Assembly: GCA_030535235.1 (NCBI GenBank)
Contig: JAUNCL010000003.1
Span: forward strand, 46,721 to 110,720
Source: Bacillota bacterium
GTDB taxonomy: Bacteria; Bacillota; Clostridia; Oscillospirales; Oscillospiraceae
Reading direction: 5' to 3'
DNA: 64,000 bases
A program made the position numbers and the translations under genes. Under the pieces are notes generated by a model. That model saw only the letters and a program-made list of their open reading frames with translations, searched no databases and had not been told where the DNA came from. Below, piece by piece: positions 1-64,000 of the stretch; position 1 is the stretch's first letter; every line of letters begins with the position of its first letter.

Positions 1-10
1 AAGAACAGAA

Positions 11-1177
11 TTAGTGGCCCTTGCCGGACAGGACAGCGCCGGAGATAACGATCTTCTGGACCTGGTTGGTGCCCTCGAAGATGCAGTATGCCTTGATGTC
101 TCTCCAGATCTTCTCAACGCAGTCTTCCTTCATGTAGCCCTTACCACCCATCAGCTGGATAGCGTCGGTGCAGACGGACATTGCGGACTCGGTAGCGAAC
201 ATCTTAGCCATAGCAGCTTCCTTGGAGAAGGGCAGGCCGTTTGCCTGCAGGTAGTTGGCGTGGGAGACCAGCAGGCGGGAAGCCTCGATCTTGGTAGCCA
301 TCTCTGCGATCATCCACTGGATGCCCTGACGCTTGGAAACGGGAGCACCGAAGGTGACACGCTCCTTGACGAAAGCGATAGCTTCGTCCAGAGCACGGCG
401 AGCGATACCGACAGCCAGAGCGCCGACGCAAGCACGGGACTTGTCCAGGGTCTTCATAGCGAAGCCGAAGCCCTTGCCCAGACCAGCCTCACCGCCGACC
501 AGGTTGAAAGCGGGAACGCGGACGTTGTCGAACTTCAGGGAGCAGGTGGAGATGGTACGGAAGCCGGACTTGTCCTCATACTTGGTGACGGAGAAGCCGG
601 GGGTGCTGGTGGGAACCATGAAAGCGGAGATGCCCTTGGTGCCAGCGGAGGGATCGGTCATAGCGAAGACGCAGACGATGTCAGCCTCGCCGCCGTTGGT
701 GATGAAGCACTTCTCACCGTTGATGACCCACTCGTCGCCGTCCTTGACAGCAGTGGTCTTCACGTTGGAAGCGTCGGAACCGGACTGGGGCTCGGTCAGA
801 GCGAAAGCAGCGTAGCCCTTGCCTTCCAGGATGTGCTTAGCAAAGTACTGAACCTGCTCGGGGGTGCCACCGATCAGGATGGGCTTCAGAGCCAGGTTGG
901 TGGTCTGCATGACGGAAGCGAAGTTGCCGTCATAGTAGCCCATCTCTTCGTACATGACCTCAGCAACGTCCAGGGGAACCTTGTTGCCGCCGAATTCCTT
1001 GGGGATCTCGAAGGAGTTCAGGCCCAGCTTGAATGCCTTCTCATAAGCATCGAAGGGGATAGCCTTGGAAGGATCAACGACCTTGTCCCAATCCAGCATG
1101 ATGGGCTCGATTTCCTTCTTAGCGAACTCGCCGATAATGTCGACCCACTTCTTCTGTTCTTCGTTCAGTAAACGCAT
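11..1177 (-). CDS. acyl-CoA dehydrogenase (short-chain / butyryl-CoA type)
   Basis: A 388-residue flavoprotein of the acyl-CoA dehydrogenase family, which oxidises acyl-CoA to trans-2-enoyl-CoA (or reduces crotonyl-CoA in butyrate formation) with electron-transferring flavoprotein as partner. The N-terminal helical domain is followed by the FAD/substrate motif ALTEPQSGSDAS and the beta domain. The C-terminal helical domain carries QLMGGKGYMKE and IFEGTNQVQ, whose Glu368 is the expected catalytic base. Length is normal for the family. The ATG start is preceded by GGAGGT. Codon choice (CGT, GCT, GTT more common than in neighbouring genes) suggests high expression. The electron-transfer partner genes, if adjacent, lie outside the window. 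Exact acyl chain length cannot be read from sequence. Confidence 0.93.
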   Translation of the reverse strand: MRLLNEEQKKWVDIIGEFAKKEIEPIMLDWDKVVDPSKAIPFDAYEKAFKLGLNSFEIPKEFGGNKVPLDVAEVMYEEMGYYDGNFASVMQTTNLALKPILIGGTPEQVQYFAKHILEGKGYAAFALTEPQSGSDASNVKTTAVKDGDEWVINGEKCFITNGGEADIVCVFAMTDPSAGTKGISAFMVPTSTPGFSVTKYEDKSGFRTISTCSLKFDNVRVPAFNLVGGEAGLGKGFGFAMKTLDKSRACVGALAVGIARRALDEAIAFVKERVTFGAPVSKRQGIQWMIAEMATKIEASRLLVSHANYLQANGLPFSKEAAMAKMFATESAMSVCTDAIQLMGGKGYMKEDCVEKIWRDIKAYCIFEGTNQVQKIVISGAVLSGKGH

Positions 1178-1484
1178 GGTAATCTACCTCCATAATAAAT
1201 TATGTCGTAAGACATATATGCGTCTGCTAATCTTGCGATTGACAGACTAAAACACTGCCCTCTGCCGGAAACCCGCATGGGGCAATTGTTCTCAGGGAAT
1301 ATAGGGATTCGGGACTTTGCGAAAGGTGGAAGGAACATTTTGTGCCTTTGTTTTTAAGCTTTTGCACCCTCACAGTCCCACTAATCTACACATCCATGAT
1401 ACTTCCTAATTTCAACAAATTAAATCGGATGAATTAACTAAATTCTCGTTTTATGTACTACTTCTTTCTAATACTCGCTGCTTT
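1178..1484. other. intergenic leader of the acyl-CoA dehydrogenase
   Basis: AT-richer non-coding stretch that must hold the minus-strand promoter of the dehydrogenase and the end of the MATE transcript. I see no convincing consensus promoter and no T-tailed hairpin. A short dyad, TATGTC-gtaa-GACATA at 1201-1216, lies just upstream of the ribosome binding site and could be an operator or a small leader hairpin. Confidence 0.4.
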
Positions 1485-2870
1485 TCAGAATTTGTAATCG
1501 GCGTCGGCCAGGGGCCGGATGACCCGTCTATAGGTCCGGCTGAGAAAGCACCCTGCCAGGATGCCCGCCAGGACCTCCGCCACGGGGAAGGCCCACCACA
1601 CCATATTCAGGTTGCCGGTGAGGGAGAACAGCCAGGCCAGGGGGAGGACCAGCAAAAGCTGCCGGAAGACAGCGATGCTCATGCTCAGCAGCCCCTTGCC
1701 CAGGGCCTGGAAGACAGAGGAGGCCACGATGGTGAAGCCACCCACAATAAAGCACAGGCTCAGGATGCGCAGGGCGGGCACGCCGATGGCAAGCATGTCC
1801 GGGGATGCCTGGAAGCAGCCCAGGAGCTTGTCCGGGACCAGCTGGAAGAGGGCGATGGCGATCACCATGATGACCAGGGCCACCTGAACGGCCAGCTTCA
1901 CGGTCCTGGTGATGCGCTCCGGCTTCCGGGCGCCGTAGTTGTAGGCCACGATGGGGACCACGCCGTTGTTCATGCCGATGATGGGCAGGAAGGCGAAGCC
2001 CTGGAGCTTGAACCACACGCCGTAGACGGCGGCGGCGGTCTCGGAGAAGGCCACCAGGATCTGGTTCAGGCCGAAGATGAGGACGGAGGGCACCGCCTGC
2101 ATGAGGATGGAGGGCAGGCCCACGCTGTAGATCCGGCTGATCACCGGCAGGCTGGGCCGGATGGTATCCGGGGTGATGCGAATCTCCGGGTTCCGTTTCC
2201 AGTTGAAATACGCCCCCAGGAGGGTGCCCACCACCTGGCTGATGACCGTGGCGATGGCCGCACCGGCCACCCCCAGGGCGGGACAGCCCAGAAGGCCGAA
2301 GATGAGGATGGGGTCCAGGATGATGTTCAGCACTGCCCCGGAGAGCTGGATGACCATGCTGTAGAAGGTCTTGCCGGTGGCCTGAAGGAGCCGGGACAGG
2401 AGGACCTGGCCAAAACACCCCAGGGAAAAGGCCAGGATCCAGAAGAGGTAATCGCACCCCAGGCGGATGATCTCCGGGTCGGAGACCTGGACGCTGAAAT
2501 AGAACCGGGTCCCCACGATGCCCAGGATGGCCACCACCAGACTGCTGAGGATCCCCAGGACGATGGTGTTGCCGGCCACCCGGTTGGCCTGGGCGAAGTT
2601 TTTCTCCCCCAGGCTGCGGGAGAGCAGGGCGTTCACGCCCACCCCGGTGCCGGTGGCCACGCCGATCATCAGGTGCTGAACGGGATAGGCCAGGGAGACC
2701 GCCGTCAGGGCGGCCTCACTGATCCGGGCCACGAACATGCTGTCCACCACGTTGTACAGGGCCTGGACCAGCATGGAGATCATCATGGGTCCGGCCATGG
2801 TGATGAGCAGTTTCGGGATGGGCAGAACGCCCATGATATTTTCCTTGGGCTGCTGCGGTTGGGCTTCCAT
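1485..2870 (-). CDS. MATE family efflux transporter
   Basis: A 461-residue polytopic membrane protein with about 12 hydrophobic segments in two similar halves, the arrangement of multidrug and toxic compound extrusion antiporters, which export cationic compounds using an ion gradient. The N-terminal half carries LITMAGPMMISMLVQALYN and the GTGVGVNALLSRSLGE region typical of the family. The longest frame runs further upstream into the preceding gene. I chose the ATG at 2870 because it follows that gene's stop by 2 bases and has GGGAGG upstream. It is cotranscribed with and probably coupled to the cytidylate-kinase-like gene. Substrate is unknown. Confidence 0.88.
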   Translation of the reverse strand: MEAQPQQPKENIMGVLPIPKLLITMAGPMMISMLVQALYNVVDSMFVARISEAALTAVSLAYPVQHLMIGVATGTGVGVNALLSRSLGEKNFAQANRVAGNTIVLGILSSLVVAILGIVGTRFYFSVQVSDPEIIRLGCDYLFWILAFSLGCFGQVLLSRLLQATGKTFYSMVIQLSGAVLNIILDPILIFGLLGCPALGVAGAAIATVISQVVGTLLGAYFNWKRNPEIRITPDTIRPSLPVISRIYSVGLPSILMQAVPSVLIFGLNQILVAFSETAAAVYGVWFKLQGFAFLPIIGMNNGVVPIVAYNYGARKPERITRTVKLAVQVALVIMVIAIALFQLVPDKLLGCFQASPDMLAIGVPALRILSLCFIVGGFTIVASSVFQALGKGLLSMSIAVFRQLLLVLPLAWLFSLTGNLNMVWWAFPVAEVLAGILAGCFLSRTYRRVIRPLADADYKF

Positions 2871-2872
2871 GG

Positions 2873-3472
2873 TTACCGCGCACCTCCCGGGAAGGACTCT
2901 GCCGCCTGCTTGAGGACGTTGGCGGCAAAATCCACGCCGTATACGCTGCTGATGGCCAGGTGGTAGTGCCGGGCATCTCCCCACTTGTTCTGGGAGAAGT
3001 AGTTGTAGAAGGAGGCCCGCTTCTTATCCTTTTTCTTCACAAAGTCCACCATGCTGCCGGCTTCCTTCTCGTAGACCTCCTTGGCCCGCTGGGCCCGGAA
3101 CTCCACCGGGGCGTGGATGAAGACGCTCAGCAGGTCCTCCCGCTCCCGCAGGATGTAGTCGGCGCAGCGGCCCACGATGACGCAGGGGCCCTCCTCCGCC
3201 AGCTTGCGGATGATCTTGCTCTGGACCAGGAAGATCTGGTCGTTCATGGGCAGCTGCTGGGCCCCCATGTACAGGCCGTAGAGGAAGCTGGTGGACTTCA
3301 TCTGCTCGGTCTTTTTGATGTACTCCTCAGAAAGGCCGCTCTCCTTGGCGGCCATGAGGATGAGCTGCTTGTCGTAAAACGGAACGCCCAGCTCCTTGGC
3401 TACCCGCTCGCCGATGGCGCGGCCGCCGGAGCCGTATTCTCTGGAAATGGTAATGACAGGAAGCTGATTCAT
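2873..3472 (-). CDS. cytidylate kinase-like family protein
   Basis: A 199-residue P-loop nucleotide kinase-like protein. The N-terminus has the variant P-loop ITISREYGSGGRAIG (about residues 7-21), followed by GVPFYDKQLI and a VIVGRCADYIL motif, the pattern of the cytidylate kinase-like family that is widespread in Firmicutes and distinct from the true Cmk. The phosphoryl acceptor is not established for the family. It is first in a two-gene unit with the MATE transporter. AGGGAGGT precedes the ATG. Confidence 0.8.
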   Translation of the reverse strand: MNQLPVITISREYGSGGRAIGERVAKELGVPFYDKQLILMAAKESGLSEEYIKKTEQMKSTSFLYGLYMGAQQLPMNDQIFLVQSKIIRKLAEEGPCVIVGRCADYILREREDLLSVFIHAPVEFRAQRAKEVYEKEAGSMVDFVKKKDKKRASFYNYFSQNKWGDARHYHLAISSVYGVDFAANVLKQAAESFPGGAR

Positions 3473-3503
3473 TGGGTACCTCCCTTAATCGAAAAAATGG
3501 AAC

Positions 3504-3562
3504 CGTTTGGAAAGGCCCACCGGGCTTTCCCTGAGGGAAAGCTGCGTGGGCCTTTTCAAACG
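3504..3562. repeat. large near-perfect hairpin between rnpB and the kinase gene
   Basis: Outer arms of 17 bases (CGTTTGGAAAGGCCCAC and its near-complement ending in CAAACG) enclose an inner hairpin CTTTCCC-t-GAGGGAAAG type stem. On the minus strand it begins within a few bases of the rnpB 3' end, with a T6 run about 8 bases after it, so it may serve as the rnpB terminator. Its size and nested symmetry also fit a small palindromic repeat element. Confidence 0.7.
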
Positions 3563-3565
3563 ATA

Positions 3566-3913
3566 GAGCAAGCGAGCCTGTAAGCCGGGTTCTGTTCTCG
3601 ACAGCCATCTATCTTGGCGCACCGTTGCCGGTGCGCTCCAGCCACCTCCTCGGGGAGACCGGGCCGGTCTCAGCTCCCCTCCACGGTGTTGCTCCGGATA
3701 GAGTTTACAGCACCGGACACTTCCGAGCCGGCGGGTGAGCTCTTACCTCACCTTTCCACCCTTACCTGGCAGAGCCAGGCGGTATCTCTCTGTTGCACTT
3801 GTCCTGAAGTCGCCTTCGGCGGGCGTTACCCGTTATCCTTGCCCTGTGGAGCCCGGACTTTCCTCATGGACGGCCTTTCGGCCTGGCCACGCGGCTGTCC
3901 GGCTCACTTGCAC
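3566..3913 (-). ncRNA. rnpB: RNase P RNA, bacterial class A
   Basis: The catalytic RNA of ribonuclease P, which trims tRNA 5' leaders. Read on the minus strand it has the hallmark GAGGAAAGTCCGGGCTCC near the 5' end, ACAGAGAG and GGTAAGGGTGGAAAGGTG in the centre, and the universal 3' block AGAACCCGGCTTACAGGC. P1 is visible as GCAAGTGAGCC at 3911-3901 pairing with GGCTCGCTTGC at 3578-3568. About 348 nt. It lies directly after the CotH-like gene, and its promoter overlaps the end of that gene. Confidence 0.96.
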
Positions 3914-3918
3914 CCTAT

Positions 3919-3947
3919 ATTTTACTCAATTCCCGGCCCCTTGTCAA
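3919..3947 (-). promoter_or_regulatory. rnpB promoter overlapping the CotH-like stop codon
   Basis: TTGACA (3947-3942), 17-base spacer, TAAAAT (3924-3919) on the minus strand; predicted start near 3912-3913, matching the rnpB P1 helix. The TAA inside the -10 hexamer is the stop codon of the upstream CotH-like gene. Confidence 0.88.
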
Positions 3948-5613
3948 TTCCTGTCTGGGGGTTCCGGGGGGACTTTCCCCCGGAATTTCCCGCCGGGAAG
4001 CCCGGTGGCTGGCCGCCGTCGGGTCTCCCGCCCCCCATACCGAAGCCCATGGAGCCCATGTCGGAGAGGTTCAGGCCGGAGGCGTCGATGAGAGCGGCGC
4101 TGTCGGCCTGCTGCCCCTGGCTGTCGGCGGGGATGGTCCCGGACAGCTGCCCCAGAATGCTCTCGGCCCGGAGCTGACAGAAGGTTTTTAAGGCGGCTGT
4201 GCCGGTCTCAAACTCCTCATAGGTGCAGAACTTGGTGGGGTCTTTTTCCACATAGGGGGCGATCATCTCCGTCACCCGGTCGATCTCGGACTCCATCCAG
4301 CCGTCAGAGAAGAACTGGGCCAGGAAGTCGGCCACGTATGTGTGGTACTGCTGGGTGTATGCCTCGTCGGCAAAGATCCAGTCCAGCATGGGCCGGTCCT
4401 CCACCGACCCGCCGGAGACCGGCTCGTCAATGGGGTAGTTCCCCACCTCGGTGGCGTCCTCCGTGGACATGAAGCCGCCGAAGGCCAGGTTATAGTCCCA
4501 GGGGATCATGGACAGCACCCCGTCCTCCTCATAGAGGTAGTAGTTGTGGATCATGGAGCCGGTGTAGCTGTCAAAGTTGCAGACGAAGTTGTGGACCGCG
4601 AAGTAGCGGAGGACCTCCTCCACATCCACCACGCTCTCGATATCGCTCCCCTCATTCAGGGTCTTCAGGGAGGAGATGAGCCGGGTCTTATCGGCGTCGG
4701 TGCTCTCGGTCTTGGCGTTGTTGAAGATGTTGGCGTAGCTGTCGAACTCGTCGTCGGTGTAGATCAGCCTCACATCGTCACTCCCCATGGAGAATCCGCC
4801 CTTCCCCCGCTCAGCCCCTTCTCCGGCAGTGGGATCAAAGCCTTCGGGAGGCTCCCCGTCCCCGGGCGGCGTCATAGTGGCGGGGTCAAAATTCTCAGGG
4901 GCCTCCATCCCCTGGGGCGGCTCCATCTTGGCCGGGTCAAAGTTCTCGGGCATTTTAAAATCTCCGCCGGCCCCCTTTCCGCCCCCCATGTTCATGGTGT
5001 CGGGCTTGTAGAGCTCCCCCTGTCCGCCCCCGTAGTTCCGCTCCAGGAAGCTCTCCTCCACGGATTCCACCGCCAGGTAGAGGCCCCAGTCCTCCCCGTT
5101 GACGGTGAGCCAGGCGTAGCTGCACAGGGGGGCGTCCACCCCGAAGAGGTCCATCATCCGGTAGACGATGTAGTCCTTCATGTAGGTGTTGTCCTGAATG
5201 ATATTATTCAGGCTCAGCTTGTCCAATCCCTGAAAATTGCCCCCCTCCTGGTAGTGGTCGAACTCCAGCTTGAAGCTGTACCGGTCGTTGCCGTACTGCT
5301 TCACCGAGGACAGGGAGGTGTTGCCCTTGGCCCGGATGCCGATGTCTGACACGCGCTCCCCGTCGATGGTCACGGCGCACATGGCGTAGTCCTCGTTCTC
5401 GCAGGTCTCCAGGAACCCGTCCCAGTCCTCCATGGTGATGTCGATGGTGTGGACGGCGGAGGTGTCGAACAGGCCGGAAGCGTAGTCCGGTTCCGCTGCC
5501 GCCATGGCAGACTGGGTTTTGGGATACTTCCAGAGCAGCAGACCGGCGACCGCCGCCAGGATCCCCAGACACAGCGCCAGGCAGATGAGATCCACATGCT
5601 TATGGGTGGACAC
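3922..5613 (-). CDS. CotH kinase family protein, membrane anchored
   Basis: A 563-residue protein of the CotH family, secretory-pathway-like kinases related to spore coat CotH. A single N-terminal hydrophobic segment (LICLALCLGILAAVAGLLLW) anchors it, so the bulk is extracellular. Family motifs are GIRAKGNTSL, YSFKLEFDHYQEG, LSLNNI, NGEDWGLYLAVE and the active-site-like MIPWDYNLAFGG. A Pro/Met-rich insert has three variants of an ENFDPA-M-PP unit. The C-terminus is Gly/Pro-rich low complexity. I prefer the GTG at 5613: the first GTG (5622) lies against the GAGGGG ribosome binding site, while 5613 is well spaced. It is third in the VTC-DUF4956-CotH run, and its stop codon lies in the rnpB promoter. 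Substrate unknown. Confidence 0.88.
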   Translation of the reverse strand: MSTHKHVDLICLALCLGILAAVAGLLLWKYPKTQSAMAAAEPDYASGLFDTSAVHTIDITMEDWDGFLETCENEDYAMCAVTIDGERVSDIGIRAKGNTSLSSVKQYGNDRYSFKLEFDHYQEGGNFQGLDKLSLNNIIQDNTYMKDYIVYRMMDLFGVDAPLCSYAWLTVNGEDWGLYLAVESVEESFLERNYGGGQGELYKPDTMNMGGGKGAGGDFKMPENFDPAKMEPPQGMEAPENFDPATMTPPGDGEPPEGFDPTAGEGAERGKGGFSMGSDDVRLIYTDDEFDSYANIFNNAKTESTDADKTRLISSLKTLNEGSDIESVVDVEEVLRYFAVHNFVCNFDSYTGSMIHNYYLYEEDGVLSMIPWDYNLAFGGFMSTEDATEVGNYPIDEPVSGGSVEDRPMLDWIFADEAYTQQYHTYVADFLAQFFSDGWMESEIDRVTEMIAPYVEKDPTKFCTYEEFETGTAALKTFCQLRAESILGQLSGTIPADSQGQQADSAALIDASGLNLSDMGSMGFGMGGGRPDGGQPPGFPAGNSGGKSPRNPQTGIDKGPGIE

Positions 5614-5626
5614 GGTCAGCACCCCC

Positions 5627-6298
5627 TCAGCCCATGTAGTCGCCGTTGTAGCTCACCAGCACGGCGCTGTCCACCCCGTCCAGACCGGCCAGGGCGTTGA
5701 CAAAATCGGTGTCCTCGTCCTTCAGGCGGACCTCCAGGTTCAGCTCCACGCTGCCCTGCTGGACGGTCTTGCCCTTGACGGCGCAGCGGCGGACCTTGGT
5801 TTGCAGAAGCTCCATGGCGGCCCGCTCGCTGGCCTGATCCCGGCACCGGATCACGGCGATGTAGGGCCGTACATGGGGCTTGCGGTTGGCAAAGACCAGC
5901 AGGATGACCCCGATAACCAGGCTGCCGAGGATGGCCAGAGGGAGCATCCCGGCGGCCAGGATGATGCCCACAGCGATGGTCCAGAAGAGGAAGGCGATGT
6001 CCATGGGCTCCTTGATGGCGGTGCGGAAACGGACGATGGACAGGGCGCCCACCATGCCCAGGGACAGGACCACGTTGGAGGTCACCGCCAGCATGACCAC
6101 GGTGGTGATCATGGTCAGGGCCAGGAGGGTCACGCCGAAGCCGGAGGAGTACATGACCCCGGCATAGGTCCTTTTATAGATGAAGAAGATGAACAGCCCC
6201 AGGGCGAAGGCCAGAGCCAGGGTGATGCACATATCCGGAATACTGACGCTGGTGACGTTTTCCAGAAAGCTGGATTTGAAGATGTCTTGGAAGGTCAT
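5627..6298 (-). CDS. DUF4956 domain membrane protein
   Basis: A 223-residue protein with about four N-terminal transmembrane helices (residues 20-150) and a cytoplasmic C-terminal alpha/beta domain. The conserved MVGALSIVRFRTAIKEP segment between the helices marks the DUF4956 family. Function is unknown, but the family regularly sits beside VTC-type polyphosphate polymerase-like and CotH proteins, as here. AAAGGAG precedes the ATG. The downstream CotH-like gene starts within 14 bases of its stop, so the two are likely cotranscribed. Confidence 0.85.
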   Translation of the reverse strand: MTFQDIFKSSFLENVTSVSIPDMCITLALAFALGLFIFFIYKRTYAGVMYSSGFGVTLLALTMITTVVMLAVTSNVVLSLGMVGALSIVRFRTAIKEPMDIAFLFWTIAVGIILAAGMLPLAILGSLVIGVILLVFANRKPHVRPYIAVIRCRDQASERAAMELLQTKVRRCAVKGKTVQQGSVELNLEVRLKDEDTDFVNALAGLDGVDSAVLVSYNGDYMG

Positions 6299-6343
6299 TG
6301 GTGTTCTCCTTTCGGTTGGTTGGGGGAATAACGGGCGCAGGGT

Positions 6344-6369
6344 GGGCCGATGTGGTCATCGGCCCCTAC
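6344..6369. repeat. short palindromic repeat (GGGCCGATG...CATCGGCCCCTAC)
   Basis: A 9-base-arm hairpin GGGCCGATG-tggt-CATCGGCCC ending in CCCTAC. Its ending and arm design match the half-units of the two-hairpin elements at 20799 and 31615, so I treat it as a solo member of the same class. It lies between the VTC and DUF4956 genes. Confidence 0.6.
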
Positions 6370-6483
6370 AGTGTTCGTACAGAGGACGTGGCAGATATCC
6401 ACAGGATGGCAGCGGGCCAAAACCTTATTTCTCTCACAATCGGTGGAACTCGGAATAAAAGTTCTTTTTGCCTACTTTTTCTT

Positions 6484-7155
6484 TCAAGAAAACGTACGGC
6501 AGGCGGCGTATTTAGAAAAGGCTCCTGCCCGGCGGCCGGGGATCTGGACGGCGTCCCGGATGATGTCCGGCAGAAAGGTGTCCCACTTCACCTCCAGGAT
6601 CACCGGGTTGTCCGGGGCGGGGATGGTGACGCAGTCCGGGTTCAGAAAATCCACGCAGTCCAGGCCGGTGCGGAGGTCGTAGTCCAGGGTCACCCGGACG
6701 TTTCCCGGGGAATAGACAAAGGGCTCCCGGAGGTAGTCCACCAGGGTCCTGGGCCGCAGGCCCTGGAGGGTCATCTTGGCGTGGAGCTCCCGGACCAACG
6801 GGTCCCGGCTCTCCCCCATCCATCGGGCGTCCCCATTCAGCAGGGCCTGGACCTGACCGGGGGTGAGCCGGGCCTTGTCCTTGGTTCCCAGGCCGTTCCA
6901 CTTGCTCTTTTTTTCCAGGTGGATCAGGGTGGGGTCCCTGTTGTAGCAGCGGATGCGGAATTTTTCCCGGACGTTGACCCCGTCCAGCTTCTCCCGCAAG
7001 GCCGTGTCCGCCGGGGTATCGAAGTAGAGGGAGCGGATGTGGTATTTGCCGTCCACGGCGTGGGGGTCCGGCCGGGCCACGGCCTCCAGCCGCCGGCGGA
7101 GCAGGGGCAGGTCCCCCGGGGCCAGCCGGTGCTTCCACTCATGGCGTAACGTCAT
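6484..7155 (-). CDS. VTC-domain polyphosphate polymerase-like protein
   Basis: A 223-residue VTC-domain (triphosphate tunnel fold) protein of the kind annotated as polyphosphate polymerase domain-containing. The alternating charged strands that line the tunnel are visible: EWKHRL near the start, RSLYFDTP, REKFRIRCYN, HLEKKSKWNG, RVTLDYDLRTG and VILEVKWD. Eukaryotic VTC proteins make polyphosphate from ATP; the bacterial activity is inferred from fold only. AAAGGAG precedes the ATG. The gene ends in a low-GC tail (6410-6490) unlike its body; the last residues and stop codon lie inside it. It precedes DUF4956 and CotH on the same strand with a 185-base gap. Confidence 0.85.
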   Translation of the reverse strand: MTLRHEWKHRLAPGDLPLLRRRLEAVARPDPHAVDGKYHIRSLYFDTPADTALREKLDGVNVREKFRIRCYNRDPTLIHLEKKSKWNGLGTKDKARLTPGQVQALLNGDARWMGESRDPLVRELHAKMTLQGLRPRTLVDYLREPFVYSPGNVRVTLDYDLRTGLDCVDFLNPDCVTIPAPDNPVILEVKWDTFLPDIIRDAVQIPGRRAGAFSKYAACRTFS

Positions 7156-7220
7156 GGTTTACGGTCTCCTTTCCTTGACTTTACCTGGATTTTACACGGG
7201 CAACCTTAGCGGAGGCTTAG

Positions 7221-7258
7221 AAAAAGACGCCCCCAGGTAAACAAACCTGGAAGCGTCT
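7221..7258 (-). terminator. intrinsic terminator of the two-component operon
   Basis: Minus-strand hairpin AGACGC..CCAGGT with matching arm (7258-7226) followed by TTTTT at 7225-7221, just downstream of the sensor kinase stop. Confidence 0.85.
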
Positions 7259-7274
7259 GTAAACAAAGTATGAA

Positions 7275-8312
7275 TCAAAGGCCGGGCAGCTCCACGGTGA
7301 AGACCACCCGGTCCTCCCCTTCCATCCCGGCGGTGATGGTTCCCCGCCAGGCCCGGACGATGGCCTGGGCGGCGGAGAGGCCGATGCCGCAGCCGCCGGT
7401 CCTCTGGGTCCGGGCGGGGTCTCCCCGGTAGAACCGGTCAAAGAGCCGGGCGGTCTCCCCCTCCAGCCGGGCCGGGGCGTTCTCCACCCGGAGCCTGGCC
7501 CCCTTCCCCGCCCCGGTCAGGGTCAGGCGGATGGTCCCGCCGGGGGCGGTGTACTTCACCCCGTTGTCCAGAAGGATGGACAGCAGCTGGGCCAGGTGCT
7601 CCTGGTCCCCCTGGAGGATCACCCCCGGGTCAATGCTCTCCTCCAGCAGGATGCCCCGGAGGGCGGCGGCCTCCCGGAAGGACTCGGCGCTCTCCCGGGC
7701 CAGGGCGGAGAGGTCCACCGGCCGGGCGGTGGGCAGGGCGTCGGTCTCCTCCATCCGGGCCAGGGTCAGCAGGTTCTCCATCAGGCCCCCCAGCCGGAGG
7801 GTCTGGGCCTTGATGTTTCGGGTCCACTTGTTCTCCCCCTGGTGGAGCTCCATGGCCTCGGTGTTGGCCCGGATGATGGCCAGGGGGGTCTTCAGCTCGT
7901 GACCGGCGTTGGTGACGAACTCCTTCTGCTTCTCAATGCTCACGGCGATGGGCCGGATGGACCGCCGGGCCAGGACCACCACCAGGGCCAGCATCCCCAG
8001 CCAGCAGAGGGCCACCCCGCCGGTGGACAGGGTCAGCATGGAGAGGACCTTGTGCCGGGCGGCCGCCCGGATATCCGCCTGTATGTCCTCCGGCAGGACC
8101 TCCCGCCAGCCGGGAGGAGGCCCCCCCTGGTCCGGGGGGACCCTGGGAATGGGCAGACGGTCCCCCTGGAGGACGGTCTGGAGCATCCGGTCGGTCTGCT
8201 GCTCCACCAGATACCAGTTGTACAGGTTGATGGCCGCCAGCAGGATCAGCAGCAGGGCGGTGATGGCCCCCATAGCATTGAGGACGAATTTTCGCTGGAG
8301 GGTCTTTTTCAT
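7275..8312 (-). CDS. sensor histidine kinase
   Basis: A 345-residue membrane sensor kinase. Two transmembrane segments (about residues 13-32 and 95-115) flank a short extracytoplasmic loop. The HisKA dimerisation domain has FVTNAGHELKTPLAII with His138 as the phosphoacceptor, and the HATPase domain has the N-box LLDNGVKYT and GGCGIGLSAA. The start is the ATG at 8312, which overlaps the regulator stop as ATGA and has GGAGGTGGG upstream. The extra upstream frame is read-through of the regulator gene. Signal unknown. Confidence 0.92.
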   Translation of the reverse strand: MKKTLQRKFVLNAMGAITALLLILLAAINLYNWYLVEQQTDRMLQTVLQGDRLPIPRVPPDQGGPPPGWREVLPEDIQADIRAAARHKVLSMLTLSTGGVALCWLGMLALVVVLARRSIRPIAVSIEKQKEFVTNAGHELKTPLAIIRANTEAMELHQGENKWTRNIKAQTLRLGGLMENLLTLARMEETDALPTARPVDLSALARESAESFREAAALRGILLEESIDPGVILQGDQEHLAQLLSILLDNGVKYTAPGGTIRLTLTGAGKGARLRVENAPARLEGETARLFDRFYRGDPARTQRTGGCGIGLSAAQAIVRAWRGTITAGMEGEDRVVFTVELPGL

Positions 8313-8983
8313 GGTCCCACCTCCAGGGTGTAGCCCACGCCCCGCCTGGCCCTCAGGGTCACCCGGGAGCCCAGGGCGGTCAGCCGCTTGCGCAGGTAGG
8401 AGACATAGACCCACACCGCACCCACCTCGGCCTCGGCGTTATAGCCCCAGACCTTCGCCAGCAGGTCCTCGGAGGACAGGAAGATCCCCTGGTTGCGCAT
8501 GAGGACCTCCATGAGCCGGTACTCCATCTTGGGCAGGGTCACTGACTGCGTCCCGCAGGCTAACCGGAAGGACCCCAGGTTCAGGGACAGGTCCCCGCAG
8601 GTGAGCAGCTCCGGGGAAAACTCCTCCCGCCGCCGGAGCATGGCCCTCACCCGGGCCAGCAGCTCCCCCATGGCAAAGGGCTTTGGCAGGTAGTCGTCGG
8701 CCCCCAGGTCCAGACCCCGGATGCGGTCCTCCACCTCCCCCTTGGCGGTGAGCAGGAGGATGGGGGTGCGGCAGCCCTCCCGCCGGAGAGTCTCCAGCAC
8801 GGTCAGGCCGTCCACCTTGGGCATCATGACGTCCAGGATGATGCCGTCGTAGGTCTCCGCCCGGGCATAGGCCAGGGCCTCCTCCCCGTCGGCCACCCCG
8901 TCCACCAGATAGTGGTGGTAGGTCAGGATATCCGTCACCGCCTCGGCCATGGCGGCCTCATCCTCGGCGTACAGCAGCTTCAT
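8309..8983 (-). CDS. OmpR/PhoB-type response regulator
   Basis: A 224-residue two-domain regulator. The receiver domain has the acidic pair in LYAEDEA, phosphoacceptor Asp51 in IILDVMMPKVDG, Thr in LLLTAKG and Lys in YLPKPF. The C-terminal winged helix has LSSEDLLAKVWG and VYVSYLRKRL. I chose the ATG at 8983 (GAGGG upstream, standard length) over one at 9007, which has no ribosome binding site and lies a few bases after a TATAAT (9025-9020, minus) that is probably its promoter. It is cotranscribed and translationally coupled with the kinase. Confidence 0.92.
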   Translation of the reverse strand: MKLLYAEDEAAMAEAVTDILTYHHYLVDGVADGEEALAYARAETYDGIILDVMMPKVDGLTVLETLRREGCRTPILLLTAKGEVEDRIRGLDLGADDYLPKPFAMGELLARVRAMLRRREEFSPELLTCGDLSLNLGSFRLACGTQSVTLPKMEYRLMEVLMRNQGIFLSSEDLLAKVWGYNAEAEVGAVWVYVSYLRKRLTALGSRVTLRARRGVGYTLEVGP

Positions 8984-9058
8984 GGGGTTTCCCTCGTTTC
9001 TTGCCATAGAATATTCTGGATTATACCGGATATGGGCCGTCAGAGCTTGAAAAAATTG

Positions 9059-9087
9059 TAAACAATCCGGCGATAATCTGGTATACT
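9059..9087 (+). promoter_or_regulatory. extended -10 promoter of the LRR gene
   Basis: TGG-TATACT at 9079-9087 with a weak TAAACA -35 at 9059-9064 (17-base spacer), 31 bases before the start codon. It is divergent from the response regulator promoter. Confidence 0.5.
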
Positions 9088-9117
9088 GGAGACGATCTTA
9101 GACCAAGGAGGGATTGT

Positions 9118-10239
9118 ATGCTGCATCCGAACCCAGACCTTTGGAAGGAACTCCCCCAGGAGGAACGGGACCTGATCCGCCAAATGGCCCCCTTCTGCGC
9201 CCTGGGCAATCCCTTGGCTGTGGCGTCCATGGAGAAGTTCTACCGGGCCGCTTCCGAGCTCCAGCCCGCTCGCCTGTACTACGGGGCCTTCGTCCAGGAC
9301 GACCTGGCCCGTTTGCTCCTGGGTCGCTATCACCTCCACGGCTGGTTCCTGTTCCACAAGGACCCCGCCCTGGCCACTGACCTCCTGATGCGGGCCCGGC
9401 TCAGCAAGAACCCGGCCATCGCCCAGGGGGCCGACCGGGAGCTGATGGTGGCTTCCGTCAAAATCACCCGGGACTTCTCCCTGTCCTTCGACATCCTAAA
9501 GGAGTACAGCGGCAGTTCGGCCCACCTGGTGGTGCCGCCCTCGGTACGGACCATCGGCCCACAGGCCTTCCAGAGGAACGCATCCCTGGAGTCGGTCATC
9601 CTCCCCGGCTGCCTGGAGGTCATTGCGGCCCAGGCCTTCGCAGGCTGCAAAAACCTCCGCATCATCCACCTGCCTGACACGGTCTGGCGAATCGAGCCCC
9701 AGGCCTTCCAGGACTGCGCCGCTCTGGAGAAAATCGTGCTGCCCAAGGGGCTGACCCACCTGGGCCAGGGAGCCTTTTCTGGCTGCAAGAATTTGAAGTC
9801 CATCGACCTGCCCGGCAACATTTCCAACGTGGAGGACAGTGTCTTTATGGACAGCGGCCTGACGGAAGCCGTCCTCCGCCCGGGCGTCCGCTCCATCGGC
9901 CCCTACGCCTTTTCTGGCTGCCCCCTGGAGACGGTCACCCTGCCGGAATCCATGGACTTCATCGGGGCCCACGCCTTTCACGGGTGCCACAAGCTCACTC
10001 AGGTTCTCTGGAAGGGCGGCCGCCACTTTGTGGCAGAGTACACCATCAAACGGGGCAACGACCCCTTCCGGAACGCCGCCCACTTTCACTACGATTTCAA
10101 CACAAATCATATCCTGTCCCACCACGGGGACCCGGAACCAATCCGCACCTCCCCTCACCTGCCGCCCCGGGACCTGAACCGGGAGACCTACCCCGTCCCC
10201 CAGACGGGCTCCACCGATGGTTTCATCGGGATCACTTGA
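9118..10239 (+). CDS. BspA-type leucine-rich repeat protein, apparently cytoplasmic
   Basis: A 373-residue protein. Residues about 1-125 form a helical region of unknown family. Residues about 130-300 hold at least six BspA-type (LRR_5) repeats of the form IGPQAFQRNASLESVILP, AQAFAGCKNLRIIHLP, GAFSGCKNLKSIDLP and AFHGCHKLTQVLW. Most BspA proteins are secreted surface adhesins, but this one has no signal peptide, membrane segment or wall anchor, so it is probably intracellular or exported by an unseen route. AAGGAGGG precedes the ATG. Single gene with its own promoter and terminator. Function unknown. Confidence 0.85.
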   Translation: MLHPNPDLWKELPQEERDLIRQMAPFCALGNPLAVASMEKFYRAASELQPARLYYGAFVQDDLARLLLGRYHLHGWFLFHKDPALATDLLMRARLSKNPAIAQGADRELMVASVKITRDFSLSFDILKEYSGSSAHLVVPPSVRTIGPQAFQRNASLESVILPGCLEVIAAQAFAGCKNLRIIHLPDTVWRIEPQAFQDCAALEKIVLPKGLTHLGQGAFSGCKNLKSIDLPGNISNVEDSVFMDSGLTEAVLRPGVRSIGPYAFSGCPLETVTLPESMDFIGAHAFHGCHKLTQVLWKGGRHFVAEYTIKRGNDPFRNAAHFHYDFNTNHILSHHGDPEPIRTSPHLPPRDLNRETYPVPQTGSTDGFIGIT

Positions 10240-10243
10240 GCAT

Positions 10244-10277
10244 AAAAAAAGACGGACTGCTGCGTCCGTCTTTTTTA
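10244..10277. terminator. bidirectional terminator between the LRR gene and nadE
   Basis: AAAAAA-GACGGAC-tgctgc-GTCCGTC-TTTTTT; A and T tracts on both sides let it serve both convergent genes. Confidence 0.92.
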
Positions 10278-10288
10278 TATGGTTGGAT

Positions 10289-11017
10289 TTACTCGCCGTA
10301 GCGCAGGGCGGGGCGGCGCTTGTGGCCGCTGCGGGCGTGGTACCGGTCGATGATGGCCTTGTCGTGCTCGTTGGCCTCGCCGGTGGTGATGTATTTGTCG
10401 ATGGCGGCATAGGTGACCCCCATGTCGTCCTCGTCGGTCTGACCCTCAAAGAGGCCGGCGGAGGGGGCCTTCTCGATGACGGCAGCGGGGGCGTCCAGGT
10501 AGCGCAGGTACTCGAAGACCTCGGTGGCGGTCAGGTCGGCGATGGGGTTCAGGTCGAAGGCGCCGTCGCCCCACTTGGTGAAGTAGCCCATGTGGTACTC
10601 GCTGGCGTTGCCGGTGCCGGCCACCAGGCGGTTCTCGCTGGCCCCCACAGCATACAGGGAGAGCATACGCAGACGGGGGGCCAGATTGGTGATGGCCTGC
10701 TGGTTCAGCTCGGTGATGCCGGAGAGGGCCTCCATGGCCAGCTCCTTCTGGGGGGTGATGTCCAGGACGCGGGTCTTGATGCCGAACTTTTCGGCCACCT
10801 CCATGCCGTCGTCCTTGTCGATGGTGAAGTTGCGCTTGGAGCTGCAGGGGATGATGATGGACTCGGTGTTTTCACAGGCCATCTTGCACAGGATCATAAC
10901 CAGGGCAGAGTCCTTGCCGCCGCTGTTGCCAATGATAATGCCGTCGGCATGGGCCTCGGCCAGGGCATCCCGGATGAACTGGATTCTCTTTTCGGTTTCT
11001 GCTGCGTAATCACGCAT
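10289..11017 (-). CDS. nadE: NAD+ synthase (ammonia-dependent type)
   Basis: A 242-residue enzyme that amidates nicotinic acid adenine dinucleotide to NAD+, the last step of NAD synthesis. The ATP-pyrophosphatase loop SGGKDS is at residues 32-37. Further family signatures are GTGNASEYHMGYFTKWGDG, DLNPIADLTATEV and the C-terminal KRRPA. There is no glutaminase domain, so it belongs to the short class using ammonia or a separate amidotransferase. It lies 27 bases downstream of glmS on the same strand, probably as one transcript. AAAGGA precedes the ATG. Confidence 0.95.
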   Translation of the reverse strand: MRDYAAETEKRIQFIRDALAEAHADGIIIGNSGGKDSALVMILCKMACENTESIIIPCSSKRNFTIDKDDGMEVAEKFGIKTRVLDITPQKELAMEALSGITELNQQAITNLAPRLRMLSLYAVGASENRLVAGTGNASEYHMGYFTKWGDGAFDLNPIADLTATEVFEYLRYLDAPAAVIEKAPSAGLFEGQTDEDDMGVTYAAIDKYITTGEANEHDKAIIDRYHARSGHKRRPALRYGE

Positions 11018-11044
11018 GATCGTAACTTCCTTTCACACGGTTTC

Positions 11045-12871
<1,827 letters not shown>

Positions 12872-12967
12872 CAGCGTATTCCTCCTTTTTTCCCCGGGGA
12901 GACTCCTGGGAGCCTCCCCGGTGTTCATAGGGTCAGGTATCCGGTCTCCGTGGATACAGGTAAAACC

Positions 12968-13684
12968 TTACGCCTGTTCTCCCAGCAGGCGGCGCATGAC
13001 CTCCTGATATGCGCCCTCCACGTTGCCCAGATCCCGGCGGAATCTGTCCTTATCCAGCTTTTCGTTGGTCTCCTTGTCCCACAGGCGGCAGGTGTCGGGA
13101 GAGATCTCGTCGGCCAGGATGATGGTCCCGTCAGTGGTCCGTCCGAACTCCAGCTTGAAGTCCACAAGTCGGATCCCCACGGACAGGAAGAACTCCTTCA
13201 GGGCCTCGTTGACCCGGAAGGCCAGGTCCACGATGGTGGCGATCTCTTCCCTGGTGGCCAGCTTCAGAGCCACGGCATGGTAGGAGTTGATGAGGGGGTC
13301 GCCCAGGTCGTCGTTCTTATAGGAGAACTCGATGGTGGGCGATGCAAACTCGATGCCTTCCTCCACGCCATAGCGCTCGGCGAAGTGGCCGGCGGAGACG
13401 TTGCGAATGATGACTTCCAGGGGGACGATGGTGACCTTCCGCACCACGGTCTCTCTCTCACTGAGTTCCTCTACGAAGTGGGTGGGGACGCCCTTCTTCT
13501 CCAGCATCTGCATGAGAAGGTTGGTCATGCGGTTGTTGATGGCTCCCTTGCCCAGGATGGTGCCCTTTTTCAGGCCGTTGAAAGCGGTGGCGTCGTCTTT
13601 GTATTCCACAATGAACTTCTCCCCGTCGTCGGTCCGATAGACTTTCTTTGCTTTTCCCTCGTAGATCTGTTCCAGCTTTTTCAT
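12968..13684 (-). CDS. purC: phosphoribosylaminoimidazole-succinocarboxamide synthase
   Basis: A 238-residue SAICAR synthetase, which condenses CAIR with aspartate in purine synthesis. The N-terminal [13 protein letters not shown], the catalytic [13 protein letters not shown] and the C-terminal SPDTCRLWD signatures are present, and length is typical. The start is the ATG at 13684 with AAAGGG upstream; the longer frame extends into the leader. No other purine genes are adjacent, so it is isolated from the main pur operon. It is transcribed divergently from glnA and is followed by glmS. Confidence 0.95.
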
Positions 13685-13907
13685 AGCGATCGATCCCTTT
13701 CTGTCTTGAGTCGTGCTGGAGATCCCATGCAAATTCACACAGGTATCTTGATTCACGTTTCTATTTTCCCATAAATCCATGGAATTTGCAATGGGTTGGC
13801 CCGCCTTTGTTTCTTTTATTTTATGCCGTTCTCTCTGTGCAAACAACACAAAACCGGGAGAGATTTTGACAGTCCCGCCAAAAAAAGTTTCATCTGGGAC
13901 TTTCTCC
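13685..13907. other. divergent control region of purC and glnA
   Basis: Non-coding, lower-GC. An inverted repeat pairs CCCATGCAAATTC (13724-13736) with GAATTTGCAATGGG (13782-13795) across 45 bases, so the purC leader could form a stem or the arms could be a regulator site. A minus-strand TTGCAA in one arm with GAAAAT 17 bases on is a weak purC promoter candidate. I do not recognise a purine riboswitch. Confidence 0.45.
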
Positions 13908-13936
13908 TTGACAGTTTCCCCATGGAATATTATAAT
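13908..13936 (+). promoter_or_regulatory. consensus sigma-A promoter of glnA
   Basis: TTGACA (13908-13913), 17-base spacer, TATAAT (13931-13936): a perfect match to the vegetative consensus, 72 bases before the glnA start. Confidence 0.92.
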
Positions 13937-13947
13937 TTGTGTCGAGC

Positions 13948-13988
13948 GGACGGGTGCTTCGGAATTCGAAGCTTACTGTCCTTTTTTT
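13948..13988 (+). terminator. terminator-like hairpin in the glnA leader (attenuator candidate)
   Basis: Between the promoter and the ribosome binding site lies GGAC...GCTTCG-GAATT-CGAAGC...GTCC followed by seven T (13982-13988). The six-base-pair core plus four outer pairs and the U tract match an intrinsic terminator. Full glnA expression would need read-through or antitermination. Confidence 0.6.
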
Positions 13989-14007
13989 GCGTGAAAGGAG
14001 AAACCTT

Positions 14008-15339
14008 ATGGGCAAATATACAAAGGAAGACATCATCCGCATGGTGGAGGAAGACGGCGTCGACTTCATCCGCATGCAGTTTACCGATATGTTCGGCCAG
14101 TCCAAGAACGTGGCCATCACCGCCTCCCAGATCGGGAAGGCCCTGAACAACCAGATCTCCATTGACGGCTCCTCCATTGAGGGCTTCACCCGCATCCACG
14201 AGTCCGACCAGTATCTCCACCCCGACCTGGACAGCTATGCCATCCTCTCCTGGTACGAGAGCAAGGGCAAGGTGGCCCGTCTCCTCTGCGACGTGTGCAA
14301 CCCCGACGGCTCCCCCTTCATCGGCGACCCCAGAGGGGCCCTGAAGCGGGTCCTGGCCCGGGCGGCAGAGATGGGCTACACCTTCAATGTCGGCCCCGAG
14401 TGCGAGTTCTTCCTCTTTGAGCTGGACAAGGACGGCAAGCCCACCACCAAGACCGGCGACGAAGCCGGCTACTTCGACCTGGGCCCCATCGACCACGGGG
14501 ACTACACCCGCCGGGAGATCTGCCTGGCCCTGGAGGCTCTGGGCTTTGAGATCGAGGCCTCCCACCACGAGTGCGCTGCCGGCCAGCACGAGATCGACTT
14601 CAAGTACGCCGACGCCCTCACCGCCGCCGACAACATCATCACCTTCAAGCAGACCGTGAAGAAGATCGCCTATGCCAACGGCCTCCACGCCACCTTCATG
14701 CCCAAGCCCATCTACGGGGTGGCGGGCAACGGCATGCACATCAACATGTCCCTGTTCAAGGACGGCAAGAACGTCTTCTTCGACCCCGACGGCAACCGCA
14801 AGCTGTCCAAGGAGGCCTATCACTTCATCGCCGGTCTGCTGGCCCATGTGAAGGCCATGACTGCCATCACCAACCCCCTGGTGAACTCCTATAAGCGTCT
14901 GGTCCCCGGCTACGAGGCCCCCTGCTATCTGGCCTGGTCGGCCTCCAACCGCTCCGCCCTCATCCGCATCCCCTCCGCCCGTGGTCAGTCCACCCGGGTA
15001 GAGCTGCGGAACCCCGACCCCTCCTGCAACCCCTACCTGGCCCTGGCCGTCTGCCTGGCCGCCGGTCTGGACGGCATCGAGCGGGGTCTGGAGCCCCCGG
15101 AGGAGATCACCGAGAATATCTTCGACATGGACGCCGCCGCCCGTGCCGCCAACGGCATCGAGGACCTGCCCAGCTCTCTGGAGCACGCCCTCTTCGCCCT
15201 GGAAAAGGACCCCCTGATCCAGTCTGTCCTGGGTCCCCACATCTATCCCCAGTACGTGACCGGCAAAAAGAAAGAGTGGGAAGAATACTGCACCCGCGTC
15301 TCCAGCTGGGAGGTCGCGAAGTACATGGTGACCTATTGA
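14008..15339 (+). CDS. glnA: glutamine synthetase, type I
   Basis: A 443-residue glutamine synthetase forming glutamine from glutamate, ammonia and ATP; it assembles as a dodecamer. The beta-grasp N-domain is followed by metal and ATP site motifs: NVGPECEFFLF, SHHECAAGQHEIDF, FMPKPIYGVAGNGMHIN and VPGYEAPCYLAWSASNRS-ALIRIP. Length matches the GSI-alpha group of Firmicutes, which lacks the adenylylation loop, so control is expected at transcription and by feedback. The ATG at 14008 has AAAGGAG upstream; the longer frame starts inside the leader hairpin. It stands alone with its own promoter and terminator. Confidence 0.97.
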   Translation: MGKYTKEDIIRMVEEDGVDFIRMQFTDMFGQSKNVAITASQIGKALNNQISIDGSSIEGFTRIHESDQYLHPDLDSYAILSWYESKGKVARLLCDVCNPDGSPFIGDPRGALKRVLARAAEMGYTFNVGPECEFFLFELDKDGKPTTKTGDEAGYFDLGPIDHGDYTRREICLALEALGFEIEASHHECAAGQHEIDFKYADALTAADNIITFKQTVKKIAYANGLHATFMPKPIYGVAGNGMHINMSLFKDGKNVFFDPDGNRKLSKEAYHFIAGLLAHVKAMTAITNPLVNSYKRLVPGYEAPCYLAWSASNRSALIRIPSARGQSTRVELRNPDPSCNPYLALAVCLAAGLDGIERGLEPPEEITENIFDMDAAARAANGIEDLPSSLEHALFALEKDPLIQSVLGPHIYPQYVTGKKKEWEEYCTRVSSWEVAKYMVTY

Positions 15340-15354
15340 TTGGACCGTCACCGG

Positions 15355-15397
15355 AAAACCGGGAGAAACCGCACCCTTCGGCTTCCCCCGGTTTTTT
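15355..15397 (+). terminator. glnA terminator
   Basis: AAAACCGGG arm pairs with CCCGGTTTTTT, enclosing a small TTCG-type inner loop; T run at 15392-15397. Confidence 0.85.
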
Positions 15398-15515
15398 CTG
15401 GGCGAAGCGGATATTTATCCAAATATTCATAATTATATGGATATTTTATGGCATATTCCCCAAAACTACCGGAAAAATACCCGTGTTGTTTTTTGCCGCT
15501 TTTTTGCAGAACACA

Positions 15516-15544
15516 TTGACGGGATACAAATTTTCCGGTATACT
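15516..15544 (+). promoter_or_regulatory. carA promoter
   Basis: TTGACG (15516-15521), 17-base spacer, TATACT (15539-15544). The leader to carA is about 75 nt. I see no PyrR-type binding loop in it. Confidence 0.85.
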
Positions 15545-15626
15545 TAAGAGTCGAAAATCATGTTGATTGCAAGAAGCATACAGTGAGCAACCGTTCAATT
15601 CCTGTATATATGGATGGAGGGACACG

Positions 15627-16700
15627 ATGAAAAAAGCATATCTCTACTTAGAAAACGGTCAGGTCCTGGAGGGCAAAAGCTTCGGCGCCTCCGGCACCGC
15701 CATGGGAGAGCTGGTCTTCACCACCGGGATCACCGGCTGCGTGGAAAGCCTGACCGACCCCAGCTACTACGGTCAGCTGGTCATTTACACTTTCCCCCAA
15801 CTGGCCAACTACGGCATCTGTCTGGCAGACAAGGAGAGCCCCAAGTCTCAGATGGGCGGCGTGGTGGTCCGCGAATACTGCGAAGAACCCTCCAACTTCC
15901 GATCTGACGAATCTGTGGACGCCTTCCTGAAGGAGCAGAACGTGGTGGGCATCGCCGGGGTGGACACCCGGATGCTGACCCAGATGATCCGGGACAACGG
16001 CGTCATGAACGCCGTCATCACCACCGAGGAGACCAAGCCCGATATGGAAGCCCTGAAGGCCTTCAAGGTGGTCCAGTCGGTGGAGAACACCAGCGACAAG
16101 CACGTCCACCAGCTTCTCCCCGAGGGGGAGGCCAGGTTCTCCGTGGCCCTCATCGACTACGGCGCCAAGCAGTCCATCGCCAACAGCCTGCTGGCCCGGG
16201 GCTGCAAGGTCACCGTCTACCCCTACAACACCCCCGCCGAGGACATCCTGGCCGCCGGCCACGACGGCGTGATGCTCTCCAACGGCCCCGGCGACCCCGC
16301 CGATAACCCCTTCTGCATCGAGCAGATCCGGAAGCTCTTTGGCAAGATCCCCATGTTCGGCATCTGCCTGGGCCACCAGATGATGGCCCTGGCCGCCGGC
16401 GCCAAGACCGTCAAGCTGAAGTTCGGCCACCGGGGAGCCAACCAGCCCGTGAAGGACCTGGAGGACGGCGTGGTGCTCATCTCCACCCAGAACCACGGCT
16501 ACGCCGTGGACACCGACTCCCTGGCCGGCACCGAGGGCAAGCTGCGCTTCATCAACGTAAACGACGGCACCTGCGAGGGGGTCGATTATCCCGCCTACCA
16601 CGCCTTTTCCCTGCAGTTCCACCCCGAGGCCCACGGCGGTCCCCTGGACTGCCAGACTGCCTTTGACCGCTTTGTTGACACGATGAAGGAGGGTTTGTAA
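15627..16700 (+). CDS. carA: carbamoyl-phosphate synthase small subunit
   Basis: A 357-residue glutamine amidotransferase subunit that feeds ammonia to CarB for carbamoyl phosphate, used for pyrimidines and arginine. The N-terminal CarA domain (LENGQVLEGKSFGA, EYCEEPSNFRSDES) is followed by a class I GATase domain with nucleophile Cys247 in GICLGHQM and His332/Glu334 in FHPEAHGGP. The ATG at 15627 is preceded by GGAGGG; the upstream extension is leader. The stop overlaps the carB start as TAATG, so the subunits are translationally coupled. Confidence 0.96.
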   Translation: MKKAYLYLENGQVLEGKSFGASGTAMGELVFTTGITGCVESLTDPSYYGQLVIYTFPQLANYGICLADKESPKSQMGGVVVREYCEEPSNFRSDESVDAFLKEQNVVGIAGVDTRMLTQMIRDNGVMNAVITTEETKPDMEALKAFKVVQSVENTSDKHVHQLLPEGEARFSVALIDYGAKQSIANSLLARGCKVTVYPYNTPAEDILAAGHDGVMLSNGPGDPADNPFCIEQIRKLFGKIPMFGICLGHQMMALAAGAKTVKLKFGHRGANQPVKDLEDGVVLISTQNHGYAVDTDSLAGTEGKLRFINVNDGTCEGVDYPAYHAFSLQFHPEAHGGPLDCQTAFDRFVDTMKEGL

Positions 16701-19700
16701 TGCCGAAGGATACATCCATTAAAAAAGTACTTGTCATCGGTTCCGGCCCCATTGTCATCGGCCAGGCCGCTGAGTTCGACTACGCCGGCACCCAGGCCTG
16801 CCGGGTGCTGCAGCAGGAGGGCATCGAGACCGTCCTGGTCAACTCCAACCCCGCCACCATCATGACCGACAACGCCATGGCCGACGCGGTCTATCTGGAG
16901 CCCCTCACCACCGAGACCATCAAGCGGATCATTCAGGAGACCAGGCCTGACAGCCTGCTGGCCGGCCTGGGCGGTCAGACCGGCCTGACCATCGCCATGG
17001 AGCTGGCCCATGAGGGCTTCCTGGCGGCCAACAACGTCCGCCTCATCGGCACCAACGCCGACGCCATCGACAAGGCCGAGGACCGGCAGCTCTTCAAGGA
17101 CGCCATGGCCCGCATCGGCCAGCCCACCATCCCCTCTGACACCGCCAACGACGTGGAGGCCTGCGTGGCCATCGCCGACCGCATCGGCTACCCCGTCATC
17201 GTCCGGCCCGCCTTCACCCTGGGCGGCGGCGGCGGCGGCGTGGCCTACAACGAGGAGGAGCTGAGAGAAAAGGCCTCCGTGGGTCTGGACTACTCCCCCA
17301 TCACCCAGGTCCTCATTGAGAAGTATATCTTCGGCTGGAAGGAGATCGAGTTCGAGGCCATGCGGGACCACAACGGCACCGCCATCACCATCTGCTCCAT
17401 GGAGAACTTCGACCCCGTGGGCATCCACACCGGCGACTCCATCGTGGTGGCCCCCGCGCTGACCCTGGGCGACAAGGAGTATCAGATGCTCCGCTCCGCC
17501 GCCCTGAAGATCATCGAGGAGCTGGGCATCGAGGGCGGCTGCAACTGCCAGTTCGCCCTGAACCCCGACAGCTTCGAGTACGCTGTCATCGAGGTCAACC
17601 CCCGCGTGTCCCGCTCCTCCGCCCTGGCCTCCAAGGCCACCGGCTACCCCATCGCCAAGGTCACAGCCAAGATCGCCCTGGGCTACACCCTGGACGAGAT
17701 CAAGAACGACGTCACTGGCGAGACCTACGCCTGCTTTGAGCCCGCCGTGGACTACGTGGTCTGCAAGTTCCCCAAGTGGCCCTTTGACAAGTTCCACGGG
17801 GCCAGCCGGAAGCTGGGCTCCCAGATGAAGGCCACCGGCGAGGTCATGTCCATCGAGCACACCTTCGAGGCCGCCCTCATGAAGGCCGTCCGGGGCGCTG
17901 AGATCAAGCTGGACAGCCTCCGCCGCACCGACACCTCCGGCAGAAGCCTGGAGGAGCGCCTGGCCTCCATGGACGACCTGCGGCTCTTCACCATCTTCGA
18001 GGCTCTGGAGCAGGGCGTTTCCGTGGACCACATCTACGACGTGACCCGCATCGACCGCTGGTTCATCCACAAGATCAAGAATCTGGTGGACTTCGAGGCC
18101 GACCTGACCAAAAACGGCATTGACGCCGACCGCTATCTCCAGGGCAAGAAGTACGGCTACCCCGACAAGGTCCTGGCCCGTCTGGCCGGGGTGGAGGCGT
18201 CCTCCCTCCCCCACCGCTTCCCCAGCTACAAGATGGTGGACACCTGCGCCGCCGAGTTCCAGGCCCGGACCCCCTATTTCTACTCCACCTACGACGATGC
18301 CTGCGACGCCCGCACCTTCCCCCGCTCCGGCAAGGAGACCGTCATCGTGCTGGGCTCCGGCCCCATCCGCATCGGCCAGGGCATCGAGTTTGACTACAGC
18401 TCCGTCCACTGCGTCCAGACCCTGAAGAAGCTGGGCTACGACGTGGTCATCATCAACAACAACCCCGAGACCGTCTCCACCGACTACGACACCGCCGACC
18501 GCCTGTACTTTGAGCCCCTGTCCCCCGAGGACGTCATGGGAGTCATCGAGGTGGAGAAGCCCATCGGCGTGGTGGTGGCCTTCGGCGGCCAGACGGCCAT
18601 CTCCCTCACCGAGTTCCTGGACAAGCAGGGCATCCCCATCCTGGGCACCTCCGCCGACGGCATCGACATGGCCGAGGACCGGGGCCGCTTCGACGCCCTG
18701 CTGGAGTCCATGAACTTCCGCCGCCCCAAGGGCATGAGCGTCACCACCCTGGAGGAGGCCCTCAGCGCCGCGGAGGAGCTGACCTATCCCGTCCTGCTCC
18801 GTCCCTCCTACGTCATCGGCGGCCAGAACATGGTCATCGCCCACGACCGGGGCGACGTGGAGAAGTACATGAACGTCATCCTCTCCGGCGGCTTCAAGAA
18901 CGACGTGCTGGTGGATAAGTACATGCCCGGCACCGAGATCGAGGTGGACGTGATCTCCGACGGCGTGGATGTGCTGATGCCCGGCATCATGGAGCACATC
19001 GAGCGGGCCGGCGTCCACTCCGGCGACTCCATCGCCGTCTATCCCCCCTACACCCTCACCGACAAGATGATGCAGGTGGTGGTGGACTGCTCCCAGAAGC
19101 TTGCCCTGGCCCTGGGCACCAAGGGTCTGGTGAACATCCAGTACCTGATCTATCAGGGCGAGCTCTTCGTCATCGAGGTCAATCCCAGAGCCTCCCGTAC
19201 CATCCCCTACCTGTCCAAGGTCACCGGCATCCCCATGGTGGATCTGGCCACCAAGATCATGATGGGCGCCACCCTGAAGGAGCTGGGCTACGAGAGCGGC
19301 CTGTGGAAGATCCCCCCCTACTACGCCGTCAAGGTCCCCGTCTTCTCCTTCGAGAAGATCACCGACGCCAACTCCATGCTGGGCCCCGAGATGAAGTCCA
19401 CCGGCGAGGTCCTGGGCCTGGGCCGCACCTTCAACGAGGCCATCTTCAAGGGGCTGGCCGCCGCCGGATACCGGCACTACAACGGCAAGGGGGTCCTCAT
19501 CAGCGTGGAGAACCACGAGCTGCCCGAGGTGGTGGGCCTGGCCAAGAAGTTCGACGACCTGAACATGCCCATGTACGCCACCCACGACACCGCCGAGACC
19601 ATCCGCAGCCTGGGTATCCAGGTCACGGAGATCCCCCACATCCTGCCCGGCACCGACGCCTACCGGCTCATGGAGGAGGGCAAGATCGGCCTGATCATCT

Positions 19701-20725
19701 ACACCGGCGCCCTGTATGACGACACCCTGTCCGACTACATCGAGCTCCACCGGGAGGCCATCCGCCACTCCATCGCCTCCATCACCTCCCTGGACACCGC
19801 CAACGCCATGGCCGACATGATGGCCAGCAAGTTCCACCTGAACAACACCGAGCTGGTGAACCTGAACAACATGCGCAAGGAGCGGCAGCTCCTGCCCTTC
19901 GCCAAGATGCAGGGCTGCGGCAACGACTACATTTTCTTCGACAACCGGGAGGGCAAGATCTCCAGCCCCGGCTCCCTGTGCGTCAGCGTCTGCGACCGGC
20001 ACTACGGCATCGGCGGCTACGGCATCGTCCTCATTGAGAACTCCGACGTGGCCGACGCCAAGATGCGTATCTTCAACCGGGACGGCACCGAGGGCAAGAT
20101 GGCCGGCAACAGCATCCGCTGCGTGGGCAAGTACCTCTACGACAAGGGCATTGTCAGAAAGGAGTACATGACCATCGAGACTGCCGGCGGCATCAACAGC
20201 CTGGTGCTGTACATCCGCAACGGCAAGGCCAACACCGTCAGCGTGGGCATGGGCAAGGCCGACCTGCTCACCAGCAGCCTGCCCACCACCCTGCCCGGCA
20301 ACACCATCATCAACCGGCCCGTGGAGATCGCCGACGGCACCTACAACATCACCTGCGCCTCCATCGGCAACCCCCACTGCGTGGTCTTCTGTGACGATCC
20401 CTCCTCCCTGGACCTGGAGACCATCGGTCCCAAGTTCGAGCACGCCTCCTACTTCCCCGAGCGCATCAACACCGAGTTCGTGCGCATCGTCAACGACGAC
20501 ACCCTGCGTATGCGGGTCTATGAGCGGGGCAACGGCGAGACCGTGGCCTGCGGCACCGGTGCCTGCGCCGCCGTCATCGCGGCCACCGAGAACGGCTTCC
20601 TGAAGAAGGGCCAGGACATCACCGTCAAGCTGGTTGGCGGCGACCTGACCGTCAACTACACCGACGAGGAAGTCCTCCTCACCGGCGACGCCGTGCTGGT
20701 CTACGAGGGCGTCGTGGAATACTGA
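16700..20725 (+). CDS. carB: carbamoyl-phosphate synthase large subunit fused to a diaminopimelate epimerase-like domain
   Basis: A 1341-residue frame. Residues 1 to about 1055 are CarB: two ATP-grasp halves (first with GGGGGGVAYNEEEL and EVNPRVSRSSALASK, second with VIGGQNMVIAH and EVNPRASRTIPYLSK) and the C-terminal allosteric domain with ITSLDTANAMADMM. From about residue 1065 an entire DapF fold follows with no stop codon: FAKMQGCGNDY, RIFNRDGTEGKM, SIGNPHCVVF, FPERINTEF and RVYERGNGETVACGTGACA. The second catalytic cysteine (Cys1284) is present. The first, in CGNG of known DapF, is Ala1135 in MAGNSIRC. No Shine-Dalgarno precedes Met1058 or Met1070, so separate translation of the epimerase part is unlikely. 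Whether the domain is an active epimerase is doubtful. Confidence 0.93.
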   Translation: MPKDTSIKKVLVIGSGPIVIGQAAEFDYAGTQACRVLQQEGIETVLVNSNPATIMTDNAMADAVYLEPLTTETIKRIIQETRPDSLLAGLGGQTGLTIAMELAHEGFLAANNVRLIGTNADAIDKAEDRQLFKDAMARIGQPTIPSDTANDVEACVAIADRIGYPVIVRPAFTLGGGGGGVAYNEEELREKASVGLDYSPITQVLIEKYIFGWKEIEFEAMRDHNGTAITICSMENFDPVGIHTGDSIVVAPALTLGDKEYQMLRSAALKIIEELGIEGGCNCQFALNPDSFEYAVIEVNPRVSRSSALASKATGYPIAKVTAKIALGYTLDEIKNDVTGETYACFEPAVDYVVCKFPKWPFDKFHGASRKLGSQMKATGEVMSIEHTFEAALMKAVRGAEIKLDSLRRTDTSGRSLEERLASMDDLRLFTIFEALEQGVSVDHIYDVTRIDRWFIHKIKNLVDFEADLTKNGIDADRYLQGKKYGYPDKVLARLAGVEASSLPHRFPSYKMVDTCAAEFQARTPYFYSTYDDACDARTFPRSGKETVIVLGSGPIRIGQGIEFDYSSVHCVQTLKKLGYDVVIINNNPETVSTDYDTADRLYFEPLSPEDVMGVIEVEKPIGVVVAFGGQTAISLTEFLDKQGIPILGTSADGIDMAEDRGRFDALLESMNFRRPKGMSVTTLEEALSAAEELTYPVLLRPSYVIGGQNMVIAHDRGDVEKYMNVILSGGFKNDVLVDKYMPGTEIEVDVISDGVDVLMPGIMEHIERAGVHSGDSIAVYPPYTLTDKMMQVVVDCSQKLALALGTKGLVNIQYLIYQGELFVIEVNPRASRTIPYLSKVTGIPMVDLATKIMMGATLKELGYESGLWKIPPYYAVKVPVFSFEKITDANSMLGPEMKSTGEVLGLGRTFNEAIFKGLAAAGYRHYNGKGVLISVENHELPEVVGLAKKFDDLNMPMYATHDTAETIRSLGIQVTEIPHILPGTDAYRLMEEGKIGLIIYTGALYDDTLSDYIELHREAIRHSIASITSLDTANAMADMMASKFHLNNTELVNLNNMRKERQLLPFAKMQGCGNDYIFFDNREGKISSPGSLCVSVCDRHYGIGGYGIVLIENSDVADAKMRIFNRDGTEGKMAGNSIRCVGKYLYDKGIVRKEYMTIETAGGINSLVLYIRNGKANTVSVGMGKADLLTSSLPTTLPGNTIINRPVEIADGTYNITCASIGNPHCVVFCDDPSSLDLETIGPKFEHASYFPERINTEFVRIVNDDTLRMRVYERGNGETVACGTGACAAVIAATENGFLKKGQDITVKLVGGDLTVNYTDEEVLLTGDAVLVYEGVVEY

Positions 20726-20735
20726 TTCCCCATAA

Positions 20736-20781
20736 ACGAACGAATCCCCCGGTCATCCGACCGGGGGATTGTTGTTCGTTT
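20736..20781 (+). terminator. terminator of the carAB transcript
   Basis: Very stable AATCCCCCGGTC-atcc-GACCGGGGGATT stem (20743-20770) with outer AACGAAC/GTTCGTT pairing and a T-rich tail. Confidence 0.85.
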
Positions 20782-20798
20782 CTCCATTGTCGCATTTC

Positions 20799-20872
20799 GT
20801 AGGGGCGATTCACGAATCGCCCGCCCAGGTGGAGACTGTTGCGTTTCGGGCGCTTCATGAAGCGCCCCTACG
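20799..20872. repeat. two-hairpin palindromic repeat, copy A
   Basis: CGTAGGGGCG and CGCCCCTACG form perfect 10-base terminal inverted repeats. Each end is itself a hairpin (GGGGCGATTcacGAATCGCCC; GGGCGCTTcatGAAGCGCCC). A second copy lies at 31615-31695. The layout is that of a small non-autonomous or BIME-like element. Confidence 0.8.
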
Positions 20873-20920
20873 ACAGCGTGGATTGTATTCCCAACGCTGG
20901 GCGCAAGGGCGTGGGTCCCA

Positions 20921-21247
20921 TCAAAACACCAGATGGATGAGCACAAGATACAAGGCGGTTCCGCCGCCGATGGACAGGAGCATACTGTGCTTCCACCTGT
21001 GCATCGCCGCCACCGCCAGACCGGCGATGAGCTCCGGCGCACCGTGGTTCCCGGCGGTGAGGTCGATGCCCTTATAGCAGTAGACCACCAGCATGGCCAT
21101 GGCCGCCGCCGGCAGGACCTTGCCCAGGTACCGGATAAAGGCCGGGGTCTCCTTCCCCGCCGGAAAGACCAGGAAGGAGAGGAACCGGGTCAGCATGGTG
21201 ACTCCCATAATGAGGAGGACCGTCAGGATCAGTTGTGAATTGCTCAT
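20921..21247 (-). CDS. azlD: AzlD family branched-chain amino acid transport protein
   Basis: A 108-residue membrane protein with about four transmembrane helices, the small partner of AzlC in branched-chain amino acid export. The MGVTMLTRFLSFLVFPAGK and PAAAMAMLVVYC segments are typical of the family. Start ATG at 21247 overlaps the azlC stop as ATGA, so the pair is coupled; the longer frame is read-through of azlC. Confidence 0.88.
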   Translation of the reverse strand: MSNSQLILTVLLIMGVTMLTRFLSFLVFPAGKETPAFIRYLGKVLPAAAMAMLVVYCYKGIDLTAGNHGAPELIAGLAVAAMHRWKHSMLLSIGGGTALYLVLIHLVF

Positions 21248-21942
21248 TCCTCCAGCCTCCTCTCGATGGGCCGCCGCAGGAGGGTCAGAAACAGCACGAT
21301 GCCCACCATGGACGCCACGATAAAGTGGTCCGCCCCGAAGATCACCAGGCACATCAAGGAAATGCCTAAGCCCCCCAGGGTGCTGATATGGCTCTTCTCC
21401 TTCTCCCACTGGCCCACCAGGATGACGATGAACAGGGCGGTCATGGCAAAGTCTATCCCCGTGGTGTCAAAGGGGATAAACTGCCCCAGCACCGCCCCCA
21501 GGATGGTGCCGGTGATCCAATAGGTGTAGTCAAAGAGGGACACGAAAAAGTAGAACCACCCCTTGTCCACCCCCTCGGGAATGTCGGCGGAGACATTGAC
21601 GGAAAAGGTCTCGTCGCACATCCAGAAGATGGTGGGGAATTTTTTCCACCCCAGGTCCCGGTACTTCTCCAGCATGGAGATGCCGTAGAACAGATGCCGG
21701 GCATTGACCATCAGGGTCAGGAGGAAGGTACTCACCGGGGCGAACACGCCGGTGAGCACGCTGCCCGCCACGAACTGCATGGACCCGGCAAAGACAAACA
21801 GACTGATGAGGATGGGCGCCACGGGGGAAAACCCCAGCGCCTTCATATAGATTCCATAGGCCATCCCCATCACCAGAAACCCCGTCAGGATGGGGATGGT
21901 ATGGGGAAAGGCCGCTTTGGCCGCCGCTTTTTTCTCAGACAC
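21244..21942 (-). CDS. azlC: AzlC family branched-chain amino acid exporter subunit
   Basis: A 232-residue membrane protein with five to six transmembrane segments and the AzlC signatures FAGSMQFVAGSVL and NARHLFYGISM, followed by DETFSV. With AzlD it exports branched-chain amino acids or analogues. It starts with GTG at 21942 behind GGGAGGGG. Its promoter is visible 37 bases upstream. Confidence 0.9.
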   Translation of the reverse strand: MSEKKAAAKAAFPHTIPILTGFLVMGMAYGIYMKALGFSPVAPILISLFVFAGSMQFVAGSVLTGVFAPVSTFLLTLMVNARHLFYGISMLEKYRDLGWKKFPTIFWMCDETFSVNVSADIPEGVDKGWFYFFVSLFDYTYWITGTILGAVLGQFIPFDTTGIDFAMTALFIVILVGQWEKEKSHISTLGGLGISLMCLVIFGADHFIVASMVGIVLFLTLLRRPIERRLEE

Positions 21943-21978
21943 GAACCGGCCCCTCCCTTCCGCATAGCATTTCCCATA

Positions 21979-22007
21979 ATTCTAATTGTTTTGATAGGTT
22001 TTGTCAA
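21979..22007 (-). promoter_or_regulatory. azlCD promoter
   Basis: TTGACA (22007-22002), 17-base spacer, TAGAAT (21984-21979) on the minus strand. Confidence 0.85.
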
Positions 22008-22112
22008 CCTTTCTCCTGCTCTCTTTCCCCCTTTTGTCACCCCTTCCCCCATCCTCCGCATAGGATGGAGCGTCCCCCTGTCCGGGGGCAATCCACCCTG
22101 AGGAGGAATTGT

Positions 22113-22934
22113 ATGCTTGCGGTCGTATCCCAACTGCCCTACCCGATCCAGGCACTGCTGGCCACACTGATCACCTGGGGGATCACCGCCCTGGGGGCCG
22201 CCGTGGTCTTTTTCATCCGAAAACCCAACCGAAACTTTATGGACGCCATGCTGGGGCTGGCGGGCGGGGTCATGGTGGCGGCCTCCTTCTGGTCCCTGCT
22301 CTCCCCCTCCATCGAGATGTCCGGCGAGCTGGGCCTGAACCCCTGGCTCATCGCCCTGGTGGGCTTTTTGGGGGGCGGCGTGCTGCTCTTTTTAGGGGAC
22401 CGGTTCTTCACCCGGCTCCAGGCCCGGCGGGCTCTGCTGACCCAGATCGGTCTGTCCGTGGATCCCCGGGGGCGCAAGCGCAGCGCCCTGCTTCTCTTCT
22501 CCATCACCCTCCATAACATCCCCGAGGGTATGGCCATCGGCGTGGCCTTCGGCTCGGTGGCCTACGGCCTGGAGGGCAGCACCCTCATGAGCGCCTGGGT
22601 GCTGGCCCTGGGCATCGGCCTGCAGAACCTGCCCGAGGGTATGGCGGTCAGCGTCCCCCTCCGTCGGGAGGGCTGCACCCGGCGTCAGGCCTTTTTTTAC
22701 GGCCAGATCAGCGGCATCGCCGAGCCCATCGCCGGGTTCCTGGGCGCCCTGCTGGTGCTGAAGGTCCATACCTGCCTTCCCTTCCTGCTGGCCTTCGCCG
22801 CCGGGGCCATGATTTATGTGGTGGTGGAGGAGCTGATTCCCGAGAGTCAGACCAACGAGAACAAGGACTGGATGGCCCTCTTCACCCTGGTGGGCTTCTC
22901 CATCATGATGGTCCTGGATGTGGCTCTGGGCTGA
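22113..22934 (+). CDS. ZIP family divalent metal transporter
   Basis: A 273-residue inner-membrane transporter of the ZIP/ZupT family that imports zinc or related divalent metals. About eight transmembrane helices. The metal-site helices carry LHNIPEGMAIGVAFG and LQNLPEGMAVSVPLR, and FYGQISGIAEPIAG supplies the later conserved helix. The ATG at 22113 follows AGGAGGAATT; the longer frame has no ribosome binding site. Single gene, probably transcribed with the SSB-like gene 74 bases downstream. Confidence 0.92.
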   Translation: MLAVVSQLPYPIQALLATLITWGITALGAAVVFFIRKPNRNFMDAMLGLAGGVMVAASFWSLLSPSIEMSGELGLNPWLIALVGFLGGGVLLFLGDRFFTRLQARRALLTQIGLSVDPRGRKRSALLLFSITLHNIPEGMAIGVAFGSVAYGLEGSTLMSAWVLALGIGLQNLPEGMAVSVPLRREGCTRRQAFFYGQISGIAEPIAGFLGALLVLKVHTCLPFLLAFAAGAMIYVVVEELIPESQTNENKDWMALFTLVGFSIMMVLDVALG

Positions 22935-23008
22935 CCGCCTGAAATCGGGCATATTCGTCCCACCGGACCGCATAGGCTCCAGCATATTACCATTGGAGGC
23001 GGTCTGAC

Positions 23009-23644
23009 ATGGAACAAAAGGAAAACCGGGTGGTCCTGCGGGGGACCGTGGCCGGCGCGGCGGAATTTTCCCACCGGGTCCACGGCATCGATTTTTACCG
23101 GTTCCCCCTAGCGGTCCCCCGTCTGTCGGGACGGGAGGACCTGGTCAACATCTTGCTCTCCCCGGGGGAGGCCCCCCTTCCCCAGCCGGGAGACTACCTG
23201 GAGGTCACCGGACAGGTCCGGTCCTTCAACAACCGCAGCGGCGTGGGCAACCGGCTGATTATCACGGTGCTGGCCCGCTCGGTGGTCCCCGGCCAGGGAG
23301 ACCCCTGCAACCAGGTCCTTCTCACGGGGACCCTGTGCAAGGACCCGGTCCTGCGGCGGACCCCCCTGGGCCGGGACATCTGCGACCTGCTGCTGGCGGT
23401 GAACCGGAAGTACCGGCGGGCGGACTATCTGCCCTGCATCACCTGGGGCAGACTGGCCCTGTCCTGCGCCCAGCTCCGGACGGGGGATTCCCTGGCGCTG
23501 GAGGGCCGGCTCCAGAGCCGTACCTACCTGAAAACCATCGGGGACCAGACCCAGGAGCGGACGGCCTTTGAGATTTCGGTCTCCGCCCTGGAGCTGCTGG
23601 ACCAGGAGGGGGAAGAGGAGGGCCCCGACGACGAACCCCTTTAA
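23009..23644 (+). CDS. SSB-like protein with two OB folds
   Basis: A 211-residue protein built of two single-stranded-DNA-binding type OB folds. The first (about residues 1-95) has NRVVLRGTVAGAAEF and VTGQVRSFNN. The second (about 98-195) has NQVLLTGTLCKDPVLRRTPLG and the SSB-like ITWGRLALSCAQLRTGDSLAL. It ends in an acidic tail but lacks the canonical DDDIPF-type tip of replicative SSB. A paralogue with a specialised role is likely; the main ssb should be with rpsF/rpsR elsewhere. GGAGGCGG precedes the ATG. Confidence 0.78.
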   Translation: MEQKENRVVLRGTVAGAAEFSHRVHGIDFYRFPLAVPRLSGREDLVNILLSPGEAPLPQPGDYLEVTGQVRSFNNRSGVGNRLIITVLARSVVPGQGDPCNQVLLTGTLCKDPVLRRTPLGRDICDLLLAVNRKYRRADYLPCITWGRLALSCAQLRTGDSLALEGRLQSRTYLKTIGDQTQERTAFEISVSALELLDQEGEEEGPDDEPL

Positions 23645-23649
23645 CAAGG

Positions 23650-23675
23650 GGCTGACGGTCAGCCTGGGTGTTTTT
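23650..23675 (+). terminator. weak terminator after the SSB-like gene
   Basis: GGCTGA-cgg-TCAGCC six-pair hairpin followed after six bases by TTTTT. Short stem, so efficiency is doubtful. Confidence 0.4.
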
Positions 23676-23716
23676 GCTTCAATTCACACATTGTTCATAC
23701 TTCCCGGGGGCAGGTG

Positions 23717-23725
23717 TGCTAAAAT
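23717..23725 (+). promoter_or_regulatory. extended -10 promoter of the TolC-like gene
   Basis: TGC-TAAAAT with no good -35 box, 42 bases before the start codon. Confidence 0.5.
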
Positions 23726-23766
23726 TTAGTACGTATTCTAACAATCTACCCCTGGGAGGACTTTTT

Positions 23767-25185
23767 ATGAAAACACGAATCCTGTCTCTCTGTCTGGCCG
23801 GAACCATGCTCCTGTCCACCAGCGTCACCGCCGCAGCAGCCCGGGTGGGCAGCAACCAGCCCAAATCCGCCGTCAGCCACGAATGGGCCGTGACCCCCGT
23901 GTACGAGACGCTGTCCTTCGACCAGATCGACCGAAGGGTCCGGGCCAACAATCTCACTGTTCAGTCCTTGGAAGAGACCATCGCCTCCATGGAGGCAATG
24001 AACTGGGACAAGGTCATCGACGAGATGGAAGACGGCATCGAGGAGATGGAGGATCAGATCGACCTGATGAAAAGCAACCTCAGCAAGATCAGCACTGTCA
24101 AAGCCGGTCTCAGCAGTGCCTTTGACGCCCTGGCGACCCCTGTCATCCCGCCTACAGCCCCAGACGGCGGCACAGTCTCAGGGACCGCCGGAGGGACAGG
24201 CACAGGAATCGGAGCGGGTATCACAGACGGCATTGAAAAGCTCGCGCAACTGACCTACATGGACTTCAGCGTAAAGAGCCTGGAATCCACCCTGGAATCC
24301 ATGGAGGACCAGCTGGATGACCTGAAGGAGCAGAAGAAGGAATACAACGAAAAGACCCTCCCCGACACCAAGCGGCAGATCGCGTCCTCCGTGGACCAAA
24401 TCGTCGCCGGGGCAGAATCCCTCTATCTCACCATCCTCTCCATTCAGCTTCAGGGGAAGGCCCTGGAGGAGGGCATGGCCGCCCTGGACCGCACCGTGGC
24501 CGAGATGGAACTCCGCTATGAGCGGGGCCAGATCTCCCGGCTCACCCTCACCCAGGTGAAGAACGGCGTCGGCGCACTGAACACCAACGCGAAAAACCTG
24601 GACGTTACTTTGTCCTCCCTGTACTCCTCCCTCCAATCCCTGCTGGGGGAGCCCATCACCGGCGAAATGAACCTGGCCGCACTGCCCGCAGTGACCGCCG
24701 ACGACATTGCCGCCCTTTCCTACACCAAGGACCTGGAGAAGGCCAAGGAGGCCAGCTACAGCCTCTACTCTGCCGCCCGCACCGTGGAGGACGCAGAGGA
24801 GGACATGGAGGACGCCCGGAAGGAGGAGGGCAAGAACAGCTATCAGTATAAGATGGCTCAGCACACCTATGAGTCCGCCGTGCTCTCCCAGAAGTCTGCC
24901 GTCCAGAGCTTTGAGGTGTCCTTCCGGAATCTCTACAACCAACTCACCCCCGCCCTGGTCAAGTACACCACCGCCGAGACCAACCTGGACTACGAGACCC
25001 AGGTCTATCAGGCCCAGGAGCTCAAGTACCAGCTGGGCAATCTCTCGGCCAATGCCCTGGCCGACGCCAGGGACACCCTGGAGAGCGCCAGACGGGACCT
25101 GGAATCAGCCCGGATGGACCTCTTCACCGCCTGGCACAACTACCAGAATGCCGTGACCCGGGGCATCGTGTCCAGCGGCTCCTGA
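23767..25185 (+). CDS. secreted TolC-like coiled-coil protein
   Basis: A 472-residue protein with a clear signal peptide (MKTRILSLCLAGTMLLSTSV, cleavage near the AAAAR region). The mature part is almost entirely long amphipathic helices arranged as two repeats, the pattern of the outer membrane efflux protein (TolC) family: ERGQISRLTLTQVKNGV and the matching LGNLSANALADARDTLESAR are the equivalent segments after each long helix. A Gly/Thr/Pro-rich linker (about residues 120-145) separates the N-terminal helices. Such proteins occur in Clostridia although these lack an outer membrane, so a barrel role is unclear. GGGAGGA precedes the ATG. No efflux pump genes are adjacent. Confidence 0.72.
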   Translation: MKTRILSLCLAGTMLLSTSVTAAAARVGSNQPKSAVSHEWAVTPVYETLSFDQIDRRVRANNLTVQSLEETIASMEAMNWDKVIDEMEDGIEEMEDQIDLMKSNLSKISTVKAGLSSAFDALATPVIPPTAPDGGTVSGTAGGTGTGIGAGITDGIEKLAQLTYMDFSVKSLESTLESMEDQLDDLKEQKKEYNEKTLPDTKRQIASSVDQIVAGAESLYLTILSIQLQGKALEEGMAALDRTVAEMELRYERGQISRLTLTQVKNGVGALNTNAKNLDVTLSSLYSSLQSLLGEPITGEMNLAALPAVTADDIAALSYTKDLEKAKEASYSLYSAARTVEDAEEDMEDARKEEGKNSYQYKMAQHTYESAVLSQKSAVQSFEVSFRNLYNQLTPALVKYTTAETNLDYETQVYQAQELKYQLGNLSANALADARDTLESARRDLESARMDLFTAWHNYQNAVTRGIVSSGS

Positions 25186-25370
25186 CCCCTTTGAGAGAGG
25201 GAGGAAATTTGTTTACAATTTGGAAATCAAATTCATAATTTGGTTACATCATTCCAATATTCTGGTCACAATTCTCCGGTAGGATATGACCTGTAAGCAG
25301 CAGAGAACAAAATCACTTCTGACTTAACTTACACACTCTCTTTTCTCTCTCTTTTCTCTCTTTTGAAAAA
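25186..25370. other. intergenic spacer with a polypyrimidine tract
   Basis: AT-rich non-coding DNA after the TolC-like gene. It ends in an imperfect direct repeat of CTCTCTTTT units at about 25334-25364. I see no supported reading frame. With the terminator and promoter that follow, it makes up the 478-base gap before the dehydrogenase. Confidence 0.5.
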
Positions 25371-25412
25371 GAACGGCAGCGACCTGGGAAATCGCTGTCG
25401 TTCCTTTTTTTA
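25371..25412. terminator. bidirectional terminator
   Basis: GAACGgCAGCGA-cctgggaaa-TCGCTGtCGTTC followed by a T-rich run; AAAAA on the other side gives activity on the minus strand too. Confidence 0.8.
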
Positions 25413-25518
25413 TTTTAATTATCCTTTCAAAATAACGACTTTGTTGCATAATATAATATTCAAAAGCTTGTTTCTGAAAAAGTCTTTCCATTTTCACCAA
25501 AAAACACCGAAACAATCG

Positions 25519-25547
25519 TTGATTTCCGTCATTTCCTGTGTTAAAGT
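25519..25547 (+). promoter_or_regulatory. candidate promoter of the second acyl-CoA dehydrogenase
   Basis: TTGATT (25519-25524), 17-base spacer, TAAAGT (25542-25547); leader about 110 nt. Confidence 0.6.
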
Positions 25548-25663
25548 GATATCGTACAATTTGTCCTTGGCCGGAAACGAATGTCGAAACATCTGTCACA
25601 GGACAGCGCTTTCAGTCAAGCAGGCCAGTTGGTTTTTACCAATGCAAAAAAGGAGACACTTTT

Positions 25664-26806
25664 ATGAATTTTGAACTGAACGAACAGCAACTGTCGATCC
25701 AGAAGATGGCTCGTGAATTCACCGAGAAGAAGGTTCTCCCCGGCGTGATCGAGCGTGACGAATCCCGCGAGTACAACGTGGATCTGTACAAGGAAATGTC
25801 CAAGATGGGCTTCATCGGTCTGCCCTATGCAAAGGAATACGGCGGTCAGGGCCTGGGCTACATGGAGTATGCCCTGGCGATCGAGGAGATCTCCAAGGTC
25901 GATCCCTCCCTGTCTGTTTCTTTCTCTGTTTCCACCTCCCTGTACGGCGGCTCCCTGTACTTCTCCGAAGCCACCGACGAGCAGCTCAAGCGCTGGATGC
26001 CCCCCGTCATGCGTGACGGCCACTTCGGCTCCTTCGGCCTGACTGAGCCCACCGCAGGCTCCGACGTCAGCGGCATGAAGACCTTCGCAGAGCGTCAGGG
26101 CGACGAGTTCGTCATCAACGGCAGCAAGTGCTTCATCACCAACGGTCCTCTGTCCGACTACTATGCTGTCTACGCTCTCACCGACCACGAGATGGGCCCC
26201 AAGAGCATGGCTACCTTCATCGTGGAGAGAAACACTCCCGGCTTCTCCATCGGCGCCCGTCACAACACCATGGGTATCCGCAGCGCCATGGTCAGCGAGC
26301 TGTACTTCGATAACGTCCGCATCCCCGTGGGCAACATGATCTCCACCCCCGGCAAGGGCTTTGCCACCGCTATGAAGACCCTGGACGGCGGCCGCATCGG
26401 CATCGCATCCCAGGCTCTGGGCATCGCCGAGGGCGCCTTCGAGATCGCTCGTCAGTACATGAAGCAGCGTGAGCAGTTCAAGAAGCCCATCTACAAGAAC
26501 CAGCACCTGGCCTTCCGTATGGTGGATATGGCCAACCAGATCGAGATGGCCAAGTACATGGTCTACAAGGCAGCCTGCGACAAGGACGACCACAAGCCCT
26601 TCTCCCAGTCCGCTGCCAAGGCTAAGCTGATCGCCGCTGAGACCGCTATGCGCGTGGCCACCGACGCAGTCCAGATGATGGGCGGCAACGGCTACATGAA
26701 GGAGTATCATGTGGAGCGCCTGATGCGCGACGCCAAGATCACCCAGATCTATGAGGGCACCAGCGAGGTCCAGAAGATCGTCCTGTCCAAGACTCTGTTC
26801 GACTAA
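25664..26806 (+). CDS. acyl-CoA dehydrogenase (butyryl-CoA dehydrogenase-like)
   Basis: A 380-residue short-chain acyl-CoA dehydrogenase. The FAD/substrate motif FGLTEPTAGSDVSG, the KTFAERQGDEFVINGSKCFITNG strand region and the C-terminal QMMGGNGYMKEYHVER with IYEGTSEVQ (catalytic Glu364) are all present. It is closer to the bacterial Bcd/SCAD consensus than the paralogue at 11-1177. Monocistronic: promoter and terminator flank it and no etf genes adjoin, so electron-transfer partners are elsewhere. AAGGAGA precedes the ATG. Codon choice (CGT, GCT, GGT used freely) suggests high expression. Confidence 0.93.
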   Translation: MNFELNEQQLSIQKMAREFTEKKVLPGVIERDESREYNVDLYKEMSKMGFIGLPYAKEYGGQGLGYMEYALAIEEISKVDPSLSVSFSVSTSLYGGSLYFSEATDEQLKRWMPPVMRDGHFGSFGLTEPTAGSDVSGMKTFAERQGDEFVINGSKCFITNGPLSDYYAVYALTDHEMGPKSMATFIVERNTPGFSIGARHNTMGIRSAMVSELYFDNVRIPVGNMISTPGKGFATAMKTLDGGRIGIASQALGIAEGAFEIARQYMKQREQFKKPIYKNQHLAFRMVDMANQIEMAKYMVYKAACDKDDHKPFSQSAAKAKLIAAETAMRVATDAVQMMGGNGYMKEYHVERLMRDAKITQIYEGTSEVQKIVLSKTLFD

Positions 26807-26823
26807 GCAAATATATGGTTTCA

Positions 26824-26853
26824 AAAAGCCGCCGGGTCACCCCGGCGGCTTTT
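26824..26853. terminator. bidirectional terminator after the dehydrogenase
   Basis: AAAAGCCGCCGGG-gtca-CCCCGGCGGCTTTT; it can also end the hprK transcript, though that gene stops about 180 bases away. The 181 bases between (26854-27034) show nothing I can name. Confidence 0.9.
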
Positions 26854-27034
26854 CATTTCCACTCTTTTTTTCTCCCACGCTTTTTGAAACCCATGGTACC
26901 AGACCGTGCAGCAGGGCAACGTGGTCTGCCGGACACGCTGCAATAGGGCATCAGGGCGCCGACCTTTCAGATGATATGGCGCAGGTTCGTTTTCTCCACT
27001 TCTTTTCCGGTTTCCCTATACCGTGACTGGCAGC

Positions 27035-28039
27035 TCAATCCTCTTCAGTGTAGGTCAGATCGTCGTACTCGTCATAGTCGTCGGCGGCGTCCAGCTGGGA
27101 CTCCTGGAGCATTTGCTCAAAGTGGGCGTCCAGCTGGGCGGAGAACTCCTTGGCGGCGTTGCAGCCCATGCGCTTGTTACGGTTGTTCATGGCGGCCACC
27201 TCCACGATGACGGCCAGGTTCCGGCCGGGCTTTACGGGGATGGTGATGACGGGGACCTTCATATCCAGAATGGTGGTGAACTCCTCGTTGGTGCCCAGGC
27301 GGTCATAGAAGGTGTTCTCGTTCCAGGGCTCCAGGTTGACCACCAGGTCGATCTCCTTGTCCTCCTTGATGGCCGACATGCCGAAGAGCTGGCGGACGTC
27401 CACGATGCCGATGCCCCGCAGCTCGATATAGTGGCGGATGAGCTCTGGGGCGCTGCCCACCAGCATGGGACCCAGGTGGCGGATCTCCACCGCGTCGTCG
27501 GCCACCAGCCGGTGACCGCGCTTGATGAGCTCCACAGCGGTCTCGCTCTTGCCCACGCCGGACTCACCCATGATGAGCACGCCCTCGCCGTAGACGTCCA
27601 GCAGAACGCCGTGGCGGGTGATCCGGGGAGACAGGGTGGCCTGAAGGGTGGTCTGGAGGGTGGGAATAAAGAGGGAGGTGGCTTCCTTGCTGCGCAGGAT
27701 GGTCCGCTTGTACTTGATGGCCATCTCCATCAGCTCCGGGAAGGGCTCCAGGTTACGGGTGAGGATCAGGGCGGGGATGGGCTTGCGGAAGAAGGCGTCG
27801 AAGCACTGGCGGCGCTCCTCCTCCGGCTGGTTGCTCAGGTAGGTCCACTCCACCTTGCCCAGGACCTGGATGCGGTTGGGGTTGAAGTATTCAAAGAAGC
27901 CCAGGATCTGCAGGGCGGGCCGGTTGATGTCATCCTCCCGGATGAGGCACCGGTCATAGTTTTTGCCGGGGTTGAGCACTTCCAGCTCAAACCGCTCGAC
28001 CAGCTTGGTCAGCTTGATGGACGACTGGGATACTGCCAC
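27035..28039 (-). CDS. hprK: HPr kinase/phosphorylase
   Basis: A 334-residue bifunctional enzyme that phosphorylates and dephosphorylates HPr on a serine, the master switch of carbon catabolite control in Firmicutes. The N-terminal domain is followed by Walker A GESGVGKSETA (158-168), the ELIKRGHRLVADDAVEIR strand, and the signature IELRGIGIVDVRQLFG. The C-terminus has an unusual acidic tail (AADDYDEYDD). It starts with GTG at 28039 behind AAAGGAGG. Single gene with its own promoter. Confidence 0.96.
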   Translation of the reverse strand: MAVSQSSIKLTKLVERFELEVLNPGKNYDRCLIREDDINRPALQILGFFEYFNPNRIQVLGKVEWTYLSNQPEEERRQCFDAFFRKPIPALILTRNLEPFPELMEMAIKYKRTILRSKEATSLFIPTLQTTLQATLSPRITRHGVLLDVYGEGVLIMGESGVGKSETAVELIKRGHRLVADDAVEIRHLGPMLVGSAPELIRHYIELRGIGIVDVRQLFGMSAIKEDKEIDLVVNLEPWNENTFYDRLGTNEEFTTILDMKVPVITIPVKPGRNLAVIVEVAAMNNRNKRMGCNAAKEFSAQLDAHFEQMLQESQLDAADDYDEYDDLTYTEED

Positions 28040-28090
28040 GGGGATTCCTCCTTTTCTGCGGTGTGTTCCGTCTGCAAAATGTTAGATTTT

Positions 28091-28121
28091 ATTATATCAC
28101 CTATCTTGCCCTTTGGCAAGA
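28091..28121 (-). promoter_or_regulatory. hprK promoter with an overlapping dyad
   Basis: TTGCCA (28119-28114), 17-base spacer, TATAAT (28096-28091) on the minus strand. TCTTGCC-ctt-t-GGCAAGA at 28104-28121 is a seven-base dyad covering the -35 box and spacer, a plausible repressor or activator site. Confidence 0.75.
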
Positions 28122-28180
28122 CAGGTCGAAGGGCTTCCCATCGGCCTCTCTTTTGGCAGTCATAACAACTTCCGCACAAG

Positions 28181-28212
28181 AAAAGAGCACAGACCGAAGT
28201 CTGTGCTCTTTT
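28181..28212. terminator. rpmB terminator (bidirectional)
   Basis: AAAAGAGCACAGAC-cgaa-GTCTGTGCTCTTTT, fully symmetrical. Confidence 0.92.
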
Positions 28213-28229
28213 GGTTGCAGTCATGTCAA

Positions 28230-28418
28230 TCAGACAGCGCGGGTGACTTTGCCAGAACGGAGGCAATGAGTGCACACATAGACGTGCTTGGGAGAGCCGT
28301 TGACAATCGCCTTCACACGCTTGACGTTGGGCTTCCAGGGACGATTGGAGCGGCGGTGGGAGTGGGAAACCTGAATGCCGAAGACAACGCCCTTGTTACA
28401 AAAATCACATTTAGCCAT
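28230..28418 (-). CDS. rpmB: 50S ribosomal protein L28, zinc-ribbon form
   Basis: A 62-residue L28. The Zn-binding pairs Cys4/Cys7 and Cys49/Cys52 mark the zinc-containing version. HSHRRSNRPWKPNVKRV is the RNA-binding core. The ATG at 28418 is preceded by GAGGAGGTT; the longer frame has no ribosome binding site. Monocistronic with promoter and terminator visible. Confidence 0.96.
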   Translation of the reverse strand: MAKCDFCNKGVVFGIQVSHSHRRSNRPWKPNVKRVKAIVNGSPKHVYVCTHCLRSGKVTRAV

Positions 28419-28494
28419 TCGCTTGAACCTCCTCGCTGGTTTATGATTACACCGCAAAAAGCAGTGCATTGATATCTAAAAAGCATCGGTTAGT

Positions 28495-28523
28495 ATAGTA
28501 GCAGAAAAGTGAGAAAAATGCAA
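28495..28523 (-). promoter_or_regulatory. rpmB promoter
   Basis: TTGCAT (28523-28518), 17-base spacer, extended -10 TGC-TACTAT (28500-28495) on the minus strand. Confidence 0.8.
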
Positions 28524-28580
28524 GTACCTTTTCTAATTTTTTTGAAAAAACGCAATTTTTTCTCCTGAGTGTCCCCTGGA

Positions 28581-29582
28581 TTAGATCCAGCCCTCCTCGG
28601 TCTCGTGGCCCTTTTTCCGCTTCATGAGCTCCTTCAGGACCTCCTCGGGCTGTCTTCCCTCGTAGAGGACCTGATAGGCCGCCTGGGTGATGGGCATCTC
28701 CACCCCCACGATCCCGGCCAGCTCCCGGGCGGAGTCCACGGCGTAGTAGCCCTCCACCACAGCACCGATCTTCTCGATGGCCTCCTGGACGGGGCTCCCC
28801 TGGCCGATGAGGATGCCGGCCCGGTAGTTTCTGGAGTTCAGGGAGGTACAGGTGACGATCAGGTCCCCCATGCCGGCCAGACCGGCAAAGGTGTCCTTCC
28901 GGCCCCCCAGGGCCACCCCCAGGCGGGCGATCTCGGTCAGGCCACGGGTCATGAGCATGGCCTTGGTGTTGTCCCCGTAGCCCATGCCGGTGACCACGCC
29001 GGAGCACAGAGCCATTACGTTTTTCAGGGCGGCCCCCAGCTCCACACCGACAATATCGGAGGAACTATAGACCCGGAACCGCTCGTTGAGAAAGAGGTCC
29101 TGGATCTTCTCTGCCGCCGCCCGGTCGGGGCAGGCGGAGACCACCGCCGTGGGGACCCGGCGGGCCACCTCCTCGGCGTGGGAGGGACCGGACAGGGCCA
29201 CCACCGGGCAGATGCCGCCGGTGACCTCCTGGATCACCTGGGTCAGCCGCAGGGAGGTCCCCTTCTCAATGCCCTTGGACACCGACACCAGGGTCATGTC
29301 CGGGGTGAGATATTCCTTGATCTGCTCCGCCGTGGACCGCACGCCGAAGGAGGGGGTGGCCATGACCACCACCTCAGTCCCCCGGACGCAGGCCAGGTTC
29401 CAGGTATAGGTGATGCTGTCGGGGAGCTTTACCCCCGGCAGGAGGGGGTTCTCCCCGGTCTCCCGCAGGGTGCGGGACTCTTCCTCCAGGAAGGACCACA
29501 GGGTCACGGCGTGGCCGTTTTCCGCCAGCACCATGGCCAGGGCGGTCCCCCAGCCGCCGGAGCCGAGAACTGTAACTTTCAT
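28581..29582 (-). CDS. gpsA: glycerol-3-phosphate dehydrogenase [NAD(P)+]
   Basis: A 333-residue enzyme reducing dihydroxyacetone phosphate to sn-glycerol-3-phosphate for phospholipid synthesis. The Rossmann motif GSGGWGTALA is at residues 7-16. SLSGPSHAEE-type (here ALSGPSHAEEVA), ELGAALKNVMAL with the catalytic lysine and GLAGMGDLIVTC complete the signature. The ATG overlaps the plsY stop as ATGA, so the two lipid genes are coupled and supply each other's substrate. Confidence 0.96.
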   Translation of the reverse strand: MKVTVLGSGGWGTALAMVLAENGHAVTLWSFLEEESRTLRETGENPLLPGVKLPDSITYTWNLACVRGTEVVVMATPSFGVRSTAEQIKEYLTPDMTLVSVSKGIEKGTSLRLTQVIQEVTGGICPVVALSGPSHAEEVARRVPTAVVSACPDRAAAEKIQDLFLNERFRVYSSSDIVGVELGAALKNVMALCSGVVTGMGYGDNTKAMLMTRGLTEIARLGVALGGRKDTFAGLAGMGDLIVTCTSLNSRNYRAGILIGQGSPVQEAIEKIGAVVEGYYAVDSARELAGIVGVEMPITQAAYQVLYEGRQPEEVLKELMKRKKGHETEEGWI

Positions 29583-30229
29583 TGACTTCCCTCCTTCTTC
29601 TTATGCAGGGAAAATTTACTCTCATTGCCTGCCAGAAGCCGCTTGATGTTCTCCCGGTGTTTGTACAGGATCAGACCACCGATAAGGATGGCCAGCACCA
29701 GCAGGACCACCTGATGGTACACAAACCAGGTAGCGAAGGGGAAGGACGCCCCGGCCCAGCAGGAGCCCAGGGACACATACCGGGTGAGGACGGCCAGGAT
29801 CAGAAAGCCGCCCCAGACCACCAGAGCCACCCGCCAGTCGATCATAATGGCGATGGTGCCGCCGGAGAGGATCCCCTTCCCGCCCCGGAAGTGGAACATG
29901 CAGGGGAACATGTGGCCCAGCAGGCAGAACAGACCCGCCCAGTATTTGGCAAAGTCCGTCCACCCCAGCATGGCCGAGACAATGAGCACCGCAGCCACCG
30001 CCTTGAGCACATCGGTGAGGATGACCACAAAGGTCAGGCCGCCCCCGAAGGTCCGGTGGAAGTTGGTCAGCCCCGCGTTGCCGCTGCCGTGGTCCCGGAC
30101 GTCGTCCCGGAGGATATACTTGGAGACGATGACCGCCCCGTTGAAGCAGCCGCAGAGGTAGGCGATGGCCGCTGGCAGGAGCAGGGTAGTAAAGAAGTAG
30201 AGGACCCACTCAGAGAAATGAACCGGCAT
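29579..30229 (-). CDS. plsY: acyl-phosphate:glycerol-3-phosphate acyltransferase
   Basis: A 216-residue integral membrane enzyme making lysophosphatidic acid from acyl-phosphate and glycerol-3-phosphate. Five or so transmembrane helices. The three PlsY motifs are visible: HGSGNAGLTNFHR, HMFPCMFHFRGGKG and the later SLGSCWAGASFP region. It lies between der (3-base gap) and gpsA (4-base overlap) on one transcript. The hydrophilic C-terminus is slightly longer than usual. Confidence 0.94.
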   Translation of the reverse strand: MPVHFSEWVLYFFTTLLLPAAIAYLCGCFNGAVIVSKYILRDDVRDHGSGNAGLTNFHRTFGGGLTFVVILTDVLKAVAAVLIVSAMLGWTDFAKYWAGLFCLLGHMFPCMFHFRGGKGILSGGTIAIMIDWRVALVVWGGFLILAVLTRYVSLGSCWAGASFPFATWFVYHQVVLLVLAILIGGLILYKHRENIKRLLAGNESKFSLHKKKEGSQ

Positions 30230-30232
30230 CCA

Positions 30233-31561
30233 TCACTCCCCCTTATCTCCCCGCTGCCGGACGGTCAGCCGGATGGGGGTCCCCTCCAGACCGAAGGTGT
30301 TGCGGATCTGGTTTTCGATATATCTTTGATAGGAGAAGTGGAAAAGCTTGGCGTCGTTGCAGAAGCAGACGAAGTGAGGGGGCCGGGTTCCCGCCTGGGT
30401 CATATAGTAGATCTTCAGCCGGCGTCCCTTGTCGGAGGGGGGCTGGACCCGGGCGGTGGCGTCGGCCAGCAGGCTGTTGAGCATACCGGTGGTGATGCGC
30501 ATGGAGGCCTGGTCGTCCACATATTTGATGAGCTGGAACAGCCGGGGGACCCGCTGTCCGGTCAGGGCAGAGATGAACAGGATGGGGGCGTAGGTCATGT
30601 AGGCCAGGTCCCGGCGGATGTCCTCCCGCATCCGGGCCATGGTTTTGTCGTCCTTCTCGATGGCGTCCCACTTGTTCACCACGATGATGCAGGCCTTGCC
30701 GGCCTCGTGGGCCATGCCGGCCACCTTGGTGTCCTGCTCGGTGACACCCTCGTTGGCGTCGATGAGGATGAGACAAACATCGGCCCGCTCGATGGCCATG
30801 GCCGCCCGAAGGACGGAAAACTTCTCGATCTGGTCGTTGACCTTGGACTTCTTCCGCATACCGGCGGTGTCGATGAAGAGGAACTTGCCCTCCTCGTTTT
30901 CAAAATAGCTGTCCACCGCGTCCCGGGTGGTGCCGGCCATGTTGGAGACGATGACCCGCTCCTCCCCCAAAATCCGGTTGATGAGGGAGGACTTGCCCAC
31001 GTTGGGCTTGCCGATGACCGCCACCTTGACGATGTCGGTCTCCTCTTCCTCCTCCTCTTCCTCGGGGAAGTGCTCAAAACAGGCGTCCAGCAGGTCGCCG
31101 GTGCCGTGACCGTGGACGGCGGAGACGGCGATGGGATCTCCCAGACCCAGGTTGTAGAACTCAAAGATGTCCGGGTTGGTCATGCCCACCTGGTCCATCT
31201 TGTTCACCGCCAGCACCACCGGCTTCCGGGCCTTCAGGAGCATGTTGGCCACGTCCTGGTCGGCGGCGGTGAGGCCGGTCTTGATGTCACACACAAAGAC
31301 GATGACGTTGGCGTGGGAGATGGCAATCTCCGCCTGCTTCCGCATGAAGGACAGGATCTCGGTGGTGGTTCCGGGCTCGATACCGCCGGTGTCCACGATA
31401 TCAAAGGTACGGCCTCTCCACTCGCACTCGGCGTAAAGGCGGTCCCGGGTGACGCCGGGGGTGTCCTCCACGATGGAGAGCCGGCGGCCCACCAGTTTGT
31501 TGAACAGCATGGATTTGCCCACATTGGGCCGGCCTACGATGGCCACAAGAGGTTTGGACAT
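30233..31561 (-). CDS. der: ribosome biogenesis GTPase Der (EngA)
   Basis: A 442-residue tandem GTPase needed for 50S assembly. Two G domains: first with GRPNVGKS (10-17), DTPG and NKMD; second with GKPNVGKS (about 184-191), DTAG and NKWD. A C-terminal KH-like domain follows. A poly-Glu linker (EEEEEEE) separates the G domains. The ATG at 31561 has AGGAGGTG upstream; the longer frame runs into the leader. First gene of der-plsY-gpsA. TTGCCT with TATATT 16 bases on (about 31580-31608) may be a promoter with a very short leader. Confidence 0.96.
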   Translation of the reverse strand: MSKPLVAIVGRPNVGKSMLFNKLVGRRLSIVEDTPGVTRDRLYAECEWRGRTFDIVDTGGIEPGTTTEILSFMRKQAEIAISHANVIVFVCDIKTGLTAADQDVANMLLKARKPVVLAVNKMDQVGMTNPDIFEFYNLGLGDPIAVSAVHGHGTGDLLDACFEHFPEEEEEEEETDIVKVAVIGKPNVGKSSLINRILGEERVIVSNMAGTTRDAVDSYFENEEGKFLFIDTAGMRKKSKVNDQIEKFSVLRAAMAIERADVCLILIDANEGVTEQDTKVAGMAHEAGKACIIVVNKWDAIEKDDKTMARMREDIRRDLAYMTYAPILFISALTGQRVPRLFQLIKYVDDQASMRITTGMLNSLLADATARVQPPSDKGRRLKIYYMTQAGTRPPHFVCFCNDAKLFHFSYQRYIENQIRNTFGLEGTPIRLTVRQRGDKGE

Positions 31562-31614
31562 AGTTGCACCTCCTAAAATATATACATTTTGTATTTGCAG
31601 GCAACAGACCATGT

Positions 31615-31695
31615 CGTAGGGGCAATTCCTGAATCGCCCGCCGCCTGCTATATCCTACGCGTATGCTTTTCGGGCGCTTCGTGAAGCGCCCCTAC
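31615..31695. repeat. two-hairpin palindromic repeat, copy B
   Basis: CGTAGGGGCA...GCGCCCCTAC ends, with each end a hairpin (GGGCAATTcctGAATCGCCC; GGGCGCTTcgtGAAGCGCCCC). Ends match the element at 20799-20872; the 30-base centre differs. It lies between the DUF512 gene and der. Confidence 0.8.
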
Positions 31696-31709
31696 CATCA
31701 GGGGAAGCC

Positions 31710-33017
31710 TTAGCAGCCAAAAACTGCCTCAAAGAGATCGAAGCCGTCCTGGGGTACGGGAATCACCGGAACTCCCAAGGCCTCGGAAAGCTCCTCCAGG
31801 GTCACGTCGTCCAAGAAGACGGTCTCTCCGTGGCGGAGCATGTTCTGGGCAATGAGAAGCCGGGTCCCCAGGTTCTTCCCCTTTAGTTGCTCCATCAGGT
31901 CCCCGCCGGTGAGGAGTCCCGCCACGGTGACGGTCTCCCCAAAGAACCGGTTGACGATGGGATAGACCTGATAGTCCAATTCAGTATGACATTTTGCCGC
32001 CGCCCTGTCAATGATTTCTCGCAGATAAGGGGCGGCAGCCACGCCGGTGGCGATGGAGAAGGGCTCCACCGGGATATTCTCCGGCGCCCCCAAACAGGCC
32101 CCCATGCACTCCACCTCCAGCAGCCGCAGCATCCCCACGCCGTTGTCCAGCTGGGTATACTCTTCGTAATATTCATCCTCAGGCAGAGGCAGCCCGCCCT
32201 GGATATAGAACTCGTCGGAGCACCAGAAGATCCGGCTGCCGGTCTGCTCCAGGCACTGGTCCGCGTAGGCCTCCACCTGCTGCACCACCGCCGCGGCGGT
32301 CTCCCTGGTGTAGGGCTGCAGGGGATACAGGCCCTCCCGGTGGCGGGTGAGGCCCACGGGGACCACCGACACGCTCTTCACCTGGGGGTACAGGGCCGCC
32401 AGGTCCTCCATGCTCTTCTGGAGGACCTCCCCGTCGTTCAGACCGGGGCAGGAGACGATCTGGCAGTTCATGACGATCCCCGCCTGGGCGAACCGGTGCA
32501 TGATCTCCATGATCTCCCCTCCCCGACGGCTGCCCAGAAGCATTTTCCGCACCTCCGGGTCAGTGGCGTGGACGGAGAGATTGATGGGAGAGATGTGCAG
32601 GTCGCAGATCCGCTGAAGCTCCCGGCGGCTTAAGTTGGTCAGGGTGATATAGTTGCCCAGGAGGAAGGACAGCCGGGCGTCGTCATCCTTAAAGTATAAG
32701 GAGTCCCGCATCCCCTTGGGCAGCTGGTCCACGAAGCAGAAGACGCACTTGTTGGCGCAGGACCGGGCCCTGTCCATAAGGTAGGTCTCGAACTCCAGGC
32801 CCAGGTCCTCCCCCACGTCCTTGGTGATGGAGACCGTGCGCCGGTCCTCCCCCTCCTTGAGGGTAAGCTCCAGCTCCGGGTCGTAGGCATAGTATTTGTA
32901 ATCCAGCACGTCCACAATACGCTGGCCGTTGATGGCCTCCAGGGTCTCCCCGGGGTGCAGACCCGCCCGGTGGGCCGGACTGCCGGGGGCCACCGACTTG
33001 ATGACGGTGAGAGACAT
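31710..33017 (-). CDS. DUF512 protein: PDZ plus radical SAM-like cluster
   Basis: A 435-residue protein. Residues 1-65 form a PDZ domain (SPAHRAGLHPGETLEAING). Next comes a radical SAM type CANKCVFC motif (Cys87, Cys91, Cys94), then the DUF512 C-terminal domain with RLLEVECMGACLG. The combination defines a Firmicutes/Cyanobacteria family of unknown reaction commonly encoded beside der, as here. AAGGAGG precedes the ATG. It is separated from der by a palindromic repeat, so cotranscription is uncertain. Confidence 0.88.
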   Translation of the reverse strand: MSLTVIKSVAPGSPAHRAGLHPGETLEAINGQRIVDVLDYKYYAYDPELELTLKEGEDRRTVSITKDVGEDLGLEFETYLMDRARSCANKCVFCFVDQLPKGMRDSLYFKDDDARLSFLLGNYITLTNLSRRELQRICDLHISPINLSVHATDPEVRKMLLGSRRGGEIMEIMHRFAQAGIVMNCQIVSCPGLNDGEVLQKSMEDLAALYPQVKSVSVVPVGLTRHREGLYPLQPYTRETAAAVVQQVEAYADQCLEQTGSRIFWCSDEFYIQGGLPLPEDEYYEEYTQLDNGVGMLRLLEVECMGACLGAPENIPVEPFSIATGVAAAPYLREIIDRAAAKCHTELDYQVYPIVNRFFGETVTVAGLLTGGDLMEQLKGKNLGTRLLIAQNMLRHGETVFLDDVTLEELSEALGVPVIPVPQDGFDLFEAVFGC

Positions 33018-33070
33018 GGCGCCGCCTCCTTCTCTTTGCGCATTTTTTCCAGGGAAAAAATTTCCCGGAC

Positions 33071-33105
33071 AAAAAAAGAAAGAGGGGCGATCCCCTCTTC
33101 TTTTT
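33071..33105 (-). terminator. rpmF terminator
   Basis: Minus-strand AGAGGGG-atcg-CCCCTCT followed by a T-rich run (33080-33071), directly after the rpmF stop. Confidence 0.85.
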
Positions 33106-33109
33106 CTTA

Positions 33110-33295
33110 TCAGTTCTCCTGCTGAACCTGGCCGAACACCTTGCCGTCATAGGTCATGCAGGCCTTGCACAGCCGGTGGGGCAGCCGATATGCACCGCAC
33201 TTGGGGCAGGTCGTGACTGCGGGAGCTGCCAGCTTCCAGTTGGCACGCCGCTTATCGCGTCTCTGCTTAGAGACTTTACTCTTCGGAACCGCCAT
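33110..33295 (-). CDS. rpmF: 50S ribosomal protein L32, zinc form
   Basis: A 61-residue L32 with the N-terminal AVPKSKVSKQRRDKRRA signature and zinc cysteines 30, 33, 43 and 46. The ATG at 33295 follows AAGGAGGTG. It lies 50 bases after yceD, the usual partnership; the two share a promoter. Confidence 0.96.
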   Translation of the reverse strand: MAVPKSKVSKQRRDKRRANWKLAAPAVTTCPKCGAYRLPHRLCKACMTYDGKVFGQVQQEN

Positions 33296-33345
33296 TTCGA
33301 GACACCTCCTTGGTGATGCCCTTTCGGGCACTTGGTTAGTGGTTA

Positions 33346-33846
33346 CTACTCAGTTTTATTAAGTAGCTGCTCGAGAGCGGCCCATCTGGGATCGGCCTGC
33401 TTTTTGCACCGGCAGGGCTCCTGGTTCAGGTTGGCGCCGCAGCCGGAGCAAAGCCCCTTGCAGTCTTCTGAGCATAAGTGTTTTGTGTCCATATCAAGGA
33501 TAAAGGCCGTGTAGGCTAAATCACCGACGTCGATCTCGCCGTCGTCCAGAAGAACGATGTCACCGTCTTCTTCCCCCTCCAGTTCTTCGGCCAGAAGGAA
33601 AGAAAGCCTGACGACCTTCTCCCGGCTGAATCCGCCCATACACCGGTCGCAGGTGTAGTCCAGAAGGGACGACGCCTGACCTTCCAGAACCAGAACATCG
33701 GCGATGTTCTTCACCGCGCCCTCCACATGGACGGGTCGGGTGATGGGGTGCTCGCCAAAGAAGTCCTCTTGGGTCAGATCAAGAGTAAAATCAAAGGGAA
33801 CACTGGCTCCGGGTACATGGATGATCTCTCTCAGATTCAGTCGCAT
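33346..33846 (-). CDS. yceD: YceD/DUF177 family protein
   Basis: A 166-residue DUF177 protein; family members affect 23S rRNA accumulation and are nearly always encoded upstream of rpmF. Signatures are the LDYTCDRCMGGF cysteine pair and the C-terminal CKGLCSGCGANLN and DPRWAALEQL. The ATG at 33846 fits the promoter at 33875-33903 and has GAGG upstream; the longer frame begins within the promoter. Confidence 0.9.
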   Translation of the reverse strand: MRLNLREIIHVPGASVPFDFTLDLTQEDFFGEHPITRPVHVEGAVKNIADVLVLEGQASSLLDYTCDRCMGGFSREKVVRLSFLLAEELEGEEDGDIVLLDDGEIDVGDLAYTAFILDMDTKHLCSEDCKGLCSGCGANLNQEPCRCKKQADPRWAALEQLLNKTE

Positions 33847-33874
33847 AGCACAATCCTCACATGGTACAGAAAGC

Positions 33875-33903
33875 ATTTTAGCAAAAAAGAACCCGCTTGT
33901 CAA
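33875..33903 (-). promoter_or_regulatory. yceD-rpmF promoter
   Basis: TTGACA (33903-33898), 17-base spacer, TAAAAT (33880-33875) on the minus strand; very short leader of about 22 nt. Confidence 0.9.
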
Positions 33904-33930
33904 ATACTTTCTTCATTTTTTTCAAATCTG

Positions 33931-33939
33931 TGGTATAAT
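33931..33939 (+). promoter_or_regulatory. extended -10 promoter of the pseudouridine synthase gene
   Basis: TGG-TATAAT, divergent from the yceD promoter; no consensus -35. Confidence 0.6.
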
Positions 33940-34033
33940 ACTCTCGCATCAGGCCACTTGATGTAGTATACACCGAATCCCCGGCGATGACAAGTGGCAA
34001 GACCGAAAAAGACAGAGAAAGGCGGACCCAACT

Positions 34034-35008
34034 ATGCGGGAATTTACCATTGGCGGCAACGACGCCGGACAGCGGCTGGACCGCTGGCTCAGCAAGACCC
34101 TTCCCCTCCTCCCGGCTCCCCTGGCCCAGAAGTACATCCGCATCAAGCGGGTGAAGCTCAATGGAAAGGGGGCCAAGCGGGACACCCGCCTCCAGAAGGG
34201 GGATCTTCTCCAGCTCTATATCAACGACGAGTTCTTCGACCGGCCCACCCCGGAAAACGCCTTCCTGTCGGTCTTCAAGCCCCAGCTGGACATCGTCTAC
34301 GAGGACGAGAACCTGCTGCTGCTGAACAAGCGGCCGGGCATGGTGGTCCACCCCGACGAGAATGAGCGGGTCAACACCCTCCTCACCCACATCCAGGCCT
34401 ACCTTTATCAAAAGAAGGAGTGGTCCCCCTACTGGGAGAACTCCTTCGCCCCCGCCCTGTGCAACCGCATCGACCGGAACACCGGCGGCATCGTCATCGC
34501 CGCCAAGAACGCCGAGACCCTGCGGATCATGAACCAGAAGATCCGGGACCGGGAGATCGAAAAGTCCTACCTCTGCATCGCTCTGGGTTCCCTGAATCCC
34601 CCGGAGGGAAAGCTGGAGAACTTTCTGGTCAAAGACGAGGCGAAGAAGCAGGTCTCGGTCCACAACCGGCCCGTGACCGGCGGCCGCACCGCCGTGACCC
34701 TCTACCGGACCCTGGCCAAACGAAACGGCCTGTCCCTGGTGGAGTGCCGCCTCATCACCGGCCGCACCCATCAGATCCGCGCCCAGCTGGCCGCCGCCGG
34801 CCATCCCCTCCTGGGGGACGGCAAGTACGGCCGGGAGCGGGACAACAAGCGTCTGGGCCGCACAGGGGGGCAGGCCCTGTACTCCTATAAGCTCTCCTTC
34901 CCCTTCCCCACCGACGCGGGCTGCCTGGACCACCTCCGGGGCAGGACCTGGACCATCCAGACCGTGGACTTCGTGGAGGAATACTTCCCCGGCGTCACCG
35001 TGGATTGA
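34034..35008 (+). CDS. RluA family pseudouridine synthase
   Basis: A 324-residue enzyme that isomerises uridine in rRNA. An N-terminal S4 RNA-binding domain (about 1-60) precedes the catalytic domain with NRIDRNTGGIV, whose Asp147 is the nucleophile, and ITGRTHQIRAQLAAAGHPLLGD. It resembles the RluC/RluD subgroup, but the target site cannot be assigned. AAAGGCGG precedes the ATG. Single gene. Confidence 0.9.
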   Translation: MREFTIGGNDAGQRLDRWLSKTLPLLPAPLAQKYIRIKRVKLNGKGAKRDTRLQKGDLLQLYINDEFFDRPTPENAFLSVFKPQLDIVYEDENLLLLNKRPGMVVHPDENERVNTLLTHIQAYLYQKKEWSPYWENSFAPALCNRIDRNTGGIVIAAKNAETLRIMNQKIRDREIEKSYLCIALGSLNPPEGKLENFLVKDEAKKQVSVHNRPVTGGRTAVTLYRTLAKRNGLSLVECRLITGRTHQIRAQLAAAGHPLLGDGKYGRERDNKRLGRTGGQALYSYKLSFPFPTDAGCLDHLRGRTWTIQTVDFVEEYFPGVTVD

Positions 35009-35018
35009 GGGGTTTGCC

Positions 35019-35047
35019 TTGACAGGCAGAGGATATCTGTATATAAT
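35019..35047 (+). promoter_or_regulatory. perfect consensus promoter with no conventional gene downstream
   Basis: TTGACA (35019-35024), 17-base spacer, TATAAT (35042-35047). The predicted transcript starts near 35054 and meets a terminator at 35112-35149. Confidence 0.9.
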
Positions 35048-35053
35048 AAGGAT

Positions 35054-35149
35054 ACAGGAACTGCGGCAAGCGGTTTCAGTCCAATTTTGGTTTAGCTAAA
35101 TGATGTATTTAGAAACCGTCACTTGGCCGAGTGGCGGTTTCCCCTTTTT
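35054..35149 (+). ncRNA. predicted short RNA convergent to the small reading frame
   Basis: Bounded by the consensus promoter and by a terminator of 12 pairs (GAAACCGTCACT with AGTGGCGGTTTC, 35112-35141, one G-U) followed by CCCTTTTTA. It has no reading frame with a ribosome binding site. It is antisense to the last codons and the 3' part of the minus-strand small-ORF transcript, so an antisense RNA is the natural guess. Existence of the RNA is inferred. Confidence 0.6.
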
Positions 35150-35202
35150 ATACGGATCGTTACCGTACATCCGAAGATGTGTAACGTAATCGTAACGGGC
35201 AT
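35119..35202 (-). CDS. 27-residue micropeptide, type I toxin-like setting
   Basis: Minus-strand ATG at 35202 with AAAGGAGGTGA ideally spaced, the strongest ribosome binding site in the window. The peptide begins MPVTITLHIFG, continues with a second hydrophobic/beta-branched stretch, and ends in a basic RIKRGNRHSAK tail. At about 16 apolar residues it is short for a membrane helix. The ribosome binding site pairs with CCTCC just upstream across a GAAA tetraloop (35212-35225 region), so the primary transcript should be translationally closed. A consensus promoter lies at 35274-35302. SD sequestration plus a convergent RNA is typical of type I toxins such as the fst family. I do not recognise the peptide. 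Confidence 0.55.
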   Translation of the reverse strand: MPVTITLHIFGCTVTIRIKRGNRHSAK

Positions 35203-35273
35203 GGCCTCACCTCCTTTCGGAGGGTGTGGCTGAAACCGCCTGCCGTTGCTGCAGTACCTGTATCCGCACTCAG

Positions 35274-35302
35274 TTTTTAGCACGCCCGTCGGAATCTGTC
35301 AA
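35274..35302 (-). promoter_or_regulatory. promoter of the micropeptide transcript
   Basis: TTGACA (35302-35297), 17-base spacer, extended -10 TGC-TAAAAA (35279-35274) on the minus strand; start near 35268. Confidence 0.8.
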
Positions 35303-35341
35303 ATCTTGGCGCAAATCCCCCTCGACTTTTTTCTGTCCCTG

Positions 35342-35370
35342 TTGACAGGACACTTTATTTCTGCTAGAAT
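35342..35370 (+). promoter_or_regulatory. promoter of the structured RNA
   Basis: TTGACA (35342-35347), 17-base spacer, extended -10 TGC-TAGAAT (35365-35370). Confidence 0.88.
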
Positions 35371-35376
35371 AACTCT

Positions 35377-35562
35377 ACTCTTCTATTTGGAAAACAGGAT
35401 GTTGAGTCTTTCCAAAGCAAGACACGACCGCTGACCGGGGGCGTCCCCGTTCCCGCCAGCCAAGGCCACACGGACAGCCGGGTCGAATGCCGAGCTCCGC
35501 ATGATGCGGCGGCAACTTCTGTTGCCTTATTGATTGGGTTAAAAGCCCAAGTTTTATAAGTT
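35377..35562 (+). ncRNA. structured non-coding RNA upstream of potABCD
   Basis: About 185 nt after a consensus promoter with no supported reading frame. Stems visible: GGGG-gcgt-CCCC near 35438-35449; GCCG...CCGCA-tga-TGCGG-CGGC near 35489-35513; GGCAAC-ttct-GTTGCC at 35511-35526; TTGGG-ttaaaag-CCCAA near 35535-35551. Single-stranded purine-rich joins (CCAAAGCAAGACACGACC) look conserved rather than random. Size, clade and style would fit a large structured Firmicutes RNA such as the raiA motif, but I cannot confirm a family from memory. It could be a free sRNA or the aptamer part of the potA leader. Confidence 0.55.
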
Positions 35563-35667
35563 GGTAACTATAAACCATTGCTTTCGAGCATACAAACTTG
35601 TGAAATGATCAATAAGAGTAGTAAAAGTAAGTTTCTTTGCTATATAGACTCTCATACTCATCGATTC

Positions 35668-35746
35668 CCACAATAGAAGTGACTTCATTTGTGGTATCTC
35701 CAAGTGACTGTATGCGACAAGCATCACAGTCACTTTTTTGTTTTTT
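35668..35746 (+). terminator. tandem hairpins and strong terminator in the potA leader
   Basis: Hairpin 1 is CCACAA...TTGTGG (35668-35694) with GAAGTGACTTC in its tip. Hairpin 2 is AAGTGACTGT-ATGC-gacaa-GCAT-c-ACAGTCACTT (35702-35733), followed by TTTTTgTTTTTT. The potA ribosome binding site GGAGGG starts at 35747, so no promoter fits between and potA must be read through this terminator. An extended -10 (TGC-TATATA, 35638-35646) could give a short leader; otherwise the RNA starts at 35377. Confidence 0.82.
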
Positions 35747-35760
35747 GGAGGGATGCTCCC

Positions 35761-36885
35761 ATGAAAAAAATCATTGAGCTGAAAAACATCACCAAATCCT
35801 TCGACGGCGAGCAGCCCGTCTTGAAAAACATCGACCTGGATATTTACGACAACGAGTTCCTCACCCTGCTGGGTCCCTCCGGCTGCGGCAAGACCACCCT
35901 TCTGCGGCTCATCGGCGGCTTTGAGTCCCCCGACGAGGGGGATGTGATCTTCCTGGGGGAGCGCATCAACGACGTCCCCGCCCACAAGCGCCATGTGAAC
36001 ACCGTCTTTCAGAAGTACGCCCTCTTCCCACACCTGAACGTCTTTGAGAACGTAGCCTTCCCCCTCCGGGAGAAAAAAGTCCCCAAGGCAGAGATCGAGG
36101 AGCGGGTCCATGAGATGCTCTCCCTGGTGGCCCTGAAGGGCTTTGAAAAGCGCAGCGTCACCCGGCTCTCCGGCGGCCAGCAGCAGCGGGTTGCCATCGC
36201 CCGGGCCCTGGTGGCCCAGCCCCGGGTCCTCCTACTGGACGAGCCCCTGGGTGCTCTGGACCTGAAGCTCCGAAAGGACATGCAGGTGGAGCTGAAAAAG
36301 ATCCAGAAGCAGACCGGCATCACCTTCATCTTCGTCACCCACGACCAGGAGGAGGCCCTGTCCATGTCCGACACGGTGGTGGTCATGTCCGAGGGCAGGA
36401 TCCACCAGATCGGCACCCCCGTGGACATCTACAACGAGCCGGTGAACGCCTTCGTGGCCGATTTCATCGGGGAGAGCAACATTCTGGACGGCGTCATGCT
36501 GGAGGACTTCAAGGTTCGCTTTGCCGGTCAGGTCTTCGACTGCCTGGACAAGGACTTTGGAAAAAACGAGCAGGTGGACGTGGTCATCCGCCCCGAGGAC
36601 GTGGACTTCGTGCCGGTGGAGCAGGGCAAGCTCACCGGCGTGGTCACTTCGGTCACCTTCATGGGGGTCCACTATGAGATCATCGTGGATGTGGGCGGCT
36701 TCAAGTGGATGGTCCAGACCACCGACTTCGTGGACGTGGACGAGAAGATCGGCATCCAGCTGGAGCCCGATGCCATCCACATCATGAAAAAGTCCGAATA
36801 CTCCGACCTGTACGGGGACTACTCCTCCTTCTCCAACGAGCTGGAGGAGCTGTCCGACGCAGAAGCAGAGGAGGACGAGGCATGA
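35761..36885 (+). CDS. potA: spermidine/putrescine ABC transporter ATP-binding protein
   Basis: A 374-residue ABC ATPase. Walker [10 protein letters not shown] (38-46), signature [15 protein letters not shown], Walker [12 protein letters not shown], and a C-terminal TOBE domain that matches PotA. It powers import of polyamines through PotB/PotC. GGAGGG lies 8 bases before the ATG and directly after a terminator, so expression depends on read-through. It overlaps potB by 4 bases. Confidence 0.95.
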
Positions 36886-37775
36886 AAAACAAGCTGACCC
36901 GGGAGGAGCGCAGCATCGCCTGGGCAGACCACGCGGCCCTGGGCCCCTACTCTCTGTGGGCGGTCCTCTTCATTCTGGTGCCCCTGGTCTTCGTGGCCTA
37001 CTACGCCTTCACTGACAACAACTTCCAGTTCACCCTGGAGAACATCCAGCGGTTCTTCACCGCCACCTCCCAGGTGATGCAGGACGACGGCTCCACCCAG
37101 GAGGTCCGCACCTATCTGGTGATCTTCTGGCGGTCCCTGAAGCTGGCTGTCATCTCCACCCTCATCTGTCTGGTGATGGCCTATCCCCTGGCCTATATCA
37201 TGGCCCGGGCGGAGGAAAAGGTGCAGAAAACCTTCATGACCATCATCATGATCCCCATGTGGATGAACTTCCTCATCCGCACCTACGCCTGGATGACCAT
37301 CCTCCAGGACACGGGTATTCTGAACAACTTCCTCTCCCTCCTCCATCTGCCGGGGATCCACATCATCGGCACCGAGGCCGCCGTGGTCATCGGCATGGTC
37401 TATGACTACTTCCCCTACATGGTCCTCCCCCTGTACTCCATCATGGCCAAGATGGACACCAAGCTCATCGAGGCCGCCCGGGATCTGGGGTGCAGCAGCG
37501 CCGGTGTCCTGCGCCGGGTCATCTGGCCCCTGAGCCTCCCCGGCGTCATCAACGGCATCACCATGGTGCTCATCCCCTCCATCAGCACCTTCTATATCTC
37601 CCAAAAGCTGGGCGACGGCAAATTCTTCCTCATCGGTGACGCCATCGAGGGGCAGTATGTGGCCAACAACCTTCACTTCGCCGCTGCCATGGCCTTTATC
37701 CTCATGGTGGTCCTGCTGGTCTGCATGGGCCTCATGCGGGTCCTCACCAACCGTCACGTGGAAGGAGGCGTGTAA
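36882..37775 (+). CDS. potB: spermidine/putrescine ABC transporter permease PotB
   Basis: A 297-residue permease with six transmembrane helices and the EAA-type coupling loop [25 protein letters not shown]. The ATG at 36882 overlaps the potA stop as ATGA; the much longer frame is potA read in another phase. Forms the channel with PotC. Confidence 0.94.
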
Positions 37776-38609
37776 ATGAAACCCATTGCCAAGCTCTATA
37801 CCGCCCTCATCTTCCTCTTCCTCTTCGCCCCCATCGCCATCCTGCTGGTCTTCTCCTTCAACGAAGGCAACAGCCTGTCGGTCTTCTCCGGCTTCTCCCT
37901 GTACTGGTACAAGGAGCTCTTCCACGACACCAACACCCTGGGGGCGCTGAAAAACACCCTGGTGCTGGCTCTGTGCGCCTCCATCCTCTCTACCATCATG
38001 GGCACCGCCGCCGCCGTGGGCATCAACAAGCTCCGCAGCAAATTCATGAAGGCCGCCATGAACACCGTCACCAACATCCCCATGGTGAACCCGGACATCA
38101 TCACCGGTATCTCCCTGATGCTGATGTTCGTCTTTGCCGGCCGGCTCATCGGCCTGGGGACCAGCCTGAACTTCTGGACCATGCTCATCGCCCACATCAC
38201 CTTCTGCCTGCCCTATGTGATCCTCCAGGTGCTGCCCAAGCTGCGGCAGATGGACAAGTCCCTGCCGGAGGCCGCCATGGACCTGGGCTGCACCCCCTTC
38301 CGGGCCTTCTTGAAGGTGGAGCTGCCGGAGATTTTCCCCGGCATCCTCACCGGTCTCATCATGGCCTTTACCCTATCCCTGGATGACTTCGTGATCAGTT
38401 ACTTCACCGCAGGCAATGGCTTTGAGACCCTGCCCATCCGCATCTACAGCATGACCAAGAAGACGGTCACCCCCAAGATGTACGCCCTGGCCACCCTGAT
38501 CTTCTTCGCCATCCTGGCCCTGCTCCTCCTGTCCAACCTGGCTGATGTGGACGACGAGGAAAAGCAGGCCCGGCGGGAGCGGCGGAGAAAAAAGCGGTCC
38601 GGCGCCTGA
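37776..38609 (+). CDS. potC: spermidine/putrescine ABC transporter permease PotC
   Basis: A 277-residue permease with six transmembrane helices and the coupling loop EAAMDLGCTPFRAFLKVELPEIFPG. It starts immediately after the potB stop (0-base gap) with GGAGG inside potB. The C-terminal tail is highly basic (KQARRERRRKKR), consistent with a cytoplasmic end. Confidence 0.94.
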   Translation: MKPIAKLYTALIFLFLFAPIAILLVFSFNEGNSLSVFSGFSLYWYKELFHDTNTLGALKNTLVLALCASILSTIMGTAAAVGINKLRSKFMKAAMNTVTNIPMVNPDIITGISLMLMFVFAGRLIGLGTSLNFWTMLIAHITFCLPYVILQVLPKLRQMDKSLPEAAMDLGCTPFRAFLKVELPEIFPGILTGLIMAFTLSLDDFVISYFTAGNGFETLPIRIYSMTKKTVTPKMYALATLIFFAILALLLLSNLADVDDEEKQARRERRRKKRSGA

Positions 38610-38685
38610 TCCCCCGTATTCCCACCGCGACAGCGGTTAGAATAGCAACACAAGAGAAAAGAGACAACGAAAAGGAGGATACCCT

Positions 38686-39795
38686 ATGAAAAGAACCCTT
38701 GCTCTCGTCCTGGCTCTGGTGGCGGCCCTCGGTCTGTGCCTCACCGGCTGCGGCGGCTCCGACACCCTGACCCTGAACGTGTACAACTGGGGCGAATATA
38801 TTTCCGACGGCTCCGACGGCTCCCTGGATACCATCAAGGCCTTCGAGGCCTGGTACGAGGCCGAGTACGGCCAGAAGGTCAAGGTGAACTACTCCACCTA
38901 CGCCAGCAACGAGGACATGTACGCCAAGCTGAAGAGCGGCGCCGTGAGCTACGACGTGATCATCCCCTCGGACTACATGATCGCCCGGCTCAAGGACGAG
39001 GACATGCTCCTGCCCCTGAACTTTGACAACATCCCCAACTACCAGTATATCGACTCCCAGTTCCAGGGCCTGTACTATGACCCCGATGACCAGTTCTCCG
39101 TCCCCTACACCTACGGCGTGGTGGGCATCATCTACGACGCCAACAAGGTGGACGCCGCCGACGTGGGCGGCTGGGACCTGATGTGGAACGACAAATACGC
39201 CGGTTCCATCCTCCAGTTCAACAACTCCCGGGACGCCTTCGGCACCGCCATGTATAAGCTGGGCATTGACGTGAACACCACCGACCAGGCCCAGTGGGAC
39301 CAGGCCCTCCAGGAGCTGATGAACCAGCGTCCCATGGTGAAGGCCTATGTGATGGACGAGATCTTCAACGCCCTGGAGTCCGGTGAGGCCGCCATCGGCG
39401 CCTACTACGCCGGGGACTACTTCACCATGGCCGAGGCCCAGGCAAGCACCGTGGACCTGCAGTTCTACTACCCCGAGGTGACCAACTACTTCGTGGACGC
39501 CATGTGCATCCCCTCCTGCTGTGCAAACCAGGAGCTGGCTGAAATCTTCATCAACTACATGCTCAGCGAGGAGCCTGCCGTGGCCAACGCCGAGTATATC
39601 TACTACGCCACCCCCAACTCCCTGGTCTACCAGAACGAGACCTATATCGAGGACATGGGCCAGGAGGCCATGGAGATCCTCTACCCCTCCCTGGATGGCT
39701 TTGCCGAAAAGTACAATCAGTACGCCTACCGCAACCTGCCCACCGAGACCCTCGACTATATGAACACCCTTTGGGAGAACCTGAAGATCACCTGA
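38686..39795 (+). CDS. potD: spermidine/putrescine-binding lipoprotein PotD
   Basis: A 369-residue extracellular solute-binding lipoprotein. The signal peptide ends in lipobox LTGC with Cys22 as the lipidated residue. The mature start LTLNVYNWGEYISDG is the classic PotD/PotF motif, and further polyamine-site residues fall in DVIIPSDYMIARL and VPYTYGVVGI. GGAGG precedes the ATG. It is separated from potC by 76 bases; a TAGAAT in the gap hints at an extra promoter for the binding protein. A terminator follows. Confidence 0.95.
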   Translation: MKRTLALVLALVAALGLCLTGCGGSDTLTLNVYNWGEYISDGSDGSLDTIKAFEAWYEAEYGQKVKVNYSTYASNEDMYAKLKSGAVSYDVIIPSDYMIARLKDEDMLLPLNFDNIPNYQYIDSQFQGLYYDPDDQFSVPYTYGVVGIIYDANKVDAADVGGWDLMWNDKYAGSILQFNNSRDAFGTAMYKLGIDVNTTDQAQWDQALQELMNQRPMVKAYVMDEIFNALESGEAAIGAYYAGDYFTMAEAQASTVDLQFYYPEVTNYFVDAMCIPSCCANQELAEIFINYMLSEEPAVANAEYIYYATPNSLVYQNETYIEDMGQEAMEILYPSLDGFAEKYNQYAYRNLPTETLDYMNTLWENLKIT

Positions 39796-39807
39796 TTCAA
39801 CGCATAG

Positions 39808-39839
39808 AAACGCCCGCCGGGGTTCCGGCGGGCGTTTTT
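39808..39839 (+). terminator. potABCD terminator
   Basis: AACGCCCGCCGG-ggtt-CCGGCGGGCGTT followed by TTT. Confidence 0.92.
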
Positions 39840-39864
39840 CTGTGGGCGCACAAAACGAGAGGGT

Positions 39865-39897
39865 GGAAAAAACGGCGGAGACCCCGCCGTTTTTTCC
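39865..39897. terminator. bidirectional terminator between potD and the XRE gene
   Basis: GGAAAAAACGGCGG-agac-CCCGCCGTTTTTTCC; on the minus strand it follows the XRE regulator gene by about 70 bases. Confidence 0.85.
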
Positions 39898-39963
39898 AAA
39901 GGATGCTCCAAAAACGAGCGCCTATCCAACGGAATAAACAAACGAAAAAACAAACATAATCCC

Positions 39964-40662
39964 CTATTGCGCGCTGCGGGTTTCTGTTTCCCCTTCGGTC
40001 CCAGCTTTTCTGGGAGGATTGAAGGCCAGGAAGAGGAAGATGCCGCTGACCGCAGCGGCGATCAGGTGGAGGTTCTTATCGTCAATGTAAAGCAGGGCAC
40101 GAAACAGTTCATACCAGGGTGGAGACCATCCAAGCAGAACCATCGCCAATAAGCCGCCCGCCCCCAACAACCAGATCAGACCAAACGCCAATCCCACACC
40201 CAGGCAGACCCGACGGCTTCGTACTTCCAGTTCCATAGGGGCCAACCCCTTCAGAAGTGTCATGAAGCCAATCACAGTGGTCAACACCGCAGCAGCCAAA
40301 TACAGGCAGCGATACAGATACCATCCGCTCAGATTGTAAGCCCGAAAGCACCACGTTTTGATTTGGGGTTCAAACCAGAACATAGAGCCGGTCCAAAGAG
40401 CGGCAGCCAGAATCAGGAGAACCGCCGCTATTGCCACTTGTTTTCTGGATATCCTAAACTTTGGCTTCGGCCCATAGAGCAGGGTCGTCACGTCCACCTC
40501 CAGCGCTGCCGCGATGGCTTCCAGCTGCTCCAGGCTGGGCTGGGAGGTCCCCCGCTCCCAGTTGGACACGGTCTGACGGGTGACATACAGTGTTTCCGCC
40601 AACTGGTCCTGGGTCAGATCCTTCCCCGTCCGCAGCTTCTTGATATTTCCTCCGATGGTCAT
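39964..40662 (-). CDS. XRE-family regulator with membrane domain
   Basis: A 232-residue protein. An N-terminal HTH_3 DNA-binding domain (NIKKLRTGKDLTQDQLAE, VTRQTVSNWERG, residues about 5-60) is followed by four hydrophobic helices (about 73-92, 115-138, 152-176, 195-215). Membrane-tethered XRE regulators of this plan are common in Clostridia. The ligand and target are unknown; the neighbouring pot and polC genes face away or are housekeeping. AAAAGGAGGTG precedes the ATG. Confidence 0.85.
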   Translation of the reverse strand: MTIGGNIKKLRTGKDLTQDQLAETLYVTRQTVSNWERGTSQPSLEQLEAIAAALEVDVTTLLYGPKPKFRISRKQVAIAAVLLILAAALWTGSMFWFEPQIKTWCFRAYNLSGWYLYRCLYLAAAVLTTVIGFMTLLKGLAPMELEVRSRRVCLGVGLAFGLIWLLGAGGLLAMVLLGWSPPWYELFRALLYIDDKNLHLIAAAVSGIFLFLAFNPPRKAGTEGETETRSAQ

Positions 40663-40704
40663 GGGATTTCACCTCCTTTTCCCTCTCAGCATAGCAGAGG
40701 GAAA

Positions 40705-40742
40705 CAAAAAAGTCACGCAAAGGTTCTTTGCGCGACTTTTTT
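40705..40742. terminator. terminator between polC and the XRE gene
   Basis: AAAAAAGTC-ac-GCAAAG-gtt-CTTTGC-gc-GACTTTTTT, 4 bases from the polC stop; the A and T tracts allow both directions. Confidence 0.85.
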
Positions 40743-40746
40743 GTCG

Positions 40747-43700
40747 TTAAAAGAGGGAAATCTGGCTGGTCTCCGGCATGGAGCCTAAGGCCCCGGCGGC
40801 ACGGAGCTGGTCCACATGGGTCTTGGAGACCTTGGGGCAGGCGGCCAGCAGCTCCTCCTGGGAGATGAAGTGGCGGCCCTCCCGGTTCTCCACGATGGAG
40901 ATGGCCGCCGTCTCCCCCAGACCGGGGATGGCGGTGAAGGGGGGCAGCAGGGCGTTCTTCTCCTCGTTCATGATGAACTTGGTGGCGTCCGACCGGTAGA
41001 GGTCGATGTTCTCAAAGGTGAAGCCCCGGAGGTAGAACTCATAGCACACCTCCAGGGTGACCATCATGTCCTCCTCCACGGCGGCGGCCTCCTTTTCCTT
41101 GGCGGCGATCTCCTTCATCTTCTGCTGGCAGACCTCCATGCCCCGGCACATGCAGGTGGCATCCAGGGCCTTGGCCCGGATGGAGAAGTAGGCAGAGTAG
41201 AAGGCCAGGGGCCGGTGGACCTTGTACCAGGCGATGCGGAAGGCCATCATGACGTAGGCCACGGCGTGGGCCTTGGGGAAGAGGTAGCCGATCTTAGCCA
41301 GGGACTCGATGTACCAGTCGGGGACGTTGTTGGCCCGCATGGCCTCCTCCCAGCCCTCGTTGAAGCCGTTCTTCTTCACCTTGCCCTTACGGACGGCCTC
41401 CATGATGTCGAAGGCCATCTTGGGCTCCACCCCCATCTCCATCAGGTAGAGCATGATATCGTCACGGCAGCCCACGGTGGAGTCAACGTCGGCGGTGCCG
41501 GAGAGAATCAGGTCCCGGGCATTGCCCAACCACACGTCGGTGCCGTGGGAGAAGCCCGACAGCCGGACCAGGGTGTTGAACTTCTCCGGCTGGGTGTCCA
41601 TGAGCATCTGCCGGGTGAACTTGGTGTTGAACTCCGGCACGGCCACGGCCCCCGTGGGTCCCAGAATGGGGTCGTCCTCATAGCCCAGGGGGGCGGAGTT
41701 GGTAAAGATCTTCATGGTGTCCGGGTCGTCCAGGGGGATGGTCTGGGGATCAACGCCGGTGAGGTCCTGCATCATGCGGATCATGGTGGGGTCATCGTGG
41801 CCCAGCATGTCCAGTTTTAAGAGGTTGTCCTCCATCTTGTGGTAGTCGAAGTGGGTGGTGATGATATCCGTCCCCGTGTCGTCGGCGGGGTGCTGGACGG
41901 GGCAGAAATCGTAAATCTCCTTGTCCTGGGGGATGACCACCATGCCGCCGGGGTGCTGGCCGGTGGTACGGCGGACCCCGGTGCAGCCCAGGGCCAGCCG
42001 GTTCTCCTCGGCCTTGGTGACCTGGAGCCCCCGGGCGGCCAGGTACTTTTTCACATAGCCGTAGGCGGTCTTCTCCGCCACGGTGCCGATGGTGCCGGCC
42101 CGGAACACATGGCTCTCCCCAAAGAGTTCGAAGGTGTACCGGTGGGCGTTGGCCTGGTACTCGCCGGAAAAGTTCAGGTCGATATCCGGGACCTTCTTAC
42201 CGCCGTAGCCCAGGAAGGTCTCGAAGGGGATGTCGAAGCCGTCCTTCACATACCGGGTGCCGCAGATGGGGCAGTCCTTGTCGGGCATGTCTGCGCCGCA
42301 GCCGAAGCCCGCCCCGGACTCGAAGTCCGAGTGCTTGCAGTTGGGGCAGCGGTAGTGGGGGGGCAGCGAATTGACCTCGGTGATCCCCGACAGGAAGGCC
42401 ACGATGGAGGAACCCACCGAGCCACGGGAACCCACCAGATAGCCGTGCTCCAGGGAGTTCTGCACCAGCTTCTGGGCGGACATGTAGATGACGTCGTACT
42501 TTCGCTCGATGATGCCGGGCAGCTCCAACTGGATGCGGTCCTTGACGATCTGGGGCGGGTCCTCACCATAGAGCTCGTGGGCCTTGCCCCACACCAGGTC
42601 GTAGAGCTCCTTGTCGGAGTTCTCCAGCTTGGGGGCAAAAAGCCCGTCGGGCAGGGGTTTCACCTCGTCGCACCAGGAGGCCACCAGGCGGGTGTTGGTG
42701 ACCACCACCTCGTAGGCCTTCTCCTCCCCCAGGTAGGCGAACTCCTCCAGCATCTCTTCCGTGGTGCGGAAGTAGAGGGGGTTGGGGGCGTCGGCGTCGT
42801 CAAAGCCCTTGGTGTCCAGGAGAACGTGGCGGTAGGCCTCGTCCTCGGGGTCCAGGAAGTGGACGTCGCCGGTGGCGCACACCGGCTTGCCCAGCTCCTC
42901 CCCCAGGCGGACCACAGTGCGGTTCCACTCCCGGATCTGCTCCCAGTCCCGGGCGATGGTCCGTCCGTTCTTGTCGGGCCGGAGCATGAAGGCGTTGTTG
43001 GACAGGGGCTGGATCTCCAGATAGTCATACCAGGAGGCGATGCGGCAGAGTTCCTCCCAGTCCTTCCCCCGGACGATGGCGTGGTAGAGCTCGCCGGCCT
43101 CACAGGCGGAGCCGAGAATAAGGCCCTCCCGGTTGGCGTTGATCTCGCTCTTGGGCATGATAGGGAAGCGCTTGAAATACTGCAGGTGGCCCAGGGAGAT
43201 GAGCTTGTACAGGTTCCGCAGGCCGGTCTGGTTCCTGGCCAGGACGATGAGGTGCTTGGGCATCCGCTTGGCCTTGCCCAGGGAACTGGTTTTGGCCAGG
43301 TTGCCGTTGACCTGCTGGAGCCGGTCCGCCCCCCGGTCCCGGAGCATCTGGATGAAGGGCACCAGCATGTACCCCACCATGGCTGCGTCGTCAGAGGCCC
43401 GGTGGTGGTTGAAGTCGGGGAGGTTCAGGTGGCGGCAGACGATATCCAGCTTGTACTTGCCCAGGTCGGGCAGCAGGTTCTGGGCCAGGGGCAGGGTGTC
43501 CAGATAGGTGGGGGTAAAGGGGATACCATACCGCTTGCAGCCCTCCCGCACAAAGCCGATGTCGAACTCGGCGTTGTGGGCGGCCAGGGGCCGGCCGTCC
43601 ACGAAGTCCAGAAATGCCCGGATGGCCTCCTCCTGGCTGGGGGCGCCCACCAGCATGTCATCGGTGATGCCGGTGATCTGGACGATGTTGGGGGCCAGGG

Positions 43701-44922
43701 GCCGCTGGGGGTCCACGAAGGTCTGGAACTTCTCCTTGACCTCCCCCTTTTCCAGAACCACCGCGCCGATCTCCGTAATCACGTCGGTTCTTTTGTCCAG
43801 GCCGGTGGTTTCCAGGTCGAAGCAGACCAGGGGGCCGTCCAGATCCTGGTCCAGGTCTCCCCGGACGGTGAGCTTCTCGTCCACGTCGTTGATGTAGTAG
43901 GCCTCGGTGCCCAGCAGGGCCTTGATCTTCCCCTTGGCGGCGTTCCAGGCGTCGGGGAAGGACTGGGCCACACCGTGGTCGGTGATGGCGATGGCGGGGT
44001 GGCCCCAGGAGATGGCCCGCTTGACCACGTCCTTGGTCTCGGTGAGGGCATCCATCAGGGACATGCGGGTGTGGAGGTGGAGCTCCACCCGCTTTTCCGG
44101 GGCGTTGTCCTGCTTGACCACCTTCTCCGCCGTCTCGATGATCATGGGCTCCAGGACCATGTCATTGTCGAAGCGGTTCAGATTCAGACGGCCGGAAATT
44201 TTCAAGTGCTGGCCGGTCTTGACCCCGTTGACGATGGGCAGGCCCTCGTCCCCGGGCATAAAGCCGCTGACCCGGATGGAGGAGGTGTAGTCGGTGATAT
44301 CAAAGCTGATGACCCAGGCGTTGCGCTTTTTCAGCTCCCGGTGCTCCACGGCGAAGACATCGCCCTCCACCACCACGATACCCATGTCCAGCTCCAGGGT
44401 GTTCATGGGGACGGGCTTTTTCTTGATCTGTCGGCTGCCGAAAATGCGCTTGGCTGAGAAGACCTTTTCCGCCTCGTGGGCGGCCAGGGCCTCCTTCATG
44501 GCCTTCTGTCGGAGAGCCTCGGTCTGCTGGAAGATGCGCTCCTGCTCGCTGAGCTGAGGCTCGGCAGGCGGTTCCTCCGGCGGCGGCACGTCGTCGAAAA
44601 CAAAGGGCGCTTCCTCCTCAAACACGAAAGGGGGCTCCTCCTCCGGCTCGGCCATCTCCTGGGCGCAGCAGACGGCGGGCTCCGGGGCCAGGGGAATCAG
44701 CACCGCCCGGTTCAGCTGATAGAGCTGGGCCAGGTCGGCCTCCACCCGCCGCAAAAGGGCCGGGTCGGGGGGCGTGGGGCAGAACACTTGGGCCTCGATG
44801 GTCCGGGCCGCGCTGTCCATCACCGCCCCGGTGACCAGCCAGGACTCCAGCACCGCGTACAGGGCCGGGTCAGGCTGGTAGGGGGAAAAGAGTTCAAAAA
44901 AAGGCAGGTTTTTCTCTGGCAT
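40747..44922 (-). CDS. polC: DNA polymerase III subunit alpha, PolC type
   Basis: A 1391-residue replicative polymerase of low-GC Gram-positive type. In order: N-terminal domain with an acidic Pro/Glu-rich linker (about 90-125), OB fold (about 190-270), PHP domain (VELHLHTRMSLMDAL, about 280) interrupted by the DEDD proofreading exonuclease (VCFDLETTGLD, about 365-540), and the polymerase palm and fingers (PDIDLNFSGEYQ; HPGGMVVIP; GYLFPKAHAVAY). The ATG at 44922 has AAAGGAA upstream; the slightly longer frame begins at a TTG without one. Last gene of the pyrH-to-polC run, with a 162-base repeat between it and ispG. Confidence 0.97.
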   Translation of the reverse strand: MPEKNLPFFELFSPYQPDPALYAVLESWLVTGAVMDSAARTIEAQVFCPTPPDPALLRRVEADLAQLYQLNRAVLIPLAPEPAVCCAQEMAEPEEEPPFVFEEEAPFVFDDVPPPEEPPAEPQLSEQERIFQQTEALRQKAMKEALAAHEAEKVFSAKRIFGSRQIKKKPVPMNTLELDMGIVVVEGDVFAVEHRELKKRNAWVISFDITDYTSSIRVSGFMPGDEGLPIVNGVKTGQHLKISGRLNLNRFDNDMVLEPMIIETAEKVVKQDNAPEKRVELHLHTRMSLMDALTETKDVVKRAISWGHPAIAITDHGVAQSFPDAWNAAKGKIKALLGTEAYYINDVDEKLTVRGDLDQDLDGPLVCFDLETTGLDKRTDVITEIGAVVLEKGEVKEKFQTFVDPQRPLAPNIVQITGITDDMLVGAPSQEEAIRAFLDFVDGRPLAAHNAEFDIGFVREGCKRYGIPFTPTYLDTLPLAQNLLPDLGKYKLDIVCRHLNLPDFNHHRASDDAAMVGYMLVPFIQMLRDRGADRLQQVNGNLAKTSSLGKAKRMPKHLIVLARNQTGLRNLYKLISLGHLQYFKRFPIMPKSEINANREGLILGSACEAGELYHAIVRGKDWEELCRIASWYDYLEIQPLSNNAFMLRPDKNGRTIARDWEQIREWNRTVVRLGEELGKPVCATGDVHFLDPEDEAYRHVLLDTKGFDDADAPNPLYFRTTEEMLEEFAYLGEEKAYEVVVTNTRLVASWCDEVKPLPDGLFAPKLENSDKELYDLVWGKAHELYGEDPPQIVKDRIQLELPGIIERKYDVIYMSAQKLVQNSLEHGYLVGSRGSVGSSIVAFLSGITEVNSLPPHYRCPNCKHSDFESGAGFGCGADMPDKDCPICGTRYVKDGFDIPFETFLGYGGKKVPDIDLNFSGEYQANAHRYTFELFGESHVFRAGTIGTVAEKTAYGYVKKYLAARGLQVTKAEENRLALGCTGVRRTTGQHPGGMVVIPQDKEIYDFCPVQHPADDTGTDIITTHFDYHKMEDNLLKLDMLGHDDPTMIRMMQDLTGVDPQTIPLDDPDTMKIFTNSAPLGYEDDPILGPTGAVAVPEFNTKFTRQMLMDTQPEKFNTLVRLSGFSHGTDVWLGNARDLILSGTADVDSTVGCRDDIMLYLMEMGVEPKMAFDIMEAVRKGKVKKNGFNEGWEEAMRANNVPDWYIESLAKIGYLFPKAHAVAYVMMAFRIAWYKVHRPLAFYSAYFSIRAKALDATCMCRGMEVCQQKMKEIAAKEKEAAAVEEDMMVTLEVCYEFYLRGFTFENIDLYRSDATKFIMNEEKNALLPPFTAIPGLGETAAISIVENREGRHFISQEELLAACPKVSKTHVDQLRAAGALGSMPETSQISLF

Positions 44923-44970
44923 GGGTGGGTTCCTTTCCAAAAAGTCAATTGCAGAAGGTTTTTCAGAACC

Positions 44971-45132
44971 CCTTGCCTCCCCCTCTGGGGGAGGTGGATT
45001 CGGGCCGCAGGCACGAAGACGGAGAGGGCTGATCGGTCAAGGGCATCGACCACGAAACGTGGTCCTGCCTCGCAGTGATTTGCCCTCTCAGTCAGCCTTC
45101 GGCTGCCAGCTCCCCCAGAGGGGGAGCCAAGG
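44971..45132. repeat. 162-base inverted-repeat element between ispG and polC
   Basis: Terminal arms CCTTGCCTCCCCCTCTGGGG and, inverted, CCTTGGCTCCCCCTCTGGGG agree at 25 of 27 positions, and each arm is itself a hairpin. The interior has GACCACGTTTCGTGGTC (45050-45066) as a further hairpin. No reading frame. This is the layout of a MITE-like element; similar sequences occur widely in gut Clostridia, as I recall. Confidence 0.8.
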
Positions 45133-45147
45133 CGCAGCGGGAACCCC

Positions 45148-46188
45148 TTACGGTATCTCGTCGATGAGCTGCATGAGCTCGTCCAGCAGGTCCTCCTGGG
45201 GGACCTTTTTCAGAACCTGACCGTGACGGAAGAGCATGCCGAAGCCGTTGCCCCCGGCAATGCCTACGTCGGCAGCGGAGGCCTCGCCGGGGCCGTTGAC
45301 CACGCAGCCCATGACCGCCACGGTGATGGGCTTCTTTACGTCCTTCAGCCGCTCCTCCACCGCCTTGGCCAGGGGGATCAGGTCGATTTTTGTCCGGCCG
45401 CAGGTGGGGCAGGCAATGAGGTCGGGGCCATCTTTTCGGAGGCCCACCGCCTTGAGGATGTCCTTGGCGGCATAGATCTCCTCCACCGGGTCGGCGGTGA
45501 GGGTCACCCGCAGGGTGTCGCCAATGCCCAGGCCCAGCAGGCCGCCGATGCCTACGGCGGATTTCAGGGTTCCCATCCGGGTGGTGCCCGCCTCGGTGAC
45601 CCCCAGGTGGAGGGGGTAGTCCGACTGCTGGCTCATGAGCTGATAGGCCTGCATGGTAACAGGCACGTGGGAGGATTTCAGGGAAACGCAGATATCGTCG
45701 AAATCATAGCGGTTCAGCAGGGCGATGTGGCCGAAGGCCGAGTCCACCATGGCCTGGGGAGTGACCCCGCCGTACTTGGCCAGCAGGGGTTTTTCCAGAG
45801 AGCCGCCGTTGACCCCGATGCGGATGGGGATGTTCTTCCGGGCGCAGGCGTTGGCCACAGCCCGGACCCGCTCCGGCTCCCCGATGTTGCCGGGATTGAT
45901 GCGGACCTTGTCCGCCCCGGCCTCGATGCACTCCAGGGCCAGCTTGTAGTTGAAATGGATGTCCACCACCAGGGGCAGGTCGATCTGCTCCTTAATGGCC
46001 CCCACGGCCTTGGCCGCCGCCATGTTGGGGACGGCCACCCGGACGATCTGGCACCCGGCCGCCGCCAGCCGGCGGATCTGGGCCACGGTGGCCTCCACGT
46101 CCTCGGTGGGGGTGTTGGTCATGGACTGGATGGAAACAGGCGCGCCCCCGCCAATGGGGAGGCCGCCCACGAAAATTTTCTTTGTCAT
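45148..46188 (-). CDS. ispG: 4-hydroxy-3-methylbut-2-enyl diphosphate synthase (flavodoxin)
   Basis: A 346-residue [4Fe-4S] enzyme of the MEP isoprenoid pathway. The TIM-barrel N-domain has VSIQSMTNTPTEDVEAT and GANKVRINPGNIG-type (here ADKVRINPGNIGE). The cluster cysteines are in ACPTCGRTKID and MGCVVNGPGEA. It follows rseP by 3 bases and dxr of the same pathway is two genes upstream. Confidence 0.96.
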   Translation of the reverse strand: MTKKIFVGGLPIGGGAPVSIQSMTNTPTEDVEATVAQIRRLAAAGCQIVRVAVPNMAAAKAVGAIKEQIDLPLVVDIHFNYKLALECIEAGADKVRINPGNIGEPERVRAVANACARKNIPIRIGVNGGSLEKPLLAKYGGVTPQAMVDSAFGHIALLNRYDFDDICVSLKSSHVPVTMQAYQLMSQQSDYPLHLGVTEAGTTRMGTLKSAVGIGGLLGLGIGDTLRVTLTADPVEEIYAAKDILKAVGLRKDGPDLIACPTCGRTKIDLIPLAKAVEERLKDVKKPITVAVMGCVVNGPGEASAADVGIAGGNGFGMLFRHGQVLKKVPQEDLLDELMQLIDEIP

Positions 46189-46191
46189 AGG

Positions 46192-47259
46192 TCAGTTCAC
46201 CAGCTTTAACACGTCGCTGAAGGTCACAAGGATCATCAGCAGGATGAGCAGCAGGAAGCCCACACCGTTCAGCCAGGCTTCGTACTTGGGATCAATGGTC
46301 CGGCGGGTCATCAGATACCAGCCCTCAGTGACCAGCAGCAGGAAGACCCGGCCCCCGTCCAGGGCGGGGATGGGCAGCATGTTCATAACGGCCAGGTTCA
46401 CGGCGATGAGAGCGATGAGATAGCCGACATTCCGCAGGCCTCCGGCCACGGAGCTACTCTGGCTCCCCGCCTCCCCCAGATAGGTGACGATGCCCACAGG
46501 GCCGGACATCTCCTGCAGGCCCACCTGGCCGGTAACCAGCATCCCCAGGCTCTGCCAGACCGTCCGGGCGAAGTAGAGGCAGGTGTTCCAGCTCTGGGCC
46601 AGGACCCCCAGGGGGGTGGCCTGCTCCACCTGGAAGTTGATGCCGTATCTCGTTACGGTCTTTCCGTTCTCCTCATAGGTCTGGGGCTCTATCGTCAGGT
46701 CGTAGAGGGCCACCCGCTCCCCCTGGCGCTCCACCACCAGGTCCTTGGGCTCTCCCCGGGCGGCAGACAGCCAGGCGGACACATCGGCGCAGGTCCGGAC
46801 TCTGCCGCCGTTGATTTCCAAGATGCGGTCTCCAGGCAGCAGCCCCTCCTCCCCGGCAAAGGAGACTCCCTCCCGGAAGTCCTTCACCACCGGCACCCCA
46901 TAGCTGCCGGCGGAGGTGAGGAGCAGGGCCACCAGGAGGAGGCCCGCCAGGAAGTTGAAGGCCGACCCGGCCACCAGGATGATGATCTTCTTCCAGGGGG
47001 CTTTGGCGGAGAAGGCCCGGGGATTGTCGCTCTTCTCGTCCTCCCCCTCCATGGCGCAGTAGCCGCCGATGGGGAAGGCCCGCAGGGAATACAGGGTCTC
47101 CCCTCTCTGCCGGGTGAAGAGGGCGGGACCCATGCCGATGGCAAACTCGTTGACCTGGACGCCCAGCTTTTTGGCCGCCAGGAAATGACCGCCCTCGTGG
47201 ACCGCAATGAGCAGACCGAACAGGAGGACGCCAAAGATGATATAGAGCAAAAAAGTCAC
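46192..47259 (-). CDS. rseP: site-2 zinc metalloprotease RseP/RasP
   Basis: A 355-residue intramembrane protease that cleaves transmembrane anti-sigma factors and signal peptide remnants. The catalytic HEGGH is in the first helix (about residues 21-25), a PDZ domain (LLPGDRILEINGG) sits between helices, and NMLPIPALDGG supplies the third zinc ligand. Standard position between dxr and ispG in the operon. Confidence 0.95.
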   Translation of the reverse strand: MTFLLYIIFGVLLFGLLIAVHEGGHFLAAKKLGVQVNEFAIGMGPALFTRQRGETLYSLRAFPIGGYCAMEGEDEKSDNPRAFSAKAPWKKIIILVAGSAFNFLAGLLLVALLLTSAGSYGVPVVKDFREGVSFAGEEGLLPGDRILEINGGRVRTCADVSAWLSAARGEPKDLVVERQGERVALYDLTIEPQTYEENGKTVTRYGINFQVEQATPLGVLAQSWNTCLYFARTVWQSLGMLVTGQVGLQEMSGPVGIVTYLGEAGSQSSSVAGGLRNVGYLIALIAVNLAVMNMLPIPALDGGRVFLLLVTEGWYLMTRRTIDPKYEAWLNGVGFLLLILLMILVTFSDVLKLVN

Positions 47260-47278
47260 CTCAACATATGCTGCAAAG

Positions 47279-48439
47279 TCACCGGGCCAGCCTGCCGCAG
47301 CAGGCCTCCGCCGCCGCCCGGGCCAGCTTGTCGGCCCGGCGGATGGTCTCCAGGGTCAGTGTTGCCTCCCGGGAAACGGTGTCCAGGGCCTCCTCCACCA
47401 CCCGGGGGATATCCAGGAAGGCGATCTTCTCCTCCAGGAATCTGGCCACTGCCACCTCGTTGGCCCCGTTCAGAATAGCGGGAGCGGTCCCGCCCTCCTT
47501 GGCCGACCGGATAGCCAGGGCCAGACAGCGGAAGGTCTCCAGGTCCGGCCGGGCGAAGGTCAGACTGCCGCAGGAGAAGAGGTCCAGCTCCCGGGCGGGA
47601 CCGGGCACCCGCTCCGGCCAGGACAGGGCGTACTGGATGGGCAGACGCATGTCGGGGCTGCCCAGTTGGGCCATGACGCTGTTATCACAGTATTCCACCG
47701 CGGAGTGCAGTATGCTCTCCCGGTGGACCAGGACCTGGATTTTTTCCGGCGGCACGTCAAAGAGGGACATGGCCTCCAGGAACTCCAGGCCCTTGTTCAT
47801 GAGGGTGGCCGAGTCGATGGTGACCTTGGCCCCCATGGACCAGTTGGGGTGCTTTAAGGCCCGGGCCGGGGTGACGCGCTCCAGCTCCTTCCGGGTCCAG
47901 CCGAAGAAGGGGCCCCCGGAGGCGGTCAGGAGGATACGCTTGATCTCCTTCTGGCCGCTGCCCTGGAGGCTCTGGAAGATGGCCGAGTGCTCGGAGTCCA
48001 CGGGGATGATCTCCGCCCCCTTCTCCCTGGCCCGCCCCATCACCAGGGGGCCGGCGCAGACCAGGGTCTCCTTGTTGGCCAGGGCAATGCGTTTCCCTTG
48101 GTCGATGGCTGCCAGGGTGGGTTCCAGGCCGGCGATGCCCACCAGGGCCGTGACCACTGTGTCGGCCTCGGGCAGGGAGGCCGCCGCTAAGACGCCCTCC
48201 TCCCCGGCCAGGACCCGGATGTCGGTGTCCGCCAGCCGAGCCTGTAAAGCAGCAGCGGCGGCGGTATCCGCCGCCGCCACGAGAATGGGCTTGAAAATAC
48301 GAGCCTGCTGCTCCAACAGGTCAACGTTTTGATTGGCCGTCAGGGCGGCCACCCGGACTCCACAGGTCTCGGCCACATCCAGGGTCTGGGTGCCGATGGA
48401 GCCGGTGGAGCCAAGGATAGAAATGCTGCGTTGGATCAT
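47279..48439 (-). CDS. dxr: 1-deoxy-D-xylulose-5-phosphate reductoisomerase
   Basis: A 386-residue NADPH enzyme, second step of the MEP pathway. The N-terminal LGSTGSIGTQTLDV is the dinucleotide loop; IIPVDSEHSAIFQ, SGGPFFG and the SMGAKVTIDSATLMNKGLE active-site stretch are all present. It lies between cdsA and rseP with short gaps. Confidence 0.97.
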   Translation of the reverse strand: MIQRSISILGSTGSIGTQTLDVAETCGVRVAALTANQNVDLLEQQARIFKPILVAAADTAAAAALQARLADTDIRVLAGEEGVLAAASLPEADTVVTALVGIAGLEPTLAAIDQGKRIALANKETLVCAGPLVMGRAREKGAEIIPVDSEHSAIFQSLQGSGQKEIKRILLTASGGPFFGWTRKELERVTPARALKHPNWSMGAKVTIDSATLMNKGLEFLEAMSLFDVPPEKIQVLVHRESILHSAVEYCDNSVMAQLGSPDMRLPIQYALSWPERVPGPARELDLFSCGSLTFARPDLETFRCLALAIRSAKEGGTAPAILNGANEVAVARFLEEKIAFLDIPRVVEEALDTVSREATLTLETIRRADKLARAAAEACCGRLAR

Positions 48440-48452
48440 GATGCTATGCCTC

Positions 48453-49268
48453 TTACTTGAATGCGGGGATCCAGGTCATCAGGAGCTCGATGAGGGGTGC
48501 GCAGAAGATCACGCTGTCGAACCGGTCCAGCACGCCGCCGTGACCGGGCAGCAGGTGACCAAAGTCCTTGACGCCCCGGGTCCGCTTGATATAGGAGAAG
48601 AACAGGTCCCCCACCTGGGAGATCACCCCGCCCAGGATGCCGTAGACAGCCAGGAAGTAGTAGTTGACCTCCACGCCGGTGATCTTACCAAAGACCAGCC
48701 CGTAGACGATGCAGAGCACCACACCGCCCACCAGACCGCCGATGGAGCCCTCCACCGTCTTCTTGGGGGAGAGGTTGGGGGCCAGCTTGTGCTTGCCCAG
48801 GTACTTGCCGGTGATCATAGCTGCCGCGTCCACCAGGAAGGGCAGGGCGATGGGCAGCAGGACACAGGCGGTGCGAAGCTCATCCTCCAGCATCCCCAGC
48901 CGGACCACCGAGGACAGGCAGTAGGCGATGACCAGGGCGAAGAAGAGTCCGCCCCCCACCCGCTCGATCTTTACCCGGCGGCCGCTGGCAGCGCCCTCGG
49001 CGAAGACCAGGATCAGGTAGATCAGCAGGGCGGTCAGGGCTGCGGCGCGGCTCTCACCGGCATAGACCCAGAAGGGGATGCCGATGGCCAGAACAGCGGT
49101 GTACAGGGCGATGCGGGGGTGGTTCATGCCGATGGCGTGGAGGGCCTCATAGGTCCCCACCGCCGACAGAATGGCGATCATGGTGGGGGTAAAGGGCTTG
49201 GGCAGCACGAAGAGCACCACCAGGATCAGCGGGATGCCCACGCACGCCACAAGGATGCGATTTTTCAT
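48453..49268 (-). CDS. cdsA: phosphatidate cytidylyltransferase
   Basis: A 271-residue membrane enzyme making CDP-diacylglycerol. About eight transmembrane helices and the C-terminal family signature [20 protein letters not shown] with [13 protein letters not shown]. Operon position between uppS and dxr is conserved in Firmicutes. Confidence 0.96.
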
Positions 49269-49313
49269 CAGAACGACTTCCTTTCTCTCGTTGCAAAAGG
49301 CGGCGGGACCGCC

Positions 49314-50066
49314 TCAGATCCCGCCGAAGCGGCGGCTGCGATGCTGGAACTCCGCAATGGCCCGGTCAAGGACCTTGCCGTCAAAGTCCGGCCAGAGCAC
49401 ATCGGTGAAGTAGAACTCCGCATAGGCCGACTGCCAGGGCAGGAAGTTGGACAGGCGAAGCTCACCGCTGGGGCGGATGATCAGGTCGGGGTCGGGAACC
49501 CCCCGGCTGTCCAGATAGCGGGAGAAGGCAGCCTCGTCCAGGTCCTCTGCCCGGACTCGGCCCTCGGCCACATCTTTGGCCCAGGCCCTGGCCGCCCGGA
49601 CGATCTCGTCCCGGCCGCCGTAGTTCAGACAGACGTTGATCTGGTACTTGGCGTCCACCTGCTGGCCCACGGAAACGGTCTCCAGGCAGAGCTCCCGCAG
49701 CTCCTCCGGCAGGGCGGTGATGTCCCCCAGGAAGCGGATGCGGAAGCCGTCCCGCTGCATCTTTTCCAGGGCCTCCAGCAGGTATTTCCGCAGAAGGTCC
49801 ATGATGGCCGAGACCTCCTCGGCGGGGCGCTTCCAGTTCTCCGTGGAGAAGGCATAGACCGTCAGATAGGGGATGCCCAGGTCCCGGCAGTGGTAGGCGA
49901 TGGTGCGGAAGGTCTCCGCGCCGGCGGCGTGGCCGGCGGTGCGGGGCAGGCCACGCTTTTTGGCCCAGCGGCCGTTGCCGTCCATAATAATGCCGATATG
50001 CTGGGGCAGGCGGGAGAGGTCCAGCTGGGCCTCCCCCGCCTGTTTTTTCGATTTGAACAGTGCCAT
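49314..50066 (-). CDS. uppS: isoprenyl transferase (undecaprenyl diphosphate synthase)
   Basis: A 250-residue cis-prenyltransferase making the C55 carrier lipid for cell wall synthesis. Signature IIMDGNGRWAKKRGLPRTAGH holds the catalytic Asp, followed by LTVYAFSTENWKRP, NVCLNYGGRDEIV and the C-terminal DLIIRPSGELRLSNFLPWQ. It follows frr by 10 bases. Confidence 0.97.
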   Translation of the reverse strand: MALFKSKKQAGEAQLDLSRLPQHIGIIMDGNGRWAKKRGLPRTAGHAAGAETFRTIAYHCRDLGIPYLTVYAFSTENWKRPAEEVSAIMDLLRKYLLEALEKMQRDGFRIRFLGDITALPEELRELCLETVSVGQQVDAKYQINVCLNYGGRDEIVRAARAWAKDVAEGRVRAEDLDEAAFSRYLDSRGVPDPDLIIRPSGELRLSNFLPWQSAYAEFYFTDVLWPDFDGKVLDRAIAEFQHRSRRFGGI

Positions 50067-50076
50067 ACTTTTGGAA

Positions 50077-50631
50077 TTACACCGCCATCAGTTCGGCTTC
50101 CTTCTTGGCGGTCAGGTCGTCGATCTCCTTAATGCGCTTGTCGGTGACCTTCTGCAGGTCCTTTTCGTACTCCTTCAGGTCGTCCTCGGTGATCTCGGAC
50201 TTCTTCTCCATGGCCTTCAGCTTATCCATGGCGTCCCGGCGGATGTTGCGGATGGCCACCTTGCCGTTTTCGCCGTACTTCTTCACCTGCTTGGTCAGCT
50301 CCTTACGGCGCTCCTCGGTGAGCTGAGGGAAGGTCAGGCGGATGACCTTGCCGTCGTTCTGGGGGTTGATGCCCAGCTCGGAGATCAGGATGGCCTTCTC
50401 GATGGCCTTCAGCAGGGTGCCGTCCCAGGGCTGGATGACCAGGGTGCGGGGGTCGGGGGTGGAGATGCTGGCCACCTGGTGGATGGGGGTCTCGGTACCG
50501 TAGTACTCCACGGCGATGCGGTCCAGAACGCCTGCGTTGGCCCGGCCTGCCCGGACGCTGGCGAAATCGCTCACCACCACGTCAACGGTCTTCTGCATCT
50601 TTGCGTCATAATCCTGGATAATATCAGACAT
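50077..50631 (-). CDS. frr: ribosome recycling factor
   Basis: A 184-residue factor that splits post-termination ribosomes with EF-G. Signatures SVRAGRANAGVLDRI, VEYYGTETPI and IRLTFPQLTEERRKEL are typical. It starts inside the last codons of pyrH (8-base overlap) behind GAGGAGG. Confidence 0.97.
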   Translation of the reverse strand: MSDIIQDYDAKMQKTVDVVVSDFASVRAGRANAGVLDRIAVEYYGTETPIHQVASISTPDPRTLVIQPWDGTLLKAIEKAILISELGINPQNDGKVIRLTFPQLTEERRKELTKQVKKYGENGKVAIRNIRRDAMDKLKAMEKKSEITEDDLKEYEKDLQKVTDKRIKEIDDLTAKKEAELMAV

Positions 50632-51355
50632 GCTTCATTTCCTCCTCAACAATAGTTCCAATGCTCTCTCCGCGGACTGCCCGGAGGATGTTTTCCGGGT
50701 CTGCCAGGGCGAAGATCATAACGGGGATGTGATTTTCCATGGCCAGGGCGGTGGCGGGCAGGTCCATGACCTGCAGGCCGTCGGCCAGGACCTGGGCGTA
50801 GCTGATGCGGTCATACCGCACCGCGTCGGGGTCTTTTCTGGGGTCGGCACTGTAGACGCCGTCGATGTTCTTGGCCAGCAGGATCATATCTGCGTCGATC
50901 TCCGCCGCCCGCAGAACGGCGGCGGTGTCGGTGGAGAAGTAGGGGTTGCCGGTGCCCCCGGCGAAGATGACCACCTTTCCCTCCTTCAGATACCGGTCCG
51001 CATCGGCGTAAGTATACCGCTGGGCCACCGGGCCCATCTCGAAGGATGTGAGGACCCGGGCCTCCTGGCCCTTCTGCTCCAGCACATCCTGGACGGCCAG
51101 GCTGTTGATCACCGTGGCCAGCATGCCCATCTGGTCGGCCCGGCTGCGCTCCATTTTGTCGCCGCCGTCCTTCAGGCCCCGCCAGATGTTGCCGCCGCCG
51201 ACCACCAGGCCGACCTCCACGCCCTGCCGGGCGCAGGCCATGATGGCGTCGCAGACCTGGTGGATGAAGCCGAAGTCATGGCCCCGCCCCGGCGCACCGG
51301 CCAGAGCCTCGCCGCTGATCTTCAGCAGAACTCGCTTGTACTTTTGTTTGTCCAT
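50624..51355 (-). CDS. pyrH: UMP kinase
   Basis: A 243-residue bacterial-type UMP kinase of the amino acid kinase fold, hexameric and GTP/UTP regulated in relatives. KRVLLKISGEALAG, VGLVVGGGNIWRG and KNIDGVYSADPRKDP are signatures. The ATG at 51355 has GGGAGGG upstream; the extra upstream frame is leader. First gene here of the operon; tsf, its usual upstream partner, is absent, and sbcC lies upstream instead. Confidence 0.96.
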   Translation of the reverse strand: MDKQKYKRVLLKISGEALAGAPGRGHDFGFIHQVCDAIMACARQGVEVGLVVGGGNIWRGLKDGGDKMERSRADQMGMLATVINSLAVQDVLEQKGQEARVLTSFEMGPVAQRYTYADADRYLKEGKVVIFAGGTGNPYFSTDTAAVLRAAEIDADMILLAKNIDGVYSADPRKDPDAVRYDRISYAQVLADGLQVMDLPATALAMENHIPVMIFALADPENILRAVRGESIGTIVEEEMKHV

Positions 51356-51484
51356 TCCTTTCCCTCCCGGCGCCGTAGCGCAGAAATTCAAGTTTGTTCT
51401 ATTTTAATATAATTCTCTCAGTTTGCATAGAGGGTTTTCAAAGTTTTTCAAAAAAGACGGCAAACCGGGCAAGGGGTACTCCTG

Positions 51485-54400
51485 TCACACCACGATCTCC
51501 ACCCGGCTGCCGCCGGTTTTCTCCTTGGTGACCACGATCTGCTTGTCGATCTTTTCCTTCAGCTCCGCCACGTGGGAGATGATGCCCACCAGCCGGCTGC
51601 CCTCGGTCAGGCCGGTCAGGGCCTGGATGGCCTGCCGGAGGGACTCCTCATCCAGGGAACCGAAGCCCTCGTCGACAAACATGGTGTCCAGGCGGATGCC
51701 ACCGGCGGCCGACTGGATCTCGTCGGACAGGCCCAGGGCCAGGGAGAGGGATGCCTTGAAGGACTCGCCGCCGGAGAGGGATTTCACGCTGCGCTCCGAT
51801 CCGTTGTAGTGGTCGATGACGTCCAGCTCCAGGCCGCTCTGGCTGCGGTTGTTCTCCGACGCCCTGCGGCGCTTGAGCTCATACTGTCCCCCGGACATGA
51901 CCAGGAAGCGGACATTGGCCCGGCGGAGGATCCGGTCAAAAAAGGTCATCTGAATATAGGTCTCCAGGGCGATCTTCTCCTTGCCGGGGAGAGTGCCGTT
52001 GACCGTGTTGGAAAGGGTACGCACCCAGGCATACCGCTCCTCCAGGGCCTTGAGGGCCACCGCCTTCCCCTGTATGTTCCCCAGGGCGGTCTCGTTGGTG
52101 GTCAGGCGGGTGCGGACCCTCTGCCGCTCTCCGTCGACGGCAGCCCGGGCCTCTGTCAGCGCCCGGCTGCGGGCCTGCTGGGCTTCCGTGTCCACCTCCC
52201 GGCTGTTCTCCAGCAAGCGGGTCAGCTCCTGCACGGCGGCCTCGGTGCCGGCCAGCTGGGTCTCGGCGGCCCGGCAGGTCTCCTCCGCCGCCTTCAAATC
52301 CTCGGCCAATTTCCCGATCTCCCTGTCCAGTGCGGTCTGCCTCTCCCGGGCGGCAGCGGCATCGGGAAAGTGGAGTTCTCCCCGCAGGGACTCCATCTGT
52401 CCCGCCGCCTCCTCCCGGCGGCTCTCCAGCCGGGCCAGGTCCTCCCGGGCGGCGGCGAGCGTCTTTTCCTCCTCCTGCAGGCTCTGGGCCCGCTGGGGGA
52501 TCAGCCCCTCCAGGGCCTGCTTCCGGGTCAGCTTCTCCTCCACCTGTTCCAGTTCTTCTGTCAGCCGGGTCAGGGCGTCCCCGGTCTCTGCAAGGGCCGC
52601 GGCGATCTTCTCCGGTGCCTCCTCCAGGGGGCAGCCCGACAGTTCCTCCTGGATCCGGCGGCAGAGGGCATCCTCCAACTGGGCCTGCCGGCCTGTCAGG
52701 CTGCTCCGGGCCAGCTCTTCCCGGGTGAGCGCCTCCCGCAGCTCCTCCAGTTGAGCCGTCAGGTCGGCGCACAGGGTCTCCTGACTGGCAATCTTCTGTT
52801 CCAGCTCTTCCCGTCGGGTCAGCCGGTCCTCCAGCTCCTCCAGTTCCTTGTCCAACCGTGACAGGGCCTCCGCCCCCTCCGCCCGGCAGGTCAAAAGCTG
52901 AGCCCGGGCATCGGCCAGGGTGGGCTTTTCCACATAAGGGGCCATTCCGGTGAGCAGCTGGCCCTCCCACTCCTCCAGAGAGGTTTTTTTCTTGCCGGCG
53001 GAAAGGCTTTTCTCAGCGGCCTCCTGCCGGGCGGCTTCCATGGCCTCCTTGGCCTGGTTCAGCTCCGCCTCGGTGGGGGCCTCGTTGGAGACCTCAGCGG
53101 GCTGGGGGTGGGAGAGGGACCCGCACACCGGGCAGGGCTGTCCCTCCTCCAGGGATTGGGCCAGAAGCCCCGCCTGTTCATCCAGAAAGGCCCGGTTTTT
53201 CCATCGAAAAACCTCCGCTGCTTCCTCTGCCCGCGCCTGGGCCGCCCGATAGTCCGCCTGGGCGGACGCTGCCGTGCGCCGACCCTTCTCACAGCGGGTC
53301 GCCAGGGCGTCCAGCTCGTCCAGGGCCTGTTCCCTGTCCCGAAGCTGTTCCCGGCGGTGGAGCAGCTTTTCCTTCGCGGTCTCCAGGCCCTCCTCCGCCG
53401 CCAGCTTTTCCTTCGTGGTTTCCAAATCGGTCTTTTGCCGGAGCAGCTCTGCCGACAGCGCCTCCCGCTGGCGACACAGGTCCTCACAGCGGGCCTGTCC
53501 CGCCCGGAACTGCTGTCCGTTTTCCTGCCACGCCTCCACGTCCCGGGCCAGGGCTTCCAGGACCGACCGGCGGCTCTCTGCCTGGGAGGTTTCCCAAAAC
53601 AGCCGTTCCCGGTCCGCCGCCGCCTGGGCCAGGGCTTCCGACTCCTGCCGCCACGCCGCCAGCTCCGCCGTCCGGGCCTGCCGGGTCTCCTCCCGCCGGG
53701 TCAAATCCCCCCGCCGGGCGGTAAGCCGCTGGGTAAGGTCTGCTAAGCTCTCCCCTTTTTCGGCCAGTTCCCGGTAGCGGGGCAGCTCCGTTTCCAGGGC
53801 CGCCTTTTCTCTGGCCAGGGCCTCACGCCGGGGGATCTTGGCCTGCTCAGCCGCCAGTCTCTCCCGGTCAGTCTCCACCCGGAGCCGCTGGGTCTCCCCC
53901 CTTGCCTGCGTCTCCGCCAGGGTTTTTCGGGTCTTTTCCAGTTCCTCCGCCTTGCCCAGCAGGGCGGTCACCTCGTTCAGCTCCCGGTCCAGCCGGTCCA
54001 ACTCCCCCTGGCACCGGGCGTCTGCCGCCTGATCCTGCCGGATCAGGGTCTCTATGAGGGCCACCGTCTCCTGGAAGGGCAGGTCCCCCTCCTGGGCCTG
54101 CCGCAGTCTGGGAAAGAGGTCATCCTCCTCCCGGCAGAGGACACCGCCGATGTACTGCTGGACGCTGGCCCGGGCGGCTTCGCAGTCCTTCTGGAGCTTC
54201 CCCGCCTCGCTCTTCATCCGCTCCTGAAGGACCATATAGTACCGGGTCTGGAAAATCTCCCGAAAGATCTCCTGACGGCTTTTGGTGTCCGCCAGCAGCA
54301 GCTTTTGAAAGTCCCCCTGGGCGATCATGGCAATCTGGGCAAACCGGCTGCGGTCCAGGCCGATGATCCCGACGATCTCGCTGTTGACCTCCCGGGCCTT

Positions 54401-54778
54401 GGTGACCAAACGACCGTCGGGGAGCTGAAGCTCCGCCTCGGCCCGCTGGATGGCGGTGCCGCCGCCCCTCTTGGCAGGACGCTGGTACTCAGGGCTGCGG
54501 CGGACGGTATAGGTCTTGCCGCCGTAGGAAAACACCAGCTCCACCTGGGTGGGGGTGTCCGGCTGGGCATATTTGGAGCGGAACATGGAGGGGTCCCGGT
54601 TCTCGCCGCTGGGCTCGCCGTAGAGGGCGTAGGTGATGGCGTCAAAGATGGTGGTCTTTCCCGCGCCGGTGTCGCCGGTGATCAGATACAGTCCCTTTTC
54701 CCCTAACTGTTCCAGGTCCATCACCACGGTCCCGGCGTAGGGTCCGAAGGCGGACAGGGTCAATTTCAGTGGTCTCAT
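51485..54778 (-). CDS. sbcC: exonuclease subunit SbcC
   Basis: A 1097-residue Rad50-like SMC ATPase that with SbcD resolves DNA hairpins and processes ends. The N-terminal ATPase half has Walker A TGDTGAGKTTIFDAITYAL, long coiled coils follow, and a zinc hook CPVC (Cys549, Cys552) sits at the midpoint. The C-terminal half has the SLSGGESFKASLSLALGL signature and MFVDEGFGSLDEESL. The ATG at 54778 overlaps the sbcD stop as ATGA. Confidence 0.95.
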   Translation of the reverse strand: MRPLKLTLSAFGPYAGTVVMDLEQLGEKGLYLITGDTGAGKTTIFDAITYALYGEPSGENRDPSMFRSKYAQPDTPTQVELVFSYGGKTYTVRRSPEYQRPAKRGGGTAIQRAEAELQLPDGRLVTKAREVNSEIVGIIGLDRSRFAQIAMIAQGDFQKLLLADTKSRQEIFREIFQTRYYMVLQERMKSEAGKLQKDCEAARASVQQYIGGVLCREEDDLFPRLRQAQEGDLPFQETVALIETLIRQDQAADARCQGELDRLDRELNEVTALLGKAEELEKTRKTLAETQARGETQRLRVETDRERLAAEQAKIPRREALAREKAALETELPRYRELAEKGESLADLTQRLTARRGDLTRREETRQARTAELAAWRQESEALAQAAADRERLFWETSQAESRRSVLEALARDVEAWQENGQQFRAGQARCEDLCRQREALSAELLRQKTDLETTKEKLAAEEGLETAKEKLLHRREQLRDREQALDELDALATRCEKGRRTAASAQADYRAAQARAEEAAEVFRWKNRAFLDEQAGLLAQSLEEGQPCPVCGSLSHPQPAEVSNEAPTEAELNQAKEAMEAARQEAAEKSLSAGKKKTSLEEWEGQLLTGMAPYVEKPTLADARAQLLTCRAEGAEALSRLDKELEELEDRLTRREELEQKIASQETLCADLTAQLEELREALTREELARSSLTGRQAQLEDALCRRIQEELSGCPLEEAPEKIAAALAETGDALTRLTEELEQVEEKLTRKQALEGLIPQRAQSLQEEEKTLAAAREDLARLESRREEAAGQMESLRGELHFPDAAAARERQTALDREIGKLAEDLKAAEETCRAAETQLAGTEAAVQELTRLLENSREVDTEAQQARSRALTEARAAVDGERQRVRTRLTTNETALGNIQGKAVALKALEERYAWVRTLSNTVNGTLPGKEKIALETYIQMTFFDRILRRANVRFLVMSGGQYELKRRRASENNRSQSGLELDVIDHYNGSERSVKSLSGGESFKASLSLALGLSDEIQSAAGGIRLDTMFVDEGFGSLDEESLRQAIQALTGLTEGSRLVGIISHVAELKEKIDKQIVVTKEKTGGSRVEIVV

Positions 54779-55914
54779 TCCGCACCCTCCCAAATGGTTT
54801 CGATCAGTCCTTGGGCAAAGGCCCGCTGTTCCTCCCCCATGGGCTGGCCGTTCTGCTGCTCATAAAAGACCTCCAGCAGCTCCAGGGGGGATTTCTGCGC
54901 TTCCCTCTCCCCCTCCCCGGTCAAAAGCCCCGCCCGGGTGCGCCTGTTGTCAAAATCCAGCTTCATCAGGCCGGGGTAGATGACCCGCAGCTTGCTCACC
55001 GCGTCGGGAATGTCCTCCTCATCGGTGAGGGTGATGTGGACATAGTCCTGCCGCCAGGTGGTCCCTTCGTAAAACTCCCGGAGGGTCAGCTCCTCATAGG
55101 TCCCCCGCAGCTCCACCAGGTCCCGCATTGGGGTGAGGGGCAGGGTGCGGAGGGCTACCCGGCCCTTCTCCCCCAGCTCCACCACCGTCAGGGACTTCTG
55201 CTGGCCCGCCTCGGAGAAGGAGTATTTCAGGGGGGTGCCGCAGTAGCGCACGGTCTCCCGCCCCACCTGCTGGGGGCCGTGGAGATGGCCCAGGGCCACG
55301 TAGTCGAAAGAGTCAAAGACTGACACCTCCACGTTATCCGTTCCCCCCACGGAGATCTCCTCCGAGTCGCACCGGGCCGCCCCTGTGACAAACTGATGGG
55401 TCACCAGCACATTCCGGCGGGTCCCGTCCACCCCCATGGCCTCAATGGCCACGGAGAGGGCGTCGGTATAGGTAGCGATCTCCTCCTCGGGGAAAAACCG
55501 GCGGACATGGGAAGGCTTGACAAAGGGCAGCAGGTAGAGGTCCACGGGGCCGTATTCGTCCGTCAGGGTGATGGGCATCACCTGGCCGCTGTAGACCGGG
55601 GCCAGATGGACGCCACTCTCCTCCATGAGCCGGCCGCCGAAGGCCATGCGCTCAGGGGAATCGTGGTTGCCGCTGATAACAAAGACCTGGAGCCGCCGCC
55701 GGGACAGCCCCACCAGAAACTCGTCCAGCAGGGCCACCGCCTCGGCGGAGGGCACGGACTTGTCATAGACGTCCCCGGCGATGAGGACCCCGTCGGGCTG
55801 TTCCTGGTCAATGAGCCGGAGGATCTTCGCCAGGATATCCCGCTGATCCTCCAGCATGGAGAACCCGTTGACCCGCTTGCCCAGATGCAGGTCGGAGAGG
55901 TGGATGAGCTTCAT
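54775..55914 (-). CDS. sbcD: exonuclease subunit SbcD
   Basis: A 379-residue Mre11-like manganese nuclease. Phosphoesterase motifs MKLIHLSDLHLGK, GVLIAGDVYDKS, VISGNHDSPER, NVLVTHQFV and ALGHLHGPQQV bind the metals. The ATG at 55914 gives the family's standard MKxxHxSDLHLG start. Coupled to sbcC. The presence of sbcCD fits removal of the many hairpin-forming repeats in this genome (inference). Confidence 0.95.
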   Translation of the reverse strand: MKLIHLSDLHLGKRVNGFSMLEDQRDILAKILRLIDQEQPDGVLIAGDVYDKSVPSAEAVALLDEFLVGLSRRRLQVFVISGNHDSPERMAFGGRLMEESGVHLAPVYSGQVMPITLTDEYGPVDLYLLPFVKPSHVRRFFPEEEIATYTDALSVAIEAMGVDGTRRNVLVTHQFVTGAARCDSEEISVGGTDNVEVSVFDSFDYVALGHLHGPQQVGRETVRYCGTPLKYSFSEAGQQKSLTVVELGEKGRVALRTLPLTPMRDLVELRGTYEELTLREFYEGTTWRQDYVHITLTDEEDIPDAVSKLRVIYPGLMKLDFDNRRTRAGLLTGEGEREAQKSPLELLEVFYEQQNGQPMGEEQRAFAQGLIETIWEGAE

Positions 55915-56001
55915 AGCGCCGCCCCTTTCTTCTTGTCGTATTGTCTCAGAATCCATTATATCTTAACGGCAGAGGCGGCGCAAGGAGGGCTTTTTCTCCA
56001 T

Positions 56002-56041
56002 ATAAAATCAGCACGGCGCTCCTCGCGGGGAGCGCCGTGCT
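56002..56041 (-). terminator. permease terminator
   Basis: Minus-strand AGCACGGCGCTCC-ccgcga-type 13-pair hairpin (56041-56010) with GATTTTAT after it. Confidence 0.88.
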
Positions 56042-56106
56042 GCCTTGCATCTTTCAGAAAAGAGATTTCAGATTAAGAAAACGGTTCGATGAAGCGGTAG
56101 AATATT

Positions 56107-57597
56107 TTATGCCTTCTTGGCTGCCTTGGCGGCTGCCAGGGCGTCCTTCTCAGCCAGCAGGTCGCGGCAGGACTTCTGGTAAATGTCGATGCCCTCTTCC
56201 ACATACTTGCGGCGCTCGGCCTTGTTGGTACCCAGGAACTCGATGAAGATTGCCAGGATGATGCCCACGAACAGACCATAGGACGGGTTGGGGCAGGTGG
56301 CGATGGCGCCGGCGGTGATGCCAGCCACGCCGCGTTCCACGTTGGTGCGGCACATGTTGATGCCCACGTAGAAGGAACCGAAAGCCTGGATGATCAGGGT
56401 CTGTGCCATAGCCAGAGGCAGGATGGGCTTGATCAGTGCCATCAGAGGCACGATCAGCTGGCAGATCCACTTGGTGGTGTTGAAGGTGCAGGAGCCACCG
56501 AAGATGGAGTACATGTTCTCCTTGCCGGTCTTATAACGCTCGGCCACGGAGACGGTCATAGCGGACCACAGGGGACCGGACATGGTGCAGGTGGGGCTGA
56601 AGAAAGCCTCGATCAGGTTACGGAAGCCGCAGCACATGTTGGTACGGTCGGGGTCGACGTCGATGTACTCATCCTGACGATAGCGCTTGGTATCCTCCAT
56701 GAAGGCGGTACCACCGACGATATCGCCGAATGCGATAACGTAGCACATGATAGCCATGGGGATGGTCTGAACCAGGACACCGGGGTGGATACCCACGCCA
56801 ATGATGGAGAAGTTCTTCCAGACCCAGGTCAGGCCAGGGATGGGGTTGAACCAGAAGCTGGTGACGCCGGAGAAATCAGGCAGGGAGCACTCGCCGATGG
56901 CCATGGCGATGATACCGCCCACGATGATGGAAGGCACGAAGCCGGCCTTGGTCAGCAGCTTGATAGCAGGGTTCTTGCTGGTGAACTTCAGCTTGCCGAA
57001 GCCCTGGGAGAACAGCAGGAAGATGCCGAAGCAGCAGCCGATGGACCAGGAGATGGGATACATGAAGAAGCCCTTGCCGCCGGCCTCTACTGCTTTGAAG
57101 CCGTAGGCGCCGCAGCACGCGGCGAAGCCCGAGCCGATCAGTATGCCGCCTTTCAGGGACTGGGGGCAGATATCGACCAGCTTGGTGGCGATACCGGTGG
57201 CGCCCAGAATCACGTACATGAGGCCCAGCACCAGCTCCATGCTGGTCAGTGCCCACATTCTCTCCACGCCTTCAAAGTTCAGCAGGAAGGCGGTGATCAG
57301 CGGGACTGCCGGGGTGATCCAGCCGCCGATCAGGGGGTCGCCCAGGGTGTTGTTGACCATGTACAGCAGCTCATGGACGAACACGATGGACAGTGCCAAT
57401 TCAAAGGTGAAGCCGAATAAGTCTTGCAGATACGCCGTTGCGGCGGAGCCGGTCATAAACACGACGCAGGCCTGGATCATTTCAGGAATTTCCCATTCGT
57501 AGTGAATAAAAGGAAGACGAAGGTCAAATTTCCAGATCTTGATACAGGGCTGTTTCTCGCCGTCCTTACGCCGAGCGCTAGGAAGCATGAGATTCAT
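56107..57597 (-). CDS. multi-pass permease, possibly NCS2 (xanthine/uracil) related
   Basis: A 496-residue integral membrane protein with about 12-13 hydrophobic helices and a basic Ala/Lys-rich cytoplasmic C-terminus. Stretches such as PQSLKGGILIGSGFAA, MCYVIAFGDIVGGTAF and NLIEAFFSPTCTMSGPL resemble the NCS2 nucleobase permease plan, but key NCS2 motifs are not exact, so the family call is tentative and the substrate unknown. The ATG at 57597 follows AGGAGGG; the longer frame begins at a TTG. Codon choice (GCA, CGT, GGT) suggests strong expression. Monocistronic, with its own promoter, a structured leader and a terminator. Confidence 0.6.
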   Translation of the reverse strand: MNLMLPSARRKDGEKQPCIKIWKFDLRLPFIHYEWEIPEMIQACVVFMTGSAATAYLQDLFGFTFELALSIVFVHELLYMVNNTLGDPLIGGWITPAVPLITAFLLNFEGVERMWALTSMELVLGLMYVILGATGIATKLVDICPQSLKGGILIGSGFAACCGAYGFKAVEAGGKGFFMYPISWSIGCCFGIFLLFSQGFGKLKFTSKNPAIKLLTKAGFVPSIIVGGIIAMAIGECSLPDFSGVTSFWFNPIPGLTWVWKNFSIIGVGIHPGVLVQTIPMAIMCYVIAFGDIVGGTAFMEDTKRYRQDEYIDVDPDRTNMCCGFRNLIEAFFSPTCTMSGPLWSAMTVSVAERYKTGKENMYSIFGGSCTFNTTKWICQLIVPLMALIKPILPLAMAQTLIIQAFGSFYVGINMCRTNVERGVAGITAGAIATCPNPSYGLFVGIILAIFIEFLGTNKAERRKYVEEGIDIYQKSCRDLLAEKDALAAAKAAKKA

Positions 57598-57627
57598 TAC
57601 TTTCCCTCCTAACAAAATACACGTTTG

Positions 57628-57670
57628 ACTTGCAATTTCTCTTGCGGCAACTTACAAACTGCAAGTTGCC
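57628..57670 (-). promoter_or_regulatory. alternative hairpins in the permease leader
   Basis: On the minus strand GGCAACTT (57670-57663) pairs with AAGTTGCC (57653-57646), while the overlapping ACTTGCA (57666-57660) can instead pair with TGCAAGT (57634-57628). The two pairings exclude each other within the leader, just upstream of the ribosome binding site. Confidence 0.45.
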
Positions 57671-57708
57671 TGGGTACTCTTTTCCCGTCTTTTCATCGAT
57701 GCAATGTC

Positions 57709-57736
57709 ATTATAACACGATTTTTGGAAAGTTCAA
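57709..57736 (-). promoter_or_regulatory. permease promoter
   Basis: TTGAAC (57736-57731), 16-base spacer, TATAAT (57714-57709) on the minus strand; leader about 105 nt. Confidence 0.8.
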
Positions 57737-58018
57737 CCTTTACTTCTCCGTCGTTTATGACAAATATATACTATTTTCACAAGAAACCAGTTTCTTTTTT
57801 ATTTGTTTTGCTATTTTTCCAGTCAATTCCTTCCGATTTCCCCCGGATTTTTTGAATTTTTTATGAATATCAGGGATTTGTGCACATTTTTGTCTCCTTT
57901 TCGCCGAGAACCCAGCTATATTTTTTGCGGAAGAAATTAATTCTTCCGCAAAATTTGTATGATTCGCCTATGAAGCCTTTTGTCCTGCATCCTGCGCACG
58001 AAAAATTTGTGAAAAAAG
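57737..58018. other. AT-rich intergenic region
   Basis: Much lower GC than the rest of the window and no supported gene. It contains one clear dyad, GCGGAAGAA-attaa-TTCTTCCGC (about 57927-57950), without a T tail on either strand, so an operator or extruding palindrome rather than a terminator. Confidence 0.5.
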
Positions 58019-58052
58019 ATAAAAACAGAAGGAGCCAAAAGGCTCCTTCTGT
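58019..58052 (-). terminator. LCP gene terminator
   Basis: Minus-strand ACAGAAGGAGCC-tttt-GGCTCCTTCTGT followed by TTTTATC, 18 bases after the stop. Confidence 0.9.
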
Positions 58053-58069
58053 CGGTCTTGATCGGTATG

Positions 58070-59077
58070 TCAGGGGGCCTGGAAAATGGTCACATCCTCC
58101 AGGGTCAGGGAGGTGGTATAGGGGTTCACCAGCTTATTGATCAGGTCCAGGCTCTCCTGGGGATAGAGCTCGTAGCAGTAGCTGGTCCCCCGGTAGGTCA
58201 CGTTGCCGTCGCCGGGCAGGGTGCCGGTGCTGATCCCGGTGGACAGGTTCAGGCCCAGAGCCTTGCCCGCAAACCAGGCGATATCCGTCCCGCTCAGGTC
58301 GGTCTTGATGTTCCGCTCCACGATGTCCACAAACTCGTTGATGTTCACCAGGCTGTCCACCGACATGACCTTCTTGGCCAGGGTGAGCATCATCTTCTGG
58401 GCGGTCTCTGCCCGCTGGACGTCTCCCAGAGGATAGCCGGTGCCGTCGGCGTTGTGGCGGAAGCGGCAGACCTCCATGGCCTGCTGGCCGTTCAGGTGCT
58501 GCATCCCGGGCTGGTAGTGGATGTGCAGATCCTGGGCCGGGTCGTCATAATACATCTCCACCGGCACGTCGAAATCCACGCCCCCTACGGCGTCCACGAT
58601 CTCCACGAAGGCATCTAAGTCCAGGGTGACATAGTAGTCAATGGGGAAGCCCACCAGCTCGGAGACCACTTCCTCCAGATTGTCGATGCCGGCCTTCATG
58701 CTGGAGTTGATCTTGGGGTTCTTCTTCTTGACCAGGGTATCTCTGGGGATGGAGAGCATCCCCACCTTCTGGTTTGGCACGTCGTAGGTCACCACCATGA
58801 TGCCGTCGGCGTTGCCGCTCTCCTGGTCGGGAACGGCCAGCAGGAAGGTATAGGTCTTCTCCTTTCTCTGACGGGTGCCGTTCTCCATGCCCGGCGCGGC
58901 GGTCTGGACCGTGCTGCTCCCCGAATTTTCCGGCTCCATCTCCGGCTCGGGAATGGCAATTTTATAGACAGCGTATCCCAGCACGATGAGGGCGGCGATC
59001 ACCACGATCACCAGATAGATCCCCCGCAGGATACGGTAGGGTTTCCTCAGTCTGCGTTTTTTCTTCTTTTTGGCCAA
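58070..59077 (-). CDS. LytR-CpsA-Psr (LCP) family cell wall ligase
   Basis: A 335-residue membrane-anchored enzyme of the family that attaches teichoic acids or other glycopolymers to peptidoglycan. A very basic cytoplasmic start (MAKKKKKRRLRK) precedes one transmembrane helix (about 18-43). The LCP domain has GIMVVTYD, VGMLSIPRDTLV, INSSMKAG, LDAFVEIVDAVGGVDFDVP and CRFRHNADGTGYPLGDVQRAETAQK. These hold the arginines and aspartates that bind the lipid pyrophosphate. A Ser/Thr-rich spacer links helix and domain. Single gene with promoter and terminator. Confidence 0.93.
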   Translation of the reverse strand: MAKKKKKRRLRKPYRILRGIYLVIVVIAALIVLGYAVYKIAIPEPEMEPENSGSSTVQTAAPGMENGTRQRKEKTYTFLLAVPDQESGNADGIMVVTYDVPNQKVGMLSIPRDTLVKKKNPKINSSMKAGIDNLEEVVSELVGFPIDYYVTLDLDAFVEIVDAVGGVDFDVPVEMYYDDPAQDLHIHYQPGMQHLNGQQAMEVCRFRHNADGTGYPLGDVQRAETAQKMMLTLAKKVMSVDSLVNINEFVDIVERNIKTDLSGTDIAWFAGKALGLNLSTGISTGTLPGDGNVTYRGTSYCYELYPQESLDLINKLVNPYTTSLTLEDVTIFQAP

Positions 59078-59148
59078 GGCTCACAGCCTCCTTTGGTTCG
59101 GTTTCCGTCATGGCTATACAAGCCCATTTTATTACTGTGGAGAGTATC

Positions 59149-59177
59149 ATTATACATAACATATCCTTTTTCGGCAA
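59149..59177 (-). promoter_or_regulatory. LCP gene promoter
   Basis: TTGCCG (59177-59172), 17-base spacer, TATAAT (59154-59149) on the minus strand. The bases from here to 59319 show nothing else I can name. Confidence 0.82.
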
Positions 59178-59319
59178 GTCCCTGCCCAAAACTTTCTCTT
59201 CCCTTCATAATTCTTTTACATTTCCGCCCCTTTTCACGGGAAGGATAGCAGAGGGCCGCCGAATTTTTCTTGGGTATCCGGTCGAATTCCGCAACTTTTC
59301 ATGAAATTTCAGAAAGCCC

Positions 59320-59348
59320 TTGCAACCTTCGTTCCATCGTGGTATAAT
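59320..59348 (+). promoter_or_regulatory. rimP-infB operon promoter
   Basis: TTGCAA (59320-59325), 17-base spacer, TATAAT (59343-59348). Confidence 0.88.
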
Positions 59349-59379
59349 CCCAGTGTATGATGAAGAGTAAGTAAGAAGA

Positions 59380-59408
59380 GAGTGGGGCTTGCCCCGCTCT
59401 TTCTTTTA
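59380..59408 (+). terminator. attenuator hairpin in the rimP leader
   Basis: GAGTGGGGC-tt-GCCCCGCTC (59380-59399) followed by TTTCTTTTATT, only 30 bases after the predicted start of the transcript and 64 bases before rimP. Such a hairpin in front of the nusA operon would let NusA or transcription rate set its own expression. Confidence 0.72.
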
Positions 59409-59471
59409 TTGAGTACACATATTATATCACATTACAATTCAGACCGCCGAACCGGCGCATGGGAGGTTGCT

Positions 59472-59927
59472 ATGTCCAAGATCACCGAACTGACTGCCCA
59501 GCTGGCCCGCCCTGTGGTGGAGGCCTGCGGCTGCACCCTGTGGGACGTGGAATACATCAAGGAGGCCGGAAGCTGGTATCTCCGCCTGTACATTGATAAG
59601 GAGGGCGGCGTCTCCATCGACGACTGCGAGGCCGTCAGCCGGGGGGTGGACCCCCTGCTGGATGAGGCCGACCCCATCCAGGACGCCTACACCTTTGAGG
59701 TCTCCTCCGCCGGGGCGGACCGTCCCCTGAAAAAGCCTGAGCACTTCGCCGCCTTCTTGGGGGCCCAGGTGGACGTGAAGTTCTATAAGACCGTCAACGG
59801 TCAGAAGAGCGTCACCGGCGTCCTGGCCGGCTTTGACGACAACAGCGTCACCCTGGACCTGGGGGGCGAGGAGGTCGCCTTTGACAAGAAAGAAATCGCT
59901 TTCGTGCGCCTGCACGTGAGCTTTTAA
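59472..59927 (+). CDS. rimP: ribosome maturation factor RimP
   Basis: A 151-residue factor for 30S assembly. LWDVEYIKEAGSWYLRLYIDKEGGVSIDDCE and VSSAGADRPL are family signatures. The ATG at 59472 follows GGGAGGTT; the longer frame begins inside the leader hairpin. First gene of rimP-nusA-rnpM-L7Ae-infB. Confidence 0.95.
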   Translation: MSKITELTAQLARPVVEACGCTLWDVEYIKEAGSWYLRLYIDKEGGVSIDDCEAVSRGVDPLLDEADPIQDAYTFEVSSAGADRPLKKPEHFAAFLGAQVDVKFYKTVNGQKSVTGVLAGFDDNSVTLDLGGEEVAFDKKEIAFVRLHVSF

Positions 59928-59949
59928 CAAGCACTGAGGAGTTTTAGGA

Positions 59950-61302
59950 ATGGCAAAGAAAACACCGAAAAACGCAAAGAGCAACGAGCTGGACGGCAAG
60001 GAATTTTTCGCCGCTCTCTCGCTGATCGAAAAGGAAAAGGGCATTCCCAAGAGCTACATGCTCGAGAAAATCGCCCAGGCCCTGGTCTCCGCCTACAAGA
60101 GAGACCACGAGGGCATCACCGACAACGTCTTCATCGACGCCAACGAGGCCGCCGGCACCGTCCGCATGTATGTGAAGAAGGAGATCGTGGAGGAGGTCGA
60201 CAACCCCTACACCGAGATCGCCCTGGAAGAAGCCCGGAAGACCCTGCCCACCGCCCAGACCGGCGACGTGGTCCGCATCGAGATCAAGCCCCGCAACTTC
60301 GGCCGGATCGCCGCCCAGACCGCCCGCCAGGTCATCATCCAGGGTATGCGGGAGGCCGAGCACAGCATGATCTACGACATGTTCAGCTCCAAGGAGCACG
60401 AGATGCTCCTGGGCACCGTCACCCGGGTGGACCCCAGAAACGGCGCCGTCACCCTGCGCATCTCCAGCAACGGCGAGTCCACCGACGCCTACCTGGCCGC
60501 CTCCGAGCAGGTCCGGGGGGAGGTCATCCGGGAGGGCGACCGGCTGAAGGTCTACGTGGTGGAGGTCCGCCGCTCCAGCCGGGGTCCCCAGGTCCTCATC
60601 TCCCGCACCCACCCCGGCCTGGTCAAGCGCCTGTTCGAGCTGGAGGTCCCCGAGATCTATGACGGCACCGTGGAGATCCGCTCCGTGGCCCGGGAGGCCG
60701 GCAGCCGCACCAAGCTGGCCGTCTGGTCCGCCGACGAAAACGTGGACCCCATCGGCGCCTGCGTGGGCCCCAAGGGCGTCCGGGTGAACAACGTGGTGGC
60801 CGAGCTGCGCAGCGAGAAAATCGATATCATCAAGTACAGCGACGACCCCGCCGAGTTCGTGGCCGCCTCCCTCTCCCCCGCCGACGTCATCTCTGTCAAG
60901 CCCCTGGAGGGGACCAAGAGCTGCCGCGTGGTGGTGCCCGACGACCAGCTCTCCCTGGCCATCGGCAAGGAGGGCCAGAACGCCCGTCTGGCCGCCAAGC
61001 TCACCGGCTACAAGATCGACATCAAGTCCGAATCCGCCGCCTACGAGTGGGATGAGGAGGATGCCGCAGCCGCCTTCCAGCGGGCCCAGGAGGAAATCGC
61101 CAACGCTGCGGCAGCCGCCGCCAGCATGGAGAGCTCCATTCTGGCCGCCTTCGGCATGTCCAGCTATGAGGAGGCCATGCAGGCCCTGGCTGAGGACGAG
61201 GCCGAGGAGGCCGCAGCTGCCGCAGAAGCCGCCGCCCTGGAAGGGGCCGAGGCAGCACCCGAGGAAACCGCAGAGGAAGCAGACGCATCCGACGAGGCGT
61301 AA
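59950..61302 (+). CDS. nusA: transcription termination/antitermination factor NusA
   Basis: A 450-residue RNA polymerase accessory factor. N-terminal RNAP-binding domain, S1 domain (GTVTRVDPRNGAVTLRI), and KH1/KH2 with PIGACVGPKGVRVNNVV and LAIGKEGQNARLAAKLTGYKID. The C-terminal 70 residues are an Ala/Glu-rich low-complexity tail, longer than in Bacillus. GAGGAG precedes the ATG; 22-base gap from rimP. Confidence 0.97.
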   Translation: MAKKTPKNAKSNELDGKEFFAALSLIEKEKGIPKSYMLEKIAQALVSAYKRDHEGITDNVFIDANEAAGTVRMYVKKEIVEEVDNPYTEIALEEARKTLPTAQTGDVVRIEIKPRNFGRIAAQTARQVIIQGMREAEHSMIYDMFSSKEHEMLLGTVTRVDPRNGAVTLRISSNGESTDAYLAASEQVRGEVIREGDRLKVYVVEVRRSSRGPQVLISRTHPGLVKRLFELEVPEIYDGTVEIRSVAREAGSRTKLAVWSADENVDPIGACVGPKGVRVNNVVAELRSEKIDIIKYSDDPAEFVAASLSPADVISVKPLEGTKSCRVVVPDDQLSLAIGKEGQNARLAAKLTGYKIDIKSESAAYEWDEEDAAAAFQRAQEEIANAAAAAASMESSILAAFGMSSYEEAMQALAEDEAEEAAAAAEAAALEGAEAAPEETAEEADASDEA

Positions 61303-61337
61303 TTTCCTCTTCCATTTTCATTCAGGAGGTGCGGACC

Positions 61338-61613
61338 GTGCCAAAAAAGATCCCCCTGCGCCAATGCCTTGGCTGCCGGGAAATGAAACCCAAGCGTGAA
61401 CTCATCCGGGTGGTGCGCTCCCCCGAGGGGGATATCTCCCTGGATTTCCACGGGAAGAAGCCGGGACGGGGCGCATACCTCTGCCCCCAGCCGGAATGCC
61501 TGAAGCGGATCCGGAAGGCCAAGGCCCTGGAGCGGGCCTTCTCCCTCCCCGTTCCGGCGGAGGTCTACGACGCCCTGGAGCAGGAAATGAAGGGAGGCGG
61601 CCTGGATGGATAG
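61338..61613 (+). CDS. rnpM: YlxR family protein (RNase P modulator RnpM)
   Basis: A 91-residue RNA-binding protein of the YlxR family, recently linked to RNase P control in Firmicutes. Signatures are RQCLGCREMKPKRELIRVV and GRGAYLCPQPECLKRIRK. I chose the GTG at 61338, 8 bases after AGGAGG, over the GTG at 61329, which lies within the ribosome binding site. The 3' end overlaps the next gene by 8 bases. Confidence 0.9.
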   Translation: MPKKIPLRQCLGCREMKPKRELIRVVRSPEGDISLDFHGKKPGRGAYLCPQPECLKRIRKAKALERAFSLPVPAEVYDALEQEMKGGGLDG

Positions 61614-62064
61614 CATACCCTCCCTCCTGGGCCTTGCGCTCCGGGCTGGGCGGCTTGCCGTGGGGGAGGAGCCAGTCGGGGCGGCCTGCCGGGCGCACAA
61701 GGCGTACCTGCTGCTGCTGGCCCACGACGCAGCGGACAACACCATCCGCCGGGCTCATCATTTCTGCCAAGCCGGAAACAACACCATTCTCGCCGTCCTG
61801 CCCTTCACCAAAGCTGAGCTGGGCGGCTGCCTGGGTCGGGCCTCCTGCGCCATGCTGGCCGTCAGCGACATCGGCTTCGCCGCCGCTGTAGCCGACAAGC
61901 TGGCCAAGGCCGACCCGGATACCTATGGAGCCGCGGGGGAGCAGCTCTCCCAAAAAGCCGCCCGGGCCAAAAAGCGCCGGGAGGAAAAGCGTGCCCAGGA
62001 TAAGACCCAGCGGACGGGCAAAGGCCCCGTCCCCTCAAGAGAGAAGAAAAAGCGGAATACCTGA
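61606..62064 (+). CDS. L7Ae-like RNA-binding protein (YlxQ type)
   Basis: A 152-residue protein. Residues about 1-100 form an L7Ae/L30e fold (SLLGLALRAGRLAVGEE, LLLLAHDAADNT, CQAGNNT) that binds kink-turn RNA. A very basic tail (KKRREEKRAQDK...KKKR) follows. The place between rnpM and infB is conserved. Overlaps rnpM by 8 bases with AAGGGAGG inside it. Confidence 0.88.
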   Translation: MDSIPSLLGLALRAGRLAVGEEPVGAACRAHKAYLLLLAHDAADNTIRRAHHFCQAGNNTILAVLPFTKAELGGCLGRASCAMLAVSDIGFAAAVADKLAKADPDTYGAAGEQLSQKAARAKKRREEKRAQDKTQRTGKGPVPSREKKKRNT

Positions 62065-62108
62065 CCCGAGGGCCTCTGGCCCCCGGTTATTGACGGAGGT
62101 GGCTATAT

Positions 62109-64000
62109 TTGAGTTTTGAAAATAAGTATCGTGTGCATGAGGTAGCCAAGGATCTTGGCAAATCCACCAAGGAGATCACCCAGATCCTGTCCACTTACGC
62201 TACCACCCCGAAAAATCACATGCAGGTGCTGGACGACAAGGAGCTCTCCCTGATCTTCGAGCGGGTGACCCAGAACAACCAGGTGGCCGACATGCAGGCT
62301 TCCCTGGGCGCTCCCGTCCGGAAGGAGAAGTCCGACGCCCCCAGAAACAACAACGGCGGCGACCGCCAGCGGGACAACCGCCAGGGCGGCCGGGATCGGG
62401 GCGGCGACCGCAACCGCGGCGACCGCAGCGACAACCGCCAGGGCGGCCGGGATCGGGGCGGCGACCGCAGCCGCGGCGACCGGAACGACAACCGCCAGAA
62501 CCAGCAGGCCCAGCAGCAACCGGCTCCCAAGCCCGAGCTGAACAAGCCCACCACCCGGGTGCCGGAAAAGAAGCTGGTGGACACCCGGAAGGGCGGCGCC
62601 GTCAACCTGGATAAGTACGACGAGCACCTGGAGACCCTGGCCCCCGAGCGGGCCAACCGGATGCAGAGCGGCAAGCAGAAGATCCAGAGCCGCAGCAACC
62701 AGCGTAAGGGCGGCAACTTCGGCAACAAGCGCAAGCAGGAGGAGCAGGAGAAGATGCGCCGCCTGCAGCTGGAGATCGCCAAGAAGACCCCCCTCACCGT
62801 GAAGATCCCCGATGAAATCGGCGTGGGTGAGCTGGCCTCCCGCATGAAGAAGACCGGCGCCGACGTGGTCAAGGCCCTGATGAAGATGGGGGTCATGGCC
62901 TCCCTCTCCGAGATCATCGACTACGACACCGCCGCCCTGGTGGCCATGGAGCTGGGCTGCAAGGTGGAGAAGGAAGTCATCGTCACCATCGAGGAAAAGC
63001 TCATCGACACCGCCGAGGACAAGGAAGAGGATCTGGAACCCCGCGCTCCCGTGGTGGTTGTCATGGGCCACGTGGACCACGGCAAGACCTCCCTGCTGGA
63101 CTACATCCGTAACGCCCATGTGGCGTCCGGTGAGGCCGGCGGCATCACCCAGCACATCGGCGCCTATCAGGTGGACGTGAACGGCTCCCCCGTCACCTTC
63201 CTGGACACCCCCGGCCACGAGGCCTTCACCGCCATGCGTGCCCGGGGTGCCATGATCACCGACGTGGCCATCCTGGTGGTGGCCGCCGACGACGGCATCA
63301 TGCCCCAGACCGTGGAGTCCATCAACCACGCCAAGGCCGCTGAGATCCCCATCATCGTGGCCATCAACAAGATGGATAAACCCACCGCCAACCCCGACCG
63401 CATCATGCAGCAGCTCACCGAGTATGAACTGGTGCCCGAGGAGTGGGGCGGCGAGACCATTGTCTGCCCCATCTCCGCCAAGACCGGCATGGGCATCGAC
63501 AATCTTCTGGAAATGCTGGTCCTCACCGCCGAGATGCGGGAGCTGAAGGCCAACCCCAACCGCACCGCCCACGGCGCGGTCATCGAGGCCCGTCTGGACA
63601 AGGGCCGCGGTCCCGTGGCCACCCTGCTGGTCCAGAACGGCACCCTGAAGCAGGGCGACGTGATCATCGCCGGCACCGCCGTGGGCCGTGTCCGCGCCAT
63701 GACCGACGCCAAGGGCAAGAAGATCCAGTCCGCCGGCCCCTCCGTCCCCGTGGAGATCACCGGCATGAGCGAGGTCCCCAGCGCCGGCGACGAGTTCCAC
63801 GCCGTGGCCGACGAGCGCATGGCCCGGGAGCTGGTAGAGCAGCGCAAGCACGAGAACAAGATGGCCGCCAACGCCGGCAACCAAAAGGTCACCCTGGACG
63901 ACCTGTTCTCCCACATCCAGCAGGGCGAGCTGAAGAACCTGAACATCATCGTCAAGGCCGACGTCCAGGGCTCCGCCGAGGCCGTCAAGGCCTCCCTGGA
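62109..64000 (+). CDS. infB: translation initiation factor IF-2, 3'-truncated by the window end
   Basis: At least 630 codons of IF-2, the GTPase that delivers initiator tRNA. The start is a TTG at 62109, 8 bases after GGAGGT, giving [17 protein letters not shown], the usual IF2 N-terminal helix bundle. A linker of Arg/Asp/Gly/Asn repeats (about residues 80-140) has a DNA repeat of about 60 bases present twice (62370-62500). The G domain begins with GHVDHGKT (320-327), DTPGHEAF and NKMD. The frame is open at 64000. Confidence 0.96.

What the first reader, a model, noticed from the sequence alone, without database searches (positions are those of the whole stretch)
35119..35302. Micropeptide gene with a sequestered ribosome binding site
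A 27-codon frame with the best Shine-Dalgarno in the window, a consensus promoter, and a CCTCC-GAAA-GGAGG hairpin that hides the ribosome binding site. The peptide is apolar first and strongly basic last. This combination is characteristic of type I toxin mRNAs, which are translated only after processing or refolding. I do not recognise the sequence, so it could be a new toxin or signalling peptide family.
Basis: partly seen in the sequence, partly recalled or inferred. Interest (0 to 1): 0.82.

Follow-up and report, generated by a model that had tools for sequence, protein, structure and literature searches.

The report
New antisense-controlled toxin-like peptide module
A gut bacterium carries a tiny gene for a 27-residue peptide facing a small antisense RNA gene; the pair closely resembles a known bacterial toxin-antitoxin arrangement, but the peptide is of a new kind, so it may be a new class of self-poisoning switch.

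Summary
The 27-codon frame (window 35119-35202, minus strand) is a real gene: relatives occur in 56 of 300 genomes of the bacterial family, own included. Nearly every copy faces a convergent small-RNA gene with a near-perfect promoter (at least 9/12 in 157 of 158 copies) whose terminator overlaps the end of the peptide gene. The mRNA's 3' tail is antisense to this RNA and its 5' leader imitates it, so leader and tail close the mRNA by co-evolving pairs (83 of 84 copies scored), while a hairpin covers the Shine-Dalgarno. A model of the small RNA alone also finds convergent RNAs at genes of the holin-like toxin family PF16935 (10 of 10 above Pfam's cut-off at E<=0.1, 9 at E<=0.001), 9 of 10 with leader-tail pairing. 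I conclude: a type I toxin-antitoxin module in which the usual helical membrane toxin is replaced by a peptide with a strong beta-strand pattern. Toxicity and transcription are untested; activation is unexplained. Four members had no match above cut-off in Pfam or NCBIfam; the locus none in Rfam.

The parts
35119..35202 (-). 27-codon peptide gene (ATG...TGA), predicted type I toxin-like peptide
35204..35230 (-). hairpin that pairs the Shine-Dalgarno (core CCTCC-GAAA-GGAGG 35210-35223)
   Evidence: in the family SD paired in 77 of 81 where it was recognised
35274..35302 (-). peptide mRNA promoter: -35 TTGACA 35297-35302, 17-base spacer, -10 TAAAAA 35274-35279
   Evidence: family scan
35045..35267 (-). 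inferred full-length peptide mRNA (about 223 nt); start from the -10 box, end from the T-rich stretch opposite the sRNA start
   Evidence: ends inferred, not measured
35231..35265 (-). 5' leader arm of the leader-tail closing stem; imitates the sRNA 5' end
   Evidence: 28 leader-tail pairs
35050..35078 (-). 3' tail arm of the closing stem; antisense of the sRNA 5' end
35019..35047 (+). antisense RNA promoter, TTGACA-17-TATAAT, 12/12
   Evidence: family scan
35054..35148 (+). inferred antisense (antitoxin-like) small RNA, about 95 nt, complementary to the mRNA 3' part
   Evidence: model match G000:C41:81771-81872 = window 35051-35152
35112..35148 (+). sRNA terminator hairpin (35112-35141) and T tract; overlaps the last codons of the peptide gene
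35010..35320 (.). whole module (limits approximate), absent between rluA and the potA leader in same-genus relatives

Best explanation
The region is a type I toxin-antitoxin module of about 310 bp. The minus-strand mRNA encodes a 27-residue peptide with two alternating apolar/polar segments (beta-strand-like) and a basic tail, most likely toxic when made. A stronger promoter on the opposite strand makes a ~95-nt antisense RNA that ends inside the peptide gene. The full-length mRNA is probably translationally inert: its 5' leader pairs with its 3' tail and a local hairpin covers the Shine-Dalgarno. The sRNA, whose 5' end has the sequence of the leader, pairs with the mRNA tail and last codons and marks the mRNA for decay (presumably RNase III), as RatA and SR4 do. 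When the sRNA is lost or outpaced, 3' trimming of the mRNA would open the leader-tail stem and allow translation. Shown here in silico: the peptide and its codon-level conservation, both promoters, the sRNA terminator, the co-evolving leader-tail stem, the SD hairpin, and the scaffold shared with Hol_Tox loci. Inferred: transcription, toxicity, neutralisation by the sRNA, RNase III, activation by 3' processing.
For: Peptide under selection: 106 cores, entropy of codon positions 0.91/0.56/1.65, pN/pS 0.44 over all pairs (0.62 over the 586 closer pairs), in-frame identity 0.53 against 0.23-0.44 in the five other frames. Convergent sRNA: promoter at least 9/12 in 157 of 158 copies, 12/12 in 61%; single-base shuffles 18% and 0%. 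Terminator stem with compensatory pairs; T tract in 109 of 123. A C-A mismatch of the mRNA strand is a G-U pair in the sRNA strand in 120 of 123, so the hairpin suits the sRNA. Leader-tail closure in 83 of 84; own tail binds better than the mean swapped tail in 83 of 84, -36.1 against -25.3 kcal/mol. TA-like asymmetry: of 28 terminator matches without a whole frame, 24 of 27 scorable keep an sRNA promoter of at least 10/12 (with whole core 104 of 109), while 19 of 26 have only a background toxin-side promoter of 8/12 or less (with whole core 24 of 107). Patchy: no module at this site in 11 of 11 close same-genus loci. Phage-borne copies. The sRNA model built only from this family matches convergent RNAs at 10 of 10 Hol_Tox genes over Pfam's cut-off at E<=0.1, 9 at E<=0.001.
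Against: No expression, toxicity or neutralisation data. The peptide lacks the transmembrane helix usual for type I toxins: 0 of 120 members reach mean hydropathy 1.6 over 19 residues. The peptide-side promoter reaches 9/12 in only 75% of 158 copies, and in three of the five other-toxin loci it scores 8, background. The SD hairpin persists when the tail is cut off, so how translation is switched on is not explained by the fold. 3 of 109 whole-frame copies score only 7-8 for the sRNA promoter. The sample was chosen on the sRNA terminator, so toxins that lost it would be missed. R1 E-values are rough. Hol_Tox and beta leaders are clearly alike in only about half of the ten cases. The Hol_Tox profile does not match the beta peptide.
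Confidence: 0.8

Rival explanations
1. A small selfish or mobile repeat (MITE-like, inverted-repeat ends) whose peptide frame is incidental.
For: Inverted-repeat ends, patchy presence, up to 10 matches in one genome, tandem copies mostly about 290-455 bp apart.
Against: Codon-level selection on the peptide; near-perfect convergent promoters and a terminator; own leader and tail co-evolve; the same scaffold carries other toxin-like frames. Target duplications were not tested.
Confidence: 0.08
2. A dual RNA/peptide regulator or signalling/antimicrobial peptide under antisense control, not a self-toxin.
For: The peptide is amphipathic with a basic tail; apparently orphan sRNA loci occur, so the RNA may have further targets.
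Against: Scaffold shared with a toxin family. Signal peptides and exporters were not searched for, so this is weak evidence.
Confidence: 0.09
3. Structured non-coding RNA pair; the frame is a by-product of palindromic RNA.
For: Part of the coding RNA folds on a UUCG hairpin and the last codons overprint the sRNA terminator.
Against: Third codon positions vary most, while the second positions of several T codons hardly vary; the internal hairpin is absent from the consensus fold of 84 mRNAs; of 142 terminator matches 110 hold the whole core in frame.
Confidence: 0.03

Closest known systems
Holin-like toxin (Hol_Tox, PF16935) loci of the same bacterial family
   Same: Same kind of RNA scaffold: sRNA-model match on the opposite strand at the end of the frame, leader-tail closure in 9 of 10; in 7 of 11 printed loci the leader reads GGCGTT..GCGGTTAGC.
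   Different: Hol_Tox peptides are strongly hydrophobic (an example 2.46 in 19-residue hydropathy) and most stop just before the sRNA terminator; the beta peptide scores 1.11, has no PF16935 match and reads into the terminator.
txpA/RatA and bsrG/SR4 (Bacillus subtilis)
   Same: sRNA pairing with the toxin mRNA 3' end, SD partly sequestered, stronger sRNA promoter for SR4 (passages of PMC7430163).
   Different: The sRNA here is shorter (about 95 nt against 222 and 180 nt); mimicry of the mRNA leader by the sRNA is not mentioned in the passages I read. Peptides were not compared directly.
aapA/IsoA (Helicobacter pylori) and hok/Sok
   Same: Full-length mRNA locked by a 5'-3' long-distance interaction, 3' trimming needed for translation (passages of PMC6733600).
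   Different: Here the leader-tail stem closes the mRNA while the SD is covered by a separate local hairpin; different phylum; peptide similarity was not tested.
Type I modules of Clostridioides difficile
   Same: Small peptide, antisense RNA, several in prophages (one section of PMC6563280 read).
   Different: Those toxins have 34-59 residues and a transmembrane domain; these have about 25-33 residues and no such helix by hydropathy.

Membership tests
Type I toxin-antitoxin (class) | small peptide gene with promoter and RBS, conserved as protein | tested here: met
Type I toxin-antitoxin (class) | antisense RNA gene against the toxin mRNA | tested here: met
   sequence level only: promoter in 157 of 158, terminator, complementarity; no transcript data
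Type I toxin-antitoxin (class) | peptide inhibits growth when expressed | not testable with these tools
   needs an experiment
Type I toxin-antitoxin (class) | sRNA prevents toxin synthesis | not testable with these tools
   needs an experiment
Type I toxin-antitoxin (class) | hydrophobic transmembrane helix (usual, not obligatory; recalled) | tested here: not met
   0 of 120 at or above 1.6; apolar moment 2.94 and 2.25 at 180 degrees against 1.00 and 0.70 at 100
Hol_Tox PF16935 | match to the peptide profile | tested here: not met
   no PF16935 match up to E 1 for four members
Hol_Tox PF16935 | shared antisense-RNA scaffold (not part of the Pfam definition) | tested here: met
   of 20 loci 13 at E<=0.001 and 15 at E<=0.1; of 10 above cut-off 9 and 10; leader-tail pairing 9 of 10
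hok/aapA-like 5'-3' locked mRNA | leader-tail long-distance interaction in the full-length mRNA | tested here: met
   83 of 84 by fold, own better than swapped 83 of 84; mRNA ends are inferred
hok/aapA-like 5'-3' locked mRNA | 3' processing activates translation | not testable with these tools
   needs in vivo RNA analysis
Known RNA family (Rfam 15) | match to a curated model | tested here: not met
   0 matches up to E 1 in 34990-35340

The most novel reading that the evidence does not exclude
Clostridial type I modules are an exchangeable cassette: one co-evolving RNA scaffold (leader mimic, locked mRNA, 3'-overlapping sRNA) carries alternative toxins, and one of them is a new class of toxin that acts as a beta-hairpin or self-assembling beta peptide instead of a transmembrane helix, its tail being an overprint of the antitoxin terminator.
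Probability: 0.5. Interest if true: 0.82.

Novelty: new variant of a known kind. Interest (0 to 1): 0.68.

Why it matters
If true, gut Clostridia carry a widespread toxin-antitoxin family, unannotated in the one annotated record I opened, with a peptide unlike the membrane helices of the type I toxins described in the papers I read, and toxins can be exchanged on a conserved RNA-antitoxin scaffold. Combinatorial networks are reported for protein (type II) antitoxins (search listing of PMC10440598 only); the searches named in the report showed no such case for RNA antitoxins. It makes a locked mRNA's opening directly testable, and gives an sRNA model that finds new toxin candidates without peptide similarity.

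Tried and rejected
Known protein family: four members against Pfam, NCBIfam and PHROGs gave nothing above a cut-off; phrog_4193 (unknown function) at E 0.0027 for one member was not followed. Known RNA: none. Literature: peptide fragments and type I systems with Clostridia, Oscillospiraceae, Faecalibacterium, T1TAdb, beta-hairpin, small-protein, holin-like-toxin and exchanged-toxin terms listed nothing that I recognised as this family; I read listings, and passages or sections of four papers only, and the library is open-access. An mRNA terminator at the hairpin was set aside: in the mRNA strand the stem has a conserved C-A mismatch and the 31 loci read show no clear T run after it. The consensus fold of 84 MAFFT-aligned mRNAs was mostly uninformative: 7 leader-tail pairs, 3 pairs of the SD hairpin and the terminator. 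Own-versus-swapped sequence similarity gave a weaker signal (114 of 123) than duplex energy (83 of 84). Hol_Tox leaders against beta leaders: five of ten beat the shuffled best by 5 points or more, two by 2.5, L302 by 1, L300 and L304 not at all; medians hardly differ; L305 had no leader-tail pairs. On checking, 'intact frame in 126 of 142' proved too high, because the HMM also counts hits on the tail alone; one search gives 110 whole cores, and the report uses that.

Full report
OBSERVATION. The minus-strand frame 35119-35202 encodes MPVTITLHIFGCTVTIRIKRGNRHSAK. Its Shine-Dalgarno is an exact 11-base match, seen once more in the window, and lies in the hairpin 35204-35230. The peptide promoter is TTGACA-17-TAAAAA. 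The gene lies between an rluA-like gene and the leader of a polyamine-type ABC operon (gene names from my reading of the translations). A second copy sits on another contig of the window's genome G000.

CONSERVATION. The peptide query matches 56 of 300 genomes of the family, own included, in 33 of 106 genera, with up to six matches per genome. A 49-row alignment finds it in 24 of 394 genomes of the order, 2 of 391 of the class and 6 of 398 of the phylum, own genome included each time. The one other class match (G856) covers the tail only, and one phylum match (G1285) lies in a 478-residue frame; both are doubtful. In the 162 loci then held, an HMM found 172 frames, 155 distinct; 9 loci had none. 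On recount 152 of the 172 hold the whole core (His-8), 149 of them with a start codon at position 1 or 3; most of the other 20 match by the tail alone. Two main forms exist: MPITLTFHIFGYTVTIRVK..NRHSAK and MRITLHIGAFTVTIIVK..NRHSAK. Over 106 cores, codon-position entropy is 0.91, 0.56, 1.65 and pN/pS 0.44 (pS near saturation; 0.62 for the 586 closer pairs).

THE OTHER STRAND. In 158 copies with full flanks (141 with the whole core) the opposite strand carries a promoter of at least 9/12 in 157, and 12/12 in 61%; single-base shuffles give 18% and 0%. The peptide's own side reaches 9/12 in 75% (shuffled 17%). In the window this is the 12/12 promoter 35019-35047, followed by a hairpin and T tract at 35112-35148. 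The stem overlaps the last peptide codons. In 123 dereplicated copies it shows compensatory changes, also in columns outside the search pattern (AT 70, CG 42, GC 9 at one pair) (also 39 sRNAs). The peptide's S/K and P/R residues covary (95 S-K, 20 P-R, 6 others, of 121) because they sit on the two arms. A C-A mismatch of the mRNA strand (120 of 123) is a G-U pair in the sRNA strand, so the stem suits the sRNA. At least 4 T in 10 follow in the sRNA in 109 of 123. Much of the NRHSAK tail is thus the translation of an RNA element: three frames (L207, L050, L058) stop just before NRH and four divergent ones (L231, L234, L235, L236) right after it.

A LOCKED mRNA. The sRNA's 5' end and the mRNA leader have nearly the same sequence (inverted repeats I1, I2), so the leader is complementary to the mRNA's own tail. 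In 84 of 123 copies both promoters could be placed within my limits (39 dropped); the predicted full mRNA has at least six leader-tail pairs in 83 of 84 (median 19), and the SD is paired in 77 of 81 where it was recognised. The window mRNA folds at z -8.41 with 28 leader-tail pairs. Own leader and tail bind at -36.1 kcal/mol on average against -25.3 for swapped pairs; own beats the swapped mean in 83 of 84 and ranks first in 24. A T-rich stretch follows the closing stem on the mRNA strand (116 copies), a plausible mRNA end; this is inference.

PATCHINESS. Of 16 genomes of the genus, 12 (own included) have a close potA match of 86% identity or more. The other 11 show no module upstream of potA; in six (L165-L169, L174) an rluA end runs directly into the potA leader. 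Eight viral-contig loci of 11 were opened; single proteins from six were tested and each of the six has a phage-type protein: portal and head protein in L155, terminase in L159, a structural protein in L152, an anti-repressor in L157, and an integrase within about 0.4 kb of the copy in L158 and L160. Of 142 terminator matches, 110 have the whole core in frame, 4 a divergent frame (L053, L140, L142, L158), and 28 no whole frame (among them L050 and L058 cut before NRH, L083 and L093 apparently frameshifted, L080 cut by the contig end, 8 with no recognisable frame, 12 with the tail only). In these 28, 24 of 27 scorable keep an sRNA promoter of at least 10/12 (104 of 109 with whole core), but 19 of 26 have a peptide-side promoter of 8 or less (24 of 107 with whole core). 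Antitoxin without toxin is thus tolerated; 3 of 109 whole frames score 7-8 for the sRNA promoter. The sample was chosen on the terminator, so toxins that lost it would be missed.

THE SCAFFOLD IS SHARED WITH A KNOWN TOXIN FAMILY. A covariance model R1 of 39 sRNAs of this family, the window's included, was run on the 16 genus genomes: 14 match at E<=0.1, 10 at E<=0.001, though only 8 have the peptide. Of 13 further loci read by eye, five face a different small frame: MVTFEVLLQYTMVIIAIIALINGRKK (Hol_Tox E 0.00054, 20.2 bits, below the 23.3 cut-off), two other hydrophobic peptides and two MxxFW.. peptides, these four without a meaningful Pfam match and all five without NCBIfam match. Two (L295, L296) are beta-module remnants; in six I saw no frame. 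The five have sRNA promoters of 11-12/12 and 23-27 leader-tail pairs, but peptide-side promoters of 8, 8, 8, 10 and 11. In the reverse test, Hol_Tox (PF16935) was sought in 120 family genomes: 20 places in 8 genomes. R1 matches on the opposite strand at or next to the end of the frame in 13 of 20 at E<=0.001 and 15 of 20 at E<=0.1; of the ten over Pfam's cut-off, 9 and 10. Seven of eleven printed leaders read GGCGTT..GCGGTTAGC. Of ten folded, 9 have at least 14 leader-tail pairs; five leaders resemble beta leaders clearly better than shuffles, two somewhat, three hardly or not. In L310 a Hol_Tox-like frame (below cut-off) and two beta modules lie within 0.8 kb. Pfam calls PF16935 'Putative Holin-like Toxin'; that it includes proven type I toxins such as TxpA and BsrG is from recall. 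B. subtilis rings in the control.

WHAT THE PEPTIDE IS. No member of 120 reaches hydropathy 1.6 over 19 residues (median 0.99), against 2.15-2.46 for three scaffold-sharing peptides. The apolar moment is highest at 180 degrees of the six angles tried (2.94 and 2.25 for the two segments) and low at 100 degrees (1.00, 0.70), the pattern of two amphipathic beta strands. A structure model could not be made.

MECHANISM. Known 3'-overlap systems work by RNase III decay and, for SR4, SD masking (PMC7430163, passages); known 5'-3' locked mRNAs need 3' trimming before translation (PMC6733600, passages). The present module combines both designs. What opens the local SD hairpin is unexplained, since it also forms in the shortened mRNA.

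NOVELTY. No match above cut-off in Pfam, NCBIfam or PHROGs for four members, none in Rfam. The hit in the plasmid collection, Vescimonas fastidiosa, has no annotated gene at the match. The Clostridia review (outline and one section read) describes longer, transmembrane toxins. Literature searches listed nothing that I recognised as this family. I rate it a new variant of a known kind: class type I, new toxin family, shared RNA scaffold.

Noticed in passing
window 35425-35493 (+): Rfam RF02440 (SpF59/ldcC RNA), 60.2 bits, in the long leader before the potA-like gene; the leader ends in a terminator-like repeat by my reading, so it looks like a regulatory leader of a polyamine-type transporter operon.
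   Followed up: no
L002/L289 (G000:C6, about 193200-194300): In the own genome a second full module sits next to an apparently orphan sRNA gene; the neighbouring upstream frame reads into the remnant.
   Followed up: partly
L284, L288, L291, L294, L297: Other small hydrophobic peptide genes on the same convergent sRNA scaffold, found by the sRNA model and not by peptide similarity.
   Followed up: partly
L078 upstream of 308-333 (+): A further short frame (MKFTVTVVVEFLDCVLRIVFKKK) ends just before the same terminator; possibly another toxin type.
   Followed up: no
G1248 (L221, L225, L228, L230-L236): Ten peptide matches in one genome of another lineage of the phylum, some near contig ends and some with the frame ending right after NRH.
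   Followed up: partly
L310: A Hol_Tox-like frame and two beta-peptide modules clustered within 0.8 kb.
   Followed up: no
   Followed up: partly
window 3565-3910 (-): RNase P RNA, bacterial class A.
   Followed up: no
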